Assembly: GCF_030680395.1 (NCBI RefSeq)
Contig: NZ_JAUXVR010000042.1
Coordinates: 1 to 64,000, forward strand
DNA: 64,000 nt
Origin: Methylobacter sp.
GTDB taxonomy: Bacteria > Pseudomonadota > Gammaproteobacteria > Methylococcales > Methylomonadaceae
Direction of reading: 5' to 3'
Shown here: positions 1 to 64,000 of the stretch, in pieces
Position numbering within the stretch: the first letter of the stretch is position 1
How the letters are laid out: each line of letters opens with the position of its first letter
Notes under the pieces: generated by a model
The model's database searches: none
Seen by the model: only the letters and a program-made list of their open reading frames with translations
Told to the model about the DNA's origin: nothing
Translations under genes and position numbers: made by a program

Positions 1-469
1 TTTATTCGATCAACGGCTTTTTCCATGCCCCTGCGTGGTCGATCTTTATTATCGTCGTTGGGCTATCGAGAACCACTACCGCGACGAAAAAGTCGGTTTC
101 GAGATCGAACGATTTCACAGTAAAACCGTTAATGGCATCCCGCAAGAACTGTTTGCCATTCTCATCGTTTGCGTCATCGCCAGTGTAGTGACCGCACTGT
201 TTGTCTCCTCCGAAGCGCTGGAAACCGAACATTGCAACCAAGCTCCGCAACTTAAAAACGCCGCTAAAGCCTTTGCTCGCGAAGCGGCCATTCTGACGGC
301 CATGAATCCGGACCGTGCCTTTGCCATTTTTCAAGAATTATTAGACGATATTCGACGGGTCAAATATTACCAACCCCATGAGCCTAAGCCCTCAACGCCA
401 CGTATTAATAAAGCCTCAGCTAATAAATGGCAAGGGCGCCGATCTCAAAAAATAACAGTGGCGGCTTAA
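1..469 (+). mobile_element. IS4-type transposase, C-terminal end (cut by window edge)
   Basis: The reading frame is open from the first bases of the window and ends at 469, so the N-terminal part lies outside. Just after position 35 the protein reads YYRRWAIENHYRDEK, which fits the IS4-family spacing Y-(2)-R-(3)-E-(6)-K, where the Glu is the last residue of the catalytic DDE triad. About 110 further residues follow, including a hydrophobic stretch (FAILIVCVIASVVTALF) and a basic tail. I see no terminal inverted repeat after the stop, so I cannot tell whether the element is complete. The GTG at 35 is only an internal codon that could look like a start. Confidence 0.75.
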
Positions 470-516
470 GTCAACAGCATTGACCTCAGAGTATGACCCC
501 ATTGATTCTCCATTGA

Positions 517-1104
517 TTACTCATCCGTCTTTTGTGTTCTCACCCACAGCGCAAAAGTCATCATAGCCCAACCGCGGATAGCTATTTCGATATTTAGGCA
601 TAGGGATATAAACCAGCCTTCCCCGGTAGGCCATTGCTTCCAGATTAAAAGTCCCATGATGATCGATATTAATCCGCCGAACGAGGTAACTAAGATATGG
701 GATAACTGCAAAGCATGAGCCAAGGTGATTCGCACAATACCGCGTACGATTAAAAATGTCGCGATCATCATGCTTAGCCGGGCGGGTTCTTCGGTCACAC
801 TGAGGATAATCAGGCCGCCGATAACCGCATCCAGCACCCCGACTTGCAGGTTTTGGAGGAAATCGCGCGTCTCCTTGGCTAAAGCAGCATCAAGACATTC
901 CAGCAAGCCGAGCGATAAAATCACCATGCCGCTGACCGGAAGCCAGGAAAGATGCCGCGCGGTCATCACAACAGCAGTAGGGTTGAGTGCGCTGGCTATT
1001 GCCAGAGTAGCGCCGGTCAGTATGATAAGTGCGCCTTGTACCAGCAAACGCCGCCAATCCATTTCGAAGCGTTCGTAAGAAAATAGTTTTTCAAGTAAAT
1101 TCAT
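517..1104 (-). CDS. HdeD/DUF308-like membrane protein
   Basis: This 195-residue protein is almost entirely hydrophobic, with about six predicted membrane segments in three pairs, the layout of the HdeD (DUF308) family. E. coli HdeD is linked to acid resistance, but most family members have no tested role. The N-terminus (MNLLEKLFSYERFEMDWRR) is a short cytoplasmic lead before the first helix. A purine-rich ribosome-binding site (AGGAGGA-like) precedes the start. It stands alone, between a transposase end and a divergently transcribed region. The family assignment rests on topology and length, and function is not deducible from the sequence. Confidence 0.6.
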   Translation of the reverse strand: MNLLEKLFSYERFEMDWRRLLVQGALIILTGATLAIASALNPTAVVMTARHLSWLPVSGMVILSLGLLECLDAALAKETRDFLQNLQVGVLDAVIGGLIILSVTEEPARLSMMIATFLIVRGIVRITLAHALQLSHILVTSFGGLISIIMGLLIWKQWPTGEGWFISLCLNIEIAIRGWAMMTFALWVRTQKTDE

Positions 1105-1623
1105 GCGGCTTTTCCTCCTAAATAAAGGGGTTGCTGTCGGTTTAATTATGTGCCGATTTTTTATGGCGCTCCATTAAACCATATTGCTTATTTAAATTCG
1201 TTAACATCCAATTAATCTATAATGCTTCATTCACTCTAATTCAATTTAAAGTCATTGAACACGGAAATAACTTATGCGTATTGTCTGTATTCTTGCCCTT
1301 GCGATTCTCTCAATTCTTGAGATTAGCCCCATTCCCATCACTCCGATATTGTTGATTTACGTCGTGGTGTTTCGTCCGGTATGGTTTTATGAGTTGGTTC
1401 TCAAGCTCTATGGCAAACATTAAAATCAGCGACAATGTAAAAAAACACCGCCTTTTCTGAGTTGGAATCCGCCAATATAGGGACGTGTTAACAGCTTTAC
1501 TCCAAAGCCGGGCTTAGCTGATCGATCCTGAAGATGGTAGGATTAGAGCGTAAAATCTCCGCCCGGCAGAATTTGGAAATAGTAAACTTTCCAATATCTT
1601 GAAGTAACTTATATGAATTTAAA
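1105..1623. other. Intergenic region upstream of the kinase operon
   Basis: Apart from the possible 49-residue frame at 1274-1423, this stretch holds no convincing gene. At about 1568-1592 a short inverted repeat (TTTGGAAA / TTTCCAAT) lies about 30 bases upstream of the histidine kinase start and could be part of its promoter region. No clear sigma-70 or sigma-54 promoter is visible. Confidence 0.4.
1274..1423 (+). CDS. Possible 49-residue hydrophobic protein
   Basis: A short frame encodes MRIVCILALAILSILEIS and continues to LVLKLYGKH. It is a single hydrophobic hairpin-like protein with two Pro residues in the middle (PIPITPI) and a basic C-terminus. A purine-rich GGAAATAA lies just upstream of the ATG. 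It sits alone in a 519-base gap between the HdeD-like gene and the histidine kinase. The composition is typical of a small membrane protein, and frames this hydrophobic can also arise by chance. I do not recognise a family. Confidence 0.4.
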   Translation: MRIVCILALAILSILEISPIPITPILLIYVVVFRPVWFYELVLKLYGKH

Positions 1624-3075
1624 ATGAAACCGATTTTTTACCGTCCTGCTCAGCTGCGCGGCTTGGCTTTTTTGGGCTTATTGTTGCTGGCTCTGGCCAT
1701 ACTCGGCGGCATGATCTGGCGAAATGTACATCACTTTGAAACGGTTTTTTCTTATGTTAACTATTCGCATCGCATCCAGAATGTATCGGTGGGCCTACAG
1801 CAATCGCTGATTGAATATCTGACCGAAACCGCGTCGGATACACATCCCGAGGCGTTAACCAAGACCCTGAATGACATGGATGTTTTGATGACTGATAAAC
1901 GTTATTTGTCGCCGGAAACCAGAACGAGCCTGGAAACGGTCAGAAATATGTTGGCCGATTTGTCCGCACTAAAAAAAGAAGAAAAACACAATCGATTGTT
2001 AACGGCGCTTAAATTGATGAGCGAAACGCTGGATAACGAGGCATTGCAGCGTGAAGAATCGCTGGAGGACATCAGCCGGAATACCCAAACCGAATTGTAT
2101 ATGGCTCTGGCTATATTCACGGCGATATTGTTTGTAGCGGCATTATTTTTACGCTTTAGAATCCTGCACCCGCTTAATGATTTGAGAGAACTGCTGCAAC
2201 GTTTGACCGAAGAAAACTTCACCCCGATCACTACTGATCATCTTGATCCGCTGCTATTGCCGGTGTTTAACAGCTATAACGAGATGGTCAAACATCTTGC
2301 CGAACTCGAAGATGTCAACCGCCTACATGCGCAATCGTTGCAACATGAAGTCAGGTTAGCCACGCAAGCCTTGCTGGAACAGCAATACAGCTTGGCGAAA
2401 ACCGACCGGTTGGCGGCAATAGGTGAAGTGGCAGCGGAATTAGCGCATGAGATACGTAACCCGCTGGCCGGAATTCAAATGGCATTTAATAATTTACGTC
2501 GCGAAATTGAGGACAGAGATCAGCTGGAAAGACTGGATTTGATTAATGCCGAACTGAAACGGATGGCAAGATTGCTTAACGACATGCTCGATCAAAGTCG
2601 TCATTCGCCGGAAGTGGCTACCGCTTTTGATGTGCGGACGTTAATTCGTGATTTGGTGGCGCTGACCCGTTACCAGATTGCCGGATCGATACATTTGGAA
2701 ATAGAGGCTCCCTGTGCGTTGCCGGTACATCTGCCTGAGAGCGGGGTGCGACAAGCTTTGTTGAACCTGATACTGAATGCGGCCGATGCGCTTGAAGGCA
2801 ATCCCGGTACTATCCGTATCAAGGCTCGAACTGACAAACAGGGATTACGTATCGACGTGCAGGATGACGGCATCGGTTTTTCTCAGGATATACTGGAACA
2901 TGGCATCCTCCCATTTCGTACCAGCCGTCAACGCGGTACCGGGCTTGGATTGGCGATGGTGCAACGTTTTGTAAAGGATGTCGGCGGCACGATCAGTCTT
3001 ACTAATCAACCGACTCATGGCGCATGCGTCTCCATATTACTGCCCAATGACTGCATTATTAGAGATAAATTATGA
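1624..3075 (+). CDS. Membrane sensor histidine kinase, NtrB-like
   Basis: This 483-residue protein should sit in the inner membrane. TM1 is about residues 12-32, a mostly helical periplasmic region follows, TM2 is about 158-177, and then a HAMP-like linker and a coiled coil (about 225-260). The DHp helix carries the phospho-acceptor His275 in LAHEIRNPL. The ATPase domain shows the N box (LNLILNAADAL, about 381-391), the G1 box DDGIGF and the G2 box GTGLGLA. It should phosphorylate the response regulator encoded next, whose ATG overlaps this stop by four bases. The periplasmic part has no recognisable ligand domain, so the signal is unknown. Confidence 0.88.
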   Translation: MKPIFYRPAQLRGLAFLGLLLLALAILGGMIWRNVHHFETVFSYVNYSHRIQNVSVGLQQSLIEYLTETASDTHPEALTKTLNDMDVLMTDKRYLSPETRTSLETVRNMLADLSALKKEEKHNRLLTALKLMSETLDNEALQREESLEDISRNTQTELYMALAIFTAILFVAALFLRFRILHPLNDLRELLQRLTEENFTPITTDHLDPLLLPVFNSYNEMVKHLAELEDVNRLHAQSLQHEVRLATQALLEQQYSLAKTDRLAAIGEVAAELAHEIRNPLAGIQMAFNNLRREIEDRDQLERLDLINAELKRMARLLNDMLDQSRHSPEVATAFDVRTLIRDLVALTRYQIAGSIHLEIEAPCALPVHLPESGVRQALLNLILNAADALEGNPGTIRIKARTDKQGLRIDVQDDGIGFSQDILEHGILPFRTSRQRGTGLGLAMVQRFVKDVGGTISLTNQPTHGACVSILLPNDCIIRDKL

Positions 3076-4502
3076 TAGAAACCCTGCTCATCATTGAAGA
3101 TGAAAAGTTGTTAGGTTCGGAGCTGTCCCGTCATTATCGACAGTCCGGCTGGGAAGTGGCGCTGGCTAACAATCTGAGTGAAGCCAGGGAATTATTGCTG
3201 AAGAAGAAAGTAGAGCCGTTACTGATTCTTTCCGATATGAATTTGCCTGATGGTAATGCGCTGGATTTCATGGAAAAGATCAAGAAGGATATTAGCTATA
3301 CCGACGCCGCCAAGGATGGCACAGGTAAGACAATGCCGGGTGCCTATGCCGAATGGCTGTTTTTAACCGGCTACGGCAATGTGCCGGATTCGGTCAGAGC
3401 CTTACGGCTGGGCGCTTACGATTTTCTGGAAAAGCCTTGCGATCTGGACCGCCTTGACCTGATAGTCGCCAGCGCCGCTCGCAGCGCATCCATTCAGCGA
3501 CGGGTTGCCGATCAAACCAAGCACCGGCACCGGCGTTATTCGCCGGATGCTTATGTCGGCCATAGTCAGCAAGCGCAGGGCATACGACAGTTACTGGCAA
3601 AATTGACGCAAGTGCCGTTCAGCGCCCTGATTATCGGCGGCGAGAGCGGCACCGGCAAAGGCCTGGCGGCGCGGATATTGCATTACGGCGGCTCGCGCGC
3701 CCAGCAGCCGATGATTGAAGTGAACTGTGCGGCATTGCCGCGGGAGTTGCTGGAATCGGAATTATTCGGTCACGAACCCGGCGCCTTTACCGGAGCCGCA
3801 GGACGGCATCGCGGTTTGCTCGAACAGGCCGATGGCGGCACCCTGTTCATGGATGAAATCGGTGAAATGCCGCTGGATTTGCAGGCAAAATTGCTCAAAG
3901 TGATTGAAGACCACAAAGTCCGGCGCTTGGGCGGGGAAAAGGAAATTCAGGTCGATGTGCAGATAGTCGCCGCCAGCAACCGTGATCTGGAAAAAATGGC
4001 GCAGGACGGTAGTTTTCGCGCCGATTTATATCATCGCTTAAGTGTGTTCAAATTGATTTTGCCGCCGCTACGCGAGGCGGTAGAAGATCTGGACGAGCTG
4101 GTGCCGTTATTCGTTGCCGAATACAACGCTAAAGCCGGACGGCAGGTTAAAGATATCCCCGATACCGTATGGAACAAACTGAAAGCGCATTATTGGCCGG
4201 GCAATGTCAGGGAGTTGCGTAACGTCATTGAGCGTTGCGTATTATTCTCCGACGGGCCGACATTTCCCGGGCAATGGCTGCAATTGCCCGGGCAGCCTGC
4301 CGTCGAGGCGTTACAAACCGAACAAGGCATTTGGTTGCCGTTGGATGGCAGCATGGCGCTGGACGATATGGATTGTTTTATTATCAAGACTGCTCTGGAG
4401 CGGGCGGACAACAATTTAACCGCAGCGGCCAGAGCGCTGGGGGCTACCCGCGAAACGCTACGCTACCGGGTGCGGAAATATAATCTGAAAACAGCTGATT
4501 GA
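3072..4502 (+). CDS. NtrC-family sigma-54 response regulator
   Basis: This 476-residue protein has the three-part NtrC layout. The receiver domain has the acidic pair ED(E) near residues 9-11, acceptor Asp55 (LSDMNLPDG) and Lys121 (FLEKPC). The AAA+ domain has Walker A GESGTGKG (190-197), the sigma-54 contact loop GAFTGA (237-242) and Walker B GTLFMDE (256-262). A Fis-type helix-turn-helix occupies about 435-476 ([21 protein letters not shown]). The intact GAFTGA loop indicates activation of sigma-54 promoters. The receiver has an insertion of about 15 residues between the acceptor Asp and the conserved Thr (about 72-90). It is paired with the kinase upstream; target genes are unknown. Confidence 0.9.
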
Positions 4503-4507
4503 TGAAT

Positions 4508-4891
4508 TCACCGCGAAAAAACACGAAGAGCAACGTGTTTGCTATCACGCAACCGATACAGCAAAAATACCGCCAACCCCGCGCCGCTGGTATCGGCAAT
4601 CCAATCGGCGGCATCAGAAAAGCGACCCTCAACAAAAGACTGATGCCATTCATCGGATATGCCGTATAAACTGCAAAAGGTAATGCTGAACAAAGCAAGT
4701 ATAATAGATCCATTAAGCAGGTATTTGAAACTGCGCCATGCCAATACCCCCATTATAAAATAGGCGCCGGCATGAAGGATCTTGTCCTGCTGGGAAAACA
4801 AGCCCGGAACCGGCAGGGTAGGTTGGTCGGAAAGCCAGTAAATAAACAGGCAATAGAGAAACAGCGACGTGAAATCTAAAATCTTGGTCAT
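4508..4891 (-). CDS. VanZ-like membrane protein
   Basis: The 127-residue form starting at the ATG at 4891 is preferred, because the longer frame to 4984 would run into the divergent DUF455 gene. The protein has about four membrane segments. It carries the VanZ-family pattern of an acidic loop followed by Asp: SDEWHQSF, then GRFSDAADWIADTSGAGLA. VanZ proteins are small integral membrane proteins; the founding member modestly raises teicoplanin resistance, but most chromosomal homologues have no known role. The gene converges on the response regulator with only five bases between the stops, and it diverges from DUF455. Confidence 0.7.
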   Translation of the reverse strand: MTKILDFTSLFLYCLFIYWLSDQPTLPVPGLFSQQDKILHAGAYFIMGVLAWRSFKYLLNGSIILALFSITFCSLYGISDEWHQSFVEGRFSDAADWIADTSGAGLAVFLLYRLRDSKHVALRVFSR

Positions 4892-4911
4892 AGCTTTACA
4901 ATTAATGAGTA

Positions 4912-5706
4912 ATGAAAAATTTATTTGAATTTGCCGAGGCGTTTTTTGGTCAGGCCAATGTCGATGACAAATTGGCGCTGACACATCAGGCTTGGCAAGC
5001 TTACATTGCCGGAGAATTAACGTTTACCTCGGACCGGCCTGTATTGCCGATAGAGCGGGTAACGTTTCCCGAGAGGCCGGAGTTATTGGCTCCCCGCCAG
5101 ATGCCCCGGAGAAAATTGACCACGCCTGGCGGTGTAGCCGCTTTTTTTCATGCTATTGCCCATGTTGAATTTGTCGCCATTTATCTGGCCTGGGATATTT
5201 TGTATCGTTTTCGCGGCATGCCCGAACGATTTTATCAGGATTGGCTGCGCGTTGCCGATGAAGAAGCTCAGCATTTTGCATTAATCAGGACGCATTTACT
5301 GGCTATGCAGGTTGATTACGGCGATTTACCTGCGCACAGCGGTTTATGGGATCATGCCAAAGATACTGCCGATGATTTGCCGGGCAGGTTGGCGATGGTT
5401 CCTCGCTGTATGGAAGCGCGGGGATTGGATGTAACGCCTGCGCTTATTGAAAAATTCAGGATACTGGATGATGGTGCAAGCGTGGCAATTTTAACGCGTA
5501 TTTTAAACGATGAAGTAGGGCATGTAGAGCTGGGGTCTTACTGGTTTAAGTTTGTTTGTCAGCAACGCGGCTTTGAATCCGAAGCCAAATACCGGGAATT
5601 AATCGATCAATATTATGTGGGCGGCAAGCCTAAAGGACCGTTTAACAGGGAATTGCGCAAAATTGCCGGTTTTTCGGATGCCGAGATAGATTGGCTGGAA
5701 TGTTAA
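4912..5706 (+). CDS. DUF455 ferritin-like protein
   Basis: This soluble 264-residue protein is rich in helices. It carries two metal-ligand style motifs typical of the ferritin-like fold: HVEFVAI at about residue 82 with a later EEAQHFALI, and NDEVGHVELGSYW near residue 205. Glu and the ExxH repeats would form a di-iron site. This matches the DUF455 family as I know it; in some bacteria it lies near tRNA-modification or stress genes, but no reaction is established. It is transcribed away from the VanZ-like gene and is followed 40 bases later by the MCE operon. Confidence 0.75.
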   Translation: MKNLFEFAEAFFGQANVDDKLALTHQAWQAYIAGELTFTSDRPVLPIERVTFPERPELLAPRQMPRRKLTTPGGVAAFFHAIAHVEFVAIYLAWDILYRFRGMPERFYQDWLRVADEEAQHFALIRTHLLAMQVDYGDLPAHSGLWDHAKDTADDLPGRLAMVPRCMEARGLDVTPALIEKFRILDDGASVAILTRILNDEVGHVELGSYWFKFVCQQRGFESEAKYRELIDQYYVGGKPKGPFNRELRKIAGFSDAEIDWLEC

Positions 5707-5746
5707 TGACGTCAGCCTCCAAGGTGAAAACAATACAATTATCCCT

Positions 5747-6886
5747 ATGACTGATACCTCAACCATTCAGGATGTACCGCCTACAGTGGAAGTCGTCGAG
5801 CAGAGCGACGGACGACGTTGCGTTAAACTGACGGGTAGCTGGAATCTTCGCAGTCTGGTAACAGCAACCGATCTGAACCGGAAAATCAGCTCGTACGCAG
5901 CTAATAAAAACATTCAGTGGGATATGAGCTCGATTGACGTGCTCGATAGCGCCGGCGCCTTGATTCTCTGGAAAGCCTGGGAAAAAACGATACCGGTTGC
6001 GTTGCAGATGAAGCCTGAACATCAACGTTTATTCGAGCGCTGGGACGCCCAGAAAGTTCCTGAACCCGAACCGTCGAGTTCCCGATCAAACCTGATCATC
6101 AAATACGTCCGGCAACTGCTTGCCAGCTTTTGGGTACAGTTGCTGGAACTGGTGACTTTATTAGGTCAACTGGTTCTGGATATAGGTTATCTGTTGCTGC
6201 ATCCGGGCGGTATTCCCTGGTCTGAAATTTCCATCACGATTTATGAATCCGGAGTTCGGGCTCTGGGTATCACCGCTCTGGTGGGCTTTTTGATCGGCAT
6301 TGTGCTCAGCTATCTGTCGGCGTTGCAACTGAAGATTTTCGGGGCGGAGATTTATATCATCGATATTCTGGGTTTGAGCGTCATACGCGAGTTAGGGCCT
6401 TTGCTGGCAGCTATTCTGGTTGCGGGTCGTTCAGGTTCGGCAATGACGGCGCAAATCGGCATCATGCGGGTGACAGAGGAACTCGATGCCCTATCGGCCA
6501 TGGGCATATCTCATTCATTGCGCCTGATTCTGCCCAAGGTGGTGGCGTTGACCATCGTTTTACCGCTGATAAGCGTATGGACCAGTGCCCTGGCGCTGAT
6601 AGGCGGCATGGTTTCGGCGCAAAATACGCTGGACATCAGTTACCAGCAATTTTTCCTTAAATTGCCTGATGTGGTGCCGCTGATTAACGTTTTTATCGGT
6701 CTGGGGAAAAGCGCGGTTTTCGGTTTGATGATTGCGCTGATTGCCTGTCATTTTGGTTTCAGGATCAAGCCGAATACAGAAAGCCTGGGCAATGAAACCA
6801 CTAATTCCGTGGTGGCGGCCATTACCGTGGTGATTATGGTCGATGCGGTATTCGCTATTTTGTTTATGAATGTTGGAATGCCATGA
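5747..6886 (+). CDS. mlaE: MlaE-type lipid ABC permease fused to STAS domain
   Basis: This 379-residue protein has two parts. Residues about 10-105 form a STAS-like domain (IQWDMSSIDVLDSAGALIL, with the Ser-Ala turn of STAS proteins). Residues about 120-379 form the MlaE permease, with five or more membrane segments and the conserved cytoplasmic stretch ELGPLLAAILVAGRSGSAMTA. In E. coli the STAS subunit MlaB is a separate protein that binds MlaF; here it appears joined to the permease. The gene starts an operon in which each stop overlaps the next start by a few bases. The complex should move phospholipids between the inner and outer membranes; direction cannot be read from sequence. Confidence 0.88.
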   Translation: MTDTSTIQDVPPTVEVVEQSDGRRCVKLTGSWNLRSLVTATDLNRKISSYAANKNIQWDMSSIDVLDSAGALILWKAWEKTIPVALQMKPEHQRLFERWDAQKVPEPEPSSSRSNLIIKYVRQLLASFWVQLLELVTLLGQLVLDIGYLLLHPGGIPWSEISITIYESGVRALGITALVGFLIGIVLSYLSALQLKIFGAEIYIIDILGLSVIRELGPLLAAILVAGRSGSAMTAQIGIMRVTEELDALSAMGISHSLRLILPKVVALTIVLPLISVWTSALALIGGMVSAQNTLDISYQQFFLKLPDVVPLINVFIGLGKSAVFGLMIALIACHFGFRIKPNTESLGNETTNSVVAAITVVIMVDAVFAILFMNVGMP

Positions 6887-7680
6887 GTAATTCATACGCA
6901 ATACAGCTGGAACATGTCTGGACCAGTTTCGGCGATCCCGACAAGGGCGGCAAAATTGTTCATAAAGATATTAGTCTTTCTCTGGAACATGGCGAGATTT
7001 TGGGATTGGTCGGCGCATCGGGTTGCGGCAAGACCACATTACTGCGCGAAATCATCGGTCTGCAAATACCCACTCAGGGTGAGGTGTTTGTGATGGGGCA
7101 ATCTTTAAAAAACGCTGATTCCGGTCATGGCCAGCGACTGCGTAACAATTGCGGCGTACTGTTTCAGAAAGGCGCGTTATTTAGCGTTTTAAATGTTTTT
7201 GATAATATTGCCTTTCCACTACGGGAGCTGGGCTTTCGTGATGAGGAATTGATTACGCGCATCGTGTTTATGAAACTGGCAATGGTCGGCTTGGCTGACA
7301 GTGACGCGTGGTTAAAACCGGCCGATTTGTCGGGCGGCATGACCAAGCGGGTCGCGCTCGCCCGCACTATGGTTCTGGAGCCCGGGCTGTTATTGCTTGA
7401 TGAGCCGACCTCGGGTCTTGATCCTATTTCCGGCGAGGACTTTGTCAGTTTGTTATCCGAATTGCATAAGGATCTTCATTTTACGGTAGTTATGGTGACC
7501 CATGATTTGGATATATTGCGGGATTTGTGCACCAAGGTTGCCGTGTTGGCGGATAATCAGTTGGTTGCTTTTGGAACACTGGCTTCCGTTTTAAACTGCA
7601 AGCATCCTTTTGTGGAGAAATTCTTTCACAATAAACGCGCTGAACGGGTATTTCAATATCAGGAGACTGCTCATGAGTAG
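6883..7680 (+). CDS. mlaF: MlaF-type ABC transporter ATPase
   Basis: This 265-residue ATPase powers the MCE lipid transporter. Visible motifs are Walker A GASGCGKTT (44-52), a Q-loop FQKGALFS, the signature LSGGMTKRV and Walker B LLLLDEPTSGLDP with the switch His in VTHDLD. LSGGMTKRVA with Met-Thr in place of the usual Gln-Arg is characteristic of MlaF-type ATPases. The ATG overlaps the permease stop by four bases, and the stop overlaps the mlaD start by eight bases, so translation is probably coupled. Confidence 0.92.
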   Translation: MSNSYAIQLEHVWTSFGDPDKGGKIVHKDISLSLEHGEILGLVGASGCGKTTLLREIIGLQIPTQGEVFVMGQSLKNADSGHGQRLRNNCGVLFQKGALFSVLNVFDNIAFPLRELGFRDEELITRIVFMKLAMVGLADSDAWLKPADLSGGMTKRVALARTMVLEPGLLLLDEPTSGLDPISGEDFVSLLSELHKDLHFTVVMVTHDLDILRDLCTKVAVLADNQLVAFGTLASVLNCKHPFVEKFFHNKRAERVFQYQETAHE

Positions 7681-8587
7681 AGAAAATCATGCACTGATTA
7701 CCGGCCTGTTTCTGATTGCTTTGGTAACGGCATCGACGGCGATTATTTTCTGGATTGGCACCATCAATCAGGAGCGCAATCACTATGTTATTTCGACACG
7801 GGCATCAGTTTCCGGCCTTAATCCGGAGTCCACGGTTTTTTACCGGGGCATTGCGGTGGGAAAGGTGCTTAATGTTCAGTTTGATCCTTTGGATTCCGGC
7901 ACTATTCTTGTTCCCATTGAGGTCGATAAAGGTATCGTGCTGAATAAAGGTGTTTACGCAACCTTGCGCTTAAAAGGCGTGACCGGATTGACCCAGATTC
8001 AGCTGGAAGATTCCGGCACTGTAACCGAACCGTTGCCGCCGGGGGATAATCCTTTGTCGCGAATTCCTTTAGTACCATCAATGACCGATAAACTGATGGA
8101 CTCGGGAGAAGAACTTTTGCATAAAGCCGATCATTTAATGCAGCGGCTTAGTTCGCTATTAAATGATGAAAATGAAAAGAATATCGGCGGTATTTTAAGC
8201 AACCTGAAAACATTAACCGACAAGCTTTCCGAATTACAAAAGAGCGTTGACAAGGCGCTTGCCGGGATACCTGCATTGAGCACGGATGCCCGAAAAACCC
8301 TAACGAATATTGATGCATTAACTAATGATTTACAGGGTTTATCCAAGGAAATGCAAAACCTCAGCGTAAAAACGGCGAGTCTTGTCGATAGCGGTAAAGC
8401 CACTGGCGATGCTTTGGCGCAGACCACATTCCCGAAAGTTAACAAGCTACTGACTGAGTTACAGGCGACAACGCAACAGGTAAAAAGAGTTGCCACGATG
8501 CTGGAGAACAATCCGCAGGAATTATTATGGGGACCCAGCCAACAGAATGCAGGGCCGGGTGAGCCGGGCTATAAGGAACCACAATGA
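7673..8587 (+). CDS. mlaD: MlaD-type MCE-domain protein
   Basis: The start at ATG 7673 (MSRENHALITG) is chosen because it follows GGAGAC and gives the usual MlaD N-terminus; an upstream in-frame extension to 7610 lies inside mlaF. The 304-residue protein has one membrane anchor (about 8-30), one MCE domain (about 38-118, with STVFYRGIAVGKV) and a long helical tail (about 150-280), which is longer than in E. coli MlaD. Such proteins form a hexameric ring in the periplasm that carries lipid. No mlaC gene follows; a lipoprotein gene takes that place. Confidence 0.85.
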   Translation: MSRENHALITGLFLIALVTASTAIIFWIGTINQERNHYVISTRASVSGLNPESTVFYRGIAVGKVLNVQFDPLDSGTILVPIEVDKGIVLNKGVYATLRLKGVTGLTQIQLEDSGTVTEPLPPGDNPLSRIPLVPSMTDKLMDSGEELLHKADHLMQRLSSLLNDENEKNIGGILSNLKTLTDKLSELQKSVDKALAGIPALSTDARKTLTNIDALTNDLQGLSKEMQNLSVKTASLVDSGKATGDALAQTTFPKVNKLLTELQATTQQVKRVATMLENNPQELLWGPSQQNAGPGEPGYKEPQ

Positions 8588-9129
8588 AATATTTATTAAT
8601 CGGATGGTTAATATTTGCAAGCATGGGTTGTAGCGTTACTGCCAGACAGCCTGCACTGCATGACTTCGGTTTGGCCATGTCAGCAGCGGCTCATCAGGGC
8701 AAAAGGCCAATTAGCATCAATGCTCCGACTTGGCTTTGGGATAACCGTATCCGCTATCGATTGCTTTATTCCTCACCTTCTCAAGTAAGGTTCTACGGTT
8801 TGGATCGCTGGATTGCTTCACCGCCCGAGATGTTTGAGCAGTTATTGAATTTCAGCGGCAAGGATCAGGATTATGCATTGATAATCCGACTACAGGATTT
8901 TGAACAGCAATTTGATGCGCCGGATCGGGCACGTGTGGTATTGCGTTTCTCCGCAGATGTTTATTTTAACGATAACAAACAGAAAACGAGTACACAGGAA
9001 TTTTATTTGCAACAACCCACTAAAACCCCTGATGCGGCTGGCGCAATAATTGGTTTTATTGATTTGGCACACAAGGCTAATGAAAGAATCGATAATTGGG
9101 TCACCGGATTATCGGATCGCCAAGAGTAG
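8584..9129 (+). CDS. PqiC/YmbA-like outer-membrane lipoprotein of the MCE operon
   Basis: This 181-residue protein begins with a lipoprotein signal (MKYLLIGWLIFASMGC, Cys16 as the lipidated residue). The rest resembles the ABC-type transport auxiliary lipoprotein family (PqiC/YmbA), including an early strand that names the small-molecule face (ISINAPTWLWDNRIRYRLLYSS). PqiC is the outer-membrane partner of the PqiAB MCE system. Its ATG overlaps the mlaD stop by four bases, so it is the last gene of this operon and probably the outer-membrane docking part of the complex. Family assignment is from pattern and context, without alignment. Confidence 0.72.
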   Translation: MKYLLIGWLIFASMGCSVTARQPALHDFGLAMSAAAHQGKRPISINAPTWLWDNRIRYRLLYSSPSQVRFYGLDRWIASPPEMFEQLLNFSGKDQDYALIIRLQDFEQQFDAPDRARVVLRFSADVYFNDNKQKTSTQEFYLQQPTKTPDAAGAIIGFIDLAHKANERIDNWVTGLSDRQE

Positions 9130-9148
9130 GCAGTTTGCATGCATTAGG

Positions 9149-9184
9149 CAAAAAAAACCTCCCAATGCCAAGGGCAAAGGGAGG
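9149..9184 (-). terminator. Rho-independent terminator read on the minus strand
   Basis: CCTCCC (9158-9163) pairs with GGGAGG (9179-9184), with an inner TGCC/GGCA stem. The plus strand has eight A residues directly before it, which become a U-run after the hairpin when read on the minus strand. No minus-strand protein gene lies to its right before 9790. Confidence 0.6.
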
Positions 9185-9789
9185 AAAAATGTACAGATAC
9201 TGGATAGCTCTGAACTTTCACACTACGAGGAGGTACATGAAACTATTAGAGATAAGCTATTAAGCTTTGATCTCACGGCAAGACTGAAAATAAAAAGGCT
9301 TGCAAAAAAACGGTCGAAATAAAATACGTAATAAATAAAATCGCCGATATTCCAGAGAATATCGCTATAAATCAATTAAGGTAGTTTATTTCCCAATGAC
9401 TAAAGATTATACGTATGTAACTGTATGTGCACAATACGGCTGTAAATTAATAGATTGTTTCTATTTTGTTGATAGTGACTAAAAAACAAGCACTTTTAGA
9501 ATAAAAATTTAATGTCTTTGCTCAATAAATTTTATTATCTATCGATAAACCTGTTATTGAGTTGAATACCTTATATATTCAAAGCGTTAGGTATTATCTA
9601 ATATTAGGTAATTTTACTAATTGTATAAATAATTCGCCTCCCTTATTCTGTAATTGCTTTAAACGTACAACTAAATTTTTAGGTTGAACTGGTTAGGCGT
9701 GCAATTGACAAGAGGTTTGGGCTTCCATGCTTTTGTCGTTGGTTTCTTTTTATAAGGATTATCACCTACACTTTAATGAGGACAAAATC
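9185..9789. other. AT-rich non-coding stretch upstream of smbP
   Basis: No convincing gene is seen. A plus-strand frame ending at 9322 (…ELSHYEEVHETIRDKLL…) looks protein-like but has no start codon with a ribosome site in its plausible part. A 24-codon frame (9189-9263) has a good GGGAGG site but no recognisable product. A perfect eight-base hairpin CGATATTC/GAATATCG lies near 9342-9362. The minus strand ends in a terminator at 9149-9184, so a small RNA on that strand is possible. Confidence 0.4.
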
Positions 9790-10137
9790 ATGAAAAAATC
9801 AATATTTGCATTTGCAAGTTTATTACTATTATTAGGTACATTTCTAAGTACTGCCGTTTTCGCCGAAGAACATGCCTACGCTGCAATAGAACACACTAGT
9901 GCCGCAATAGCACAAGGCAAGGCAGGCAAAGCGCCGGCATTAGTCGAGCATGCAGAAAAAGCGCTGGAACATGCAAAAATGGCCGAGAATGTGGCATTAG
10001 GCCATTCAAAAACCCAAATGCAATCCGCCGTGAAAGCACTGGAAAAAGCTATTAATGTCGGTAAGACAGGTGATGCAAAAACGGCTACCGAATCTACCGA
10101 AGAAGCCTTGGGGTTTCTTCAAGCCGGAAACAAATAA
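9790..10137 (+). CDS. smbP: SmbP-like periplasmic metal-binding protein
   Basis: The start at ATG 9790 gives a 115-residue precursor with a signal peptide (MKKSIFAFASLLLLLGTFLS, cleaved after VFA). The mature part is helical and made of repeated His/Ala/Lys heptads (EHAYAAIEHTSAAIAQG, EHAEKALEHAKMAEN). This matches SmbP, first described in Nitrosomonas europaea as a small periplasmic protein that binds copper and other divalent metals. It stands alone and is followed by a strong terminator. A role in copper handling would suit a methanotroph, but that is inference. Confidence 0.75.
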   Translation: MKKSIFAFASLLLLLGTFLSTAVFAEEHAYAAIEHTSAAIAQGKAGKAPALVEHAEKALEHAKMAENVALGHSKTQMQSAVKALEKAINVGKTGDAKTATESTEEALGFLQAGNK

Positions 10138-10151
10138 CGCCAATATTCTGG

Positions 10152-10179
10152 AAAAAGGGCGGAGTATTCCGCCCTTTTT
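10152..10179 (+). terminator. Terminator after smbP
   Basis: GGGCGGA pairs with TCCGCCC around a TAT loop, flanked by A5 before and T5 after, 14 bases downstream of the smbP stop. It could work in both directions, but only smbP lies close to it. Confidence 0.85.
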
Positions 10180-10379
10180 CTATTCCGGATTCAGCGTATA
10201 TTTAATAGTCACGGTTGCACTTTAACGCTTGCGGGGAGTTTATTAGCGCCCAAAATCTGCGTTGAGTCACAATGCCAAAATACCTCCAATTAGTCGATTG
10301 CAACTTAAGCCGATCGCTATTTTTCTATTAAGTTATCCCATAAAACTGTTTACTATCCGATAGTTGTTACATTTAAAGA

Positions 10380-10409
10380 CTGTCAAAAAATCTTATTAAA
10401 CGATATAAT
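10380..10409 (+). promoter_or_regulatory. Likely sigma-70 promoter of proA
   Basis: A perfect -10 box TATAAT (10404-10409) lies 18 bases after a -35-like CTGTCA (10380-10385), and about 35 bases before the proA start. The rest of the 10180-10443 gap holds no gene. Confidence 0.5.
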
Positions 10410-10443
10410 TATATATATCAATCATCCAGTTAATGAGAATAGA

Positions 10444-11700
10444 GTGGATATTAAAGAATACATGAAAACACTTGGCCAGCAGGCCAGGAAAGCGGGACGG
10501 GAAATAAGCCGTACCGAGTCGGGAAAAAAAAATCTGGCTTTGCTAAAAATCGCCGAAGCCATTGAAAACAGTCAAGAACTGTTGATAGCTGAAAACCGCA
10601 AGGATTTGGATGCAGGCAAAAATAATGGCTTGGATGCAGCTTTGCTGGACAGACTGGAATTGAAGCCCGCCGGTATTCAGGCGATGGTTGAAGGTTTAAA
10701 ACAGGTTGCAGCGTTACCCGATCCGGTCGGCGAAATCAGCGATTTAAGCTATCGGCCTAGTGGCATCCAAGTAGGTCAAATGCGTGTGCCTTTGGGCGTG
10801 ATCGGCATTATTTATGAATCCCGCCCCAATGTGACTGTTGATGCGGCGGCCTTGTGTCTTAAATCCGGCAATGCCTGTATTTTAAGAGGCGGTTCGGAAG
10901 CCATCCATTCCAATCAAGCAATTGCATCCTGCATATCTCAAGGTCTGGAAGCGGCAGGTTTGCCGGTTGAAGCCGTGCAAATCGTGGCTACGGCGGATCG
11001 TGCGGCGGTAGGCGAATTAATCACGATGGATCAATACGTCGATGTGATCGTACCGCGCGGCGGCAAAAGCTTGATCGAACGCATTTCCACAGACGCAACG
11101 ATTCCGGTCATCAAGCATCTGGACGGTATTTGCCATGTTTATATCGATGACAAGGCTGATATAGACAAGGCTATCAAGGTTGCCGTTAATGCCAAAACCC
11201 ATCGTTACGGCGTTTGTAACGCAATGGAAACCTTGCTGGTTGCCGAGAGCATCGCCGCAAAAGTTCTGCCGCTGTTGGCTGAAAAATATAGAGAAAAAGG
11301 CGTCGAATTACGCGGCTGCCTTAAAACCTGTTCCTTGATTCCAAACTGCATCAGAGCGACCGAGGAAGACTGGGATACAGAATATCTGGCGCCGATTTTA
11401 TCGATCAGGATAGTCGATGGCATCGATCAAGCGATGGAACATATCAATCAGCATAGTTCAGGACATACCGAAGCGATTGTGACCGAAGACTATACCTTGG
11501 CCCGCCGCTTTTTGCGGGAAGTCGACTCCAGCTCGGTGATGGTGAATGCCTCAACACGCTTTGCTGACGGCTTTGAATACGGGCTGGGTGCCGAAATCGG
11601 CATCAGCACCGACAAGCTGCATGCGCGCGGCCCGGTAGGCTTAAAAGGGCTGACTTCATTAAAATACATCGTTCTGGGTGACGGCCATATCCGGCAATAA
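10444..11700 (+). CDS. proA: Gamma-glutamyl phosphate reductase
   Basis: This 418-residue enzyme makes glutamate-5-semialdehyde from gamma-glutamyl phosphate with NADPH, the second step of proline synthesis. Family motifs are clear: [27 protein letters not shown], the catalytic Cys in [11 protein letters not shown], and the C-terminal [19 protein letters not shown] at 10444 is taken as the start because it gives the family's usual N-terminus ([15 protein letters not shown]); ATG at 10462 is the alternative. proB is not in the window. nadD begins immediately after the stop, and the pair is probably one operon with rsfS. Confidence 0.95.
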
Positions 11701-12333
11701 ATGATCGGTATCTTCGGCGGCACTTTCAACCCGGTTCATTACGGGCATTTACGTTCGGCGCTTGAAGTTAAGGACATCTTCGGACTTGAAGAAGTCCGGT
11801 TGATTCCCTGCGCTAATCCACCGCATCGCGAACAGCCTGCCGTAACGGTCGAAATGCGCTTGCAAATGCTGGAGCTGGCGATAAAAAACCAGCCGGGGCT
11901 GAAAATCGATACCAGGGAACTGGATAGATACGATTTGCATCAAGCGCCGTCGTATATGGTCGACACATTGGAGTCTTTAAGACAGGAGTTTCCAGCCGAA
12001 CCTTTATTGTTGTTTATCGGCACTGACGCGTTCAAACATTTAACCGGCTGGCATCAATGGCGGCGGTTATTCGATTATGCGCATATTGTGGTGATGACCC
12101 GGCCGGGCTTTGAAACACAGCAGCTTGATGACTTTTTTAAAGCCAGATTGGCTGGAGCAAAGGAGTTGGCGCAAGCTATCGCAGGAAAATTATGTTTTCA
12201 GCAAGTCACCCAATTGGATATTTCGGCAACAGCTATCAGGGACATGATTGCAGATAAACATAATCCGGGTTTTTTATTACCCGATGCTGTCATAGAATAC
12301 ATCAAGCAACACAAGCTTTACGAGACACATTGA
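11701..12333 (+). CDS. nadD: Nicotinate-nucleotide adenylyltransferase
   Basis: This 210-residue enzyme joins nicotinate mononucleotide to ATP to make deamido-NAD. The nucleotidyltransferase site GGTFNPVHYGHL sits at residues 5-16, and the C-terminal ISATAIRDMI corresponds to the ISxTxIR motif. FIGTDAFKHLTGWHQWRRL is also typical. The ATG abuts the proA stop with no gap. rsfS follows 26 bases later, the usual nadD-rsfS pairing of proteobacteria. Confidence 0.95.
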   Translation: MIGIFGGTFNPVHYGHLRSALEVKDIFGLEEVRLIPCANPPHREQPAVTVEMRLQMLELAIKNQPGLKIDTRELDRYDLHQAPSYMVDTLESLRQEFPAEPLLLFIGTDAFKHLTGWHQWRRLFDYAHIVVMTRPGFETQQLDDFFKARLAGAKELAQAIAGKLCFQQVTQLDISATAIRDMIADKHNPGFLLPDAVIEYIKQHKLYETH

Positions 12334-12359
12334 TCTCATTATTTACACTAGGAATTTGA

Positions 12360-12722
12360 ATGCAAGCAGAACAAATATTGAAAATTGTCCAGGATGTTTT
12401 GGATGAGCGCAAAGGGCAAAACATAACGACACTCGATGTTCGGGGCAAAACCAGTTTTACAGATTATATGGTCGTGGTAACCGGTACTTCGGACCGCCAC
12501 CTGAAATCTTTATGTGAGTATGTAGCAGAAAAGGTAAAAGAAAACGGCGTTAAACCTTTAGGCATGGAAGGTGACTTGGGTTCAGACTGGGTGTTACTGG
12601 ATTTGGGCGATGTGATTGTCCATGCGATGAACGCCCAGGCGCGTGGGTTTTATCAGCTTGAAAAACTATGGTCGGTTGAGGGTTCTGACGACTTTAAAGA
12701 AAGCGATCAAAAAACGGGTTAA
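12360..12722 (+). CDS. rsfS: Ribosomal silencing factor RsfS
   Basis: This 120-residue protein binds ribosomal protein uL14 and blocks joining of the ribosomal subunits when nutrients are low. The core reads TLDVRGKTSFTDYMVVVTGTSDRHLKSL and GDVIVHAMNAQARGFYQLEKLW, both hallmarks of the family (DUF143). It is the last gene of the proA-nadD-rsfS run. A hairpin (12742-12768) follows the stop. Confidence 0.95.
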   Translation: MQAEQILKIVQDVLDERKGQNITTLDVRGKTSFTDYMVVVTGTSDRHLKSLCEYVAEKVKENGVKPLGMEGDLGSDWVLLDLGDVIVHAMNAQARGFYQLEKLWSVEGSDDFKESDQKTG

Positions 12723-12741
12723 GAACGTAAGTTTTGCCGGT

Positions 12742-12768
12742 CGGGCAACAGTGTTTTCGTTGCCCGAT
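12742..12768. terminator. Hairpin after rsfS
   Basis: TCGGGCAAC pairs perfectly with GTTGCCCGA across a nine-base loop. It is followed by a weak T-containing stretch (TATTTCG). A probable transcript end for rsfS. Confidence 0.5.
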
Positions 12769-12837
12769 ATTTCGTGCCTGATGATAGAGCAGCGGTAAGC
12801 AAACCCGAAGACTATTTCCATATTGAAATGCCGGAAT

Positions 12838-12861
12838 GTCGGGCATAAAAGCATGCCCGAC
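12838..12861. terminator. Hairpin after the btuM-like gene
   Basis: GTCGGGCAT pairs with ATGCCCGAC around AAAAGC. It directly adjoins the stop codon of the minus-strand btuM-like gene. There is no strong T-run, so it may mark the mRNA end or simply stabilise it. Confidence 0.4.
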
Positions 12862-13452
12862 TTACATAGATTTTAGCCTTGCACCAAGTTTATTTATATT
12901 TCTTGCCAAAGCAGGCAATGACTTGACCAGCGTCATGATGCCGTATCCCAATGCCATATAAAGCAGGGCGGAACTGACATAAGGCGGATAATACTGGGCT
13001 ACCCGTGCAATATATTGTCCCCAGGATAAATCAGGATAACGGCCTGAAAATAAATAGAAGCTGCCGTTGGAAATGGCAAATGCAGCCGATGTTGCCAGCG
13101 TCACCACACCAAACTGCATTGCCAGTTCAGTCATTTTCAGCGATTTAAATGCCGAACAGTAGCGGCCTGCAAACCACATTGCCGCATAGGTAGGAATCAG
13201 GAAAACATAGGCGGGCGATACGCACCAGCTGCTGGTGCCGTTTGCGATGGCGATGGTGTCAATCAATCCAGCCATAACCAGCAAGAAGACAAACAGCGCC
13301 TTTTTGCGGTAAAAACCGGCAAAGAAAAAAACCGCTAACGAGGCATCGGGCAGATGCAATACATCGCCAAAGTGATGAAAGCGCGTCAGCACCATCAGCG
13401 CGATCAACGGAATAGGTAAATACTCGATTTGGAGCCATTGTTTTATGTTCAT
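12862..13452 (-). CDS. btuM: BtuM-like cobalamin transporter
   Basis: This 196-residue membrane protein has about six helices. It follows a BtuB-type receptor and lies in a cobalamin-riboswitch operon. The segment TSSWCVSPAYVFLIPTY places a Cys at residue 77. The BtuM family (ECF-type S-components that work alone in Gram-negative bacteria) has an invariant Cys near position 80 that coordinates cobalt of cobalamin. The short LPDASLAVFFFAGFY before it is also consistent. Identity rests on size, topology, Cys position and context. It would carry cobalamin across the inner membrane; no BtuCDF genes are seen. Confidence 0.65.
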   Translation of the reverse strand: MNIKQWLQIEYLPIPLIALMVLTRFHHFGDVLHLPDASLAVFFFAGFYRKKALFVFLLVMAGLIDTIAIANGTSSWCVSPAYVFLIPTYAAMWFAGRYCSAFKSLKMTELAMQFGVVTLATSAAFAISNGSFYLFSGRYPDLSWGQYIARVAQYYPPYVSSALLYMALGYGIMTLVKSLPALARNINKLGARLKSM

Positions 13453-13470
13453 GATGTTGTTTCCCTTTGG

Positions 13471-15303
13471 TTAGTTGTTGTAGTGGATTGAAAGAAAGAA
13501 ATTCCGGTCTGCGGTATTGTAGGTATTGATGGTTTGATACTGTTTATCCAAGAGATTATTTAATTTTGCGCTTAGCATCCAGTTCTTATTTAAATGATAG
13601 GCTGTGCGTAAATCAACGGTTACATAACCGGCAACCTTGGTTCTGTTCAGCGCGTCATCAAAACGGTCGGATTGAGCCAGCACGTTAGCGCCCAGATCAA
13701 AATATCCGATTGAGCGCGATAAATCATAAGATAAGGTTTTTTCAGCCCGGCGCGGCAGTTGCTCATTAGTTTCCCGGTTTTTTGGGCTTAGCAGGTTCAT
13801 GTTCAACTTGCTGTTCCAACCCATCAGCTGAGTTCCGATTTCAGCTTCAATGCCGTCGATTTGCGCCTTGCCGACGTTTTCCGCGCTGGATAGAAAGGTA
13901 GTGGGGTTCGTTACCGTCACGATTAAATTGTCGATATTGGTATGATAGCCGCGAAGTTCCCATTGCAGCCAATCATGGTCACCGGCCACCCCCGCTTCAA
14001 AAGACGTTGATTGTTCGGCTTTCAGAGAGGGATTACCGAATCCCGGAAAATAAAGCTGGTTAAATGTCGGTGCTTTAAACGCATTGCCAAAGCTGGCAAA
14101 AGGGCTGATATCGTGGTTTCCGTTATAACGCCAACCGAAATTACCGGTCAGCTGATCTCCAAATGCCTCGTTTTTATCTCCGCGTACCGATGCGTTAATA
14201 AAGTGGTCATCCAGAATGCGGCTGTGCAATTCGGTAAAAATGCCCGCATCATAACGGGAAGTTTCATTGTAAATGGTTGAGCTATCCACTTGATCCAGTC
14301 GATAATCCGAGCCGATAATTAACTGATGATCGTCAGACAACGCAACTTCATTCAGCCAACTGGCGTTCCAGCGGGTACTGCTAAAGCGGCTGGCAAATGT
14401 TCCGTCAGGCGCAAAGTTATCACCCTCGTCGCGGCTTTGTCCCAAGCGCAGTAGTGAACGCCAGTTATCAAGAATATTCATGCCGGCTGTAGTGCCGACG
14501 GTTTGTTCGACAAATTCGGTTTTATTTTGGAAGTTGCCGTCAAACTCGGATTTGCCCTCAGCCCGCATAAAAAAAGCTTCAACTTCGGCCTTGTTGTCAA
14601 AACGGTGACCTAGGCGGGCATTCAGCGCCGTGTTCAGGTAACCGTCCTTGTCAGGCTGATTAACGCCGAAGCGTCCCGGAATAGGCTGCCTGGAATTGAA
14701 ACCCTGAGAACCGAATTGCGATGAAGCCAAGGTATACCAGCTGTTTTCCCATTTACCGCTAACAGAACCGGAAGCGCGGTAAGTATCATAAGAGCCGCCG
14801 CCTGCATCCAGAGTCACACTGGGCTTATCCTCCCGTCCGCCTTTGCGAGTAAAAATCTGGATAACCCCGCCTATCGCTTCCGAACCGTAAAGGCTCGATT
14901 GAGGGCCGCGGATAATTTCCACCCGTTCGACCTGATCGATCGGAATAAATTGAAAGGGTGTGGTGCCTGAGGTGACAGAGCCGATTTTAATGCCGTCAAT
15001 CAACACCAGTACATGATCGGAATTGGTTCCGCGCATGTAAATATTGGTATCTTTTCCGTAGCCGCCGCTTTGCACTATATCGATTCCAGTGGTGCCGCTT
15101 AACAGTTCCGGCAGGGTTTTAGCCTGCAGGCGTTCAATGTCTTTTCGGGTATAAACAGTCGCCGCAGCCGCCAGCTGATTTTTAGCCGTCTCTGTTCGGG
15201 TTGCGGTAACAACCAGATCGGGAAGATTTTGCGGAGTTTCCTGCGCGTGTAATTGGGCATTAAAACCCGTGAGCAATAATGAGCCGAAGATGAATTTTTG
15301 CAT
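13471..15303 (-). CDS. btuB: BtuB-like TonB-dependent cobalamin receptor
   Basis: This 610-residue outer-membrane protein begins with a signal peptide (MQKFIFGSLLLTGFNAQLHAQ). A TonB box (PDLVVTATRT, about 28-37) follows, then a plug domain (to about 160: MRGTNSDHVLVLIDG, RGPQSSLYGSEAIGGVIQI) and a beta-barrel. The length matches E. coli BtuB (614). The ATG at 15303 follows AGAGGACACAC, a good ribosome site. Its leader holds a cobalamin riboswitch, and the next gene is BtuM-like, so cobalamin or a related corrinoid is the likely ligand. Confidence 0.85.
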   Translation of the reverse strand: MQKFIFGSLLLTGFNAQLHAQETPQNLPDLVVTATRTETAKNQLAAAATVYTRKDIERLQAKTLPELLSGTTGIDIVQSGGYGKDTNIYMRGTNSDHVLVLIDGIKIGSVTSGTTPFQFIPIDQVERVEIIRGPQSSLYGSEAIGGVIQIFTRKGGREDKPSVTLDAGGGSYDTYRASGSVSGKWENSWYTLASSQFGSQGFNSRQPIPGRFGVNQPDKDGYLNTALNARLGHRFDNKAEVEAFFMRAEGKSEFDGNFQNKTEFVEQTVGTTAGMNILDNWRSLLRLGQSRDEGDNFAPDGTFASRFSSTRWNASWLNEVALSDDHQLIIGSDYRLDQVDSSTIYNETSRYDAGIFTELHSRILDDHFINASVRGDKNEAFGDQLTGNFGWRYNGNHDISPFASFGNAFKAPTFNQLYFPGFGNPSLKAEQSTSFEAGVAGDHDWLQWELRGYHTNIDNLIVTVTNPTTFLSSAENVGKAQIDGIEAEIGTQLMGWNSKLNMNLLSPKNRETNEQLPRRAEKTLSYDLSRSIGYFDLGANVLAQSDRFDDALNRTKVAGYVTVDLRTAYHLNKNWMLSAKLNNLLDKQYQTINTYNTADRNFFLSIHYNN

Positions 15304-15427
15304 GTGTGTCCTCTGCGCCGCCCGCGCATGATGGTTGATTTACACAACAGAGGACAAAAGAAAACGAGAGATGACGTGGAGCTAGACTGTCATTTTCGCT
15401 GACAGCCCTCCGCTGTACCGAATTAAA

Positions 15428-15622
15428 CTTTCGGGCCGGTCTCCGGGCTTATAAGTGGCGTTAACCTGAATCATCACCTTCCCATGCGTGAACACAGTGG
15501 CATCTCGATGAAACTTTTACTTATATACCGTTGCGGGGGCAGCGTCGGATTTGGCCTAAACCTTACCGACTTCCCGTTTAACCATTGGGTTTGAAAAACC
15601 CTCCGGAACCTGAAAGCAAGGC
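15428..15622 (-). promoter_or_regulatory. Cobalamin riboswitch, copy A (before btuB)
   Basis: Read on the minus strand, the leader contains the B12 box AAGCCCGGAGACCGGCCC (plus-strand 15433-15450), the element GCCACTG (15495-15501) and the core GCCCCCGCAACGG (15528-15540), in the expected order. The 5' end is taken near 15622, where homology to copy B ends. It should repress btuB-btuM when adenosylcobalamin or another cobalamin is abundant. Confidence 0.92.
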
Positions 15623-15676
15623 GCAATTATAGGGAGTTAAATCGATAAAGCAAATTTACGGCTGCCGTAAACAAGA

Positions 15677-17743
15677 TTAAAATCTTACCGAAGCCGTCAG
15701 CCTTAACATACGCGGTTCCACCGGATGCTTGAGTATGCCATCCACTCCTTCGGCGGCTTCTCCCGGCAAACGCGACGTATAGGCATAAGCCGTGTCGTTG
15801 CTCTTGGAACCCAGCACGTTGAACAGATCGAGTTCAAACTTCAAATCCTTATGCTGATAGCCAAGTCCCCAGTTAACCAGCGTCGTATCGCCGGCGGTCA
15901 GGCTGCCTGTGTCATTAAGCGGGATGTCGCCAAAATGACGCAAGCGCAACGTCGTAAAGGTATGAAAGGGAAGTTGTACTACGGCTCCAGCGCTGATGAC
16001 CCGGCCTACCGAATTGGAGATATGATTAACTTCGCGCGGCACGCCGACATAACGCGCTTTTGAAAAAGACAGGTCCGCATCCAGGGTCAGGGTATCGTTG
16101 ACTTGGTAATAGTTGCTCCATTCCACGCCGTGACGTTCGCTACGTCCGCTGGGCTCGGTGCTGCTCGCATCGCCGACGAAAATCAGTTCGGAATTGACCT
16201 GCATCCACCACAGCGCCACCGTGGAATTCAGCCCCGGAATAAACTGGTTACGCACGCCGATTTCACCGCCGCGCGACCGTACTAACGGCGAGACCGAACC
16301 GGCTGGATCGCCGCTGACCGGGTTAACCCGCAAGGTAGCGCCGCGTGCGTCATTGGAGTGATGGCCGTAGCCCAGATTAACAAACACTTCGTTATCAACC
16401 CAAGGGCCGAAAATCAGGCTGAGTTTGGGGCTCAACAGCGATGCGTTTCGTTGACCGGAATTGGCTGCGAGTGTCCTGCTGTTAACATTCATATCCAAAA
16501 AGTCGGCACGTAATCCGGAAATAGTGCGGAACTTTTCCAACCACTGAACTTGATTTTTCAGGTAAACCGCTACGCTGGTTTCGCTAATGTCGTCCTGGCG
16601 CACCGTCTGGAAAATCCGGCGCTGTTCGGTGCGATTTAACGCCGCGCCGATGACCTCATCATGGCGAATTTGCAGCCCCAAGCTGTTGTCGACCTCCATC
16701 CCGAACCATTTGGCAAACCAGGTTTGTTCGCCGTTGCCGCCGGTGACCACGCGGCGCTCGGTTTGATGCACTTGGTCGCCTTGCTCGGGGTTGTCAAGAA
16801 AACCGGTAGGGTTGGAATACAGGTTGAGGTCGTAATAAACAACGTAGGCATTAAAATCGTTTTTGTAGTTGTCGCCCCGGCTCCAAAGGTTGCTGGACAG
16901 GCTGTAACGACTGCTGTCGCCGCCATCGGATGGGTCCATGCTGCCGTACAAATCGAGCGTACCGCTATCGATAGCCCGTTCCGGAATCTGGTTGGTTGCG
17001 TTCCAGCTGGAGTGATAGGCTTTGGCGTTGACCGACAAGCCCCAATCTTTGTTGTCCAGCGTGTAGCGCAACATGCCGTTGTATTTGCCCAAATCTTCCG
17101 GTTGTTTCCATACGCCGTTATAAGCATTGAATTCGCCCGCAGCCAGCAACTCGCCCGCGCCGATTTTTTTGGAATCCGCCAATAGGGCGCGGTAATAGCC
17201 GAACTCGCCGCCGGTAAATTGGAACAGTCCTTTGGGTAAATTATGCATCGTGTGCATCCGCGCATAACCGGCGGAAGAAAAGTCACCGGCATCGGCGTAA
17301 TAAGGCCCTTTTCCGTAGTCGATATGGTCAACCAGCTCGGGAATGACGCTGTTCAAGTCCAGATAACCTTGCCCGTGCGCATGGCTGGGCATATTCATCG
17401 GCACGCCGTCCACCATCACCGAAAAGTCGGTGCCGTGATCCAGGTTAAAGCCGCGCAAATAAAACTGATTGGCTTTACCCGAACCGCTGTGCTGAGTTGC
17501 CAGCGCGCCGGGTACCACTTCAACCAACTCACCGGCTCGCGCCAAAGGCCGATAAGCCAACTCACGTTGTCCGACTACGCCCTGCGATGCCGATGCAGCT
17601 ATGCCCAATAAATCGGTTGCCCGGCCTTTGACCTCCATCGCGTCCAGCGTAACAGTTTTTGCTTCATCGGTAGATGAGGCTTGCGAGGGTTGAGTCTGGA
17701 TAAATCCGACGATTATTAATGAGCTGAAGATGAGTTTTTGCAT
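15677..17743 (-). CDS. TonB-dependent receptor in the cobalamin regulon, ligand unknown
   Basis: The start at 17743 is chosen because GGAGGACACAC precedes it and it matches the btuB start; the longer frame to 17788 runs into leader sequence. The 688-residue product has a signal peptide almost identical to that of btuB (MQKLIFSSLIIVGF), but the receptor itself is from another family. The plug contains FYLRGFNLDHGTDFSVMVDG and a His/Met-bearing loop (PMNMPSHAHGQGY), and the protein ends in Phe, as outer-membrane barrels do. A cobalamin riboswitch in its leader suggests that it takes up a corrinoid, cobalt or a related compound; direct evidence for the ligand is lacking. Confidence 0.8.
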   Translation of the reverse strand: MQKLIFSSLIIVGFIQTQPSQASSTDEAKTVTLDAMEVKGRATDLLGIAASASQGVVGQRELAYRPLARAGELVEVVPGALATQHSGSGKANQFYLRGFNLDHGTDFSVMVDGVPMNMPSHAHGQGYLDLNSVIPELVDHIDYGKGPYYADAGDFSSAGYARMHTMHNLPKGLFQFTGGEFGYYRALLADSKKIGAGELLAAGEFNAYNGVWKQPEDLGKYNGMLRYTLDNKDWGLSVNAKAYHSSWNATNQIPERAIDSGTLDLYGSMDPSDGGDSSRYSLSSNLWSRGDNYKNDFNAYVVYYDLNLYSNPTGFLDNPEQGDQVHQTERRVVTGGNGEQTWFAKWFGMEVDNSLGLQIRHDEVIGAALNRTEQRRIFQTVRQDDISETSVAVYLKNQVQWLEKFRTISGLRADFLDMNVNSRTLAANSGQRNASLLSPKLSLIFGPWVDNEVFVNLGYGHHSNDARGATLRVNPVSGDPAGSVSPLVRSRGGEIGVRNQFIPGLNSTVALWWMQVNSELIFVGDASSTEPSGRSERHGVEWSNYYQVNDTLTLDADLSFSKARYVGVPREVNHISNSVGRVISAGAVVQLPFHTFTTLRLRHFGDIPLNDTGSLTAGDTTLVNWGLGYQHKDLKFELDLFNVLGSKSNDTAYAYTSRLPGEAAEGVDGILKHPVEPRMLRLTASVRF

Positions 17744-18062
17744 GTGTGTCCTCCGCGCCGCCCGCGCATGGAAAGTTGTTTTACACAACAGAGGACAAAA
17801 GAAAACGAGAGATGACGCGGAGCTTTACTGTCACTTTCGCAGACAGCCCTCCGCTGTACCGAATTAAACTTTCGGGCCGGTCTCCGGGCTTATAAGTGGC
17901 GTTAACCTGAATCATCACCTTCCCATGCATACACACAGTGGCATCTCGATGAAACTTTTACTTATATACCGTTGCGGGGGCAGCGTCGGATTTGGCGTGA
18001 GCCTTACCGACTTCCCGTTTAACCATTGGGTCTGAAAAACCCTTTGGAACCTGAAAGCAGGG
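17741..18062. repeat. Duplicated receptor leader, copy B (copy A at 15301-15622)
   Basis: From the receptor start codon back through the whole riboswitch, about 320 bases are near-identical between the two loci. The repeat covers the ribosome site, the intervening hairpin (CTGTCA/TGACAG in copy A) and the aptamer. The homology continues weakly into the signal-peptide codons and then stops, so only the leader was copied. Confidence 0.85.
17868..18062 (-). promoter_or_regulatory. Cobalamin riboswitch, copy B (before second TonB receptor)
   Basis: This is almost the same sequence as copy A: the B12 box (17873-17890), a GCCACTG element and the core GCCCCCGCAACGG (17969-17981). Differences are mainly in loops and at the edges. 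It controls the second receptor. Confidence 0.92.
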
Positions 18063-18265
18063 ATGATTATAAGGGGTGGGGGGGATAAAGCAAATTTGCC
18101 GGATTAGGGGATAGGCTTTGTGTAATTAGTTTTTTATCTAGGGTTTAAGTGTTTATACTTAGGCCGTGATAAAGAACAGGGCAGTGATATGTGCTGTTCA
18201 GGATTCTGATACACGCCTATTGTAGGTGTCTACTTAACGTTATGTCTCTTGAGCCTCGGTGCAAC

Positions 18266-19039
18266 ATGGATAAAGTAAGAATTAAGGTTGTAACTATCGG
18301 CCATCTACCTCTGCACTTAAACTTGAAGGGAGTTACGGGCTGGTATTCTGAAGTTTTTCAGCTAGCTGGTGGCATAGAAAATTTTGCGCTCCGCTGCGAC
18401 GCAGATAGCGACGGGTGGGTATTCTCGGATTCTCTTTTGAAGGCTCAACTTTCAAAGAATTTCGATGCAGATTTTCTTATCGCAATAGTCAACGTCCCCA
18501 TTGAGGATAACTGGTATTCAAGAAGGCTTGGCGACAATCAAATTGTCTTCACGTTTAGTCAAATTAAAGACTTCCTTACATGGGAAAACATACCACTTGA
18601 GAATGCAATCCTTCGGGTTTTGTATGCCTATACTTTGCTCTATCGGCGTTCCGGCAACAAGATCCCTGGCTTTGGTGAAGCGCGTAGCTTTACGCATGAT
18701 GAAACACGTGGTTGTCTTTTCGATATGAACGGAGTCAAGTCGGATTTAGTTGAATCGTGCGATACACCTTTAGTATGCAGCGAGTGTGAAGAGCGCCTTA
18801 GAAACGAGCACGTATCAACACAAACGATTAAGTCCACTCAGCAGGAAATTAAGAAAATACGGAAACCACTCTATTTCAGAGCCTTAGATTTTGTTAAGGC
18901 ACACTCGATAACTGCCTTGGTCATGTCCAGCGTCTTTGCCTTAGCGCTTGGTGTTACTGGTTCATTGATTGCATCGTTTGTATACGACGGGATTAAGGCT
19001 CAACCAAGAGAAGACATAACAAGCGGGGTAGCCCCGTAG
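18266..19039 (+). CDS. Unrecognised protein with His/Cys cluster and C-terminal membrane helix
   Basis: ATG 18266 (MDKVRIKVVTIG) is taken as the start, giving 257 residues; the frame reaches back to 18191 but that part looks like leader. I do not recognise the family. A compact cluster, H144-D-E-T-R-G-C150-L-F-D then C165, C171 and C174 (CSEC), looks like a structural or catalytic metal site. Residues about 214-240 form one membrane helix, which leaves the main domain on one side of the membrane. It lies alone between a riboswitch leader and palindromic repeats, an accessory-type setting. Enzyme, sensor or defence roles are all possible. Confidence 0.7.
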   Translation: MDKVRIKVVTIGHLPLHLNLKGVTGWYSEVFQLAGGIENFALRCDADSDGWVFSDSLLKAQLSKNFDADFLIAIVNVPIEDNWYSRRLGDNQIVFTFSQIKDFLTWENIPLENAILRVLYAYTLLYRRSGNKIPGFGEARSFTHDETRGCLFDMNGVKSDLVESCDTPLVCSECEERLRNEHVSTQTIKSTQQEIKKIRKPLYFRALDFVKAHSITALVMSSVFALALGVTGSLIASFVYDGIKAQPREDITSGVAP

Positions 19040-19043
19040 TCCT

Positions 19044-19163
19044 GTAGGCCGGAATAAGCCGGTTCGAGCGGTAGCGAGAACTGGCGTTTCCGGCAAACAC
19101 CATCCAAATTCGCCGGAAACGCCATCTCGCGCTATGCGTTTGGATGGCCTTATTCCGGCCTAC
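19044..19163. repeat. Nested palindromic element of 120 bases
   Basis: Outer arms GTAGGCCGGAATAAG (19044-19058) and CTTATTCCGGCCTAC (19149-19163) are perfect. Inner arms GGCGTTTCCGGC (19083-19094) and GCCGGAAACGCC (19112-19123) are also perfect. A third pair (CATCCAAA 19101-19108 / TTTGGATG 19139-19146) crosses these. It looks like a REP- or MITE-like extragenic element, placed right after the stop of the preceding gene. Confidence 0.75.
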
Positions 19164-19261
19164 GCCTGTCCATAGCTGAGACAACATCAATATCTTAGCT
19201 GACTGCATCACCCCGGCAGTCGGCTAACAAATTCAACGGGGCAAACCGGAAGGAAAAGATC

Positions 19262-19621
19262 ATGAATTGGTATCTGGAAGTTTTGAAAAAATATGCAGAG
19301 TTCAACGGGAGAGCCAGCCGGCAAGAGTATTGGTTCTTTATGTTGTTCAATATTATTATCAGCGCCTTTTTTGCGACTATTGATTTTTTTAGCGGTACTT
19401 TTAATGCTGAAACCGGCGTCGGGCTGTTAAGTGGTCTTTACTCATTGGCCGTCCTGATTCCCGGCATAGCGGTAACGGTTCGGAGGCTTCACGACACTGA
19501 CCGTAGCGGTTGGTGGTTGTTGATTCCGTTGATTCCGGTCATCGGCGGTATCGTGCTTTTTATCTTTATGGTTCAAGACAGCACGTCCGGCGACAATCAA
19601 TATGGGCCGAATCCAAAGTAG
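19262..19621 (+). CDS. DUF805 membrane protein
   Basis: This 119-residue protein fits the DUF805 family: it begins MNWYLEVLKKYAEFNGRASRQEYWFFMLF, has four membrane helices, and carries the conserved RRLHDTDRSGWWLLIPLIPVIG and a C-terminal GDNQYGPNPK. A GGAAGGAAAA ribosome site precedes the ATG. The family is widespread, often in phage or stress settings, and has no established function. It stands alone here, flanked by palindromic repeats. Confidence 0.88.
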   Translation: MNWYLEVLKKYAEFNGRASRQEYWFFMLFNIIISAFFATIDFFSGTFNAETGVGLLSGLYSLAVLIPGIAVTVRRLHDTDRSGWWLLIPLIPVIGGIVLFIFMVQDSTSGDNQYGPNPK

Positions 19622-19630
19622 CATTGTAGA

Positions 19631-19703
19631 ATGGGTAGAGCAACGCGAAATCCATCATGATCAAGCGTCTGTGCGATGGGTTTCGGCTACGGCCTCTACC
19701 CAT
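19631..19703. repeat. Extragenic palindromic repeat
   Basis: ATGGGTAGAG (19631-19640) pairs with CTCTACCCAT (19694-19703), with a second inner pair AAATCCATC / GATGGGTTT. The GGGTAGAGCAACGCGAAA.CCATC pattern resembles short repeats scattered in many proteobacterial genomes. It sits between the convergent DUF805 and secretion-ATPase genes. Confidence 0.65.
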
Positions 19704-19741
19704 CCTGCCAAGTTTTATGTAGCCGTATTTTTACAGCCACA

Positions 19742-21553
19742 TCAATCCTCGATATTTTCAGGGGTGACTCTTAACATTTCATCAACACTGGTTATTCCCG
19801 AGGCTACTTTTTCGGCTGCACTCAGGCGCAAGGGTCTCATGCCTTCAAGCATGGCCTGCTTTTGCAGCACACCACTGTCGCAACCGCTGACCATGAGTTT
19901 TTTTAGCGCCGGTGAGTTACTGAATATTTCATAAATGCCGATTCTGCCCGAATATCCGGTGTATCTGCATTCTTTACATCCTACTGCTTCGTATATATAG
20001 GAAGGCGTTGCCGCCTTATAAGGCGTAATTAATCGAGACCACTGCGCATCGTCTATGCCGGTCTGCTTTTTACAGTTTCTGCATAAAACGCGCACCAGGC
20101 GTTGCGCCATCACGCCTAGTAAAGTCAGTTGAATCAAGTAAGCGGGCACGCCAATATCCAGCAAGCGAACCACCGCCGAGGGCGCATTATTGGTATGCAA
20201 GGTGGAAAACACCAAATGTCCGGTAAGAGAAGCCTGAATTGCCATTTCCGCAGTTTCCAGGTCGCGAATTTCACCCACCATAATTATATCGGGGTCCTGG
20301 CGCATTAAAGCGCGAATGCCGCTGGCAAACGTAAGCCCGATATTGGCTTTAACTTGCAGCTGGTTAAAGCTGGGCTCGATCTGTTCAATCGGGTCCTCGA
20401 CGGTGCAGAGGTTGACTTCGGGTGTAGCCAGATGTTTCAGAGTTGAGTACAGCGTGGTGGTTTTTCCTGAGCCTGTAGGTCCTGTGACCAGAATAATGCC
20501 GTGCGAGTGTTGAATCAATCGGTTCCAGATTGTCTTTTCATGGTTGTTAAAACCCAGCTGTTTATAATCGCGTGTCAGCACCTCCGGATCAAAGACGCGC
20601 ATAACCATTTTTTCGCCGAAAGCGCTGGGCATCGTCGAAAGCCGCAACTCAATTTCTTTTTTTCCGGATATGTGCGTTTTAATGCGACCATCTTGCGGTA
20701 ATCTTTTCTCAGCAATATTCATTCGGCCGAGAATTTTTAACCGGCTCATCACCGGATTCATAACGGCGGCGGGTAACTGATAGACATCGTGCAAAATACC
20801 GTCGATTCTAAAGCGCACATTGCCTTGATTACGACGAGGTTCGATATGAATATCGCTGGCACGCTGATCAAACGCATATTGCATCAGCCAGTTGACCAAG
20901 TTAACAATATGCTGATTTTCCGCATCAAGATTACTGATCTGACCCAGCTCAACCAATTGTTCAAAATTATATAGAGTGTTGGCTGACTGATTGGCGGAGT
21001 TATCTGTTGCTCCTTTTAAAGATTTTGCAAATGCGTAAAACTCGCTTAAATAGCGTTTAATTTCATCCGGATTAGCCAGTACACGGGTTATCCGGCCCCG
21101 TTGGATTTTTTTAAGATCCGCCTCCCAAGCGCGAATATAAGGCTCTGCGGTAGCAATGACGGCTTCGTCTTTGCTCACTTTAATCGGCAGGATATTATAA
21201 TTTGCCGCATAAGCGTGACTGTAAATTAAGGTCACGGAAGGGATGTCGATTTTTAGGGGATCAATGTAGTAATAGGGCAGATTTACTTTTTTTGCCAACC
21301 ACTGGGTTAAATTCTCAAGCGTTAAAGGCTTCCCAAGTTGGGTTTGGTCGGTTACGCCGCATTCGATCAGAATATTGAGTGGATGCTTGACTTGGCTGGC
21401 AGAAGATCTTCCGTATACCCGGCACTTTTCCAGGTCCGCGTCTGAAATCACCCCGTCTTCTTGCAACCAAAACAATACCTGCTCAAGCGTTAATTTGGCC
21501 TCTTGCGGCTCTTTGTGATTAGCTTGCGGTAGGTTTAGCAATTGTGTAGACAT
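19742..21553 (-). CDS. GspE/PilB-family secretion ATPase
   Basis: This 603-residue hexameric ATPase belongs to the type II secretion/type IV pilus group. The N-terminal domain is about 20-180. The core has the Asp box ASDIHIEPR, Walker A GPTGSGKTT, the Asp-box 2 TVEDPIEQ, Walker B-like DPDIIMVGEIRD and the His box TGHLVFSTLHTN. A tetracysteine zinc site follows (CRNCKK and CKECRYTGYSGR). No pilC, pilD or gsp gene is nearby, so whether it drives a pilus or a secreton cannot be decided. The gene stands alone in its direction, with only 70 bases to the next gene upstream. Confidence 0.88.
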   Translation of the reverse strand: MSTQLLNLPQANHKEPQEAKLTLEQVLFWLQEDGVISDADLEKCRVYGRSSASQVKHPLNILIECGVTDQTQLGKPLTLENLTQWLAKKVNLPYYYIDPLKIDIPSVTLIYSHAYAANYNILPIKVSKDEAVIATAEPYIRAWEADLKKIQRGRITRVLANPDEIKRYLSEFYAFAKSLKGATDNSANQSANTLYNFEQLVELGQISNLDAENQHIVNLVNWLMQYAFDQRASDIHIEPRRNQGNVRFRIDGILHDVYQLPAAVMNPVMSRLKILGRMNIAEKRLPQDGRIKTHISGKKEIELRLSTMPSAFGEKMVMRVFDPEVLTRDYKQLGFNNHEKTIWNRLIQHSHGIILVTGPTGSGKTTTLYSTLKHLATPEVNLCTVEDPIEQIEPSFNQLQVKANIGLTFASGIRALMRQDPDIIMVGEIRDLETAEMAIQASLTGHLVFSTLHTNNAPSAVVRLLDIGVPAYLIQLTLLGVMAQRLVRVLCRNCKKQTGIDDAQWSRLITPYKAATPSYIYEAVGCKECRYTGYSGRIGIYEIFSNSPALKKLMVSGCDSGVLQKQAMLEGMRPLRLSAAEKVASGITSVDEMLRVTPENIED

Positions 21554-21623
21554 TAAATGACAAGGTTATGATTTGCGGATTGCTTGTAGGTAATTGTAGC
21601 AGTCGATGGAAATTTAGAGGTGG

Positions 21624-22214
21624 CTATGGTTTGCGATTATTCCGCGCAGAACGCTTTAACACATCCCAGACCGAACGCAGATTGGATTCAGGTTCAGGTA
21701 ACAATAGCGTGATTACTATTTCTTCAATAGCGGCGAGTATGCATATTATCGCAGCGATTCGAAACGGCCATGGCGGCCCATCCAGAAACAGCACATACAA
21801 GGTCAAGCCCATAGACGCAGCGGCGATTTTAACTCCCCAAGTATGATAGCTGGTAAAACGTCCGAACTTGAGAATACCTGCCAGCGCAGGTAGCAGGCAA
21901 CTGGCGACAATCAGGCCGACATAAAGCAATTCTCTAGTCACCACCTCGGGCCACAGCCACCAGCAACACAATGCTATGGTCAGATAAGTAATGACATCCG
22001 CCCAGCTGTCGAGGGTGGCGCCAAACTGGGTAACTTGCCCGGTCAGTCGGGCCGCCATGCCATCGAGCAAGTCGCTAAGAAAGGTAATCGCTAACAGCAC
22101 CATAAAGGCAATTCCATGTCCATTCCATGCTAACCACAGCAATATCGGTGCGGCCACAAAACGAAATCCGGTCAGCAGGTTAGGTAAAGTCAGTTTGGAC
22201 GGTGTGCTGTTCAT
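21624..22214 (-). CDS. CDP-alcohol phosphatidyltransferase
   Basis: ATG 22214 is used because it overlaps the stop of the upstream gene (ATGA), giving 196 residues. The family motif is complete: DLLDGMAARLTGQVTQFGATLDSWAD, i.e. D-x2-DG-x2-AR-x8-G-x3-D-x3-D. Five or six helices place it in the inner membrane, where it would join a CDP-activated lipid to an alcohol. Substrates cannot be read from sequence; PgsA-like phosphatidylglycerophosphate synthesis is one option. The co-located CDP-lipid synthase-like gene supports a lipid role. Confidence 0.85.
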   Translation of the reverse strand: MNSTPSKLTLPNLLTGFRFVAAPILLWLAWNGHGIAFMVLLAITFLSDLLDGMAARLTGQVTQFGATLDSWADVITYLTIALCCWWLWPEVVTRELLYVGLIVASCLLPALAGILKFGRFTSYHTWGVKIAAASMGLTLYVLFLDGPPWPFRIAAIICILAAIEEIVITLLLPEPESNLRSVWDVLKRSARNNRKP

Positions 22215-22978
22215 AAGGCAAACGAGGCTGTTAAGGGCGCATGGTCTGAAAGCGTATGCCACGGCGCGTGGGCTAGCCGTTCACACGACACCGGGATTAA
22301 ACCGCGATAATAAATGCGATCCATCGGTAAAAAAGGCAACCAGGACGGAAAGCTTCGCGCATAGCGGCCATGAGTTTCGCGAAAAATCTCCTGCAAGCCC
22401 AAGTTATCATGAAAGAATCGATCGGCCTGTCCGAGCCAGTCGTTAAAGTCACCGGCTATGATTAACGGCGCATTATGCGGTACATGACTGTCGATGCGCG
22501 CAGATAATTTACTAATCTGAAGGCGGCGCTCTTTGCCCGTCAACCCGAAATGAATGCAAACAATATGCAGATCCTGACTGCTTCCCGGCAATCGGATGAC
22601 GCCATGCAACAGGCTGCGACTGGCCCAGGGAAAAGGTGATACATTAATGTTTTCCCAGCGCTCGAACGGATGTTTGCTCAGGATGGCATTGCCGTGATGA
22701 CCGGCATTGTAAATCGCATTTTTGCCGTAGGCGTGGAAAGGCCAGGTGTTTTCAGCGAGAAACTCAAGCTGGGATAAAACCGGCCAATCGGCTATTTTTT
22801 TCTGATGACTCAGGTGTTCGCCCTGCATTTCCTGTAAGAACATCAAATCGGCATCGGCGGCTATCAATGCATCCCGAATCTGGTGCAGCACAAATCGTCG
22901 ATTACCCACATTAAAACCTTTATGGATGTTGTAGGTTAATATTCGTAATCCTTTGCTCATATGTACTTTATTGGTCAA
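22211..22978 (-). CDS. Endonuclease/exonuclease/phosphatase-family protein
   Basis: This 255-residue protein has the EEP fold signature: LTYNIHKGF at the N-terminus, the catalytic Glu in LMFLQEMQGEHL, IAGDFNDW, and the closing SDHAPLTASF. It has no signal peptide or membrane helix. It lies between two lipid-synthesis-like genes with a four-base overlap, so a phosphodiesterase acting on a lipid headgroup is as plausible as DNA cleavage. I cannot choose between them. The start could also be the Met six codons in. Confidence 0.8.
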   Translation of the reverse strand: MTNKVHMSKGLRILTYNIHKGFNVGNRRFVLHQIRDALIAADADLMFLQEMQGEHLSHQKKIADWPVLSQLEFLAENTWPFHAYGKNAIYNAGHHGNAILSKHPFERWENINVSPFPWASRSLLHGVIRLPGSSQDLHIVCIHFGLTGKERRLQISKLSARIDSHVPHNAPLIIAGDFNDWLGQADRFFHDNLGLQEIFRETHGRYARSFPSWLPFLPMDRIYYRGLIPVSCERLAHAPWHTLSDHAPLTASFAL

Positions 22979-22984
22979 GTTAGT

Positions 22985-23488
22985 TTAATAAGGCCGTTTG
23001 CGGATATGCAGCCGGTAAAGAACCGGCGAGATCAGTTCCTCAATCAGGAAAAAAAGCGCGACAATCAGGACAATGTCGATCCAACTCAGCGTTAGCGGCT
23101 CTTTTAACAGTAATATCGGTAATAATGATTCAGGTACGGTATCAAGGCCTCTCGCCCGACTGCTTTCAGCGCATCCCATTCGGCGCTTGATAAAGCTTGT
23201 CAGTAAATCTCCGGCCATTGCTAAGGTGCCGAATAATACACCGGTCAAAAGATCTATTCCGCTTAAAATTGCTGCTAAGGTTGTAAAGAGAATAGCCGAG
23301 CATAAGCCTCGCCAAGTTTTTGTGCCGCCAAACAAGCGTCGGCCGTCGCGTAGTTTCAGGCCATTATCCACCGGCCATGCCCAATGCGTACTCAACGTTT
23401 TGTTAATCAGTACCGGTGTGCCGTTCGCGACAACAAGCAATGCGATAGCCTGGATCATGCAATATAAACACAACGATAGCGCAGTCAT
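22985..23488 (-). CDS. CDP-archaeol/CDP-diglyceride synthase-like membrane protein (DUF46)
   Basis: ATG 23488 (MTALSLCLYCMIQ) follows GAGG at a good distance and gives 167 residues. The product has about five helices. The stretch LRDGRRLFGGTKTWRGL corresponds to the conserved basic patch of CDP-archaeol synthase-like proteins, and GDLLTSFIKRRMGCAESSRARGLDTVPES carries the Asp/Lys/Arg-rich site shared with CdsA. It may activate phosphatidic acid with CTP. With the downstream phosphatidyltransferase it makes a candidate lipid-headgroup operon. Bacterial members of this family are poorly studied. Confidence 0.72.
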   Translation of the reverse strand: MTALSLCLYCMIQAIALLVVANGTPVLINKTLSTHWAWPVDNGLKLRDGRRLFGGTKTWRGLCSAILFTTLAAILSGIDLLTGVLFGTLAMAGDLLTSFIKRRMGCAESSRARGLDTVPESLLPILLLKEPLTLSWIDIVLIVALFFLIEELISPVLYRLHIRKRPY

Positions 23489-23686
23489 GTGAAAACCTCG
23501 GTTGCTCAGAATAGCCAATCTTATTTGATCATAGTTAGCAATTACTGTCGATTCAGAGTAGGTGTGATTTGGGCGTCGATTGAGTGCGTAAAACAGGCTG
23601 CTTAAAAATGCTGTAAAATGCTGTAAAATATCCAAAAGGCAAAAATCATTCCCTTTTGCCGCTTCCTATAATTTAAGAGAAACCTA

Positions 23687-23881
23687 ATGATAGATAAAAA
23701 ACTGCTTGATATTCTGGCCTGTCCTTTATGCAAGAGTCCGTTGATTTATGACAAGTCCAAGCAGGAACTTATCTGCAAAGCCGACCGAATCGCTTTTCCT
23801 ATCCGTGACGATATTCCGGTCATGCTTGAAGATGAAGCCCGCGAATTAACCAACGATGAAGTCGACGCATTAAAAAAATGA
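23687..23881 (+). CDS. Trm112/YcaR-family small protein
   Basis: This 64-residue protein starts [19 protein letters not shown] and ends with [22 protein letters not shown], the classical YcaR/Trm112 pattern. The CPLC pair would usually be matched by a second metal ligand pair; only one pair is seen here, as in many bacterial members. Bacterial homologues lie next to kdsB or lpxK and have no agreed job. Its stop overlaps the kdsB start by four bases. Confidence 0.9.
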
Positions 23882-24648
23882 GTGTGCGTTTTAAAGTCGT
23901 CATCCCGGCAAGATACGGCTCAACAAGATTGCCGGGTAAGCCGTTGCTGGATATTGCAGGCAAGCCGATGATTGCGCATGTCTGTGAGCGTGCTCAGGAA
24001 GCCGATGCCGATGAAATCATTGTTGCCACCGACGATGAGCGGATTTTTCAAGCTGTCATTGCTTTAGGAATTAAAGCGGTCATGACGCGGGCGGATCATC
24101 AAAGCGGTACCGAAAGAATCGCTGAGGTCGCTAGGCTTTGCGGCTGGGCCGGTGATGAAATCATCGTGAATCTGCAAGGCGACGAACCGCTGATTCCACC
24201 TGCTTATATTCGTGAGACGGCTAAAGCATTGGCCGGTCAGCAGCAAGCGGGTATCGCTACACTGGCTGCCAAAATCGCCGATCCCGAAGAAATTTTCAAT
24301 CCCAACGCCGTCAAAGTGGTTTTAAACCATGCCGGTTACGCGCTTTATTTTAGCCGCGCGCCGATTCCTTGGGAAAGGGATACGTTTACCCGGTCTGACG
24401 GTGAGCCCTCCGGAAGATTGCCCCATCTCAGACATATCGGTATGTATGCTTACACGGTTGATTTTTTAAATCGGTATTGTCTATGGGATGCTTCATTGCT
24501 TGAGTCGGTTGAGTCCCTGGAACAGCTGAGAATACTGTGGTACGGAGAGGCTATTAAAGTGCATATCGTAGATAAAACACCGGCCGCCGGTGTCGATACA
24601 AAAGAAGATTTGCTACGCGTGGAACAAGTATTGCGCTTGAATCACTAG
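23878..24648 (+). CDS. kdsB: CMP-KDO synthetase
   Basis: This 256-residue enzyme activates 3-deoxy-manno-octulosonate with CTP for lipopolysaccharide core synthesis. The N-terminal [14 protein letters not shown] is the family signature; [11 protein letters not shown], the CNAVK-like NPNAVKVV and [12 protein letters not shown] also fit. It is in the cytoplasm. Its start overlaps the Trm112-like gene, so translation is coupled. Confidence 0.96.
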
Positions 24649-24750
24649 CCTGTCCGGGTACTGTTTCCATTTGACATAGCGTTTTAATAACAGTACTTTG
24701 GGCAACATTTTTTAACTTTCACTTAAACACCGGTTTTTCAAGAGCTGTCA

Positions 24751-25935
24751 ATGGAACAATTTCACAGAATAAGTCGTTTACCTCCGTACGTTTTTAACAT
24801 TGTTAACGATTTAAAAGCCAAGGCTCGCGCGGCGGGAGAAGATATTATCGATTTTGGTATGGGTAATCCCGATCAGGCCACGCCTGATCATATCGTCAAT
24901 AAATTGATTGAGTCGGCTCAACGTCCCGATACGCATCGTTATTCGGTTTCCAAGGGCATACCCCGGCTAAGAAAAGCCATTTGTACCTGGTATAAAAATC
25001 GCTTTGATGTCGATTTGGATCCGGAAACTGAAGCCATTGTGACCATAGGCTCAAAAGAAGGCTTGGCGCATTTGGCTTTGGCGACTTTAGGACCTGGGGA
25101 TGTGGTGTTGGTGCCTAATCCCGCTTATCCGATACATCCTTATGGCGTGGTGATTGCAGGTGCCGATCTTAGGCATGTGCCGATGGTTCCGGGGAGTGAT
25201 TTCTTTGAAGAGCTGCAAAAAGCCATTATCGATTCATGGCCCAAGCCGAAAATGCTGATTCTTAATTTTCCCGGCAATCCGACCAGTCAGTGTGTGGAAC
25301 TGGATTTTTTTGAAAAAATTATCGCCGTCGCTAAAGAGCATAACATCTGGGTGGTACAGGATATTGCTTATGCGGACATTGTTTTCGACGGCTACAAGGC
25401 ACCGTCGATTCTTCAAGTCAAAGGCGCAAAAGACATTGCGGTAGAGTTTTTCTCATTGTCTAAAAGTTACAACATGCCGGGCTGGCGTGTGGGCTTTATG
25501 TGCGGCAACAAAGAACTGGTTTCCGCTTTGGCGCGAATCAAATCTTATCTGGATTACGGCACCTTTACGCCGATTCAAATTGCCGCGATTGCAGCCCTCG
25601 AAGGCCCTCAGGAATGCGTTAGTGAAATTGCCGAGATGTACCGAAAAAGACGTGACGTACTGTGCGATGGCTTGGTAGCAGCAGGATGGCCGGTTGAAAA
25701 ACCCAAAGCTACCATGTTCGTCTGGGCTCGCATTCCCGAAGCGTATCAACACATGGGGTCGCTTGAGTTTTCCAAAAAACTGCTGGCAGAAGCCAAGGTG
25801 GCCGTTTCTCCGGGTATTGGTTTCGGCCAGCATGGCGATGATCATGTCAGGTTCGGCCTGATTGAGAATGAACACCGAACCCGTCAGGCGGTTCGCGGCA
25901 TTCGCAATATGATGAAGAAAGACAAAGTTGTATAA
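24751..25935 (+). CDS. alaC: Alanine/class I-II aminotransferase
   Basis: This 394-residue PLP enzyme shows the class I/II fold. The PLP-binding Lys is in [15 protein letters not shown], and NFPGNPTSQ and the ENEHRTRQA tail are typical of AlaC (glutamate-pyruvate aminotransferase). It sits just before hom and thrC, a common arrangement in this group of gammaproteobacteria, although alanine synthesis is not part of the threonine route. The exact substrate is family-based inference. Confidence 0.85.
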
Positions 25936-26006
25936 ATTGTGACGTGGAGGCGATTTTAGCTGCCTCCATACAATTGGAATGTAATATTTTTTAACTGGAG
26001 TTTGAT

Positions 26007-27317
26007 TTGAAACCGGTAAAAGTGGGTGTATTAGGATTAGGTACTGTCGGTGGCGGTACAGTTAATGTGTTGAAGCGAAATGCGGCAGAAATTGCCCGCA
26101 GGGCTGGTCGTGAAATCATCATCACTCGTGCTTCGGCTAAGGATTTAAGCAAGCAGCGTATTTGCGATACGCAAGGCATCGCCTTAACGACCGATCCTTT
26201 TGAAATCATCAATGATCCCGAAATTGAAATCATTCTGGAATTAATCGGCGGGGCAGGGCAGGTCAAAGATATGGTGTTAAAAGCCATAGAAAACGGCAAG
26301 CATGTCGTTACCGCCAACAAGTCGCTTATTGCGTTGCATGGCAACGAGATTTTCGCCAAAGCCAGCGAAAAAGGCGTAATCGTGGCCTTTGAAGCCGCTG
26401 TTGCCGGCGGTATCCCCATCATCAAAGCCATACGCGAAGGTTTAAGCGGCAACCAGATCGAATGGCTGGCGGGCATCATCAACGGCACGGGCAATTTCAT
26501 CCTGACTGAAATGCGCGATAAAGGCCGTGATTTTGCAGACGTATTAGCCGAAGCGCAAGCCTTGGGCTACGCAGAAGCCGATCCTACTTTCGATGTGGAA
26601 GGCATAGACGCAGGTCATAAGCTAACCATTCTGGCTTCGATTGCATTTGGCATTCCGTTGCAGTTTGACAAGGTTTTTACCGAAGGCATTACCAAAATTA
26701 CCCGTACAGATGTCGAGTACGCGGAGCAGTTGGGTTACCGTATTAAACATTTGGGTATCGCCCGTAAGACGCCGGAAGGTATTGAACTAAGAGTGCATCC
26801 GACCTTGATTCCTGAGCGTCGTCTTATCGCCAACGTCAACGGGGTCATGAATGCCATTTTAGTCAAAGGCGATGCAGTTGGTCCCACGCTTTATTATGGT
26901 GCCGGCGCCGGAGCCGAACCTACTGCGTCCTCGGTAGTTGCCGATGTGATCGATGTGGTCAGAGCCTTAACCAGCGACCCCGAAAACCGCGTACCACATT
27001 TGGCATTTCAGGCCGATGCATTAGCCGACATACCGGTATTGTCTGCGGACATGTTCCACACGGCGTATTATTTAAGGTTGAATGCGGAAGACAAACCGGG
27101 AGTTTTGGCTGAAGTAACCCGTATTTTGGCCGAGCATCAAATAAGCATTGAAGCGATTAGCCAAAAAGTACCGCAGGATAATGAAACGTCGGTACCGATT
27201 ATCATACTGACCCAGGTCACCCTGGAAAAAGAAATGAACGCGGCTATCGCAGAAATTGAAGCATTAAAAACCGTTACCGGTAAAGTCAATCGCATCCGTT
27301 TGGAAACTTTAGGATAA
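26007..27317 (+). CDS. hom: Homoserine dehydrogenase
   Basis: This 436-residue enzyme reduces aspartate-semialdehyde to homoserine. It has the NAD(P) loop GLGTVGGGTV (12-21), the substrate region AAVAGGIPIIKAIREGLSGN with NGTGNFILTEM, and a C-terminal ACT domain from about residue 350 (LRLNAEDKPGVLAEVTRIL), which usually gives threonine feedback. It is monofunctional, with no aspartokinase part. The TTGGAGTTTG stretch provides a weak ribosome site. thrC begins nine bases after its stop, so the two are co-transcribed. Confidence 0.95.
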   Translation: MKPVKVGVLGLGTVGGGTVNVLKRNAAEIARRAGREIIITRASAKDLSKQRICDTQGIALTTDPFEIINDPEIEIILELIGGAGQVKDMVLKAIENGKHVVTANKSLIALHGNEIFAKASEKGVIVAFEAAVAGGIPIIKAIREGLSGNQIEWLAGIINGTGNFILTEMRDKGRDFADVLAEAQALGYAEADPTFDVEGIDAGHKLTILASIAFGIPLQFDKVFTEGITKITRTDVEYAEQLGYRIKHLGIARKTPEGIELRVHPTLIPERRLIANVNGVMNAILVKGDAVGPTLYYGAGAGAEPTASSVVADVIDVVRALTSDPENRVPHLAFQADALADIPVLSADMFHTAYYLRLNAEDKPGVLAEVTRILAEHQISIEAISQKVPQDNETSVPIIILTQVTLEKEMNAAIAEIEALKTVTGKVNRIRLETLG

Positions 27318-27325
27318 ATAAAAAC

Positions 27326-28405
27326 ATGTCTACGCACAAACACTACACCGGTTTAATTGAACGTTACAGAGATCGTCTGCCCGTCAGTGAAACCACTCGC
27401 ATCATCAGCTTGAACGAAGGCAATACGCCGCTGATTCAATTGCAAAATATCCCACGATTGATCGGCAAATCGGTTGATATTTACGTCAAGTTCGAAGGCT
27501 TGAACCCGACCGGTTCGTTTAAAGATCGCGGCATGACCATGGCGGTCACCAAGGCCGTAGAAGCAGGCAGTCAGGCCATCATCTGCGCCTCAACCGGCAA
27601 TACCTCGGCCGCTGCCGCAGCGTACGCGGCGCGCGCAGGCATTAAAGCTTTCGTGTTAATACCCGACGGTAAAATCGCCTTGGGCAAGCTGGCGCAAACC
27701 CTGATGTACGGTGCAGAAATTATCCAGATCAACGGCAACTTCGATAAAGGCATGGCGCTGGTAAAAGAAGTCGCCGAACATGCGCCGGTCACCATCGTTA
27801 ACTCGATCAATCCGTTCAGAATCGACGGACAAAAAACCGCCGCCTTTGAAATTGTCGACGAGCTTGGTTTCGCTCCCGATTATCATTGTTTGCCGGTCGG
27901 CAATGCCGGAAATATCACGGCCTACTGGAAAGGCTATACTGAATATGCCGCCAGTCGCGTGTGCAGTACCCGCCCGGTCATGTGCGGTTATCAAGCTGCC
28001 GGGGCTGCACCGTTTTTAGCCGGTCACATGATCGATGAACCGGAAACCATTGCTACAGCCATACGCATCGGTCACCCGCAATCCTGGGATTTTGCCTGGG
28101 CTGCACAAAAAGAATCCGGCGGCTGGTTCGACAAGTTTACCGACGAACAGATTTTAGCTGCTCACAAAATGCTGTCCCAGTTTGAAGGCATCTTTTGCGA
28201 ACCTGCCTCGGCGACTTCTTTAGCCGGAGCCTTATCTGACATCGGTTCCGGGAAAATTCCCGAAGGCAGTAAAATTGTCTGCACCTTAACCGGTAACGGC
28301 TTAAAAGATCCCGATACGGCTATCTCGCAATGTGCTGCCGCACATCCGGTGACGATTGACGCCAGTCTGGAGGCGGTTAAGAAAGCTATTTTGGATAGCT
28401 TATAA
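27326..28405 (+). CDS. thrC: Threonine synthase (short type)
   Basis: This 359-residue PLP enzyme makes threonine from phosphohomoserine. It is the short form, without the N-terminal domain of E. coli ThrC. The PLP Lys lies in NPTGSFKDRGMTMAV, STGNTSAAAAAYAARAG binds the phosphate, and LTGNGLKDPD is the C-terminal marker. It forms an operon with hom. Confidence 0.95.
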   Translation: MSTHKHYTGLIERYRDRLPVSETTRIISLNEGNTPLIQLQNIPRLIGKSVDIYVKFEGLNPTGSFKDRGMTMAVTKAVEAGSQAIICASTGNTSAAAAAYAARAGIKAFVLIPDGKIALGKLAQTLMYGAEIIQINGNFDKGMALVKEVAEHAPVTIVNSINPFRIDGQKTAAFEIVDELGFAPDYHCLPVGNAGNITAYWKGYTEYAASRVCSTRPVMCGYQAAGAAPFLAGHMIDEPETIATAIRIGHPQSWDFAWAAQKESGGWFDKFTDEQILAAHKMLSQFEGIFCEPASATSLAGALSDIGSGKIPEGSKIVCTLTGNGLKDPDTAISQCAAAHPVTIDASLEAVKKAILDSL

Positions 28406-28471
28406 TTAGAATATCGTAACGTGAACCATTAATAACTGATATTACGCAACAGTGAAGAGAGGTGAGTTAAG

Positions 28472-28858
28472 ATGGACAAGCCCATATCATCATTAATGGA
28501 TAAGCACGTTACAACGGTAGACTTTAACGATACCATCTTCAAAGTTGAAGAGATAATGAATTCACGCAAACTATCGTTTGTCGTCGTGATTGACTCGAAT
28601 GGGAGTTGTTTTGGTGTAATTAGTTATCCGGATATCTTGCATTTTCATGTGAAAAACAGAAACCCAAAAATCGAGCGTGCTTGGGAATTATGTACACATA
28701 AAGTTATTGAAGTAAGTTCGGATACGTCTTCCAGAGAAACAGCCAAGCTAATGATAAAGAATAAAATTCATCACATTGTCATAACTGAGAATGAATCCAT
28801 CGTAGGCATTGTTTCATCAAACGATTTTGTAACGGAATACTTGAAGCAAAATCCTTAA
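28472..28858 (+). CDS. Paired CBS-domain protein
   Basis: This 128-residue protein consists of two CBS domains (about 5-60 and 70-125). Visible features are SSLMDKHVTTVDFNDTIFKVEEIM, the repeat CTHKVIEVSSDTSSRETAKLM, and IVGIVSSNDFV at the end. Such stand-alone pairs bind adenine nucleotides and act as energy sensors in other systems. It lies between thrC and recJ, with an AGAGAGGTGAG ribosome site and a terminator-like pair of hairpins after the stop. The regulated partner is unknown. Confidence 0.88.
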   Translation: MDKPISSLMDKHVTTVDFNDTIFKVEEIMNSRKLSFVVVIDSNGSCFGVISYPDILHFHVKNRNPKIERAWELCTHKVIEVSSDTSSRETAKLMIKNKIHHIVITENESIVGIVSSNDFVTEYLKQNP

Positions 28859-28880
28859 CTACTAAACTAGTCCGTTGCGC

Positions 28881-28908
28881 TGATTCCCAAGCTTGAGCTT
28901 GGGAATCA
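28881..28908. terminator. Hairpin after the CBS gene
   Basis: TGATTCCCAAGC pairs with GCTTGGGAATCA around TTGA. It has no T-run of its own; a second hairpin with a T-run follows at once. Confidence 0.5.
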
Positions 28909-28920
28909 GCAAATAATGCA

Positions 28921-28945
28921 AAGCCGACTTTTGTCGGCTTTTTTA
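28921..28945 (+). terminator. Rho-independent terminator before recJ
   Basis: AAGCCGACTTTTGTCGGCTT followed by TTTTA is a classic intrinsic terminator for the preceding hom-thrC-CBS transcripts. recJ starts 12 bases later, so recJ must have its own promoter or escape this stop. Confidence 0.85.
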
Positions 28946-28956
28946 TTGAGAATCCC

Positions 28957-30702
28957 ATGTATTATCAAGGCGTAAAAAAAACCATAATTACCCGTCCCGT
29001 CCCGAAAAAGCGCTCTAACTTGGGTGAGATGCATCCGGTATTGGAACGTATCTTTTTAGCCAGAGGGTTAACTTCGGAAACAGAATTGGACAGGACACTG
29101 GCAAAACTCCCGTCGCCGTGGCTGTTATCGGGTATGGAAGCTTTGGTGGGGCATTTGATCACTGCGATCAATGAGCAACAGCGGATTTGCATTGTGGCCG
29201 ACTTCGATGCCGACGGTGCAACCAGTTGTGCGGTAGCTATCAAAGGCTTGCAATTATTGGGGGCAGGGGAGGTTTCATTTGTCGTGCCAAACCGGTTTGA
29301 ATACGGTTACGGCTTGACGCCTGAAATTGTCGATCTGGTTAAGCTGCAAAACCCTGATGTCATTATTACCGTTGATAACGGTATATCGAGCATAGACGGG
29401 GTTAGGGTAGCCAAAGAGATGGGTATAAAAGTCCTGATTACCGATCATCATTTGCCGGCCCATGAATTACCTGCTGCCGATGCTATCGTAAATCCCAATC
29501 TGGTCGATGATAAATTCCCTAGCGGCGCACTTGCCGGTGTCGGCGTTATTTTCTATGTATTAATGGCTTTAAGGAGCCGGTTAAGAGAAAAAAACTGGTT
29601 CGAACAGCACCAGGTTCAAGAACCCAATCTCGCTCAGCTGCTTGATTATGTCGCATTGGGTACGGTCGCCGACGTGGTGGCACTGGATCAAATCAACCGG
29701 GTTCTGGTTCATCAAGGTTTATTGAGAATACGCACGGGACGCTCGCATCCCGGGATAAATGCGCTTATCGAAGTATCTGGCAGAAGGCCTGAAGCCATTT
29801 TTGCTACCGATTTGGGCTTTGCGCTGGGGCCAAGGCTTAATGCGGCAGGACGCATGGATGACATGTCGTTGGGGATTCAATGCCTGTTAACCGAAGATCC
29901 GACGCTGGCAAAAACAATGGCGCTGCAACTCGATGAGCTGAACAATGACCGACGGGAAATCGAAGGGCAAATGAAAAACGAAGCGATGGCTTTGTTAAGT
30001 GAAATGAAAAAGCTTGATGAACACCATTTGCCAGCGGGGGTTTGCTTGTTTGACGCAAACTGGCATCAAGGTGTTATCGGTATTTTGGCATCGCGGATTA
30101 AGGATCAGTTGCATCGCCCCGTTATCGCTTTTGCGCCTGCCGGGAAAGACGAGATAAAAGGTTCCGCGCGCTCAATTCCCGGCGTGCATATTCGTGATGT
30201 CTTAAGCGATATTGCAGCGCTGCACCCTAAATTGCTGAGCAAATTCGGCGGTCACGCAATGGCTGCGGGCATGAGTATAAAAATGCACGACTATCCGCCT
30301 TTTGCGTTGGCTTTTGGTGCTTTGGTCAGGAAGCGTCTAGCGACTATCGACTTGGAGCAGAAAATCTATTCCGATGGCGAGTTAACCGAACAGGAAATGA
30401 CTATTGAGTTTGCCGATTTACTCCAAAACGCCGGCACTTGGGGGCAGGAATTTCCGGAACCCGTATTTGACGGGGTTTTTGATGTTATTCAATCGCGCAT
30501 AGTCGGGCAACGTCACCTTAAATTAGTGCTGAGAAAACCGTTCGGCGACTTGTTAATCGATGCGATTGCTTTTTATGTGGATAAGCCGGAGAGCTGGTTG
30601 GGTTTGCGGCACATTAAGGCGGCTTACAAACTGGACATCAATGAATTCAGGGGTAATCGCAGTGTGCAGTTTATAGTGCAGTATCTGGAAAAAATCACAT
30701 AA
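28957..30702 (+). CDS. recJ: Single-stranded-DNA exonuclease RecJ
   Basis: This 581-residue exonuclease degrades single-stranded DNA 5' to 3' in recombination and mismatch repair. The DHH phosphoesterase site is clear: DFDADGATS, ITVDNGIS and TDHHLP supply the metal ligands. A DHHA1 domain with GGHAMAAG lies near residue 430. The protein ends in an OB-like domain (about 470-575). The length fits bacterial RecJ. It is monocistronic and is followed by a two-way terminator. Confidence 0.95.
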   Translation: MYYQGVKKTIITRPVPKKRSNLGEMHPVLERIFLARGLTSETELDRTLAKLPSPWLLSGMEALVGHLITAINEQQRICIVADFDADGATSCAVAIKGLQLLGAGEVSFVVPNRFEYGYGLTPEIVDLVKLQNPDVIITVDNGISSIDGVRVAKEMGIKVLITDHHLPAHELPAADAIVNPNLVDDKFPSGALAGVGVIFYVLMALRSRLREKNWFEQHQVQEPNLAQLLDYVALGTVADVVALDQINRVLVHQGLLRIRTGRSHPGINALIEVSGRRPEAIFATDLGFALGPRLNAAGRMDDMSLGIQCLLTEDPTLAKTMALQLDELNNDRREIEGQMKNEAMALLSEMKKLDEHHLPAGVCLFDANWHQGVIGILASRIKDQLHRPVIAFAPAGKDEIKGSARSIPGVHIRDVLSDIAALHPKLLSKFGGHAMAAGMSIKMHDYPPFALAFGALVRKRLATIDLEQKIYSDGELTEQEMTIEFADLLQNAGTWGQEFPEPVFDGVFDVIQSRIVGQRHLKLVLRKPFGDLLIDAIAFYVDKPESWLGLRHIKAAYKLDINEFRGNRSVQFIVQYLEKIT

Positions 30703-30730
30703 AAAAAGGGCGGATAAACCGCCCTTTTTT
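30702..30730. terminator. Two-way terminator between recJ and the PPIase gene
   Basis: GGGCGG pairs with CCGCCC around ATAAA, flanked by A6-7 on one side and T6 on the other, so it can end both convergent transcripts. Confidence 0.88.
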
Positions 30731-30744
30731 GTATAACGTAAATC

Positions 30745-31749
30745 TTATTTGTTTGTTTCTGCCGGTGCTGCAGGTGCAGGTTCCTCAGCTTTGGCGGGTG
30801 GTTCTTCGGCTTTGACAGGCTCAGCCGCTGCGGGTGCTTCTTCAGCAGTTGGAGTTGCGGGCTCTGCAGGAACAGCAGCTCCAGTTTTTGGTTCTTCAGT
30901 CAGCGGAACTAATATTTCTACTTTTGCCTGTTTACGCAATGTTTCTATCATATCCTGAACTTTTTTACGTTGCAGGAAAGGCGTAAGTTGCTCTTTAACC
31001 GCTTCCAATGATGGCGGTGTTACCGGACGAGAATCTTCTTTCAAAATTACATGATAGCCAAACTGGGTCTTAACAGGTTCTTTGGTGTATTTGCCTTTTT
31101 CAAGTGCGGCCACCGCTTCAGAGAAAGGAGGAACCATTTGTGCGGCAGAAAACCAGCCTAAATCGCCGCCATTTTGTGATTCTTTAGCGTCTAATGAATT
31201 CTTGTTGGCTAATTTGGCAAAATCTGCACCTTTGTTCAACTCGGCAATCAGTTTTTTAGCTTCTGCTTCGGTTTTAACCAGGATATGGCGTGCTTTAAAT
31301 TCGATTCCCTTTTCAGCAGCTACTTTACTATCGTATTCAGCTTTGATTTCCGCATCGGTTACCGGATTAGCTTTGATGAAGTTTTGCAGGCCGGCTTGAG
31401 TTAATAATGCCTTTCTAGCGGCATCAAGCTGCGCGGTGAATTCAGGTGATTTGTCCAGTTGCTTTTGCATTGCATCCTGAACCAGTAATTCGCGCTGAAC
31501 GAGTTCTTCAACCAGTTTTTCCTTAGGAAAGGTTTGTCCGTGGCTACGCTCGGCGATTTCTTTTTCCAGCGTTTCCAGTGTCGACTTGGCGATATATTGG
31601 CCGTTGACAACAGCAACAGCATCGGCTTTATCAACCGCAGGTGCAGCGGTTGTAGCAGGAGCGCTGCCGGCATTAGTGGCTTTTTCTTGATTACAGCCGG
31701 CAATCAATGCTGTGCCGACAACAAGTAGAGGGATGAATTTTTTTTTCAT
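30745..31749 (-). CDS. Parvulin-type peptidyl-prolyl isomerase lipoprotein
   Basis: This 334-residue protein begins with a lipobox (MKKKFIPLLVVGTALIAGC, Cys19 lipidated). It has a SurA-like N-domain (about 40-140) and a PpiC-type domain (about 140-260: FKARHILVKTEAEAKKLI, GGDLGWFSAAQMVPPF, KTQFGYHVI). It ends in a 50-residue Ala/Glu/Pro-rich tail. In the periplasm it would help proteins fold around proline bonds. It lies in a minus-strand cluster with BolA, YciI and YciB, but with no clear functional link. Confidence 0.9.
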   Translation of the reverse strand: MKKKFIPLLVVGTALIAGCNQEKATNAGSAPATTAAPAVDKADAVAVVNGQYIAKSTLETLEKEIAERSHGQTFPKEKLVEELVQRELLVQDAMQKQLDKSPEFTAQLDAARKALLTQAGLQNFIKANPVTDAEIKAEYDSKVAAEKGIEFKARHILVKTEAEAKKLIAELNKGADFAKLANKNSLDAKESQNGGDLGWFSAAQMVPPFSEAVAALEKGKYTKEPVKTQFGYHVILKEDSRPVTPPSLEAVKEQLTPFLQRKKVQDMIETLRKQAKVEILVPLTEEPKTGAAVPAEPATPTAEEAPAAAEPVKAEEPPAKAEEPAPAAPAETNK

Positions 31750-32028
31750 TTATAATCTTCCTTTGGTTTCTTCAGAGGGTGAGAGAGCATTTATGCCTAA
31801 GGCATGAATTTGTTGTTTCATCATGTCGCCCAACGCATTATAAATAAGCTGATGTCGCTGAACTAAAGATCTGCCTTCAAAAATTTCAGCGACAATGGAG
31901 ACATGATAGTGTCCGCCGCCGCTACGTGCACCGGCATGTCCGGCATGAGCCGCACTGTTATCAATAATTTCCAGAAGTTCAGGTTTAAAGGCATCATTTA
32001 ACAGTTGTTTAATTAGCTCGGATGTCAT
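31750..32028 (-). CDS. BolA-family protein
   Basis: This 92-residue protein has the BolA fold signature: [36 protein letters not shown]. The conserved His and the second His in HYH are candidate ligands for an Fe-S cluster shared with monothiol glutaredoxins. BolA proteins work in Fe-S cluster or stress pathways. It overlaps the YciI-like gene by four bases. Confidence 0.9.
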
Positions 32029-32327
32029 TGTGGAAAGACCTTTTTAAATGGTTTAACGGTAACCTTGGCATAAACCCCGGCATCGATATAGGGATCGACG
32101 TCCGCCCATTGTTGGGCAGACGTCAGACTGTCAAATTCGGCAACCACCAGACTGCCGGTAAAACCGGCTGCGCCGGGATTGTCACTGTCAATTGAGGGAT
32201 GGGGACCTGCCAAGGCCAGTCGTCCGGCATCCTGTAGTTCTTGCAGTCGCTTAAGATGCGCCGGGCGTACGGATAGTCTTTTTTCAAGGCTATCAGCTAC
32301 ATCTTCACTGATAATGGCGTATAACAC
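32025..32327 (-). CDS. YciI-family protein
   Basis: This 100-residue protein matches the YciI family: [29 protein letters not shown], then [40 protein letters not shown]. YciI is a small ferredoxin-fold protein of unknown job that often neighbours yciB (ispZ), as it does here, only three bases downstream of it. A conserved Asp-His pair is reported for the family; DPY and the N-terminal His (residue 24) fit. Confidence 0.88.
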
Positions 32328-32330
32328 GTT

Positions 32331-32867
32331 TTATTTCTCGGTATCGGGGATATGTTTATATAAAAAAACCATTTGCAGCAAGATAAAAACAACCATTAAA
32401 GCCGGTACGCCAAATGTTTTAAAGGTAACCCAATCATCAGTATTGTAATTGTACATCACATAAAGGTTGATAAAGCCTACACTGATAAAAAAGAAGCCCC
32501 ACATGGCGTTTAACCGTTTCCAGATTAATGCGGGTAAGGTTAAGCTGCCGGACAGCATTTTTTCAATGAAAGGTTTTTTACCGACAAACTGGCTACCCAA
32601 AAAGGCAGCGCCAAATAGCCATTCTATAATGGATAATTTCCATTTGATAAATTGCTCGTCCTGCAAATAAAGAGTTGCGCCTCCCATCACCAGAATCAAC
32701 CCCAAGGTAATCCATTGCATGGTTTCAACCTTGCGGTGTTTAAACCAGGCGTAGGCCACTTGAATAATCGTTGCCGCAATAACAACGGCGGTAGCGACAT
32801 AAATATCGTAAAGCTTAAACGCAATAAAAAATAAAAGAATAGGGAAAAATTCGAAAAGCTGTTTCAT
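32331..32867 (-). CDS. yciB: YciB (intracellular septation protein A)
   Basis: This 178-residue protein has five membrane helices and the family signatures MKQLFEFFPILLFFIAFKLYDIYVATAVVI, KPTLIKK-free IEMMSGSLTLPALIWKRLNAMWGFFF and YNTDDWVTFKTFG. It is an inner-membrane protein implicated in cell-envelope integrity and division. It is in one cluster with YciI, BolA and the PPIase. Confidence 0.93.
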   Translation of the reverse strand: MKQLFEFFPILLFFIAFKLYDIYVATAVVIAATIIQVAYAWFKHRKVETMQWITLGLILVMGGATLYLQDEQFIKWKLSIIEWLFGAAFLGSQFVGKKPFIEKMLSGSLTLPALIWKRLNAMWGFFFISVGFINLYVMYNYNTDDWVTFKTFGVPALMVVFILLQMVFLYKHIPDTEK

Positions 32868-32888
32868 AGTAACTGAAGGTAGGGGTGA

Positions 32889-33221
32889 TCAGGCGTAAGC
32901 ATCTATTCCTGTTATCAATTGAGCACGTTGATCTTGCAGCGGTGCATTGAATGCCTGATTATAGGCAGAAAGTGCTCTTAAGGTTCGTGAGTCGGTTGGT
33001 TTAATAATATTGTCTTGGCCTGACAAATCAATGGCTAAGCTAACATTATCCAGTGTTTTTTTAATCTCTTCAGGTGAAGAGGGTTGATTGAATTTTTTAT
33101 TTTGAGCGTCTTTTGCGACAGATAGTTCATTTTCATCTTTATTTTGCGCACTATTATTCCTACCGACTTTCTGGTTAAGGCCTATGGGCGAAAAAGTTAA
33201 TGATGAATTATGAACTCTCAT
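32889..33221 (-). CDS. Small hypothetical protein
   Basis: This 110-residue polar protein has no membrane segment and is low-complexity in its first half (Asn, Lys, Ser). The end, SRTLRALSAYNQAFNAPLQDQRAQLITGIDAYA, resembles the C-terminal motif of small unannotated gammaproteobacterial proteins that finish in a GIDxY-like tail. I do not recognise a function. It is transcribed toward the yciB cluster and stands 118 bases from the divergent DUF1244 gene. Confidence 0.6.
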   Translation of the reverse strand: MRVHNSSLTFSPIGLNQKVGRNNSAQNKDENELSVAKDAQNKKFNQPSSPEEIKKTLDNVSLAIDLSGQDNIIKPTDSRTLRALSAYNQAFNAPLQDQRAQLITGIDAYA

Positions 33222-33338
33222 ATTTAAAGCGGGTTGCTACGCAAATTTAACACAGTTCATTGTAAAATCTTTAATGAGGAATGTACATGCTTGAATAGTT
33301 GTTTCTGCTAGAATGAGCATTATTTTTGGAGTAAATCA

Positions 33339-33638
33339 GTGGATAAAAGCACACAAACACAATTAGAAGCGGCTGCATTCAGACGCTTAGTCAGTCATTT
33401 ACAAAAAAACACCGACGTTCAAAATATCGAGTTAATGATATTGGCGGATTTTTGCAGAAACTGCCTAGCTAAATGGTATATGGCGGAAGCGATAGAGCAG
33501 GGCATAGCAATGGATTACGAGCAGGCTAGAGAAATCATTTACGGCATGCCTTATAAAGAGTGGAAAGATAAATTCCAAACCGAAGCTACAGCCGAACAGT
33601 TGGCTGCCTTCGACTGTAAACAACAAGCCAAATTATAA
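33339..33638 (+). CDS. DUF1244 family protein
   Basis: This 99-residue protein starts at GTG 33339, with TTTTTGGAGTAAATCA before it as the ribosome site. The core NIELMILADFCRNCLAKWYMAEAIEQG and the ending EIIYGMPYKEWKDKFQTEA are the DUF1244 signature, including two Cys in RNCL. The family is common in proteobacteria and has no established reaction. Its stop overlaps the methyltransferase start, so the two are coupled. Confidence 0.9.
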   Translation: MDKSTQTQLEAAAFRRLVSHLQKNTDVQNIELMILADFCRNCLAKWYMAEAIEQGIAMDYEQAREIIYGMPYKEWKDKFQTEATAEQLAAFDCKQQAKL

Positions 33639-34378
33639 TGACTGACAAATCACAATACGACGCCATATTTTCCGGCGTGATCGGACAGGATTATGAACTG
33701 CTCAATTTAATCTGCCCCTTAGCAACCCAAATGAGCCGCCTGGTAGGTGTCGCAGCCTCTGAGTATGCCGCTCAAGCGGCCGACAATCTGACTGTTGTAG
33801 AGCTAGGCGGCGGCACCGGTATTACCACCTTATCATTATTAACCGCGTCAGATAAACTCAATATCCTAAGTATTGATAACGAACCGGTTATGCAGGAACA
33901 GGCCAAAAAACATCTGCACAAATGGGCGGCAGAAGGCAAACTGGCTTTTTGCGGCGATGACGCCTTGACAGCGCTAAAAACCATAACGACTGACAGCGTC
34001 GATATAGTGGCTTCGGCCTATACCTTGCACAACTTTCTCGATACTTATCGCGAAGAAGCCATACAAGAGATTTTCAGGGTTTTAAAGCCCGGCGGTCAAT
34101 TCATTAACGGCGATCGGTATGGTCTGGACGATGTTTCCAAGCATACGCGCACTATACAGCAGGAAGTTAGCGGTTACTTCAAGGTGTTAACCCGAATTAA
34201 CAAACTGGACGTGCTGGAGCATTGGATAGTGCATTTGTTTAACGATGAATCGGAAAATCACGTTATGCGCGAATCGGTAGCATTAGAGCAGCTACGCGAT
34301 ACTGGATTTTCAAGCATCACTCTTAGTCACAGACTTGAAGTCAATGCGCTGGTGACAGCCATAAAACCCGGTTTATAA
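33638..34378 (+). CDS. Class I SAM-dependent methyltransferase
   Basis: This 246-residue protein has the Rossmann-type methyltransferase core: motif I VVELGGGTGI (about 54-63), then IDNEPVM, ASAYTLHNFLDTY and FRVLKPGGQFINGD. The substrate cannot be read from sequence; UbiE-like and other small-molecule methylases are possible. It overlaps the DUF1244 gene by one base and is followed by a lipoprotein gene 8 bases later. Confidence 0.85.
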   Translation: MTDKSQYDAIFSGVIGQDYELLNLICPLATQMSRLVGVAASEYAAQAADNLTVVELGGGTGITTLSLLTASDKLNILSIDNEPVMQEQAKKHLHKWAAEGKLAFCGDDALTALKTITTDSVDIVASAYTLHNFLDTYREEAIQEIFRVLKPGGQFINGDRYGLDDVSKHTRTIQQEVSGYFKVLTRINKLDVLEHWIVHLFNDESENHVMRESVALEQLRDTGFSSITLSHRLEVNALVTAIKPGL

Positions 34379-34386
34379 AATTATCC

Positions 34387-35631
34387 ATGAAACATATAAT
34401 CAATTACTTCCTGCTGCTTATTGCCACAGTTCAACTAAACGGCTGTGTAAGCTTGGGCAAAGGTGTCGCTGAAGCCTTTCTGGAAAATCAGCAATCGGTT
34501 GATACGCGTCTTTGCGAAATATGGGGAAAACCATTTAAAGGAATCTCGCCGTTTCTGGACAACAAGCAAGGCAAAATGAAAGTTCTCATGGTGCATGGGG
34601 TAGGGGATCACTTACCGGGCTACTCCACACAGTTTTTAGAAAAATTGGCAACAGAATTGAATTTGCCTGTAATGTCAAAAGAATACAAAAACATTACCCT
34701 GACTACCCCTGGGCCTGATACCAGCAAAAATCTGGGCAACTTAAGAATTCACCGTTTATTAAGTAAAGACAGAAGCAGAGAATTATTGTTTTATGAATTA
34801 ACGTGGTCTGTCATTACCGCTAAACAGAAAGAAGTACTCGCTTATGATAATTCGGGAGAATATTCCTTCCGGAGAACCGAAGCAAATAATCTGCTTAAAA
34901 AGTTCACTAACGATGCAGGTCCCGACTCTATTATGTATCTGGGCGCAAGCAAGGAGGACATATTAGTGTCCTTCAGTCAATCTTTGTGCTGGATGACCAA
35001 GAGCAATTGGGATAGCTTGCCTGACAATATGACGCAAGCCTGCTCCTTTAATGATGACACTGCAGCAGCGAATATTCGTATTGATCAATATGCTTTTGTT
35101 TCACACAGCCTGGGTAGTCGTATTATCATTGATGGCATGCAGCACATTGCTACCTTAATGGACAAGCGCGATGCTGATTTCACTGAAGCTTTAAAAAATA
35201 AAGAAATCCCTATTTATATGTTGTCCAATCAACTGCCCATGCTGCAGTTAGGCTGTAAATTACCGGATATAAGCAATCAGAAAGATGCATATTGCCAGTC
35301 GAGTGGCAGTCAGTATAACCAACGCATGTTAAGTAAAATGCCCATCATTGCCTTCAGTGATCCTAACGATGTGTTAAGTTATGCGATTCCGCATGGTTTT
35401 GTAGATAAGTATTTTGACTCAAGGCTATGTATTGATGTGACTAATATCAATATCAATATAGCAACCATCTTTGACGCATTCAGCATAGGCAAACTGGCCA
35501 ATCCTGTTGATGCGCACATAGGCTATGACACTGATGATCGAGTGGTTGCGCTTATTGCTAAAGGCATTGGTAACAAGAATGCCGCCAAGATTGTGAATGA
35601 TCGTTGTCGGTGGATTGAAACGATAGAGTAG
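34387..35631 (+). CDS. Lipoprotein with alpha/beta-hydrolase-like motifs
   Basis: This 414-residue protein has a lipoprotein signal (MKHIINYFLLLIATVQLNGC, Cys20). VLMVHGVGDH near residue 71 looks like an oxyanion-hole strand, and FVSHSLGSRIIIDGM gives a nucleophile-elbow pattern (HSLGS, Ser near 240). This suggests a lipase- or esterase-like fold attached to the outer membrane. I recognise no closer family. It is downstream of the methyltransferase by 8 bases and may be in the same transcript. The catalytic Asp and His cannot be placed with confidence. Confidence 0.65.
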   Translation: MKHIINYFLLLIATVQLNGCVSLGKGVAEAFLENQQSVDTRLCEIWGKPFKGISPFLDNKQGKMKVLMVHGVGDHLPGYSTQFLEKLATELNLPVMSKEYKNITLTTPGPDTSKNLGNLRIHRLLSKDRSRELLFYELTWSVITAKQKEVLAYDNSGEYSFRRTEANNLLKKFTNDAGPDSIMYLGASKEDILVSFSQSLCWMTKSNWDSLPDNMTQACSFNDDTAAANIRIDQYAFVSHSLGSRIIIDGMQHIATLMDKRDADFTEALKNKEIPIYMLSNQLPMLQLGCKLPDISNQKDAYCQSSGSQYNQRMLSKMPIIAFSDPNDVLSYAIPHGFVDKYFDSRLCIDVTNININIATIFDAFSIGKLANPVDAHIGYDTDDRVVALIAKGIGNKNAAKIVNDRCRWIETIE

Positions 35632-35806
35632 AAATGAAAAATCAATAACTGCAATACTATAAAAGCTGACTCATACTGGATAGGTTTCAGCTTTTGGTTG
35701 CGCATGAAGTTCTTGACGTTGGTTTGTTTGTCGGCGGTAAAGCGAATTGATTCAATAGGGAGGTTATTATCGCCGCTAAAGCCAGCGGATTAAAAACCTG
35801 ATGGTG

Positions 35807-36262
35807 TTAATTTTCTTGCTGATTCCCGTTTAAGAAGGTTAATTGACCTATTTTATGCTCGTTTTCATCCCACATAACAAGTAATCCATTTTTCTTCCCA
35901 TTTCTATAATTTGTTTCAATATATTTCTTTTTATTTGAGTGATATTCTCGATGTTTGCCAGTGAAAGGTTCATCTTCCTTAGCAATATAAGCAAGATCAT
36001 TTCTAATCTCCAGCTCTTCTGAAGTAACTATTTCTTTCGGCTTTGCATCTTTTAAAACATTGGTTTTATCTTTGACTGTTTCTTTCGGCTTTATATATTT
36101 TAAGATATTATTTTCAGCGTTAACTCTTTTCTTCAGCTTCTTATTTTTCAAAATTTTAGACTTGGCGTTTGCTTGCGATATTATTTCCGCTAAAACTCTA
36201 GCGTCAGCACTACAATCTGAAATAAAAAAGGCTATAACTAATATAAATATTATGTTTTTCAT
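35807..36262 (-). CDS. MORN-like repeat lipoprotein/secreted protein
   Basis: This 151-residue, Lys-rich protein begins with a signal (MKNIIFILVIAFFISDC, a possible lipobox). An internal near-repeat, IKPKETVKD and DAKPKEIVTS, is followed by a C-terminal MORN_2/YwqK-type part: GKHREYHSNKKKYIETNYRNGKKNGLLVMWDENEHK. Gly residues usual for MORN repeats are replaced in HSNKKK and DENEHK. YwqK-type proteins appear in toxin-antitoxin or envelope settings; no partner toxin is next to it. Base composition is much more AT-rich than the neighbours, which suggests transfer. Confidence 0.6.
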   Translation of the reverse strand: MKNIIFILVIAFFISDCSADARVLAEIISQANAKSKILKNKKLKKRVNAENNILKYIKPKETVKDKTNVLKDAKPKEIVTSEELEIRNDLAYIAKEDEPFTGKHREYHSNKKKYIETNYRNGKKNGLLVMWDENEHKIGQLTFLNGNQQEN

Positions 36263-36901
36263 TTAAATAATCTGGCTTTAGACTTATTTATAATACTTGT
36301 GTAGTGCATCTTTTCAAATTTCTGAAAATGACAATTACCAGCTAGAAAGCTGATAAGTCTATCATAGCCCCATGGCAGCTTAGAACAAGCATAATGATAG
36401 ACATGGTATTAATTTAACATAATATACATTATGCGAAGTCTTTTGTGCCCATATCAGAAAGCGACTGGCGGCCTATTTATTGCGTTAGAAGCGCTTTTCT
36501 TCGCAATCCACTTACCAAGCCAAATACCGCACACGTTTAAGAAAATGCATGATAGACCGGAATGCATTGAAGCCCCGAACGGCAATTTGACGCATTGATA
36601 GTTTGCTAGTTGGTATCGTGCTGGGGTCGTCAATCGGGAAATCCGGATCTTGCCTATGTATTTGGTGATATAGCCGGTGCAACCGTAGTTACATAGCCAG
36701 CGGCGATCGTGGTAGATACGAGCCATCCGTTGAACGACTACAAGCCGCGTAGCTACGAGCAACTCGTCATCCTGACAGTAATTACAGTGATATGACCAGC
36801 ATTGATACCTATTGTCCCTACCTCCAATTCATGATAGCTTTTTTATGGGTTAATATTAAAAATAAAATGATTTATTACAACTCAAAATCAGGAGAGCTAT
36901 T
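36263..36901. other. AT-rich stretch with no recognised gene
   Basis: A 102-codon minus-strand frame (36454-36762) is the longest opening but has odd composition (many Arg, Ser and Cys) and no good start. It resembles no known protein. The DNA has no terminator-like structure, so this may be degraded accessory sequence. Confidence 0.35.
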
Positions 36902-37408
36902 ATGAAGATTGCACTTGGAATTGTATCCGGACTTATTGTTTTGCTGGGAGTAATGTTCATTTTAAATAGACGAAAAAAATGCTCATCATGTTCATCAAAA
37001 GAGACATTGACAAGTAAGCAAAAAGCCCTTGAACAGGAAAAGCAACGGCCGAAAATCAAGTCAGCCGCCAAAATCGCAGTTAATGTTGAGCCTACCTCTG
37101 TAAATGATCATGAGTCCGTCAATAAGCCCATAAGCAATGCTGGGGCTTTAGTAAAACCCCAAGCAAAAGAAACGGAGGCTGTACCTGCACAAAATAACAG
37201 TAGTGGATTCCCTCAAGATTCAATACAGAGACGGCATTACTTAACGCACTTATGCATGATGATTGAAGCGCTTGCTCCTCAGTGTCCTACAGACTCTGTT
37301 TTATGCCGTCATTACTATATGATGTTGATTACCAAAATAGATCAATGCTTAAACGATAAAAAGGTAATGGAGAAGCTGATTTACGATTATGAGAATCTCA
37401 ATGCATAG
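36902..37408 (+). CDS. Hypothetical membrane-anchored protein
   Basis: This 168-residue protein begins with one membrane helix (MKIALGIVSGLIVLLGVMFIL), then basic residues and CSSCSS, a possible metal or disulfide pair. A long polar, Lys/Gln/Pro-rich linker (about 35-105) follows. The C-terminal 60 residues are helical, with HLCMMIEALAPQC and VLCRHYYMML bearing more Cys and His. A GGAGAG ribosome site precedes the ATG. I recognise no family. The position between AT-rich blocks suggests an accessory gene. Confidence 0.6.
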   Translation: MKIALGIVSGLIVLLGVMFILNRRKKCSSCSSKETLTSKQKALEQEKQRPKIKSAAKIAVNVEPTSVNDHESVNKPISNAGALVKPQAKETEAVPAQNNSSGFPQDSIQRRHYLTHLCMMIEALAPQCPTDSVLCRHYYMMLITKIDQCLNDKKVMEKLIYDYENLNA

Positions 37409-37424
37409 AATGCGCTGAGCGCAG

Positions 37425-37463
37425 TGAAGCGCATCAATTCACTATTACGAGCGATGCGCTTCA
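37425..37463. repeat. Inverted repeat downstream of hypothetical gene
   Basis: TGAAGCGCATC (37425-37435) pairs perfectly with GATGCGCTTCA (37453-37463). It resembles extragenic palindromic repeats. It may end the upstream transcript or be a scattered repeat. Confidence 0.55.
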
Positions 37464-37568
37464 TATTTCGGCACACAGCCATAACCCACATGGATGCGGG
37501 AAATACAGATATTGCCGGAGCAAATCCTGGCCATGCAGTCGTCTTCACTCAAGGGAGAATGGGTAGGA

Positions 37569-38276
37569 TTAAAAGTTGATAAATAAAGACCCCATAATCA
37601 AGTGATGCATAGTGTTATTGGTATGGGTGGCATCATCCAGATATTGGTTAAGATACCCCGCTTCAGCTCGGAAGCTTTTATTAAAGGTCCAGCCTAGGCC
37701 CGCAAACGCACGATTCTGATCGAAACCGGACTGGCCGCCGAATTTGGTTGAATTGACCCGGATGAAAAATTCGTCCCAGGTAATCAGGCTTAAACGCGGC
37801 TCGAACGCCAGCGGATGCATAAATCGCAGCATCTGGCGAGGCCTGAAACGAACATCATCGCCTTGTATGAAGTTGCTTTCAAATAGGGTTCTAAAGCTGA
37901 AAGTTCCCATATCGGTCGGTAAGACATAACGAAACGCCGGCCAGACATCTTGCTGAGAAACGTAGCTCTTGCCGACATTTTGAGTCGGCAACCACGTATA
38001 GCCTGCCCAGATAGTGGCTCGATCGCTGAGTGAATAGCCCAGCGCCGCACGTGCCATACCCTGATACCAATGATTCCAATCGTCGTCGAAACGGGATTGA
38101 CCTTCCAGCCAGATACGCCCTTTTTCCAACTTGGGATCCACGACTTTCAAACTGCCCTCGCCTATTATTTGCAGCCAGCTACCGGCATCCTGAAACAAGT
38201 CATCTGCCATAGAGGCCATGCTGAAAGAACTCAGAATTACGGCGGCGATTCCCCATAGCTTCATTTTTTTAATCAT
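37569..38276 (-). CDS. DUF2490-type outer-membrane protein
   Basis: This 235-residue protein has a signal peptide (about 1-24, MASMADDL) and alternating hydrophobic strands typical of a beta-barrel, ending in HHLIMGSLFINF with the terminal Phe of outer-membrane proteins. GRIWLEGQSRFDDDWNHWYQG and ATIWAGYTWLPTQ match the DUF2490 family. Ligand unknown. It is 94 bases downstream of the hyfI-like gene on the same strand and could be the last gene of that set, although that is only position. Confidence 0.7.
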   Translation of the reverse strand: MIKKMKLWGIAAVILSSFSMASMADDLFQDAGSWLQIIGEGSLKVVDPKLEKGRIWLEGQSRFDDDWNHWYQGMARAALGYSLSDRATIWAGYTWLPTQNVGKSYVSQQDVWPAFRYVLPTDMGTFSFRTLFESNFIQGDDVRFRPRQMLRFMHPLAFEPRLSLITWDEFFIRVNSTKFGGQSGFDQNRAFAGLGWTFNKSFRAEAGYLNQYLDDATHTNNTMHHLIMGSLFINF

Positions 38277-38369
38277 ATTGCTTACCTATTGTAGTTTGGA
38301 CGGGGTTCCAATAGCCGCCCTTCCCCATTTGCTGACCTCATCAATATTGAGTAGATTCTATGAACTTTT

Positions 38370-38885
38370 TTATTTTTCAGCGGTAATCAAACCCAATAAT
38401 CCCCTCATCAACGCCAAAGGCGTAGGCGGGCAACCGGGAACCACCGCATCGACCGGAATGACGTTGGATACCGCGCCGCAACTGGCGTAAGACACGCCGA
38501 ATTCGCCGCCGCAGGCCGCGCAGTCACCGGCTGCAACCACCCATTTCGGGTTCGGTGTCGCCTCGTAAGTGCGCAGTAACGCGGTCTGCATATGTCTTGA
38601 AACCGGCCCTGTGACCAGCAGCACGTCGGCGTGCCGCGGCGAGGCGACAAAATGGACGCCGAAACGTTCAATATCGTAAAAAGGATTATTCAGTGCATGA
38701 ATTTCCAGCTCGCAGCCGTTACAGGAACCTGCATCGACCTGGCGTATTGCTATGCTGCCGGAAAACTTCTTGTCTATGTATCTTTTAATCTCAATGCCAA
38801 GTTGCTCAAGCTCTTCATCTTTTGGAACTTTAAATTGTTCTGTGACAACACCCGTGGTCAGGATTTTTTTAAAAATTCTCAGCAT
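38370..38885 (-). CDS. HyfI/NuoB-like Fe-S subunit
   Basis: This 171-residue protein resembles the small subunit of hydrogenase-4 and NuoB. Cys55 and Cys58 (SCNGCE), Cys122 (GDCAACGG) and Cys152 (PGCPP) match the ligands of the proximal 4Fe-4S cluster; Cys125 and Cys136 are extra. Thus an Fe-S centre is probably kept. It lies 9 bases after the hyfG-like gene, the last of six Hyf-like genes. Cytoplasmic, facing the membrane arm. Confidence 0.85.
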   Translation of the reverse strand: MLRIFKKILTTGVVTEQFKVPKDEELEQLGIEIKRYIDKKFSGSIAIRQVDAGSCNGCELEIHALNNPFYDIERFGVHFVASPRHADVLLVTGPVSRHMQTALLRTYEATPNPKWVVAAGDCAACGGEFGVSYASCGAVSNVIPVDAVVPGCPPTPLALMRGLLGLITAEK

Positions 38886-38894
38886 GTTCCCTTC

Positions 38895-40469
38895 CTATAA
38901 ATCATTGCCTGAATAAGAGCCATTCAGGGATTTGTTGCACACAGGAAAATCCGGCACGATATTATTCAACACCAGTTTTTCCAGCGCAGGCCAGTTTAAT
39001 TGACTGGGGTCGCGCGGATAAAAACGGGCGATGTTGTTATCGGCATCAAAACGAATGTAGCTGATAATTTCGCCTCGCCAGCCTTCAACAATGCCCAGAC
39101 CTTCACTACCTGCGACAGGTGTTTGCCATTCGGCGCGTAGTTCCCCGGCAACAAGCCGGTCGATAAAATTTTCTATCAGCCGTAAAGCTGTTCTGATTTC
39201 CTTGTACCTGACCCATAATCTGGAGGCAATATCGCCCTGTGTTTCCAGTGTGACTTTAACCGTAACTTGATCATAGGGCGCATAGGGCGCATCGCGACGC
39301 ACATCCTTATCCTGTCCGCTGGCCCGTCCGACGTAGCCTACGGTTCCAAATGCGGCGGCAATTTCTTCAGACAAAAAACCGGCCGTATACAGCCGGTCTT
39401 CCAATGAAGAATTGAGATCCAGCGCGAGTATGACTTCCGTCAGCTCTTTTCTTAATTCGGTTATCTCCTTCTTGATCAGAGCGCAGGACTCATCCGACAG
39501 ATCACATACCACACCGCCGGGAATAATTTTATCCATCAACAGGCGATGACCGAAAACCGTTGCATTGGTGCGCTGCCAGAGTTCGCGCAAACGGCTAAAC
39601 TGCATTTGCGCGAACACAAAAGCGACGTCATTACAGATTGCGCCTATATCGCCCATGTGGTTGGCGACGCGTTCCCGTTCGGCCAGAATGCCGCGAATTA
39701 AGGCGGCTCGAGGCGGAATTATCACACCCGCCGCTTGCTCCATTGCCATGCAGGCGGCCCAACAATGCCCGACAGTGGTATCGCCGGAGACACGCCCGGC
39801 CAGCCTGGCTAAAGACTCTGGTTCTCTACCCTCGGCAATTTTTTCTATGCCTTTATGTACGTAGCCCAAACGTTCTTCCAGATTCAGGATCAATTCGCCG
39901 ACGGCCTGAAACCGGAAATGTCCGGGCTCAATGATTCCGGCATGCACCGGTCCTACCGGAATTTCATACGTACCGGCACCGTGGGATTTAATAAACGGAT
40001 AATGCATGTCAGGCGGCGTGATGCCTACTGGAGTGCCCTGAACAGGAAAATCTTTTCGTAACGGATAGTTTTTTTCAATCCAGGCCTGATGCCGCGTCCA
40101 ACGCCTGTCATCCGGATGCCCGACAAATTTGATCCCGAACATGTCTTGCGTATGACGTTCACTGCGGTTGGCGGCGGGATAAACCGTCGCCTGGCTAGGT
40201 AGTTCAGGATTTGAAGCATCAATGATCGTGCGCAGAAGAAGGTATTCACCCTGTTTTTCAAAGCAGGTGTTGATGAAAAACCGGTGCTCAATATGTTCCG
40301 CCCATCCGGCAGCCCAACGCAGGTTTTGCTGCACGGCCAATTCTGCAAATTGTTGCCATGCGTGGCTTTCTATTTGCCACAGTGTTACCGAGGATATATC
40401 GATCTGGGTAACAGTAATATCCGTACTCAGTCGGCTTAAAAAATCCGCAGTCCAGTTTGAAGAACTCAT
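38895..40469 (-). CDS. HyfG/NuoCD-like large subunit lacking NiFe ligands
   Basis: ATG 40469 overlaps the hyfF-like stop (ATGA), so the 524-residue form is used. The first 150 residues are a NuoC-like domain (HTQDMFGIKFVGHPD); the rest is NuoD/HycE-like. Hydrogenase large subunits carry two Cys pairs for nickel-iron. Here the first site reads RVSGDT (226-231) in place of RVCGIC, and the C-terminal site reads PDFPVC (506-511) and SYSGNDL with no CxxC. Therefore it is unlikely to be a hydrogenase. It resembles the complex-I quinone-site subunit and may work without hydrogen. Confidence 0.85.
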   Translation of the reverse strand: MSSSNWTADFLSRLSTDITVTQIDISSVTLWQIESHAWQQFAELAVQQNLRWAAGWAEHIEHRFFINTCFEKQGEYLLLRTIIDASNPELPSQATVYPAANRSERHTQDMFGIKFVGHPDDRRWTRHQAWIEKNYPLRKDFPVQGTPVGITPPDMHYPFIKSHGAGTYEIPVGPVHAGIIEPGHFRFQAVGELILNLEERLGYVHKGIEKIAEGREPESLARLAGRVSGDTTVGHCWAACMAMEQAAGVIIPPRAALIRGILAERERVANHMGDIGAICNDVAFVFAQMQFSRLRELWQRTNATVFGHRLLMDKIIPGGVVCDLSDESCALIKKEITELRKELTEVILALDLNSSLEDRLYTAGFLSEEIAAAFGTVGYVGRASGQDKDVRRDAPYAPYDQVTVKVTLETQGDIASRLWVRYKEIRTALRLIENFIDRLVAGELRAEWQTPVAGSEGLGIVEGWRGEIISYIRFDADNNIARFYPRDPSQLNWPALEKLVLNNIVPDFPVCNKSLNGSYSGNDL

Positions 40470-41929
40470 AACGGCGTACTCCCGGAAATTAACAGTGTAG
40501 CCTGTGAAAACCAATTAGCCAGAAAACCGGGGATAGCCAGGCCCAGCCAAAGCACCAAGGCCAAATGTATCGTGACCGGCCATAAGTTCGCGGCAATCGG
40601 ATTTTGACCTTCGGGCCTGTCGCCGTAAACCATCGGCTGGATATGCCTGAACAATCCAGCAAAGGCGATGCCAATACCCAGCAACAGCAATGGCGCTAAC
40701 CAGGGATAACTGTGCATGGTAGCCAGCAGCACCAGAAACTCACTGGTAAACACGCCGAACGGCGGAAACCCGGCAATGGCAATAGTGCCGATCAATAATC
40801 CCCAGCCGACCTTGGGTTGAGTTTTAATCAAGCCGCGGATCTGATCTATACGCTGGGTTCCGGCAAGCTGAGCTGCATGGCCTACTGTCACAAAAATGGC
40901 CGATTTGGTCAACGAATGCACGGTCATGTGCAACAGCGCGGCAAAAGTGGCTAGCGGGCCGCCGATGCCGAACGCAAACGTCATCAGTCCCATGTGCTCA
41001 ATAGATGAGTAACTGAACAGTCTTTTAATATCTTTCTGCCGATGCAGCAATATCGCGGCAACCAGAAACGACAGCATACCGAAGCCCATCATAAGAAAAC
41101 CCGCCATATTGGAATCGGTCGCACCATCCACCAGCATTTTATTACGCACCACGGCGTATAGGGCATCGTTTAACAGCAATCCCGACAACACTGCAGACAT
41201 GGGCGTCGGACCTTCGGAATGAGCGTCGGGTAACCAGTTATGCAACGGCACCAAACCAATTTTGGTGCCGTAACCAATCAGTAAAAAAACAAAGGCAATT
41301 TCCAGGATTTCCGGATTTAATTTGTCGGCATTTTCATAAAGTACCGACCACAGCAAAGCATTTTCCCCATCGCCGATCTGCACCGCCGCGTAATACAGCA
41401 AAATGGTGCCGAACAAAGCTTGGGCAATACCTACGCCACAGAGGATGAAGTATTTCCACGCCGCCTCAATAGACTCCGGGGTACGATACAAACTGACCAG
41501 CAACACCGTTGCCAGCGTTGCGCCTTCCATCGCCACCCACATAATGCCCATATTATTGGTGGTCAACACCAGGTACATGGCCAGCATAAAACCCTGAAAC
41601 ATCGAGTGATACAGCTTTAAGCGCCGGTCATTGAGCTTGCCGATTTCCTTTTCATGCGCCATATAGGGCGAGGAAAATATCGACGTGGTAAAGCCGACAA
41701 AAGCGGTCAACACAATCAAATACACATTAAACGGATCGATTAAAAAAGCCTTGCCCGATGAAATAATCGTACCCTGATTGAGCACGTTGATCGCCAGCCA
41801 GATAGTCGCCAGCAAACAAATGCCGTTAAACCGGACATTAACTTTTCCGGTGTCTGCTCTGTGTCCCGCCAACGCAAAATAGAATATGCCGACTAACGGT
41901 ATTAATAAGACCAAATAGGCGGCAATCAT
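40466..41929 (-). CDS. HyfF-like antiporter-type membrane subunit
   Basis: This 487-residue protein has about 13-14 helices and belongs to the NuoL/M/N and Mrp antiporter group. The conserved stretch LPDAHSEGPTPMSAVLSGLLLNDALYAVVRN and SIEHMGLMTFAFGIGGP are typical of HyfF. A Glu on an early helix (MEGATLATVLLVSLY) and Lys residues in later helices would form the ion path. It overlaps both neighbours by four bases. Confidence 0.88.
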   Translation of the reverse strand: MIAAYLVLLIPLVGIFYFALAGHRADTGKVNVRFNGICLLATIWLAINVLNQGTIISSGKAFLIDPFNVYLIVLTAFVGFTTSIFSSPYMAHEKEIGKLNDRRLKLYHSMFQGFMLAMYLVLTTNNMGIMWVAMEGATLATVLLVSLYRTPESIEAAWKYFILCGVGIAQALFGTILLYYAAVQIGDGENALLWSVLYENADKLNPEILEIAFVFLLIGYGTKIGLVPLHNWLPDAHSEGPTPMSAVLSGLLLNDALYAVVRNKMLVDGATDSNMAGFLMMGFGMLSFLVAAILLHRQKDIKRLFSYSSIEHMGLMTFAFGIGGPLATFAALLHMTVHSLTKSAIFVTVGHAAQLAGTQRIDQIRGLIKTQPKVGWGLLIGTIAIAGFPPFGVFTSEFLVLLATMHSYPWLAPLLLLGIGIAFAGLFRHIQPMVYGDRPEGQNPIAANLWPVTIHLALVLWLGLAIPGFLANWFSQATLLISGSTPL

Positions 41930-42603
41930 TTGTCCACCTCGTGTAACTTGTTTAACAGATCGACATCCAGCGAATCAATACTGGTGCGAATGTGTAAGAA
42001 AAAGATGCCGAACAGCACCGCAGCCACCAGTACGTCGAACGCCACGCCCAGTTCAACCACCATCGGCATGCCATTGGTGGCGACGATAGCCGCGAAGAAC
42101 AAGCCGTTTTCTATCGACATAAAGCCAACTACATGAGCGATAGCCTGCCGATGCGAAATCATCAGCAACATGCCCAGCAGCATCACTGACAAACTAACCG
42201 CCAGAGCATTCACCATAACCACCGATGAGGATTGCACAATCGGATGTAGCACGTAATAACTGAATACCATCAAACTGGCGCCGCCCAGCATCACGGCAGT
42301 ATTGTTTTTTAATGCTTCAACATCGCGATGCATATTCATTCGCAGAACCTCCCGTCTTAACATCCACGGAATAAAAACAACTTTCAGCACTAAAGTCAGC
42401 ACGGCTGAAATATAGAGATGATGATTATTCAAGCTGTATGCCGCCAATGCTGTGGTCAAGGTTAATAAAAAACCCTGCATCGCAAACACAAAGATCAGCC
42501 TAAGTAATCTCCCCTGCCCTAACATAAGAAACGAGGTAAGTCCCACCAATGCGGCCATCGATAAAATGGCCTGGGTATAAAAATCTAATTGTTCAATATT
42601 CAT
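41926..42603 (-). CDS. HyfE-like membrane subunit
   Basis: ATG 42603 (MNIEQLDFYTQAIL) is taken as the start; the frame continues upstream through a repeat-like sequence. The 225-residue product has six or seven helices and HyfE/NuoK-like features: IAHVVGFMSIENGLFFAAI and the C-terminal FDVLVAAVLFGIFFLHIRTSIDSLDVD. It would be part of the ion-translocating arm. It overlaps hyfF by four bases. Confidence 0.85.
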   Translation of the reverse strand: MNIEQLDFYTQAILSMAALVGLTSFLMLGQGRLLRLIFVFAMQGFLLTLTTALAAYSLNNHHLYISAVLTLVLKVVFIPWMLRREVLRMNMHRDVEALKNNTAVMLGGASLMVFSYYVLHPIVQSSSVVMVNALAVSLSVMLLGMLLMISHRQAIAHVVGFMSIENGLFFAAIVATNGMPMVVELGVAFDVLVAAVLFGIFFLHIRTSIDSLDVDLLNKLHEVDK

Positions 42604-42610
42604 GAGTAAG

Positions 42611-42710
42611 ATCCAAAAAGGCAAAGGGCGAAGGGCGAATGGCAAAGGGCTAAAGGCTAGACTTGATGCGATTTTCGTCTTTTGCCTTTTGCCCTTCGCC
42701 TTCCTTAACG
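42611..42710. repeat. Inverted repeat between hyfC- and hyfE-like genes
   Basis: A run of AAGGCAAAGGGCGAAGGG-like units at about 42618-42650 pairs imperfectly with TTTGCCTTTTGCCCTTCGCC at 42680-42703. This short hairpin-forming repeat separates two genes of one operon and might affect mRNA stability or be a scattered repeat. Confidence 0.45.
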
Positions 42711-43649
42711 TGACGCCTCCAAAATAATGTGGCTCAACAATCCAAGCAGCCCCAACAAATAAGCAAAACTAAGATATTCTTGCACTCGAAACAGGCGCAT
42801 TTTGGCAAACAGCGTCTCCGCAACCGCCAGGAATATTGCCAACACCGCAAGCTTGCCCATAATAGCCAGCAAGCCGTAGCCTAACGCTTGAACGTCAAAC
42901 GTTTCGGCGATACCCCAGGGAAAAAAGATATTGGCGATCAATACGCCATACAGCATCAGCTTCAATTGACTGGCCCATTCAATCAACGCCAGATGACGGC
43001 CGCTGTATTCAAGAATCATCGCTTCATGAATCATGGTCAGCTCCAGATGCGTCGACGGATTATCTACCGGAATGCGCCCTGTTTCGGCGATGGCAACCAG
43101 AGTCAAGGCCGCTAAGGCAAAGACAAACGAAGGCCTTAAAACCAAGCCTTCATTGAGCACATGGGAGATGGCAAACGATAAATTAGTCGTTGAGGCGGTC
43201 ATGGTCAGGGTAAAAATAGCCATCAACATCGCAGGTTCTGCCAGCGATGAAATAGTCATTTCCCTCGACGAGCCCATACCACCGAATGCGGTACCAACGT
43301 CCAATCCGGCCAGCGCCAGAAAAAACCGGGCAAAAGCAAAAAAACCTACCATCACAATCACATCGGCACTGGCCGAAGTCGGTAAATCAACGGCAATCAA
43401 CGGCACAACCGTTGCTGCCAGCACTGTTGCTGAAAAAATAATATAGGGCGCTTTAATAAATAACCATGAAGCTTGTTCCGAGACTACCGGTTGTTTGTGA
43501 GTCAATTTAATTAAATCCCGATAAGGCTGAAATAAAGACGGGGCTTTACGATTTTGTAATCGACATTTGCAGCATTTAATCCAGCCTGCCAGCAGCGGCG
43601 CCAATGCGACAAACAATAGTGTTTGTAAAATAGCTATTAACCAGTTCAT
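42705..43649 (-). CDS. HyfC/NuoH-like membrane subunit
   Basis: The start at 43649 (MNWLIAILQTLLFV) overlaps the hyfB-like stop (ATGA); a start 15 bases earlier (43664) is possible. The 314-residue protein has about eight helices, with the conserved cytoplasmic segment RLQNRKAPSLFQPYRDLIKL, GMGSSREMTISSLAEPAM and IPVDNPSTHLELTMIHEAM, all of the NuoH/HyfC type. It would connect the Fe-S arm with the ion-pumping arm. Confidence 0.9.
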   Translation of the reverse strand: MNWLIAILQTLLFVALAPLLAGWIKCCKCRLQNRKAPSLFQPYRDLIKLTHKQPVVSEQASWLFIKAPYIIFSATVLAATVVPLIAVDLPTSASADVIVMVGFFAFARFFLALAGLDVGTAFGGMGSSREMTISSLAEPAMLMAIFTLTMTASTTNLSFAISHVLNEGLVLRPSFVFALAALTLVAIAETGRIPVDNPSTHLELTMIHEAMILEYSGRHLALIEWASQLKLMLYGVLIANIFFPWGIAETFDVQALGYGLLAIMGKLAVLAIFLAVAETLFAKMRLFRVQEYLSFAYLLGLLGLLSHIILEASR

Positions 43650-45775
43650 CAGCTGATCACCCATAACATAATAATTAACGTCACAAACGAATAGCCCAGA
43701 TAAACCCGGATATTGCCTGTTTGAATGCGGCCCACCACTTTGGCTAATTTGTTTATCCCGTGTTCAATCGGATGATATAAACGCGGCCAGCTATGATCCT
43801 GAATCTGCAAGTGATAATGAACTGCAGCAACATCCTGGTTCATTGCGCCTTGCATGTCTTTATCGATCTGCTCGTCAATAATCCAGACTTTGGCGAAAAT
43901 CCGCCGGAACGGCATGGTAAAAGCGCTGCTGCTGTATTGCATGCGCGGCCTTAGTCCGCCAAAACCGCAATCCCAGGTTTCAGAGATACGCAATGCCGTT
44001 GCGGGATTGCGCCGCAAATACCAAAAACTGATGCAACCGGCAATCAGCGCACCGATCAAAACCAATGGCGGAGCGTAAGAAGATTGACTGGTAGAAACCG
44101 GCGCCAGCCACAACCAGCCTAAAGCGGCGTCATTTGGCAAGGTTTCGCCTAATAATTGCCCTGCAACACTGTTGATCAGACTGATGACCGGGCCGGGGAA
44201 AATTCCGAATAAGAAACACAAACCGGCCAGCAGCGCAGGACCCGCCAGCATGCCTTTGTCCTGGACTTCATGGGCTTTCTCGCAATGATGAGAACGCGGC
44301 TGTCCCAAAAAAATCAAGCCGAATACTTTGACAAAACAGGCTGCCGCCAATGCCGCTGTCAAGGCTAATGCGGCAGCGGCTACCGGTATCAAACTGCGCA
44401 ATACGCCATTGTTTAGCACATCGACCTGCAATGCGGTCTGAAAAGCCAGCCATTCCGAAACAAAGCCGTTAAACAACGGTAATGACGAAATACTCATGCA
44501 ACCGATCAAAAACAACATACTGGTTTTCGGCATCTTTTTAATCAGCCCTCCCATCATGTCAATATTTAACTGGTGGGTTTGATGATGAATCATACCGGCC
44601 CCAAGAAACAGCAGGTTCTTGAACAACGCATGATTGAAGGCATGAAACAGCGCCGCCAAAAAGCCCAGCGCAGCCAGTTGCGGATGGCCGTTTGCCATAA
44701 AAATCATCGACAGCCCCAGCACCATAAAGATAATGCCGATGTTTTCGACCGAACTGTAGGCCAAAAGGCGTTTTAAATTGGTCTGCATCATCGCATACAA
44801 AATACCGCCCAGCGCCGAGACGGTACCCAATACCAGCAATACCACACCCCATTGCCAATGCACATCGCCCAGCAAATCAAAGCAAAAACGGATTAATCCG
44901 TAGAGTGCGACTTTAAGCATCACACCGCTCATCAATGCGGAAATATGCGAAGGCGCCACCGGATGCGCTTCCGGCAGCCAGACATGCACAGGGACGATCC
45001 CGGCTTTCATACCGAAACCCAGCAAGGCAAGCATAAAAGCGATGCTGGCCCAGGTTGACGACAAGTGCGCCTCACGCAAGGCGCCAAAGGTAAAACCGTC
45101 AGAAAAACTAGCCAGTACGCCAAAGCCCAGAATAATGGCTAATGCACCGACTTCAGCCATCAGTAAATAAAGAAAAGCGGCGCGGCGATTGGCTGAGTTT
45201 TCATGCTGGAACGCCACCAGAAAGTAACTGGCAACCGACATCAACTCCCAGGCAATCATGAAAAAGAAGGCGTCATCAGCCAACAACACCAGCAACATCC
45301 CGGCAACAAACAGCCCGGTAAATAAGCCCAAGACTGCAAAAGGATGCTGGCTTTCATCGTAACTATTCACATAGCCAGGCCCATATAAACTGACCGCACT
45401 TGTGGCAATACCGACGATTAAAAAGAAAAAACCGGATAAGCAATCAAAACGAACATGCCAAGGCACCCAAGGCAATCCTAAGCTAAGTTGATCGGTAATC
45501 ACCTCTTTACCGATCAATACGCCTAACCCCGCCAATATCGCGAAAACACCGGACAAGCCCAGTAAAACAAACACCGCTTGCCGCAATAAAAAAGGAAAGT
45601 GTTTTTCTTCAAGACTATTGGCAATTGCCGATTGAGAACAGTCATTCCCATGCGGGGATTTTTTAAACCAGTGCTGGCTAAATTCCAGTACATGCAGGCG
45701 CTGATTCATCAGCAAGGCCAGTAAACCGGAAAAAAAACTGAGGAGAACAGCGCCATAAGCTAATGCAAGGATCAT
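43649..45775 (-). CDS. HyfB-like antiporter-type membrane subunit
   Basis: This 708-residue protein has about 16-17 helices and is NuoL/HyfB-like. GYVNSYDESQHPFAVLGLFTGLFVAG, the Glu-bearing IAWELMSVASYFLVAFQH, WLPEAHPVAPSHISALMSGVMLKVALYGLIRF and SSVENIGIIFMVLGLS identify the group. A soluble C-terminal tail (about 600-690) contains WDCGFGGLRPRMQYSSSAFTMPFR, a typical HyfB ending. It is the first of the six Hyf-like genes, 39 bases after the SulP gene. Confidence 0.9.
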   Translation of the reverse strand: MILALAYGAVLLSFFSGLLALLMNQRLHVLEFSQHWFKKSPHGNDCSQSAIANSLEEKHFPFLLRQAVFVLLGLSGVFAILAGLGVLIGKEVITDQLSLGLPWVPWHVRFDCLSGFFFLIVGIATSAVSLYGPGYVNSYDESQHPFAVLGLFTGLFVAGMLLVLLADDAFFFMIAWELMSVASYFLVAFQHENSANRRAAFLYLLMAEVGALAIILGFGVLASFSDGFTFGALREAHLSSTWASIAFMLALLGFGMKAGIVPVHVWLPEAHPVAPSHISALMSGVMLKVALYGLIRFCFDLLGDVHWQWGVVLLVLGTVSALGGILYAMMQTNLKRLLAYSSVENIGIIFMVLGLSMIFMANGHPQLAALGFLAALFHAFNHALFKNLLFLGAGMIHHQTHQLNIDMMGGLIKKMPKTSMLFLIGCMSISSLPLFNGFVSEWLAFQTALQVDVLNNGVLRSLIPVAAAALALTAALAAACFVKVFGLIFLGQPRSHHCEKAHEVQDKGMLAGPALLAGLCFLFGIFPGPVISLINSVAGQLLGETLPNDAALGWLWLAPVSTSQSSYAPPLVLIGALIAGCISFWYLRRNPATALRISETWDCGFGGLRPRMQYSSSAFTMPFRRIFAKVWIIDEQIDKDMQGAMNQDVAAVHYHLQIQDHSWPRLYHPIEHGINKLAKVVGRIQTGNIRVYLGYSFVTLIIMLWVIS

Positions 45776-45814
45776 GAAATCCTCCTATTCGATAAGGTGA
45801 AAACCATTGTTTGT

Positions 45815-47500
45815 TTATACGCCGTAATGATCGCTTTTACGACGACTCATGTTATTTCGCTTCATTCTGCGTACTGCCAAAGGGTGTTCTGAAAAGGTAT
45901 CATGATGTTCCATACCGAAAAACCGACATTGCCCTCCCTGCCTTTCATAGTTATGCTGAAAATCATGAATAAACTCCATCACGGTATGATCGATTAAGTA
46001 TGCATTGTTTAATTGAAAGATAACCGTTTTGCCGTAATCCAGACTGGCTAAAGCAGTCTTCAATGACATAAAGTTAGAAAAAATCGCAGCGCCGACTATC
46101 GAAACCACAACAGAATCGGCATTTTTCGGTTCAATAACAAAATGAATCTTAAACAGATTATTCGGTCTGACGCCGCGCAGCATATGGATAACAAACTTGG
46201 TTAGAATGCCGATACCGACACCTATTAATAAATCGGTCGCCAATACACCGATAATTGTCACGACGAACATAAATAACTGTTCTTTACCAACTCCCATGAC
46301 CTTGGCGAATTCTCTAGGCGAGGCCAGACGAAAACCGGTATAAACTAACAATGCTGCCAATGCAGCCAATGGAATACTATGAATCAGCCGTGGAAACAGC
46401 ACCACAAACAACAACATAAAAGTGCCGTGAAAAAAGTTGGCCCACTGGGTTTTTGCCCCATTATTCACATTAGCCGAACTACGTACGATCTCGGCAATCA
46501 TCGGTAAGCCGCCGACTAAACCGGCCAACAAATTACCGACACCAACGGCTGCCAAGTCGCGATCAAGATTAGAATGACGTTTATACGGATCAAGTTTGTC
46601 GACTGCCATAGTGCTAAGCAAGCTCTCCAGACTGCCGACCAAGCTGATACTGACAACAGCTTCCCAGAACCCTAGCTTGGTGACTTTCGAAAAATCCGGA
46701 AAATAAAAACCGGACATAAAGTTTTCAGAAATCGCAACCAAAAACTTCGGTCCGATGGTTTCTTCATGATGCGGTAAAAAATGTGCATCCGGCAGAAACA
46801 AATACATATGCTCATGTTCCAGATCAAAATATCGCGCCAGGCCCATCCCTGCCAATACCACAATAAGCGGTGCCGGAATCATCTTTAAGGTTGGGTTTTT
46901 CACCATTGACCAAATAATCAATATCACCAACCCGGTAAAACCGATAATGGCTATTTCATGATTAGGGTTCAGAAGGCTGTGCGGAATTTGCGCGATGGTC
47001 GAAAACAGGCTGCTGTCTTTTTCCGGCATAGCGCCAAGCATGACATGGATCTGTTTAGCCATAATAATGATACCGATAGCCGCCAACATGCCATGTACCA
47101 CCGATGCCGGAAAAAACGAACTGAGCCGCCCGGCTTTAAACACCCCCATTAAGATTTGCATGACACTGGCAACCACAATAGCTGCCAAGGCATAACGATA
47201 ACCTGCCATCGCATCGCCTTCGCCCAATTCTTGTACCGCACTGAGCACCACCACGATCAACCCGGCAGCCGGGCCATTAATGGTTATAAACGACCCGTTG
47301 ACACGAGAAACCAGTATCCCGCCGATAATAGCAGTAATAATACCGGCCGATGGAGGAAACCCGGAAGCCATCGAAATACCCAGGCACAGCGGCAAGGCAA
47401 TAAGAAAAACCAGAAAACCGGACAGCAAATCACTACGCCAGTTTTCTTTTAAACCGGCTAAACCGGACTTTGGTAACACTGACAGCGATAGTTCACTCAT
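45815..47500 (-). CDS. SulP-family anion transporter with STAS domain
   Basis: This 561-residue inner-membrane protein has about 12 helices of the SulP type. The N-terminal segment ISMASGFPPSAGIITAIIGGILVSRVNGS and the middle EAVVSISLVGSLESLLSTMAVDKLDP are typical. A STAS domain lies at about 440-540, followed by a basic tail (RRMKRNNMSRRKSDH). SulP members carry sulfate, bicarbonate or other anions; which one is not decided by sequence. Its place directly upstream of the Hyf-like genes suggests a joint role. Confidence 0.9.
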   Translation of the reverse strand: MSELSLSVLPKSGLAGLKENWRSDLLSGFLVFLIALPLCLGISMASGFPPSAGIITAIIGGILVSRVNGSFITINGPAAGLIVVVLSAVQELGEGDAMAGYRYALAAIVVASVMQILMGVFKAGRLSSFFPASVVHGMLAAIGIIIMAKQIHVMLGAMPEKDSSLFSTIAQIPHSLLNPNHEIAIIGFTGLVILIIWSMVKNPTLKMIPAPLIVVLAGMGLARYFDLEHEHMYLFLPDAHFLPHHEETIGPKFLVAISENFMSGFYFPDFSKVTKLGFWEAVVSISLVGSLESLLSTMAVDKLDPYKRHSNLDRDLAAVGVGNLLAGLVGGLPMIAEIVRSSANVNNGAKTQWANFFHGTFMLLFVVLFPRLIHSIPLAALAALLVYTGFRLASPREFAKVMGVGKEQLFMFVVTIIGVLATDLLIGVGIGILTKFVIHMLRGVRPNNLFKIHFVIEPKNADSVVVSIVGAAIFSNFMSLKTALASLDYGKTVIFQLNNAYLIDHTVMEFIHDFQHNYERQGGQCRFFGMEHHDTFSEHPLAVRRMKRNNMSRRKSDHYGV

Positions 47501-48078
47501 GCAAATCCTCGTAATTATAAGAAGGTTTTAACACGTCATACGCGATAATCGTGCCAACCTGCTTTGTTCTTATAACTGCATGATTTTAAGTATTAGTTTT
47601 TATTGTCAGGTTGTAAATAAAGAACCATGCGGTGCAAAACAACCGATCAGTTGTTGTTTTGCACCGGTGCCGAAAAAACTGTCTGATGTTTTGGCTTGTC
47701 AATCCAGGTTAAATTCCTACTGGCTATAGTGTTCAGCTTTTTTGTAGATTGGTAGGCCGATTAGGAAGCCGTTGACGGAGAATAACGAGAAGCCGGCCAG
47801 TGAATTCTTATTTTCAGGGAGATTTTCGAAAACAGTTTATTGAAGTATATTTGGAAGGTTTATAAACATCTCCAGAAAAATATACATAGCAGTATTATCG
47901 ATACTGTATGCGAAGACTTTTTCTCTCAGCCATGCCGTTGATCTCTTGAAAAGATGATTATTTGAGAAAAGCTAACGGTGATTGGATAGCACCTGACACC
48001 CCCTACCAACCCAGAAGCTGCTTGCTTGGGCCGTGATGCCCAAGCAAGCTATTAAGCAATAGCGACTTCGCAAGTCAA
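47501..48078. other. Regulatory intergenic region before the SulP-Hyf set
   Basis: No protein gene is seen in 578 bases. It has a perfect 13-base hairpin (47631-47665), a palindromic site CAGTAT-n5-ATACTG (47890-47906) and, near the other end, a hairpin after the Met-rich gene (about 48019-48047). It probably contains the promoter of the SulP-Hyf set. Confidence 0.5.
47631..47665. promoter_or_regulatory. Long perfect hairpin upstream of the SulP gene
   Basis: GGTGCAAAACAAC (47631-47643) pairs perfectly with GTTGTTTTGCACC (47653-47665) across a nine-base loop. It lies about 130 bases before the SulP start on the same strand side and has no T-run. It may be a leader hairpin or an operator. Confidence 0.45.
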
Positions 48079-48585
48079 TTAAGGCAATGCCGCTGTAGCC
48101 GCCTGCATCTTTTTCCAATCAAAGCCTTTGGCCATTGTCATCGCTTCTTGGGCGCTTATGCCGGTATAATCCACGCTAAACAATGCGCTGTTTTTCTCGT
48201 CACGACCGCCTAAAATAACGACGACAGCGCCGCTATTTTGAGCTTTTTCATGATTTTGGTGCACCCGGAAACCATCAATCGTAGTGGTACTCATGACCGC
48301 TTCGTCGGTTTCCATGTTCATCGTCATCTGCATGGACGCCCCCATAGCGCCCGGCATTAGACCCACCTGAACATTAAGGCTCTGTGCTTCGCCGCGTTGA
48401 TAGTGACGACTGACGGTGACCATCTTCATACCCTCCATGTCCATACTGGCGCCTTCCGCCGCTTCGCCGGTCCAGCCCGGCACATCGCCTAGCAACGGCT
48501 TAAGCGCTTCATAACTTGCAGCATCAGCCACCAGACTCCAGCCAACCAATACCAGACCGCACAGCAATATACGAATTACCCGCAT
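48079..48585 (-). CDS. Met-rich periplasmic hypothetical protein
   Basis: This 168-residue precursor has a signal peptide (about 1-22, ending ADAA). The mature part holds Met-rich runs: GASMDMEGMKMVTVSRHYQ and MGASMQMTMNMETDE. The motif LLGDVPGWTGEAAEGASMDMEGMKM is reminiscent of unannotated periplasmic proteins in other proteobacteria. The Met pattern suggests copper(I) binding or a hydrophobic surface, but this is inference. A hairpin (GCTTGCTTGGG / GCCCAAGCAAGC) follows the stop. Confidence 0.65.
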   Translation of the reverse strand: MRVIRILLCGLVLVGWSLVADAASYEALKPLLGDVPGWTGEAAEGASMDMEGMKMVTVSRHYQRGEAQSLNVQVGLMPGAMGASMQMTMNMETDEAVMSTTTIDGFRVHQNHEKAQNSGAVVVILGGRDEKNSALFSVDYTGISAQEAMTMAKGFDWKKMQAATAALP

Positions 48586-48814
48586 TATTCATTCTCCTTA
48601 GCAAAGTTGTTATTTGAGGCCAACCAGGGGCCAGTTCTAATACAAAATGAGTATCTGATAAAAATCACTTAAAGACAAGTGTCCCCATTGCCCGGCCCAC
48701 TTACAAATAAGCCGAGCACTATCGACTTACACTGCTCTACAAAACAGGGCTTTTCTGTAATAATCTGTCGGCTAGTCACGTCAATATAGCAGTCCAACAA
48801 CATATAAAATTTTA

Positions 48815-50149
48815 ATGACCTTACTTCCCCAAACCACCACCGAGCATGAATCCACCCAATGGGTCGATCAAGGCAACGCCGAATGCCGTTACGTTTCACT
48901 CGACAGGGAAGCTATGCGTAAAGCATTACGGCAACAACTGGATGATGAGTTGTTGTACCGCATGCTCATTGAAGAGCGTCCACACCAATTCGCCGAAGCT
49001 TTGGTTTTTGTCGCCGAAAGCACTATACGCAGGCAACGTGACATTATTGCCGCCATAGAAAGTGTTATCGCCATGCCCGCTTATCAGCAACGCGTTCTGG
49101 CTTATGCACCCAATACGGCACAATTTATTCCCGAAGCGCACGGGATTTTTTTCGGCTATGACTTTCATTTAAGCGCCAAAGGTCCGCAATTAATTGAGAT
49201 AAACAGTAATGCCGGAGGCGCATTGCTTAATGCCATTCTGATTCGGGCGCAAGCAGCCTGTTGTGATTCGGCAGGGATAAATGCCACCACGGTTCAGAAT
49301 CCGGAACAGGCATTTATGGCGATGTTTCTTGAAGAATGGCAAGCCGAACGCGGTCAACAACCCTTACATTCAATCGCTATCGTCGATGTAAATCCGCCGA
49401 CCCAATTCATGCTGCCGGAATTTTTATTATTCAAAAAACTGTTCGAGAAAAATAATATCAATACCGTTATTTGCGATCCTTCCGAGCTTGATTACCGGGA
49501 TGGGTCACTTTGGTATGGCGATATGTCTATTGATCTCGTTTATAACCGCTTGACCGATTTCGGCCTGGAAGCTGGATCGCTAAAATCGTTTCTTGAGGCC
49601 TATCTGGCTAAATCCGTTATCGTCACCCCCCACCCAAGAGCTCATGCGCTATACGCAGATAAAAGAAATTTGGCGATATTGACTGACGAAACCGCGCTGC
49701 TGGAGTTGGGCGTTACCGCTGAAACCAGGGCTCTACTTCTTGGCGGTATTGCCCACACGGATTGTGTACATAAAGAAGACTCAGAAGCCTTGTGGGCCGC
49801 GCGCAAACAGCTGTTTTTTAAACCGGCCAAAGGCTACGGCAGCAAAGCCGCATACCGGGGCGACGGGGTGACCAAGCGAGTCTTCGGTGAGATTATTTTA
49901 CAGGGCAATTATGTAGCTCAAGCCTTGGTGCGACCTACCGAACGGCAATTGAGAGTGGAAAATGAAATGGTCGACCTTAAACTTGATCTGAGACAGTATG
50001 TTTACAAGGGGCAGGAGCAGTTGACCAGCGCTCGTTTATATCAGGGACAGACCACCAATTTTCGCACACCAGGCAGCGGATTTGCCGGGGTTGTGGTGAT
50101 TCCGGCTGATGACAAGGGCGACCGGTCGGCCGCCCTTGCGCTCACTTAA
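48815..50149 (+). CDS. Uncharacterised ATP-grasp-like protein
   Basis: This 444-residue soluble protein has no membrane segment. LIEINSNAGGALLNAILI (about 126-143) resembles the metal/ATP region of glutathionylspermidine synthase-like and other atypical ATP-grasp enzymes. LFFKPAKGYGSKAAYRGDG (about 330-348) looks like the nucleotide-binding loop. Length and order (metal site first) suggest a circularly permuted ATP-grasp. The substrate is unknown. The stop overlaps the convergent galU stop by four bases. Confidence 0.6.
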   Translation: MTLLPQTTTEHESTQWVDQGNAECRYVSLDREAMRKALRQQLDDELLYRMLIEERPHQFAEALVFVAESTIRRQRDIIAAIESVIAMPAYQQRVLAYAPNTAQFIPEAHGIFFGYDFHLSAKGPQLIEINSNAGGALLNAILIRAQAACCDSAGINATTVQNPEQAFMAMFLEEWQAERGQQPLHSIAIVDVNPPTQFMLPEFLLFKKLFEKNNINTVICDPSELDYRDGSLWYGDMSIDLVYNRLTDFGLEAGSLKSFLEAYLAKSVIVTPHPRAHALYADKRNLAILTDETALLELGVTAETRALLLGGIAHTDCVHKEDSEALWAARKQLFFKPAKGYGSKAAYRGDGVTKRVFGEIILQGNYVAQALVRPTERQLRVENEMVDLKLDLRQYVYKGQEQLTSARLYQGQTTNFRTPGSGFAGVVVIPADDKGDRSAALALT

Positions 50150-51027
50150 TCGAGAGCCAGGTTCTTTAAATAATTCCGGAAATCGTCTTTCAACTCGCCA
50201 TGCTCCAGACCGTATTCAACAGTAGCCTGCAAATAACCGAGTTTTGATCCGCAATCATAGCGTTTGCCTTCAAACTCATACGCTAACACCTGCTCATCAG
50301 TCATCAGTGCGGCAATAGCATCGGTCAGCTGAATTTCGCCGCCTGCGCCGCGCTCTGTTGTTTCTATCTTTTCAAAAATCGCAGGTGTTAAAATATAGCG
50401 GCCCACTACCCCGAGATTTGACGGAGCGTGCTCAGGAGCAGGCTTTTCAATAATCAGTTCAACCCGGCCTACCGATGGGGATACTTCGTTGGTTTTGACA
50501 ATGCCGTATTTATCGGTTTCCTGTGGATTTACTCTCTCTACGCCTAATATACTGCACTGATTTTTATCGTATTGTTCGACCATTTGAGTTATGCAGCCAT
50601 TGCCTTTACGATTAGCGATCAAGTCGTCGGCCAGGATAACGGCAAACGGTTCATCGCCAACGACAGACTTGGCGCAAAGCACTGCATGACCCAGTCCCAA
50701 TGCCTCTGGCTGACGAATAAACACAAACGACACGTTCGGCGGCATCATCTCCCGAACCATTTTCAATATTTCGGTCTTGCCACGGGTAGTCAGTTCATTT
50801 TCCAGCTCATAAGCTTTGTCAAAGTGATCCATAATGACGTTCTTGGTCCTGCCCGTTACAAATATGATCGTATCAATACCCGCAGCTACAGCCTCTTCAA
50901 CGCAGTACTGAATCAAGGGTTTGTCCACAACCGGTAACATTTCCTTTGGGCTGGCTTTGGTGGCGGGTAAAAAACGAGTTCCGAGACCCGCAACCGGAAA
51001 AACTGCTTTTCTTATTTTTTTATTCAT
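50146..51027 (-). CDS. galU: UTP-glucose-1-phosphate uridylyltransferase
   Basis: This 293-residue enzyme makes UDP-glucose from glucose-1-phosphate and UTP. The N-terminal AVFPVAGLGTRFLPATKASPKEMLPVVDKPLIQY is the family signature, and EKPAPEHAPSNLGVVGRYIL and RYDCGSKLGYLQA are typical. It serves exopolysaccharide, glycogen and lipopolysaccharide sugars. It stands alone on the minus strand, converging with the ATP-grasp-like gene. Confidence 0.96.
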   Translation of the reverse strand: MNKKIRKAVFPVAGLGTRFLPATKASPKEMLPVVDKPLIQYCVEEAVAAGIDTIIFVTGRTKNVIMDHFDKAYELENELTTRGKTEILKMVREMMPPNVSFVFIRQPEALGLGHAVLCAKSVVGDEPFAVILADDLIANRKGNGCITQMVEQYDKNQCSILGVERVNPQETDKYGIVKTNEVSPSVGRVELIIEKPAPEHAPSNLGVVGRYILTPAIFEKIETTERGAGGEIQLTDAIAALMTDEQVLAYEFEGKRYDCGSKLGYLQATVEYGLEHGELKDDFRNYLKNLALD

Positions 51028-51139
51028 TTAAAACTCCGACAATACATATCATTAAAAATCAAATGCTGTGCGCAGTATTTGATTATCCCTGCCCTTCTAA
51101 AAGAGCGATTGTAACTACTCAGGTGATTTCCAGGAAAGC

Positions 51140-51253
51140 ATATCCGGAGTTATGCATTTTATTCACCACGAAGATGCAAAGTTTATGTTTTTCTTTGTAT
51201 CTTCGTGGTGAATAAAAAAGCCGATATGCATCGGTATATTATTTACCGGATAT
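51140..51253. repeat. Imperfect palindrome of about 114 bases before galU
   Basis: TTCACCACGAAGATGCAAAG (51162-51181) pairs with CTTTGTATCTTCGTGGTGAA (51193-51212), one mismatch. Outer arms ATGCAT (51152-51157 / 51226-51231) and ATATCCGG / CCGGATAT (51140-51147 / 51246-51253) extend it. The TTCACCACGAAG arm is a type seen in many proteobacterial extragenic repeats. It lies between galU and the hydrolase gene. Confidence 0.65.
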
Positions 51254-51270
51254 CGCCTAAGTAATTATGT

Positions 51271-52047
51271 TTATTCAAGATCTAAAAAATCTTCAACCAG
51301 TACAGTAAAAGCATCCGGTTGTTGTACGTGCAGCCAATGTCCGGCGTCGGCTATGGTGCTGAAAGCCGCCTCCGGGAATAATAAGTTTATATCTTCAGGC
51401 TTAACGAAGTCTGAATCGCTTCCTGCGATAAACAAGGCCTTGCCGGTAAATGGAGCTAAATGATCGGCATTGGGAAAAGCTGCGATATTGGGCGCCATGC
51501 GCTGAAAAATATCCAGATCGAGTCGCCAGCAATAGTTGCCGTCTTTTAGGATGAGATTTTGCAACAGAAACTGGCGATACCCCAGTTCGGGTATGTGCGC
51601 CGCCAGCAGCGTTTCGGCCTGTTTGCGGTTGCTGATTTCAGCCAGCGGCAGCGCTTTTAATGCCTGAACGGTGTTATCGAAACTGTGTTTGTAGCTGACC
51701 GGTGCAATATCGGCCACAATCAGTTTATGCACCCTGTCCGGATTTGTAAGCGCCAACCACATGGCTACTTTACCGCCCATGCTGTGCCCCAGAAAACTGG
51801 CTGTTTCCAAGCCGCGTTCCTCAATAAACCGCAATAGATCAGCAGTCATGGACGGATAGTCCATTAACGGATGATGCTCCGATGCGCCGTGATTGCGTAT
51901 ATCCGGCACGTAAACATGAAACCGTGCAGATAACCTTTGAGCTATTTGCCGCCAGTTACGCGACGAGGCAAAAAAACCATGCAGGATAATTAACGGACGG
52001 TTGTCCGGATTGCCGAATTCCTCAAAAGCCAATTGTATCGTTTCCAT
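51271..52047 (-). CDS. Alpha/beta hydrolase (YbfF-like)
   Basis: ATG 52047 is used because it overlaps the DUF445 stop (ATGA). The 258-residue protein has the fold markers: LIILHGFFASSRNW (oxyanion-hole strand), LGHSMGGKVAMWLAL (nucleophile Ser), an Asp in SDSDFVKPED and His in DAGHWLHVQQPD, completing a Ser-Asp-His triad. It resembles esterase YbfF of E. coli, with acyl-CoA- or ester-cleaving activity. The physiological substrate is not known. It is the last gene of an lpdA-DUF445-hydrolase run. Confidence 0.85.
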   Translation of the reverse strand: METIQLAFEEFGNPDNRPLIILHGFFASSRNWRQIAQRLSARFHVYVPDIRNHGASEHHPLMDYPSMTADLLRFIEERGLETASFLGHSMGGKVAMWLALTNPDRVHKLIVADIAPVSYKHSFDNTVQALKALPLAEISNRKQAETLLAAHIPELGYRQFLLQNLILKDGNYCWRLDLDIFQRMAPNIAAFPNADHLAPFTGKALFIAGSDSDFVKPEDINLLFPEAAFSTIADAGHWLHVQQPDAFTVLVEDFLDLE

Positions 52048-52772
52048 CAGGCGAAAATAAATAATGCGCCCATCAAACCGCCGAATATACCTCCCCAAAC
52101 AACCAGCCAGCCAAGGTGCTGGCGGATGATAGCCTGAACCATTTCCTTGACCAGTTGCGGGGTTAATTCACTCAGGCGTTTATCGATGACTGTTTCAATT
52201 TTTCCGACAATATCGCTACCGATTTTGTGCGCATCCAGCCCCTGCTTTAATGCGGATTTAAATCGGTCGGACTCGACCATTTCGGTTAAGGTGATTTTCA
52301 TTTTTTCGGTAAACGGCTCTTTTAACGGCGCCAACGCTTCTTCGCCGCCCATCATCATTAACATACCGCCAAAAGAAGACCCCATAATGGACGATACCAG
52401 TCCTTCGTAAACCTTGTCATAATCGACTGCATTCAACAAAGGCTCCAGGTTCAGCAGGTTTTTGCCTTGTTGTTCCTCGGTTTCAATAAACTGTTCAATG
52501 TTGTTGGCGGTAAAAAACTGCTCCATCATCAGCTGTTTGATCGACAGTTTAAACTCCTCAAACCGGGCCGGTATAACGCCGGAACCGTATAGATAAGGCA
52601 CTCTCTCAAACAACATGTAAATAGCCAGCCAATTGGTAATGGCCCCTGACAGGGCAAAAAAACCGATGGATTTGATTAATTCCGGTTGCACCGGGCTAAC
52701 ATAGCCGATAGCAATGAGGACAACCGAGAGAAAATTGGTAACAAAGCTTTTATTTAATAGTTTTTCTTTCAT
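52047..52772 (-). CDS. DUF445 family membrane protein
   Basis: This 241-residue protein has helices at both ends (about 10-60 and 220-240) with a long amphipathic region between (KLSIKQLMMEQFFTANNIEQFIE, LVSSIMGSSFGGM). This matches DUF445, an uncharacterised membrane family; one distant member, YheB, affects spore coat. The GALTNWLAIYMLF-type segment (GAITNWLAIYMLFERVPYLYGSG) is the strongest marker. It overlaps lpdA by four bases and the hydrolase by one. Confidence 0.8.
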   Translation of the reverse strand: MKEKLLNKSFVTNFLSVVLIAIGYVSPVQPELIKSIGFFALSGAITNWLAIYMLFERVPYLYGSGVIPARFEEFKLSIKQLMMEQFFTANNIEQFIETEEQQGKNLLNLEPLLNAVDYDKVYEGLVSSIMGSSFGGMLMMMGGEEALAPLKEPFTEKMKITLTEMVESDRFKSALKQGLDAHKIGSDIVGKIETVIDKRLSELTPQLVKEMVQAIIRQHLGWLVVWGGIFGGLMGALFIFA

Positions 52773-54178
52773 CGTTTCTTGATAAATAAATCAGTGATAG
52801 TGCCTTCGATCATTTCCGCCGAAAAGCCCAGAGTTTCTGCCAAAGTTGGATGCGCATGCACCGTTAAGGCCAAGTCTTCAACGCCAGCCCCCATCTCCAA
52901 AGCCAATACGGCTTCGGCGATTAACTCACCGGCATTCGTGCCGACGATGCCTGCACCGAGAATACGGCCGGTTTGTTTGTCGCTAAGCAATTTAGTCACG
53001 CCTTCTTTACGACCTATGCTTAATGATCGTCCGCTGGCCGCCCAAGGGAATGCGGCTTTTTCGTAGGCTATGTCTTGCGCTTTGGCGGCATTTTCGGTCA
53101 AACCCATCCAGGCTATTTCCGGATCGGTATAAGCTACTGAAGGAATGGTCAATGCCCGCCACTCGGTTGACATCCCGGCAACCACTTCGGCCGCTATCTT
53201 GCCTTCGTGCGACGCTTTATGCGCCAGCATAGGGTTGCCTACTACATCACCAATCGCAAAGATATGTTTCACGTTGCTGCGCTGTTGTTTATCGACGCTG
53301 ATAAATCCGCGCTCGTCGACATTAACCCCGGCTTTGTCGGCATCGATTGAATAACCGTTAGGCTGTCTGCCGACTGCGACAAGTACTTTATCGAATACAT
53401 CGGTTTCGGGTGCGTCTTTGCCTCCAAAGCTGACTTTCAAGCCTTCCGGCAACGCTTCAATATTTTTTACTTGGGTTTCCAGGAAAATGTTGTCGTATTG
53501 TTTTTTGATCCGCTGCATCAACGGCCTGACCAGATCCTTGTCGCAGCCGGGGATAATCTGATCCTGCATTTCAACCACGGTGATTTTGCTGCCCAGCGCG
53601 TTATAAACGGTCGCCATTTCCAGGCCTATGATGCCGCCGCCGATAATCAACAGTTTTTTCGGGATGCTTTCAAGATTGAGTGCATCGGTGGAATCCATCA
53701 ATCGGGGGTCGTCATTGGGAAACGATGGTACTTTTATCGGCTGTGAGCCGACAGCGATAATGGCCTGTTTAAACGCTATGGTTTGGGTATCGTCACCATC
53801 TTCAACCAATACCTGCGTGTCGGAAACAAATCGCCCGATGCCTTTAACAATCGTTACATTGCGCTGCTTTGCCAACGCCGCCAAGCCCGTAGTTAGCTGG
53901 GAACTGATGTTGTTTTTCCAGCTACGCAGTTTTTCCAAATCGATGTCAGGTTGAGCGAAACTGATCCCGGCAGGATTTAATTCTTTAGCTTCATTTAGCA
54001 CCGCCGCCACATGCAGCAGGGTTTTTGAAGGAATGCAGCCGACATTCAAGCAAACCCCGCCTAAAACCGGATAGCGTTCAACTAATGTGACTTGTTTACC
54101 TAAATCGGCCGCACGAAATGCCGCCGTGTAACCTCCAGGGCCACCGCCCAGCACCAGAACTTCTGTTTTCAATTGCAC
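52769..54178 (-). CDS. lpdA: Dihydrolipoyl dehydrogenase
   Basis: This 469-residue flavoprotein oxidises dihydrolipoamide in pyruvate- and 2-oxoglutarate-dehydrogenase complexes. GGGPGGYTAAFRAADLG binds FAD, GGVCLNVGCIPSK holds the redox disulfide, GGGIIGLEMA binds NAD, and HAHPTLAET provides the active-site base. It has no lipoyl domain. pdh or suc genes are not nearby, so it may serve several complexes. Confidence 0.95.
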   Translation of the reverse strand: MQLKTEVLVLGGGPGGYTAAFRAADLGKQVTLVERYPVLGGVCLNVGCIPSKTLLHVAAVLNEAKELNPAGISFAQPDIDLEKLRSWKNNISSQLTTGLAALAKQRNVTIVKGIGRFVSDTQVLVEDGDDTQTIAFKQAIIAVGSQPIKVPSFPNDDPRLMDSTDALNLESIPKKLLIIGGGIIGLEMATVYNALGSKITVVEMQDQIIPGCDKDLVRPLMQRIKKQYDNIFLETQVKNIEALPEGLKVSFGGKDAPETDVFDKVLVAVGRQPNGYSIDADKAGVNVDERGFISVDKQQRSNVKHIFAIGDVVGNPMLAHKASHEGKIAAEVVAGMSTEWRALTIPSVAYTDPEIAWMGLTENAAKAQDIAYEKAAFPWAASGRSLSIGRKEGVTKLLSDKQTGRILGAGIVGTNAGELIAEAVLALEMGAGVEDLALTVHAHPTLAETLGFSAEMIEGTITDLFIKKR

Positions 54179-54238
54179 ACCTTCAATTAAAGTAATGAGG
54201 ATTTATCGGTACCTGAAAGGCCGATAAAAAACGACGCT

Positions 54239-54469
54239 TTATTTCAGTTTTTTAATGCTGACGAATTTGTTTTCGGGCGTTAGCTCCATTTCAAAATAAC
54301 CGTTGATGCCTTGTTTGGTCAAAAAAGTTTGAATCCTGCCCGCCGGAAAAGCGATTCTTCTGCCATCGTCGGCAATAACGGAAATGTTTTTGGCAATGCC
54401 TTGATAGACCTTAAAGTATTGGTCGTATGATAATTTTAGCGCAAAGCGGATGTATTGATGTTGGGTCAT
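54239..54469 (-). CDS. DUF2835 family small protein
   Basis: This 76-residue protein matches DUF2835: YIRFALKLSYDQYFKVYQGIAKNISVIADDGRRIAFPAGRIQTFLTKQGINGYFEMEL. The family is restricted mainly to gammaproteobacteria. A PilZ-like fold is possible from the strand pattern, but that is inference. It stands between htpX and lpdA on the same strand. Confidence 0.88.
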   Translation of the reverse strand: MTQHQYIRFALKLSYDQYFKVYQGIAKNISVIADDGRRIAFPAGRIQTFLTKQGINGYFEMELTPENKFVSIKKLK

Positions 54470-54514
54470 GATATGAAAGACAAGCCGGACATAGACTGTC
54501 CGGCATAGATTGAG

Positions 54515-55390
54515 TTAACGGTTATTTTGCAACGCGGCAATACGCTCTTCCAATGGCGGATGGCTCATAAACAACTTACTCACGCCACCGCCGTTAATGC
54601 CGAAAGCGGCCAATTGTCCCGGCAGGTCTTCCGCTTCGTGTCCGCGCTGTAAGGCACGCAGAGCGCCGATCATTTTTTCCCGTCCGGCCAGATTTGCGCC
54701 ACCGGCATCTGCCTTGAATTCCCGGTAACGGGAGAACCACATGACCAGCATGGAAGCCAGAATTCCCAAAACGATTTGAGCCGCCATTTGGGTGATGTAA
54801 TAAGCCGGACCGTAACCCCGTTCTGTTTTGAATACAACCCGGTCGATAAGGTGACCGATAATGGTCGCAAAAAAGTAAACAAAGGTATTTACCACACCCT
54901 GCATTAACGCCATCGTTACCATATCGCCGTTGGCAACATGACTGATTTCATGACCGACAACTGCTTCAACTTCATCGGCATTCATGTTTTGCAGTAAGCC
55001 GGTACTGACCGCGACCAACGCGCTGTTTTTGCTCATGCCGGTAGCAAAGGCGTTGGCATCAGGAGTCTGGAATATGCCGACTTCCGGCATGCCTATACCG
55101 GCTTGTCCGGCTTGTCTAGCCACGATGTCAAGCAACCATTGCTCGGTTTGATTTTGGGGTTGGTCGATAACGTGTACGCCCATTGCCCTTTTTGCCGACC
55201 ATTTAGACATTGCCAAAGAAATAACGGAACCGGTCATACCGATTATTGCCGACATAACTAAAAGAGCGTTCAGGTTAAGGTCTATGCCTTGAGCATCCAG
55301 AGTGCTGCTCAAGCCTAAAACATTAAAAACAATACTGACCACAACCAATATCGCCGCATTGGTTGCAATAAAAAGAAAAATGCGCATCAT
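54515..55390 (-). CDS. htpX: Membrane protease HtpX
   Basis: This 291-residue zinc metalloprotease has two N-terminal helices (about 4-25 and 32-52), the active site HEISH with VVGHEISHVANGDMVTM (about 140), two central helices and the third zinc ligand Glu in REFKADAGGANLAGR. It removes damaged inner-membrane proteins. It is transcribed divergently from the sugar dehydrogenase gene. Confidence 0.96.
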   Translation of the reverse strand: MMRIFLFIATNAAILVVVSIVFNVLGLSSTLDAQGIDLNLNALLVMSAIIGMTGSVISLAMSKWSAKRAMGVHVIDQPQNQTEQWLLDIVARQAGQAGIGMPEVGIFQTPDANAFATGMSKNSALVAVSTGLLQNMNADEVEAVVGHEISHVANGDMVTMALMQGVVNTFVYFFATIIGHLIDRVVFKTERGYGPAYYITQMAAQIVLGILASMLVMWFSRYREFKADAGGANLAGREKMIGALRALQRGHEAEDLPGQLAAFGINGGGVSKLFMSHPPLEERIAALQNNR

Positions 55391-55503
55391 ATGTTTGAGC
55401 CTTTTGTAAGTTAAGATTTAATCGATATGGGGGTTGAATAACACATTCCAACCCTCCTAAGAATGCTAATATAACTTAAAGTTTATTAATGGAGGGTATT
55501 GTC

Positions 55504-56631
55504 ATGAATATTATAAAAGTAATATTGTTTGCCTTGTTTTTAATTAATCCTTGTTTAACTTATGCGTTGCAAAAAAGTCATCAGGACATTTTAAAGAGAC
55601 TGCATGTGCCCGCAGGCTTTACCCTGTCTGTTTTTGCCGATAACCTGCCCAATGCCCGCAGCTTGGCCTTGGGCGATAACGGCGTGGTGTTTGTAGGAAC
55701 GGGATCTGAAGGCGCGATTTACGCCGTACAGGACAGCAATAACGATGGCGTAGCGGATCAGCGTTATGTCATCGCCCGCCATTTATTCATGCCTAATGGC
55801 GTTGCTTATAAGGACGGTTCTCTTTACGTGGCGGAGGTTAATCGCATTATTCGTTTTGACCGTATCACGCAGCAGTTAACTAAACCGCCTAAACCCGCTG
55901 TAGTTTACGATCAATTTCCATCAGAGCAGCATCACGGCTGGAAGTATCTGCGCTTTGGTCCCGACAATAAGCTGTACACTACCGTTGGAGCGCCGTGTAA
56001 TATTTGCGAACCTGAAAAACCAATCTATTCTTCGCTGGTCAGGTTAAATGTCGACGGTAGCGGCTTTGAGATTCTTGCCAGAGGTATCAGAAGTTCGGTG
56101 GGTTTTGACTGGCAACCGGAAACCAATGTCTTGTTTTTTACCGATAATGGCCGCGATTACATGGGCGATGACCTACCGCCCGATGAGCTTAATCAATGGA
56201 CTACTACCGGTGAACATTTTGGGTTTCCTTATTGTCATGGCGGTGATCTTCCTGATCCCGATCTTGCAGCAGATAAAACATGCCAACAATTTAGCGTTCC
56301 GGTATGGAAGTTTAAAGCGCATATGGCGCCGCTGGGACTGCGTTTTTATCGAGGCAAACAATTTCCTGCCGAGTTTAATAATCAGTTATTTGTAGCTCAG
56401 CACGGCTCATGGAACCGGTCTACACCGCAGGGCTATCGGGTTGCTTTGATAAAATTAAACCAAGGTAAACCCGTTTCGGAACAAGTTTTTATCGATGGCT
56501 GGTTAACCCGGGATTACGAGGTTCTTGGACGCCCTGTCGATATTCTGGACATGCCGGATGGCAGTTTGTTGATTAGCGATGATAAACTCGGAGTCATTTA
56601 TAAAGTTGAATACAAAGGCAACCATGGATAA
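55504..56631 (+). CDS. PQQ-type sorbosone/sugar dehydrogenase-like protein
   Basis: ATG 55504 is chosen because GGAGGG precedes it; the upstream ATG at 55489 lies inside that site. The 375-residue precursor has a signal peptide (about 1-22). The six-bladed propeller family is seen in GFTLSVFADNLPNARSLALGDNGVVFVGTG and HHGWKYLRFGPDNKLYTTVGAPCNICEP, with TDNGRDYMGDD, AQHGSWNRSTPQGYRV and GSLLISDDKLGVIYKV. It would be periplasmic and may use PQQ. The substrate is not known. Its stop overlaps the next start. Confidence 0.82.
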   Translation: MNIIKVILFALFLINPCLTYALQKSHQDILKRLHVPAGFTLSVFADNLPNARSLALGDNGVVFVGTGSEGAIYAVQDSNNDGVADQRYVIARHLFMPNGVAYKDGSLYVAEVNRIIRFDRITQQLTKPPKPAVVYDQFPSEQHHGWKYLRFGPDNKLYTTVGAPCNICEPEKPIYSSLVRLNVDGSGFEILARGIRSSVGFDWQPETNVLFFTDNGRDYMGDDLPPDELNQWTTTGEHFGFPYCHGGDLPDPDLAADKTCQQFSVPVWKFKAHMAPLGLRFYRGKQFPAEFNNQLFVAQHGSWNRSTPQGYRVALIKLNQGKPVSEQVFIDGWLTRDYEVLGRPVDILDMPDGSLLISDDKLGVIYKVEYKGNHG

Positions 56632-57247
56632 ACAATTTGAAGTTCTAAACAAGGAAATCATTTATCAAGGGTTTTTCCGCGTGGAAAAATATCGCCTTAA
56701 ACACACGATGTTTGGCGGAGGGTGGAGCTCTGAAATAACTCGCGAGTTATTCATGCGCGGCAGCTGCGTTGCGGTCTTGTTATATGATCCTCATGCCGAC
56801 AAGGTGGTGCTGATCGAGCAGTTCAGAACAGGCGCAATTTTAAATCCTGATAAAGCCTGGCTTGTGGAGATTGTTGCAGGAGCAATTGAGGAGGGTGAAT
56901 CTGCCGAGGAAGTCGCTTATCGGGAGTCTCTGGAAGAGGCGGGTTGCGAAATTCAGCAATTGATGGTCATCAATGAGTTTTATACCACGCCGGGCGGTTC
57001 ATCGGAATGGATCACCCTGTTTTGCGGTAAAGTGGACAGCACTCAAGTAGGCGGCATTCATGGCTTAGACCATGAAGATGAAGATATATTGGTACGCGCT
57101 GTTGATTTTGATGAGGCCTATCTGATGCTGGAAAATGGCGACATAGAATCGGCAATACCCATTATCGCGATTCAATGGCTGGCATTGAATAGGCAGACAC
57201 TTAAACTAAAATGGGAGGGTATAAAAAAGGAAGGGGTAAGGCTTTAA
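56624..57247 (+). CDS. nudF: Nudix hydrolase (ADP-ribose pyrophosphatase type)
   Basis: ATG 56624 is preferred, overlapping the upstream stop. The 207-residue protein has the Nudix box G-x5-E-x7-REUxEExGU in GAIEEGESAEEVAYRESLEEAGC. FMRGSCVAVLLYDPHADKVVLIEQFRTGA, and the EFYTTPGGSSEW part after the box, match ADP-ribose pyrophosphatases (NudF). It cleaves ADP-ribose to AMP and ribose-phosphate. Confidence 0.88.
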   Translation: MDKQFEVLNKEIIYQGFFRVEKYRLKHTMFGGGWSSEITRELFMRGSCVAVLLYDPHADKVVLIEQFRTGAILNPDKAWLVEIVAGAIEEGESAEEVAYRESLEEAGCEIQQLMVINEFYTTPGGSSEWITLFCGKVDSTQVGGIHGLDHEDEDILVRAVDFDEAYLMLENGDIESAIPIIAIQWLALNRQTLKLKWEGIKKEGVRL

Positions 57248-57275
57248 CGCTTTTTACTCAAAAATTGTAACATTA

Positions 57276-57302
57276 AAGCTCTGCATAAGTTTTACAGAGC
57301 TT
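57276..57302. terminator. Hairpin between nudF and ihfB
   Basis: AAGCTCTG pairs with CAGAGCTT across an eleven-base loop, with A/T-rich flanks. It lies between two convergent genes and may end both transcripts. Confidence 0.55.
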
Positions 57303-57316
57303 CAACGCACTAACTA

Positions 57317-57622
57317 TTAGTCAACTATCTTGCATTTTTCCCGTGAAGCATCTACTCGATCACGTAGTTCTTTACCAGGCTTAAAATGCGGTACATGTTT
57401 TTTTGATAATGCTACTGATTCACCTGTTTTAGGGTTACGCCCCATACGAGGAGGACGCAAATGTAGTGAAAAACTACCAAAACCCCTAATCTCGATTCGT
57501 TCACCGGAAGATAACGCCTGATTCATTTGTTCAATGATGCATTTGACCGCTATTTCTACATCTTTTTGTGCCAGGTGCGGCTGATGTTTGGCAAGTGCTT
57601 CAATTAATTCTGATTTTGTCAC
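57317..57622 (-). CDS. ihfB: Integration host factor beta subunit
   Basis: This 101-residue DNA-bending protein has [51 protein letters not shown] and the closing [12 protein letters not shown], all IhfB signatures. The intercalating Pro lies in GRNPKTG. It forms a heterodimer with IhfA (not in this window). It lies downstream of rpsA, the usual gammaproteobacterial position. Confidence 0.95.
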
Positions 57623-57653
57623 ATTCTATCCTGCGAAAACAAATAAAATTAAA

Positions 57654-57677
57654 GGGGTATGCATGAGCGCATACCCC
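57654..57677 (-). terminator. Intrinsic terminator after rpsA
   Basis: GGGGTATGC pairs with GCATACCCC; on the minus strand the hairpin is followed by TTTAATTTTATTTG. It lies ten bases after the rpsA stop and before the ihfB start. Confidence 0.7.
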
Positions 57678-57686
57678 TCATGATTT

Positions 57687-59348
57687 TTATTTTTCCATCT
57701 GCTTAAAGATATCAGCGAAAGTAGGTGCGCCAATCGTTTGCTGAGAATGATCTTTAATAGTATGAGACTCTTCATCGCTATCTTTAGCTTTAATAGATAA
57801 AGAAATTGATTTGCTTTTCTTATCTACGCCGATGAATTTCGCTTCAAGTTCATCACCTTCTTTTAACAAGGTTCTGGCATCTTCAACGCGATCACGTTGA
57901 ATTTCAGAAGCTCGCAAATAACCTTCAACGTTATCAGCTAAAGTAATAACCGCGCCCTTGGCATCAACTTCTTTAACCGTTCCTTTTACCAAGCTACCTT
58001 TTTCATGAGTAGCCAGGAAGTTTTGGAATGGATCTTGTTCAAGTTGCTTGATACCTAAAGAGATACGCTCACGCTCAGAATCAACCGCTAAAATAACAGT
58101 TTCCAGTTCATCGCCTTTCTTGAATTCACGAACCGAAGCTTCGCCTTCATCTGCCCAAGAAATATCAGACATATGAACCAGACCGTCGATGCCGCCATCC
58201 AGACCGATGAAAATACCAAAATCAGTAATTGATTTGATTTTTCCTGAGATTTTGTCGCCTTTGTTGTGCGTTGCGGCAAATTCGTCCCAAGGATTGGTTT
58301 TGCATTGTTTCATGCCTAAAGAAATACGACGACGTTCTTCATCGATTTCCAGAACCATAACTTCGACTTCATCGCCTAATTGAACGAGTTTAGAAGGATT
58401 AACGTTTTTGTTGGTCCAATCCATTTCGGAAACGTGAACCAAGCCTTCTACGCCTTCTTCAATTTCAACAAAGCAGCCGTAATCGGTTAGGTTGTTGACT
58501 TTACCGAATACACGTGTGCCGGCTGGGTAGCGACGGGCGATGTTTTGCCATGGATCTTCACCCATTTGTTTCATGCCTAATGAAACACGGTTTTTATCTT
58601 TGTCGTATTTCAGAACTTTAACTTTAATTTCTTGACCGATTTCTACACACTCGGACGGATGACGCACGCGTCTCCATGCCATATCGGTGATGTGTAACAG
58701 ACCGTCAATACCGCCAAGATCGATAAACGCGCCGTAATCGGTCAGATTTTTAACCACACCGGTAACAACTGCGCCTTCTTCCAGCGTTTTCAGCAATTCT
58801 TCTCTTTCGGCGCTGTATTCTTTTTCTACAACAGCACGACGAGACAGAACCACGTTGTTGCGTTTTTGATCGATTTTTATAACTTTGAATTCCAGATCAC
58901 GATTTTCCAGGAAAGTCGTATCTCTGATTGGGCGAACATCAACCAATGAACCAGGCAAGAAAGCACGTAATGCACCCACAGCCACGGTGAAACCACCGCG
59001 AACTTTACCGGTAATACGACCGATAATGGTTGCTTCTTTTTCAAACGCATTTTCAAGTTCGGACCAAGCTTTATTTTTCTTCGCTTTATCACGAGAAAGA
59101 AGTGTAGCACCCAGGCCGTCTTCAAATAAATCAAGGGCAACCTCGACTTCGTCGCCAATGGCAACTTCTAATTCGCCATCGTTATTTAGAAACTGCCATT
59201 TTGGAATGACACCTTCAGATTTAGAATGCGTACTGACGATGACCATATCGTTTTCGATATCAACAACCGTACCCATTAACATGGCACCAGGACGCATTTC
59301 CGTCTTGATTAGACTTTCTTCAAATAATTCAGCAAAGCTTTCGCTCAT
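57687..59348 (-). CDS. rpsA: 30S ribosomal protein S1
   Basis: ATG 59348 ([12 protein letters not shown]) is the conserved start; the longer frame to 59381 is leader. The 553-residue protein has six S1 RNA-binding repeats, seen as repeats of the GxVxxxxDYGxFVxL type: [49 protein letters not shown] and [25 protein letters not shown]. It helps unstructured mRNA onto the ribosome. Conserved order cmk-rpsA-ihfB. Confidence 0.97.
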
Positions 59349-59450
59349 TTTCCATTCCCAAGCCTGTCGAAACACGAACAAGCCTTTTCTTTATCAAAGT
59401 TAAAAAAAGACCACACCCAAACCATTTTGAGGTGATCACGTAAAAAATCC

Positions 59451-60107
59451 TTAACGGATTAAATTCAGTACTTCTTCAATAACAGATTCCAGTGTCATAT
59501 CGGAAGAATCGATATAAAGCGCGTCACTCGCCATAGCTAACGGAGCGGTTTTACGCCCCATATCCCGACGATCACGTTCTTCTATCTCATTGGTTATTTT
59601 TACTAGATTAGCATCAATCCCTTTTTCTATCAACTGTTTATATCGCCTTTTGGCTCTTTCGGTAGAGCTGGCGGTTAAAAACACCTTATTTTCAGCCTCA
59701 GGAAAAACTACCGTTCCCATATCGCGACCGTCTGCAACCAGTCCCGGCAACTGTTTAAAATCTTTCTGTTTTTGCAATAAAACGTTCCTGACTTCCGGAA
59801 GGGCTGCAACGATGGAAGCAGCATTACCTGTACTTTCAAAACCTAGTTGGGCGGTTATGTCTTCCCCATCCAGCCTGACGACCAATTCATCACCGCAATC
59901 AAACTCCAGCATCATCGCCTGGGCTATATTGACAATGGCAGCTTCATCTTCCAAATCAACTTGTTGTTTTAACGCTGAAACCGCCAGTGAGCGGTAGATA
60001 GAGCCGCTATCCAGATAGTTCCAGCCCAGCTTTTTCGCTACCGCCCTGCTGACCGTGCCTTTTCCGGCACCGCTAGGACCGTCAATGGTTAGTACAGGAA
60101 CAGTCAC
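59451..60107 (-). CDS. cmk: Cytidylate kinase
   Basis: The GTG at 60107 overlaps the aroA TAG by one base and follows AGGGAAG; it gives MTVPVLTIDGPSGAGKGTV, the usual N-terminus. The alternative TTG at 60122 would lie inside aroA. The 218-residue enzyme phosphorylates CMP and dCMP. GPSGAGKGTVSRAVA is the P-loop; DGRDMGTVVFP and RDRRDMGRKTAPL fit. Confidence 0.94.
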   Translation of the reverse strand: MTVPVLTIDGPSGAGKGTVSRAVAKKLGWNYLDSGSIYRSLAVSALKQQVDLEDEAAIVNIAQAMMLEFDCGDELVVRLDGEDITAQLGFESTGNAASIVAALPEVRNVLLQKQKDFKQLPGLVADGRDMGTVVFPEAENKVFLTASSTERAKRRYKQLIEKGIDANLVKITNEIEERDRRDMGRKTAPLAMASDALYIDSSDMTLESVIEEVLNLIR

Positions 60108-61426
60108 TATTCTTCCCTGCAAACAAGATCAAGACCCAAGCGCTTGGCCAAGTCCCTAAACTCGGGAAATGATGTATTCACATTTTCGCAATCACGAATA
60201 GTAATCGGCGAATTAGCGCGCAACCCGGCAATTGAAAACGACATTGCAATTCTGTGATCGCCATGCGATATAACCTCACCGCCACCAATCGAACCGCCCT
60301 GAATAATCATGCCATCCTCAGTTGACTGAGCGTCTACGCCCAATATTTGCAAGCCGTCCGCCATGACCTGAATACGATCCGACTCTTTTACCCTGAGTTC
60401 TTCCGCGCCGGTTAACCGTGTTTGACCTTCCGCACAAGCTGCAGCAACAAACAATACCGGGAACTCATCAATAGCCAGCGGCACCAAAGTCTCGGGAATA
60501 TCTATGCCTTTAAGAGGACTGTAAACAACATGCAAATCGGCTACCGGCTCGCCGCCGACAGTGCGCTCATTAAGAACTTCAATGTTGGCGCCCATCAACC
60601 TGAGGATGTCGATGACTCCGGTACGCGTAGGATTAATGCCGACATGCTTTAATAGCAGATCGGAACCCGGCGCAATCGATGCCCCGACCAGAAAAAATGC
60701 CGCCGATGAAATATCGCTGGGCACATCAATATCGGTTGCTGTTAAACGGCCTTCGGCGGTAATGCTGACCTTATTGCTTTCTTGCTTCACCGGATAATTA
60801 AATCCGGTCAGCATACGCTCGGTATGATCGCGGGTAGGCGCAGGCTCGGTAACGCTGGTTACACCTTGCGCGTACATGCCTGCCAGCAGCAGACAGGACT
60901 TGACCTGTGCGCTGGCTATCGGCATCGCGTAATCAATGCCGACCAACTGCCCTGCCCTGCCCGTAATATGAAGAGGTGCCGTACCGCGCTCAGTCGTTTT
61001 TATATCGGCCCCCATTGCTGCCAATGGCTCCGTGACTCTTTTCATCGGCCTGCCGGACAATGATTTATCGCCGGTTAATACCGAGTTGAATGACTGACCT
61101 GCCAATAAACCGCTCAGCAAACGCATTGATGTCCCTGAGTTGCCCAGATACAAATCATTTTTAGGCGCTTTCAAGCCGTGCTTGCCGACTCCGTGTATAG
61201 TCAATTCGCCATTAACCGGACCTTCAATTTCAACGCCCATATCGCGAAAAGCCTGCAAAGTTGCCAGCGCATCTTCCGCTTCGAGAAAGCCTTTTACATG
61301 AGTTACACCTTCTGCCAGCGAACCCAGCATGATTGAACGGTGCGACATGGATTTATCACCGGGCACACGTGCCTCGCCTTGTAACACACCACCTGGTTGA
61401 ACCTGAAATGTTATTGATTTTGACAT
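60107..61426 (-). CDS. aroA: 5-enolpyruvylshikimate-3-phosphate synthase
   Basis: ATG 61426 (MSKSITFQVQPGG) is preferred to the frame end at 61492, because the extension overlaps tyrA. The 439-residue enzyme makes EPSP from shikimate-3-phosphate and PEP. VPGDKSMSHRSIMLGSLAEG, LGNSGTSMRLLSGLL, and RVKESDRIQVMADGL are the conserved sites. Neighbours are tyrA upstream (one-base gap) and cmk downstream. Confidence 0.96.
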   Translation of the reverse strand: MSKSITFQVQPGGVLQGEARVPGDKSMSHRSIMLGSLAEGVTHVKGFLEAEDALATLQAFRDMGVEIEGPVNGELTIHGVGKHGLKAPKNDLYLGNSGTSMRLLSGLLAGQSFNSVLTGDKSLSGRPMKRVTEPLAAMGADIKTTERGTAPLHITGRAGQLVGIDYAMPIASAQVKSCLLLAGMYAQGVTSVTEPAPTRDHTERMLTGFNYPVKQESNKVSITAEGRLTATDIDVPSDISSAAFFLVGASIAPGSDLLLKHVGINPTRTGVIDILRLMGANIEVLNERTVGGEPVADLHVVYSPLKGIDIPETLVPLAIDEFPVLFVAAACAEGQTRLTGAEELRVKESDRIQVMADGLQILGVDAQSTEDGMIIQGGSIGGGEVISHGDHRIAMSFSIAGLRANSPITIRDCENVNTSFPEFRDLAKRLGLDLVCREE

Positions 61427-61427
61427 A

Positions 61428-62306
61428 TTAATTATTATCGAACTGGTCAAGAAAGCGTTGCCGTGCATTTCTGGCATACGTAAAGGTTTCAAAAAGTTGC
61501 CGGGTATCGTTAGTTTCCAGCAAGCGTTGTATTTTATCCAATTCTCCCTTTAACTGCTCAATTAAAGGGATGATCTCGTCTTTATTGGCGGCGCAAATAT
61601 CTTTCCACATAGTCGGATCGCTCGAAGCAATCCGGGTAAAATCCTTGAAGCCGCCAGCCGCGTATTGAAAAATCTCGCTCTGCTCGTCTTTATGGCCGAG
61701 CATATCGACCAAAGCAAAGGCCAGAATATGCGGTAAATGACTGGTCGCCGCCAACACGCCGTCATGATGGCTCACATCCATCACCGACACCAACGACCCC
61801 AGCCGTTCCCAGAAACATTGGATTTTTTGCACCGCTTCCGGCTTGGTATTGCCGACCGGCGTGATAATCAATCGTTTATTCAGAAACAAATCGTCTACTG
61901 AAGCGGTAACGCCGCTTTGTTCCGCTCCGGCAATCGGATGAGCGGGAACCAGATTATCTGGAACAATGCCGAAAACCCGCTCTGCAGCGTTAATAACACT
62001 GCCCTTGGTGCTACCGACATCGGTATAAATTGCATCATCCGACCACAACGGCTTAAGCTGAGTAAAAATACTTTCGATACTCGCAACAGGCGTGGCAATC
62101 ACAACGCAATCGGCGCCTTGAACAGCTTTGTCCAGGTCCAGCGTATAGTCATCAATAACGCCCAACCGCTTTGCCGTTTGCAGATTTTGCTCGTCCTGCT
62201 GACGACCATATCCGACTATGTTATTACTCAAACTCTGCTGCCGCGCGGCGCGAGCGATAGAGCCGCCAATCAAGCCGACACCGATAACGCAAATCCGGTT
62301 AAACAT
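61428..62306 (-). CDS. tyrA: Prephenate dehydrogenase
   Basis: This 292-residue enzyme oxidises prephenate to hydroxyphenylpyruvate. GVGLIGGSIARAAR binds NAD (7-21); AHPIAGAEQSGV and SHLPHILAFALVDML are typical. It lacks a chorismate mutase domain and an ACT domain, so it is the monofunctional form, and feedback is not evident. hisC overlaps its start by one base. Confidence 0.93.
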   Translation of the reverse strand: MFNRICVIGVGLIGGSIARAARQQSLSNNIVGYGRQQDEQNLQTAKRLGVIDDYTLDLDKAVQGADCVVIATPVASIESIFTQLKPLWSDDAIYTDVGSTKGSVINAAERVFGIVPDNLVPAHPIAGAEQSGVTASVDDLFLNKRLIITPVGNTKPEAVQKIQCFWERLGSLVSVMDVSHHDGVLAATSHLPHILAFALVDMLGHKDEQSEIFQYAAGGFKDFTRIASSDPTMWKDICAANKDEIIPLIEQLKGELDKIQRLLETNDTRQLFETFTYARNARQRFLDQFDNN

Positions 62307-63415
62307 TAGGCAGATAAAATTTCAGTTAATGCCTGCAGAAACAGCTGATTTTCCGCATGCGTACCTATAGTAATACGCAGATGATTGGGTAATTCATAGA
62401 CACCGACCGGCCTGACGATAACGCCTTTACGCAGCAAAGCCTCGTAAATCGGCATGCCAGGTTGTTTCAGGTCGACCAACACAAAGTTACCTGCCGATGG
62501 AATCCATTCCAGCTCCAGTTTTTTAAAGCCTTCGGTTATAAATCGCATGCCTTGGGCATTAACTGAAATAGTGTTCTGCAAATGCTCAGTATCTGTTAAC
62601 GCCGCTTCGGCGGCAGCTAAAGCCAGCATATTATTATTAAAGGGTTGGCGCACACGATTCAGGATGTCAGCTAGCTGGGGACTGGATAAACCATAGCCGA
62701 CGCGCAGGCCGGCAAGACCGTAAGCCTTGGAAAAGGTACGGGTAATTAATAAATTAGGATATTTTTTCAGCCAAACGATTGAATTATCGGCGCTTTGATC
62801 ACCAACAAATTCACAATAAGCTTCATCAAGTACGCACACGCAAGTGTCCGGCAGCGCCTGAATAAATGACTCCAAACTGACATGATCCAGCAATGTGCCG
62901 GTAGGATTATTGGGGTTCGCTATAAATACCAGCCGCGTTTTGTCGGTTACTCTTTGCAGCATGGCATCCAGATCGTGGCCGTAATGCAAAGCAGGAGCTA
63001 CAACCGCCGTAGCGCCAACTGCTTGAGTTACTATGGGATATACTGCAAAAGCATGTTGCGAAAAAACAACTTCAAATTCCGGCGTCAAAAACGCCCTTGC
63101 TACCAGCTCCAGAATCTCATTGGAACCATTTCCCAGAGTAATCTGGTTCATATCGACAGCATATTTTTTAGCTAAAGCGAGCTTTAAATTAAAGCCATTA
63201 CCATCCGGATACAAGGCCAAATCCTTTAAAGTGGCCTGGATCGCAGCCAAGGCTTTTTTTCCAGGCCCTAAAGGATTTTCATTGGATGCAAGCTTTATGA
63301 TGTTAGAAAGCCCCAGCTCGCGCTCAAGTTCTTCAATCGGCTTGCCGGGCGTATAAGGGATAAGCTTTTGCACGCCAGCCACGGCAAGGCTGTAAATTTT
63401 ATCAGTGTTGTTCAT
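62306..63415 (-). CDS. hisC: Histidinol-phosphate aminotransferase
   Basis: ATG 63415 (MNNTDKIYSLAVAGVQKL) is chosen; the upstream ten codons are leader. The 369-residue PLP enzyme shows LASNENPLGPGKKAL, NPNNPTG, and the PLP Lys in TRTFSKAYGLAGLRVGYG. In this pheA-hisC-tyrA setting it probably also transaminates phenylpyruvate and hydroxyphenylpyruvate, as in related bacteria. Confidence 0.93.
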   Translation of the reverse strand: MNNTDKIYSLAVAGVQKLIPYTPGKPIEELERELGLSNIIKLASNENPLGPGKKALAAIQATLKDLALYPDGNGFNLKLALAKKYAVDMNQITLGNGSNEILELVARAFLTPEFEVVFSQHAFAVYPIVTQAVGATAVVAPALHYGHDLDAMLQRVTDKTRLVFIANPNNPTGTLLDHVSLESFIQALPDTCVCVLDEAYCEFVGDQSADNSIVWLKKYPNLLITRTFSKAYGLAGLRVGYGLSSPQLADILNRVRQPFNNNMLALAAAEAALTDTEHLQNTISVNAQGMRFITEGFKKLELEWIPSAGNFVLVDLKQPGMPIYEALLRKGVIVRPVGVYELPNHLRITIGTHAENQLFLQALTEILSA

Positions 63416-63468
63416 GGAGTTTGTTTGGGAGTGTTTAAAACTCATGCCGAAAGGATGAGAAAGAAATG

Positions 63469-64000
63469 TTAGAGTACGGCTTTAGGATAAGAACCCAAAA
63501 GCTTGAGCATGTTAACGTTGTCATTCAATAGTGCCAAAGCTTGGGCGACATCATCATCTTCACAGTGACCTTCAATATCAATAAAAAACACATAATCCCA
63601 TAATCCCTGACGTGAAGGCCTGGATTCAATATGCACCATACCAATATTCAATCTAGCGAAAGGCTCAAGTATTCTATGCAACGCACCGGGTTGATTGCCT
63701 GTAGAAACAACCAGCGAGGTTTTATCGTTACCCGTAGAAGACGATATTTGCTGTCCGATAATGATAAAACGGGTAGTATTATTGGGTTCGTCTTCGATAT
63801 TTTTTTCGATGACATTTAATTTATAAATCTCAGCTGCAACAATGCCGGCTATCGCAACGGCCTGTTTATTGGCTGATGCTAATCTTGCAGCCTCGGTGTT
63901 ACTGTTGACCGCAGTTCGTTTGGCATTCGGCAGATGGGTATCCAGCCACTGCCGACACTGCGCCAGAGATTGCTGATGCGAAAACACCTCGGTTACTTCG
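63469..64000 (-). CDS. pheA: Prephenate dehydratase / P-protein, C-terminal part (cut by window edge)
   Basis: The frame is open to the last base, so the N-terminal part (probably a chorismate mutase domain in a full P-protein) lies outside. The visible 176 residues start in the prephenate dehydratase domain (TEVFSHQQSLAQCRQWLDTHLP) and end in an ACT domain (SLVVSTGNQPGALHRILEPFARLNIGMVHIESRPSRQGLWDYVFFIDIEGH), where GALHxIL and ESRP are the phenylalanine-binding motifs. It starts the aromatic block. Confidence 0.95.
   Translation of the reverse strand, partial: EVTEVFSHQQSLAQCRQWLDTHLPNAKRTAVNSNTEAARLASANKQAVAIAGIVAAEIYKLNVIEKNIEDEPNNTTRFIIIGQQISSSTGNDKTSLVVSTGNQPGALHRILEPFARLNIGMVHIESRPSRQGLWDYVFFIDIEGHCEDDDVAQALALLNDNVNMLKLLGSYPKAVL

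Follow-up and report, generated by a model that had tools for sequence, protein, structure and literature searches.

A SulP transporter gene heads a Hyq-type gene cluster without NiFe ligands in Methylobacter, next to a sigma54-like promoter site

The window analyzed here, a 64,000-nucleotide stretch of Methylobacter sp. DNA, carries on its minus strand the genes for a SulP anion transporter, for HyfB, -C, -E, -F, -G and -I, and for a DUF2490 protein (Table 1). The initial annotation had listed the SulP gene and the six hyf genes in this order, and profile matches bore this out; the DUF2490 gene had been left out. HyfC, HyfE, HyfG and HyfI matched the NuoH, HyfE, NuoC/NuoD and NuoB models, respectively, mostly with scores under the cut-offs. 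The nearest solved structures were formate hydrogenlyase subunits 3, 4, 5 and 7 for HyfB, HyfC, HyfG and HyfI, and NADH dehydrogenase subunit N (entry 6u8y) for HyfF. The complex-I-like build proposed for the six subunits was confirmed, and they are homologous to those of the Escherichia coli group 4a complexes, formate hydrogenlyase and hydrogenase-4. No NADH module (NuoE, F, G) was found among the seven cluster proteins scanned.

Table 1. Coordinates of the SulP-hyf cluster, its upstream elements and its likely regulator within the window
Feature	Coordinates	Strand	Basis or remark
SulP anion transporter, first in cluster, 561 aa	45815..47500	-	Pfam Sulfate_transp, 208 bits
hyfB/hyqB, NuoL-like antiporter subunit	43649..45775	-	NCBIfam hydrogenase 4 subunit B, 815 bits (cut-off, 667 bits)
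hyfC/hyqC, NuoH-like subunit	42705..43664	-	Pfam NADHdh, 126 bits
hyfE/hyqE, small membrane subunit, ATG at 42603	41926..42603	-	NCBIfam hydrogenase 4 membrane subunit, 81 bits (below the cut-off of 136)
hyfF/hyqF, NuoM/N-like antiporter subunit	40466..41929	-	NCBIfam hydrogenase 4 subunit F, 783 bits (cut-off, 543 bits)
hyfG/hyqG, NuoCD-like large subunit without NiFe ligands, ATG at 40469	38895..40469	-	
hyfI/hyqI, NuoB-like subunit, one 4Fe-4S site	38370..38885	-	Cys set
DUF2490 protein gene, directly 3' of hyfI	37569..38276	-	Pfam DUF2490, 162 bits
Sigma54-like -24/-12 site, TGGCACGATTATCGCG	47541..47556	-	56 bp 5' of the SulP ATG
Inverted repeat, 14-bp arms, 9-bp loop	47630..47666	-	110 bp upstream of the sigma54-like site
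Sensor histidine kinase, likely in the operon's regulator	1624..3072	+	Pfam HisKA, HATPase_c
Sigma54-dependent response regulator, likely in the operon's regulator	3072..4499	+	Pfam Response_reg, Sigma54_activat, HTH_8

When compared with three relatives, all seven genes gave dN/dS values of 0.03 to 0.16, and the order B-C-E-F-G-I was kept in 40/40 named loci spanning B to I. The low dN/dS and the conserved order therefore indicate that the gene cluster is not a chance arrangement. At 23 loci (19 of the 40 judgeable named loci plus L235-L238), all with the gene order of the window, a DUF2490 homologue followed hyfI in the same orientation. Among the recurrent neighbors of 87 wider loci, small helix-turn-helix genes on the upstream side stood out (13 and 11 loci); each neighbor cluster was assigned by visual inspection of a single member sequence.

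The six-gene core is already known from the literature as the Hyq complex, a correspondence that the initial annotation had overlooked. Described as an "endo-hydrogenase" (hyqRBCEFGI) in Azorhizobium caulinodans and its relatives, Hyq has the six genes and their order in common with Methylobacter (PMC2650096, PMC3357923). The A. caulinodans complex also lacks CxxC ligand pairs, as does Methylobacter HyfG, and sigma54-type control is common to both. Unlike Azorhizobium hyq, the Methylobacter cluster has additional SulP and DUF2490 genes, has no regulator gene recognized directly in front and likely has a separate two-component activator. With Rhizobium johnstonii and Azospirillum brasilense plasmids as rhizobial Hyq references, we found the Hyq gene order, a CxxC-less HyqG grouping with the rhizobial homologues and the 4Fe-4S Cys set of HyqI. 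In a tree of 122 rows, with close Methylobacter rows thinned, HyfG fell in a starred clade of 111 rows together with the plasmid-borne homologues from Rhizobium and Azospirillum, separate from 11 rows of the Hyc/Hyf type and of another ligand-less type (L228-L232). Energy-converting hydrogenase-related (Ehr) complexes are likewise complex I relatives without NiFe ligands. Hyq is a pared-down member of the complex I/group 4 hydrogenase superfamily.

The same six-gene unit, hyfBCEFGI, is found in Acidithiobacillus ferrooxidans and Cupriavidus, and the available portions of the reports make no mention of a SulP gene in front of it (PMC2621215, PMC7735108, PMC2864759). The A. ferrooxidans cluster (AFE2149-54), which by locus tag adjoins the form II RuBisCO gene AFE2155, was termed a group 4 hydrogenase in 2008 (PMC2621215), and its subunit was a non-hydrogenase by HydDB in 2020 (PMC7735108).

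The initial annotation had stated that NiFe ligands are missing from HyfG, and an alignment with HycE (formate hydrogenlyase subunit 5) bore this out: RVCGICG and SLDPCYSCTD of HycE correspond to RVSGDTT and SLNGSYSGND, so that all four ligand cysteines are replaced (4/4). Of the two ligand sites it had named, RVSGDT was correct, but PDFPVC sits slightly ahead of the second ligand pair, and its Cys526 corresponds to a non-ligand residue, Cys491, in the R. johnstonii homologue. The cysteines are absent, not displaced. HyfG, which shares 44% identity with its R. johnstonii counterpart, exceeds the Pfam NiFe-hydrogenase cut-off, but the match covers just 67 positions in the N-terminal part of the profile. 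Large subunits of group 4 NiFe hydrogenases have a C-terminal extension past the last ligand, which is removed on maturation. HyfG has no such extension, ending one residue past SYSGND, whereas the HycE chain (581 aa) continues beyond aligned residue 548. Among 131 HyqG sequences, 3 to 5 of which lack the C-terminal ligand positions, 5 have a single Cys among the ligand positions, and no sequence shows two. The family signature is RVSGD(S/T)...NKSxNxSYSGxD; 66 HyfG positions are at least 98.5% identical across this set, and a conserved set of Asp, Lys, Ser and Asn surrounds the old ligand positions. For the three HyqG cysteines (258, 491 and 497), placed through Cys259, Cys491 and Cys497 of R. 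johnstonii, Methylobacter HyfG has two, Cys294 and Cys526, in common with that homologue, and has Gly532 at the third. An AlphaFold model of HyfG built from 20 related rows had a mean pLDDT of 51. No counterparts of His38 and Tyr87, which we take to be the quinone ligands of complex I, were found in the NuoCD alignment of HyfG.

An absence of maturation genes had also been noted. HypD is, however, present elsewhere in the Methylobacter genome, as are two other loci above the Pfam NiFe large-subunit cut-off; the ligand cysteines of HyfG are nonetheless gone. Across the family, 38 of 80 Hyq genomes had HypD and 42 did not. The absent ligand cysteines and the lack of HypD in these 42 carriers indicate that the complex is not a NiFe hydrogenase. 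The window also differs from the E. coli group 4a systems in having no recognized ferredoxin-type subunit (HyfA/HyfH): no CxxCxxCxxxC/P motif occurred in stop-to-stop frames of at least 60 aa over its 64 kb.

By contrast with the ligand sites, the residues expected to carry protons and electrons were almost invariant: E177, K257, K335, K386 and E441 of HyfB in 116 to 118 of 120 loci; E208, E214 and E219 of HyfC in 122/122; K88 and E198 of HyfE in 125/125 and E179 in 124/125; and E135, K223, K342 and E397 of HyfF in 127 to 129 of 129. In HyfI, C55, C58 and C122 were kept in 121/121 loci and C152 in 120/121. This near-invariance of the 4Fe-4S and proton-path residues indicates, at the sequence level, that Hyq is conserved as a proton-moving complex.

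The SulP gene heads the cluster in 37 of the 40 testable named Methylococcales loci, in agreement with its proposed place as first gene. As a general Hyq partner it did not hold up, since just 4 of the 87 wider loci, some of them truncated upstream, had it in front. In L212, which belongs to another class, a SulP of this clade directly precedes hyqB, whereas the closest Hyq relative of L212, L214, lacks one. Among the 369 genomes of the class, 5 carried this SulP type, three of them without a Hyq match. Of the SulP-STAS assignment, the Sulfate_transp domain was found, but Pfam did not report STAS at an E value of 0.001 (two related SulPs gave 20.8 and 25.3 bits against a cut-off of 22.6). The protein scored far under the NCBIfam cut-offs for BicA (128 versus 880 bits) and for the dicarboxylate transporter DauA (191 versus 614 bits). 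In a tree of 44 rows, from which 15 loci and matches below 380 aa were left out and in which long branches meet, including those of the two SulPs in the sister clade that come from the Methylobacter genome itself, it grouped with other Hyq-linked SulPs; the next clade held a SulP-carbonic anhydrase fusion.

Inorganic-carbon genes were present in 2 of 6 non-Hyq neighborhoods of this SulP type. In one (G063), a SulP of this clade overlaps DabA, with an antiporter-like gene nearby; in the other (G215), a related SulP, just 38% identical and with a stop in frame, lies beside a beta-carbonic anhydrase gene. One Methylovulum cluster reads SulP-SulP-hyfBCEFGI-DabA-NuoL-like-DUF2490. The DAB pump (DabA/DabB; PMC13144422) has a NuoL-like membrane subunit, as does Hyq. 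DabA accompanies a SulP of the same clade and occurs inside one Hyq cluster; no window ORF resembled the G063 DabA (PF10070). Because kin of the transporter lie beside DabA or carbonic anhydrase and DabA lies inside the Methylovulum operon, bicarbonate, the substrate suggested earlier, is a fair guess from gene neighborhoods. Bicarbonate transport is not common to every SulP, however: in a published test, one of two SulPs from Thiomicrospira pelophila rescued an E. coli strain lacking carbonic anhydrase (PMC12628692). A role in carbon fixation is not supported: the Methylobacter genome had no RuBisCO match, and RuBisCO was found in 23 of 44 Hyq genomes versus 163 of 325 others. On this co-occurrence over the 369 class genomes, we rejected a general link between RuBisCO and Hyq. 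Among the 149 named and wider loci, a RuBisCO-like ORF turned up once, 6.6 kb from hyqG (G337), with four query sequences that may miss distant forms, and DabA also turned up once.

The sigma54-like site and the two-component system of the same window had escaped the initial annotation. With 0.0165 sites expected per locus, 26 of 38 named loci had such a site close to their first gene; spacing-shifted controls gave 0/38 and 1/38. The search found none ahead of hyfB in L239 or L234, nor ahead of SulP in L212, L261, L263 and L254, and no NifA box (TGT-N10-ACA) was present in the 600 bp upstream of SulP in the window. In 11 of 27 site-bearing sequences, the window included, inverted-repeat arms of at least 12 bp preceded the site by 107 to 139 bp. 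The stem of the repeat is kept while the loop ranges in length from 2 to 9 bases, so the repeat may be a hairpin or terminator, or else an activator site. Orthologues of the kinase (66 to 90% identical) start 11 to 3,149 bp past hyfI in 9 named loci, and those of the response regulator (80 to 90% identical) occur in 10, nine past hyfI and one between two SulP genes. The pair lies within 4.5 kb past hyfI in 7 of the 27 loci having at least 4 kb there. In one genome with SulP and hyq far apart (G027; 0.75 versus 3.81 Mb on one 4.0-Mb contig), a sigma54-like site precedes both hyfB (strict form) and SulP (looser form), and the two-component genes, with a response regulator 70% identical, follow SulP. 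The system at 1624-4499 probably switches on the SulP-hyf cluster. The conserved sigma54-like promoter site and the sigma54 two-component system adjoining the operon in relatives are new here.

We favor, with a probability of about 0.5, a reading in which SulP, a proton-moving, NiFe-free Hyq complex and the DUF2490 protein form one sigma54 cluster and SulP is a gradient-driven anion carrier. The transporter, the six-subunit complex and the DUF2490 protein would be encoded together behind the sigma54-like promoter. Electrons from a soluble low-potential donor would pass through the single 4Fe-4S cluster of HyfI to an acceptor close to where HyfG meets HyfC, with quinone as the simplest candidate, and this transfer would be reversibly coupled to proton movement through HyfB and HyfF. 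In Methylococcales, SulP would be made together with Hyq, and the membrane gradient would drive its anion, most likely bicarbonate. No direct physical link between SulP and Hyq is claimed.

The deletion data from A. caulinodans fit H2 turnover better than they fit the reading favored here (PMC3357923). In diazotrophic culture, H2 evolution rose about 15-fold when hyq was lost (PMC3357923, Table 2), a nifK ΔhupSL strain under microaerobic conditions still gave 56,600 pmol H2 per 10^9 cells per min (PMC3357923), and the Azorhizobium hyq operon is under NifA/sigma54 control (PMC2650096). Hyq could accordingly be an H2:quinone oxidoreductase with a non-NiFe site, the proposal made for Azorhizobium, that recycles nitrogenase H2 in diazotrophic methanotrophs; nifH is present in the Methylobacter genome and scored above threshold in 14 of 44 Hyq genomes versus 19 of 325 others (Fisher p, 2.5e-6, uncorrected for ancestry). 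We consider this rather unlikely, given the ligand-less HyqG, the many carriers without HypD, the 30 of 44 Hyq genomes with no nifH above the cut-off and the HydDB assignment of the Acidithiobacillus subunit. The three HyqG cysteines called "completely conserved" in 2012 were, more widely, kept in 114/131, 98/128 and 34/128 sequences. Alternatively, SulP and Hyq might act as one inorganic-carbon uptake machine, with a logic like that of DAB or NDH-1MS, in which proton movement by Hyq would drive bicarbonate import or CO2 hydration. The Methylovulum cluster, the SulP kin next to DabA and carbonic anhydrase, the RuBisCO genes near hyf in A. ferrooxidans (by locus tag; PMC2621215) and near hyqG in G337, and the paired sigma54-like sites of G027 would agree with it. 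This too appears unlikely: RuBisCO shows neither a match in the genome nor co-occurrence, RuBisCO-like ORFs and DabA were each found at only 1 of 149 loci, SulP is not before most wider Hyq loci, and the genome encodes a separate SulP-carbonic anhydrase fusion.

The lack of a recognized ferredoxin-type subunit in the window and the retained channel residues would also suit a redox-silent, Mrp-type ion channel or antiporter with HyfG and HyfI as merely structural parts. That is improbable, because the cluster cysteines of HyfI are kept in 120 to 121 of 121 loci and a plain plug would need none of the 66 near-identical HyfG positions. The idea of a decaying remnant of a hydrogenase-4 operon starts from the missing genes of the E. 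coli hyf operon, presumably including hyfH and hyfJ. Its hyfA and hyfD are absent from hyq as well (PMC2650096). Decay is refuted by the dN/dS of 0.03 to 0.16, the order kept in 40/40 loci and the family-wide signature, and its chance is negligible.

A complex reported to both consume and make H2 has no NiFe ligands, and about half of the searched carriers are without HypD. Either it is an H2 enzyme of unknown chemistry, or the H2 phenotypes are indirect and Hyq is a widespread proton pump with an unknown substrate. With its additional transporter, promoter site and likely regulator, the Methylococcales version makes the question testable in cultured methanotrophs. More tentatively, Hyq could represent a new energy-coupling class in the complex I superfamily with a rebuilt, metal-free active pocket. 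In Methylococcales, its own sigma54 two-component system would have wired it to SulP, and once to DabA, as a module that concentrates inorganic carbon in a bacterium without RuBisCO.

The locus is a Hyq-type, non-NiFe, predicted proton-moving complex that is encoded together with a SulP anion transporter, probably as one regulated unit. As the initial annotation had described, SulP stands at the head of the cluster and is followed by hyfBCEFGI in order; all lie on the minus strand. The genes are closely packed, with gaps of 39 bp between SulP and hyfB, 101 bp between hyfC and hyfE, 9 bp between hyfG and hyfI and 93 bp between hyfI and the DUF2490 gene, and with overlaps at hyfB/hyfC, hyfE/hyfF and hyfF/hyfG. 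All seven genes from SulP to hyfI are under purifying selection. The genome is Methylobacter-like, and its nearest named HyfG is that of M. tundripaludum SV96 (93% identity). The hyfC-hyfE spacer (42604-42704) contains GGCGAAGGGCAAAAGGC-like units and inverted copies of them; no second copy of this 101-bp spacer was found within the window.

Features of the SulP-hyf cluster and of the two-component system in the window
Feature	Position	Strand	Remark
SulP gene	47500-45815	minus	first of cluster
hyfB, hyfC, hyfE, hyfF, hyfG, hyfI	after SulP, down to 38370	minus	
DUF2490 gene	38276-37569	minus	after hyfI
histidine kinase and sigma54-dependent response regulator	1624-4499		same window

The six hyf genes make up the Hyq complex, known from Azorhizobium caulinodans (PMC2650096, PMC3357923). 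Alignment of HyfG with HycE of formate hydrogenlyase bore out the absence of NiFe ligands, since both pairs are gone (RVCGIC reads RVSGDT and CYSC reads SYSG). The PDFPVC motif, which had been taken for the second ligand site, is instead a neighboring conserved stretch. Among 131 HyqG sequences, Cys occupies ligand position 243 in 3 and position 246 in 2, and is found at positions 533 and 536 in no row covering them. The missing CxxC pairs had already been remarked on by the authors of the 2012 paper (PMC3357923). Other residues are strictly kept: D245, N285, H286, D289, D404, R406, R432 and R436 are invariant in 131/131, and P524, K528, S529, G536 and D538 in all rows covering them. HyfI keeps its four cluster Cys, and the charged proton-path residues of HyfB, HyfF, HyfC and HyfE, picked with the help of an alignment to solved antiporter-like subunits, are kept in nearly all of 120 to 129 loci.

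The hyfBCEFGI unit of A. ferrooxidans was termed a group 4 hydrogenase in 2008 (PMC2621215) and was assigned by HydDB in 2020 to the non-hydrogenases (PMC7735108); for that of Cupriavidus, a role in lithotrophic growth was considered very unlikely by its authors (PMC2864759). The published H2 phenotypes of Azorhizobium weigh most heavily against a purely non-H2 reading. Hyq has no need for NiFe maturation: the maturation protein HypD was found in 38 of the 80 Hyq genomes searched among 104 (37/78 at high quality). Our genome has HypD, as well as two other loci above the cutoff for NiFe large subunits.

Window HyfG is 44% identical to its R. johnstonii homologue over 434 aligned columns. In a FastTree phylogeny of 122 rows, in which 42 forks were open and some branches long, 111 HyqG rows including the window separated from the other 11, namely, six four-Cys rows and five of another ligand-less type. 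The latter NuoCD-like family (L228-L232, loci from several class genomes) has its first ligand site changed to R(F/L/V)SG and the gene order C-E-F-G-I-B; L230 carries it twice, once on each strand. At E values up to 1e-60, matches were found in 45 of 369 sampled class genomes (the Hyq count is 44, with G181 left out) and in 75 of 397 sampled phylum genomes. The tail of the phylum list comprised 11 genomes at 230 to 275 bits; the six inspected were all four-Cys and therefore Hyc/Hyf.

The search for the gene order in other genomes, proposed in the initial annotation, recovered B-C-E-F-G-I in 40/40 named Methylococcales loci spanning B to I, and also in most of 87 wider Hyq loci; family f38 deviates. 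There, hyq is reduced or scattered: L149 yielded G alone, L150 yielded F and G plus a distant SulP (72 bits), and in L152 hyfI was not found. In L193, HyfF was matched without a separate HyfG frame, and the HyfG match lies inside a 1007-aa open frame, possibly a fusion.

SulP heads the cluster in 37 of the 40 testable named loci (all but L057, L063 and L069), with two tandem copies in 16 of the 37; its frame is broken into pieces in L043 and L044. It directly precedes hyq in 4/87 wider loci, some of the other 83 being cut off upstream. Three of the four, L235, L237 and L238, belong to the same order, and the fourth, L212, to another class. In the HyqG tree L212 pairs with L214, a locus that has no SulP, yet the L212 SulP branches within the Hyq-linked SulP clade at an open fork; this would be compatible with separate recruitment. 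Among the matches listed from open-access papers, none described a SulP-hyf unit.

In 26 of 38 named loci, a sigma54-like site (TGGCAY-N6-NGCW) occurs no more than 150 bp to either side of where the first ORF begins. The expectation is 0.0165 such sites per locus, and patterns with their spacing altered by one base matched in 0 and 1 of the 38. The site in the window itself, which has G as its last base, is outside this count. Of eight further Hyq loci, L153, L235, L236, L237 and L238 had the site, and none was found in L239, L234 and L212. Orthologues of the two-component genes are located downstream of hyfI in nine named loci; where 4 kb or more of sequence follows hyfI (27 loci), the pair was within 4.5 kb in 7. 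In L048, a response regulator is flanked by two SulP genes. In genome G027, SulP (0.75 Mb) and hyq (3.81 Mb) are far apart on one 4.0-Mb contig; both have a sigma54-like site, and the two-component pair follows SulP. This pattern suggests a possible single regulon.

SulP probably carries bicarbonate. An unbiased survey found the window's SulP type in 5/369 class genomes: our own, within the Hyq cluster; G027, beside the two-component system; and G278, G063 and G215, which had no Hyq match in the class-genome search. In G063 (L263:3-7730), the SulP relative and DabA overlap, and an antiporter-like gene is close by; this may be a SulP-DAB operon. A beta-carbonic anhydrase adjoins the G215 SulP, which is just 38% identical, and unannotated ORFs flank that of G278. 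Our genome's SulP-carbonic anhydrase fusion is in the sister clade of the Hyq-linked SulPs. In Methylovulum (L050:12742-17189), DabA and a NuoL-like (DabB-type) gene lie between hyfI and DUF2490, the only DabA match in the 149 named and wider loci. On a Methylomagnum plasmid (L254:3788-6599), a SulP sharing 58% identity with that of the window has amoABC-annotated genes a few genes away; the RuBisCO/DabA/carbonic anhydrase panel had no match beside SulP on a Persicobacter plasmid.

By plain counts over the 369 class genomes, ignoring shared ancestry, nifH was above the cutoff in 14/44 Hyq genomes versus 19/325 others (odds ratio, 7.5; Fisher P = 2.5e-6), or 13/43 versus 19/325 with our nifH-bearing genome removed (P = 8.9e-6). 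A Methylobacter survey reports that Nif coincides with an Rnf-type ferredoxin oxidoreductase cluster, and nitrogenase in that genus therefore has another electron source; it gives NiFe hydrogenase groups 1d, 1e, 2c and 3d, and its main text does not contain "hyf" (PMC12810054). RuBisCO was matched in 23/44 Hyq genomes versus 163/325 others (P = 0.87), with no match in our genome. By locus tag, form II RuBisCO AFE2155 of A. ferrooxidans abuts the hyf cluster AFE2149-54 (PMC2621215; AFE_2155 is also named in PMC6458275), and in genome G337 a RuBisCO-like ORF lies 6.6 kb from hyqG.
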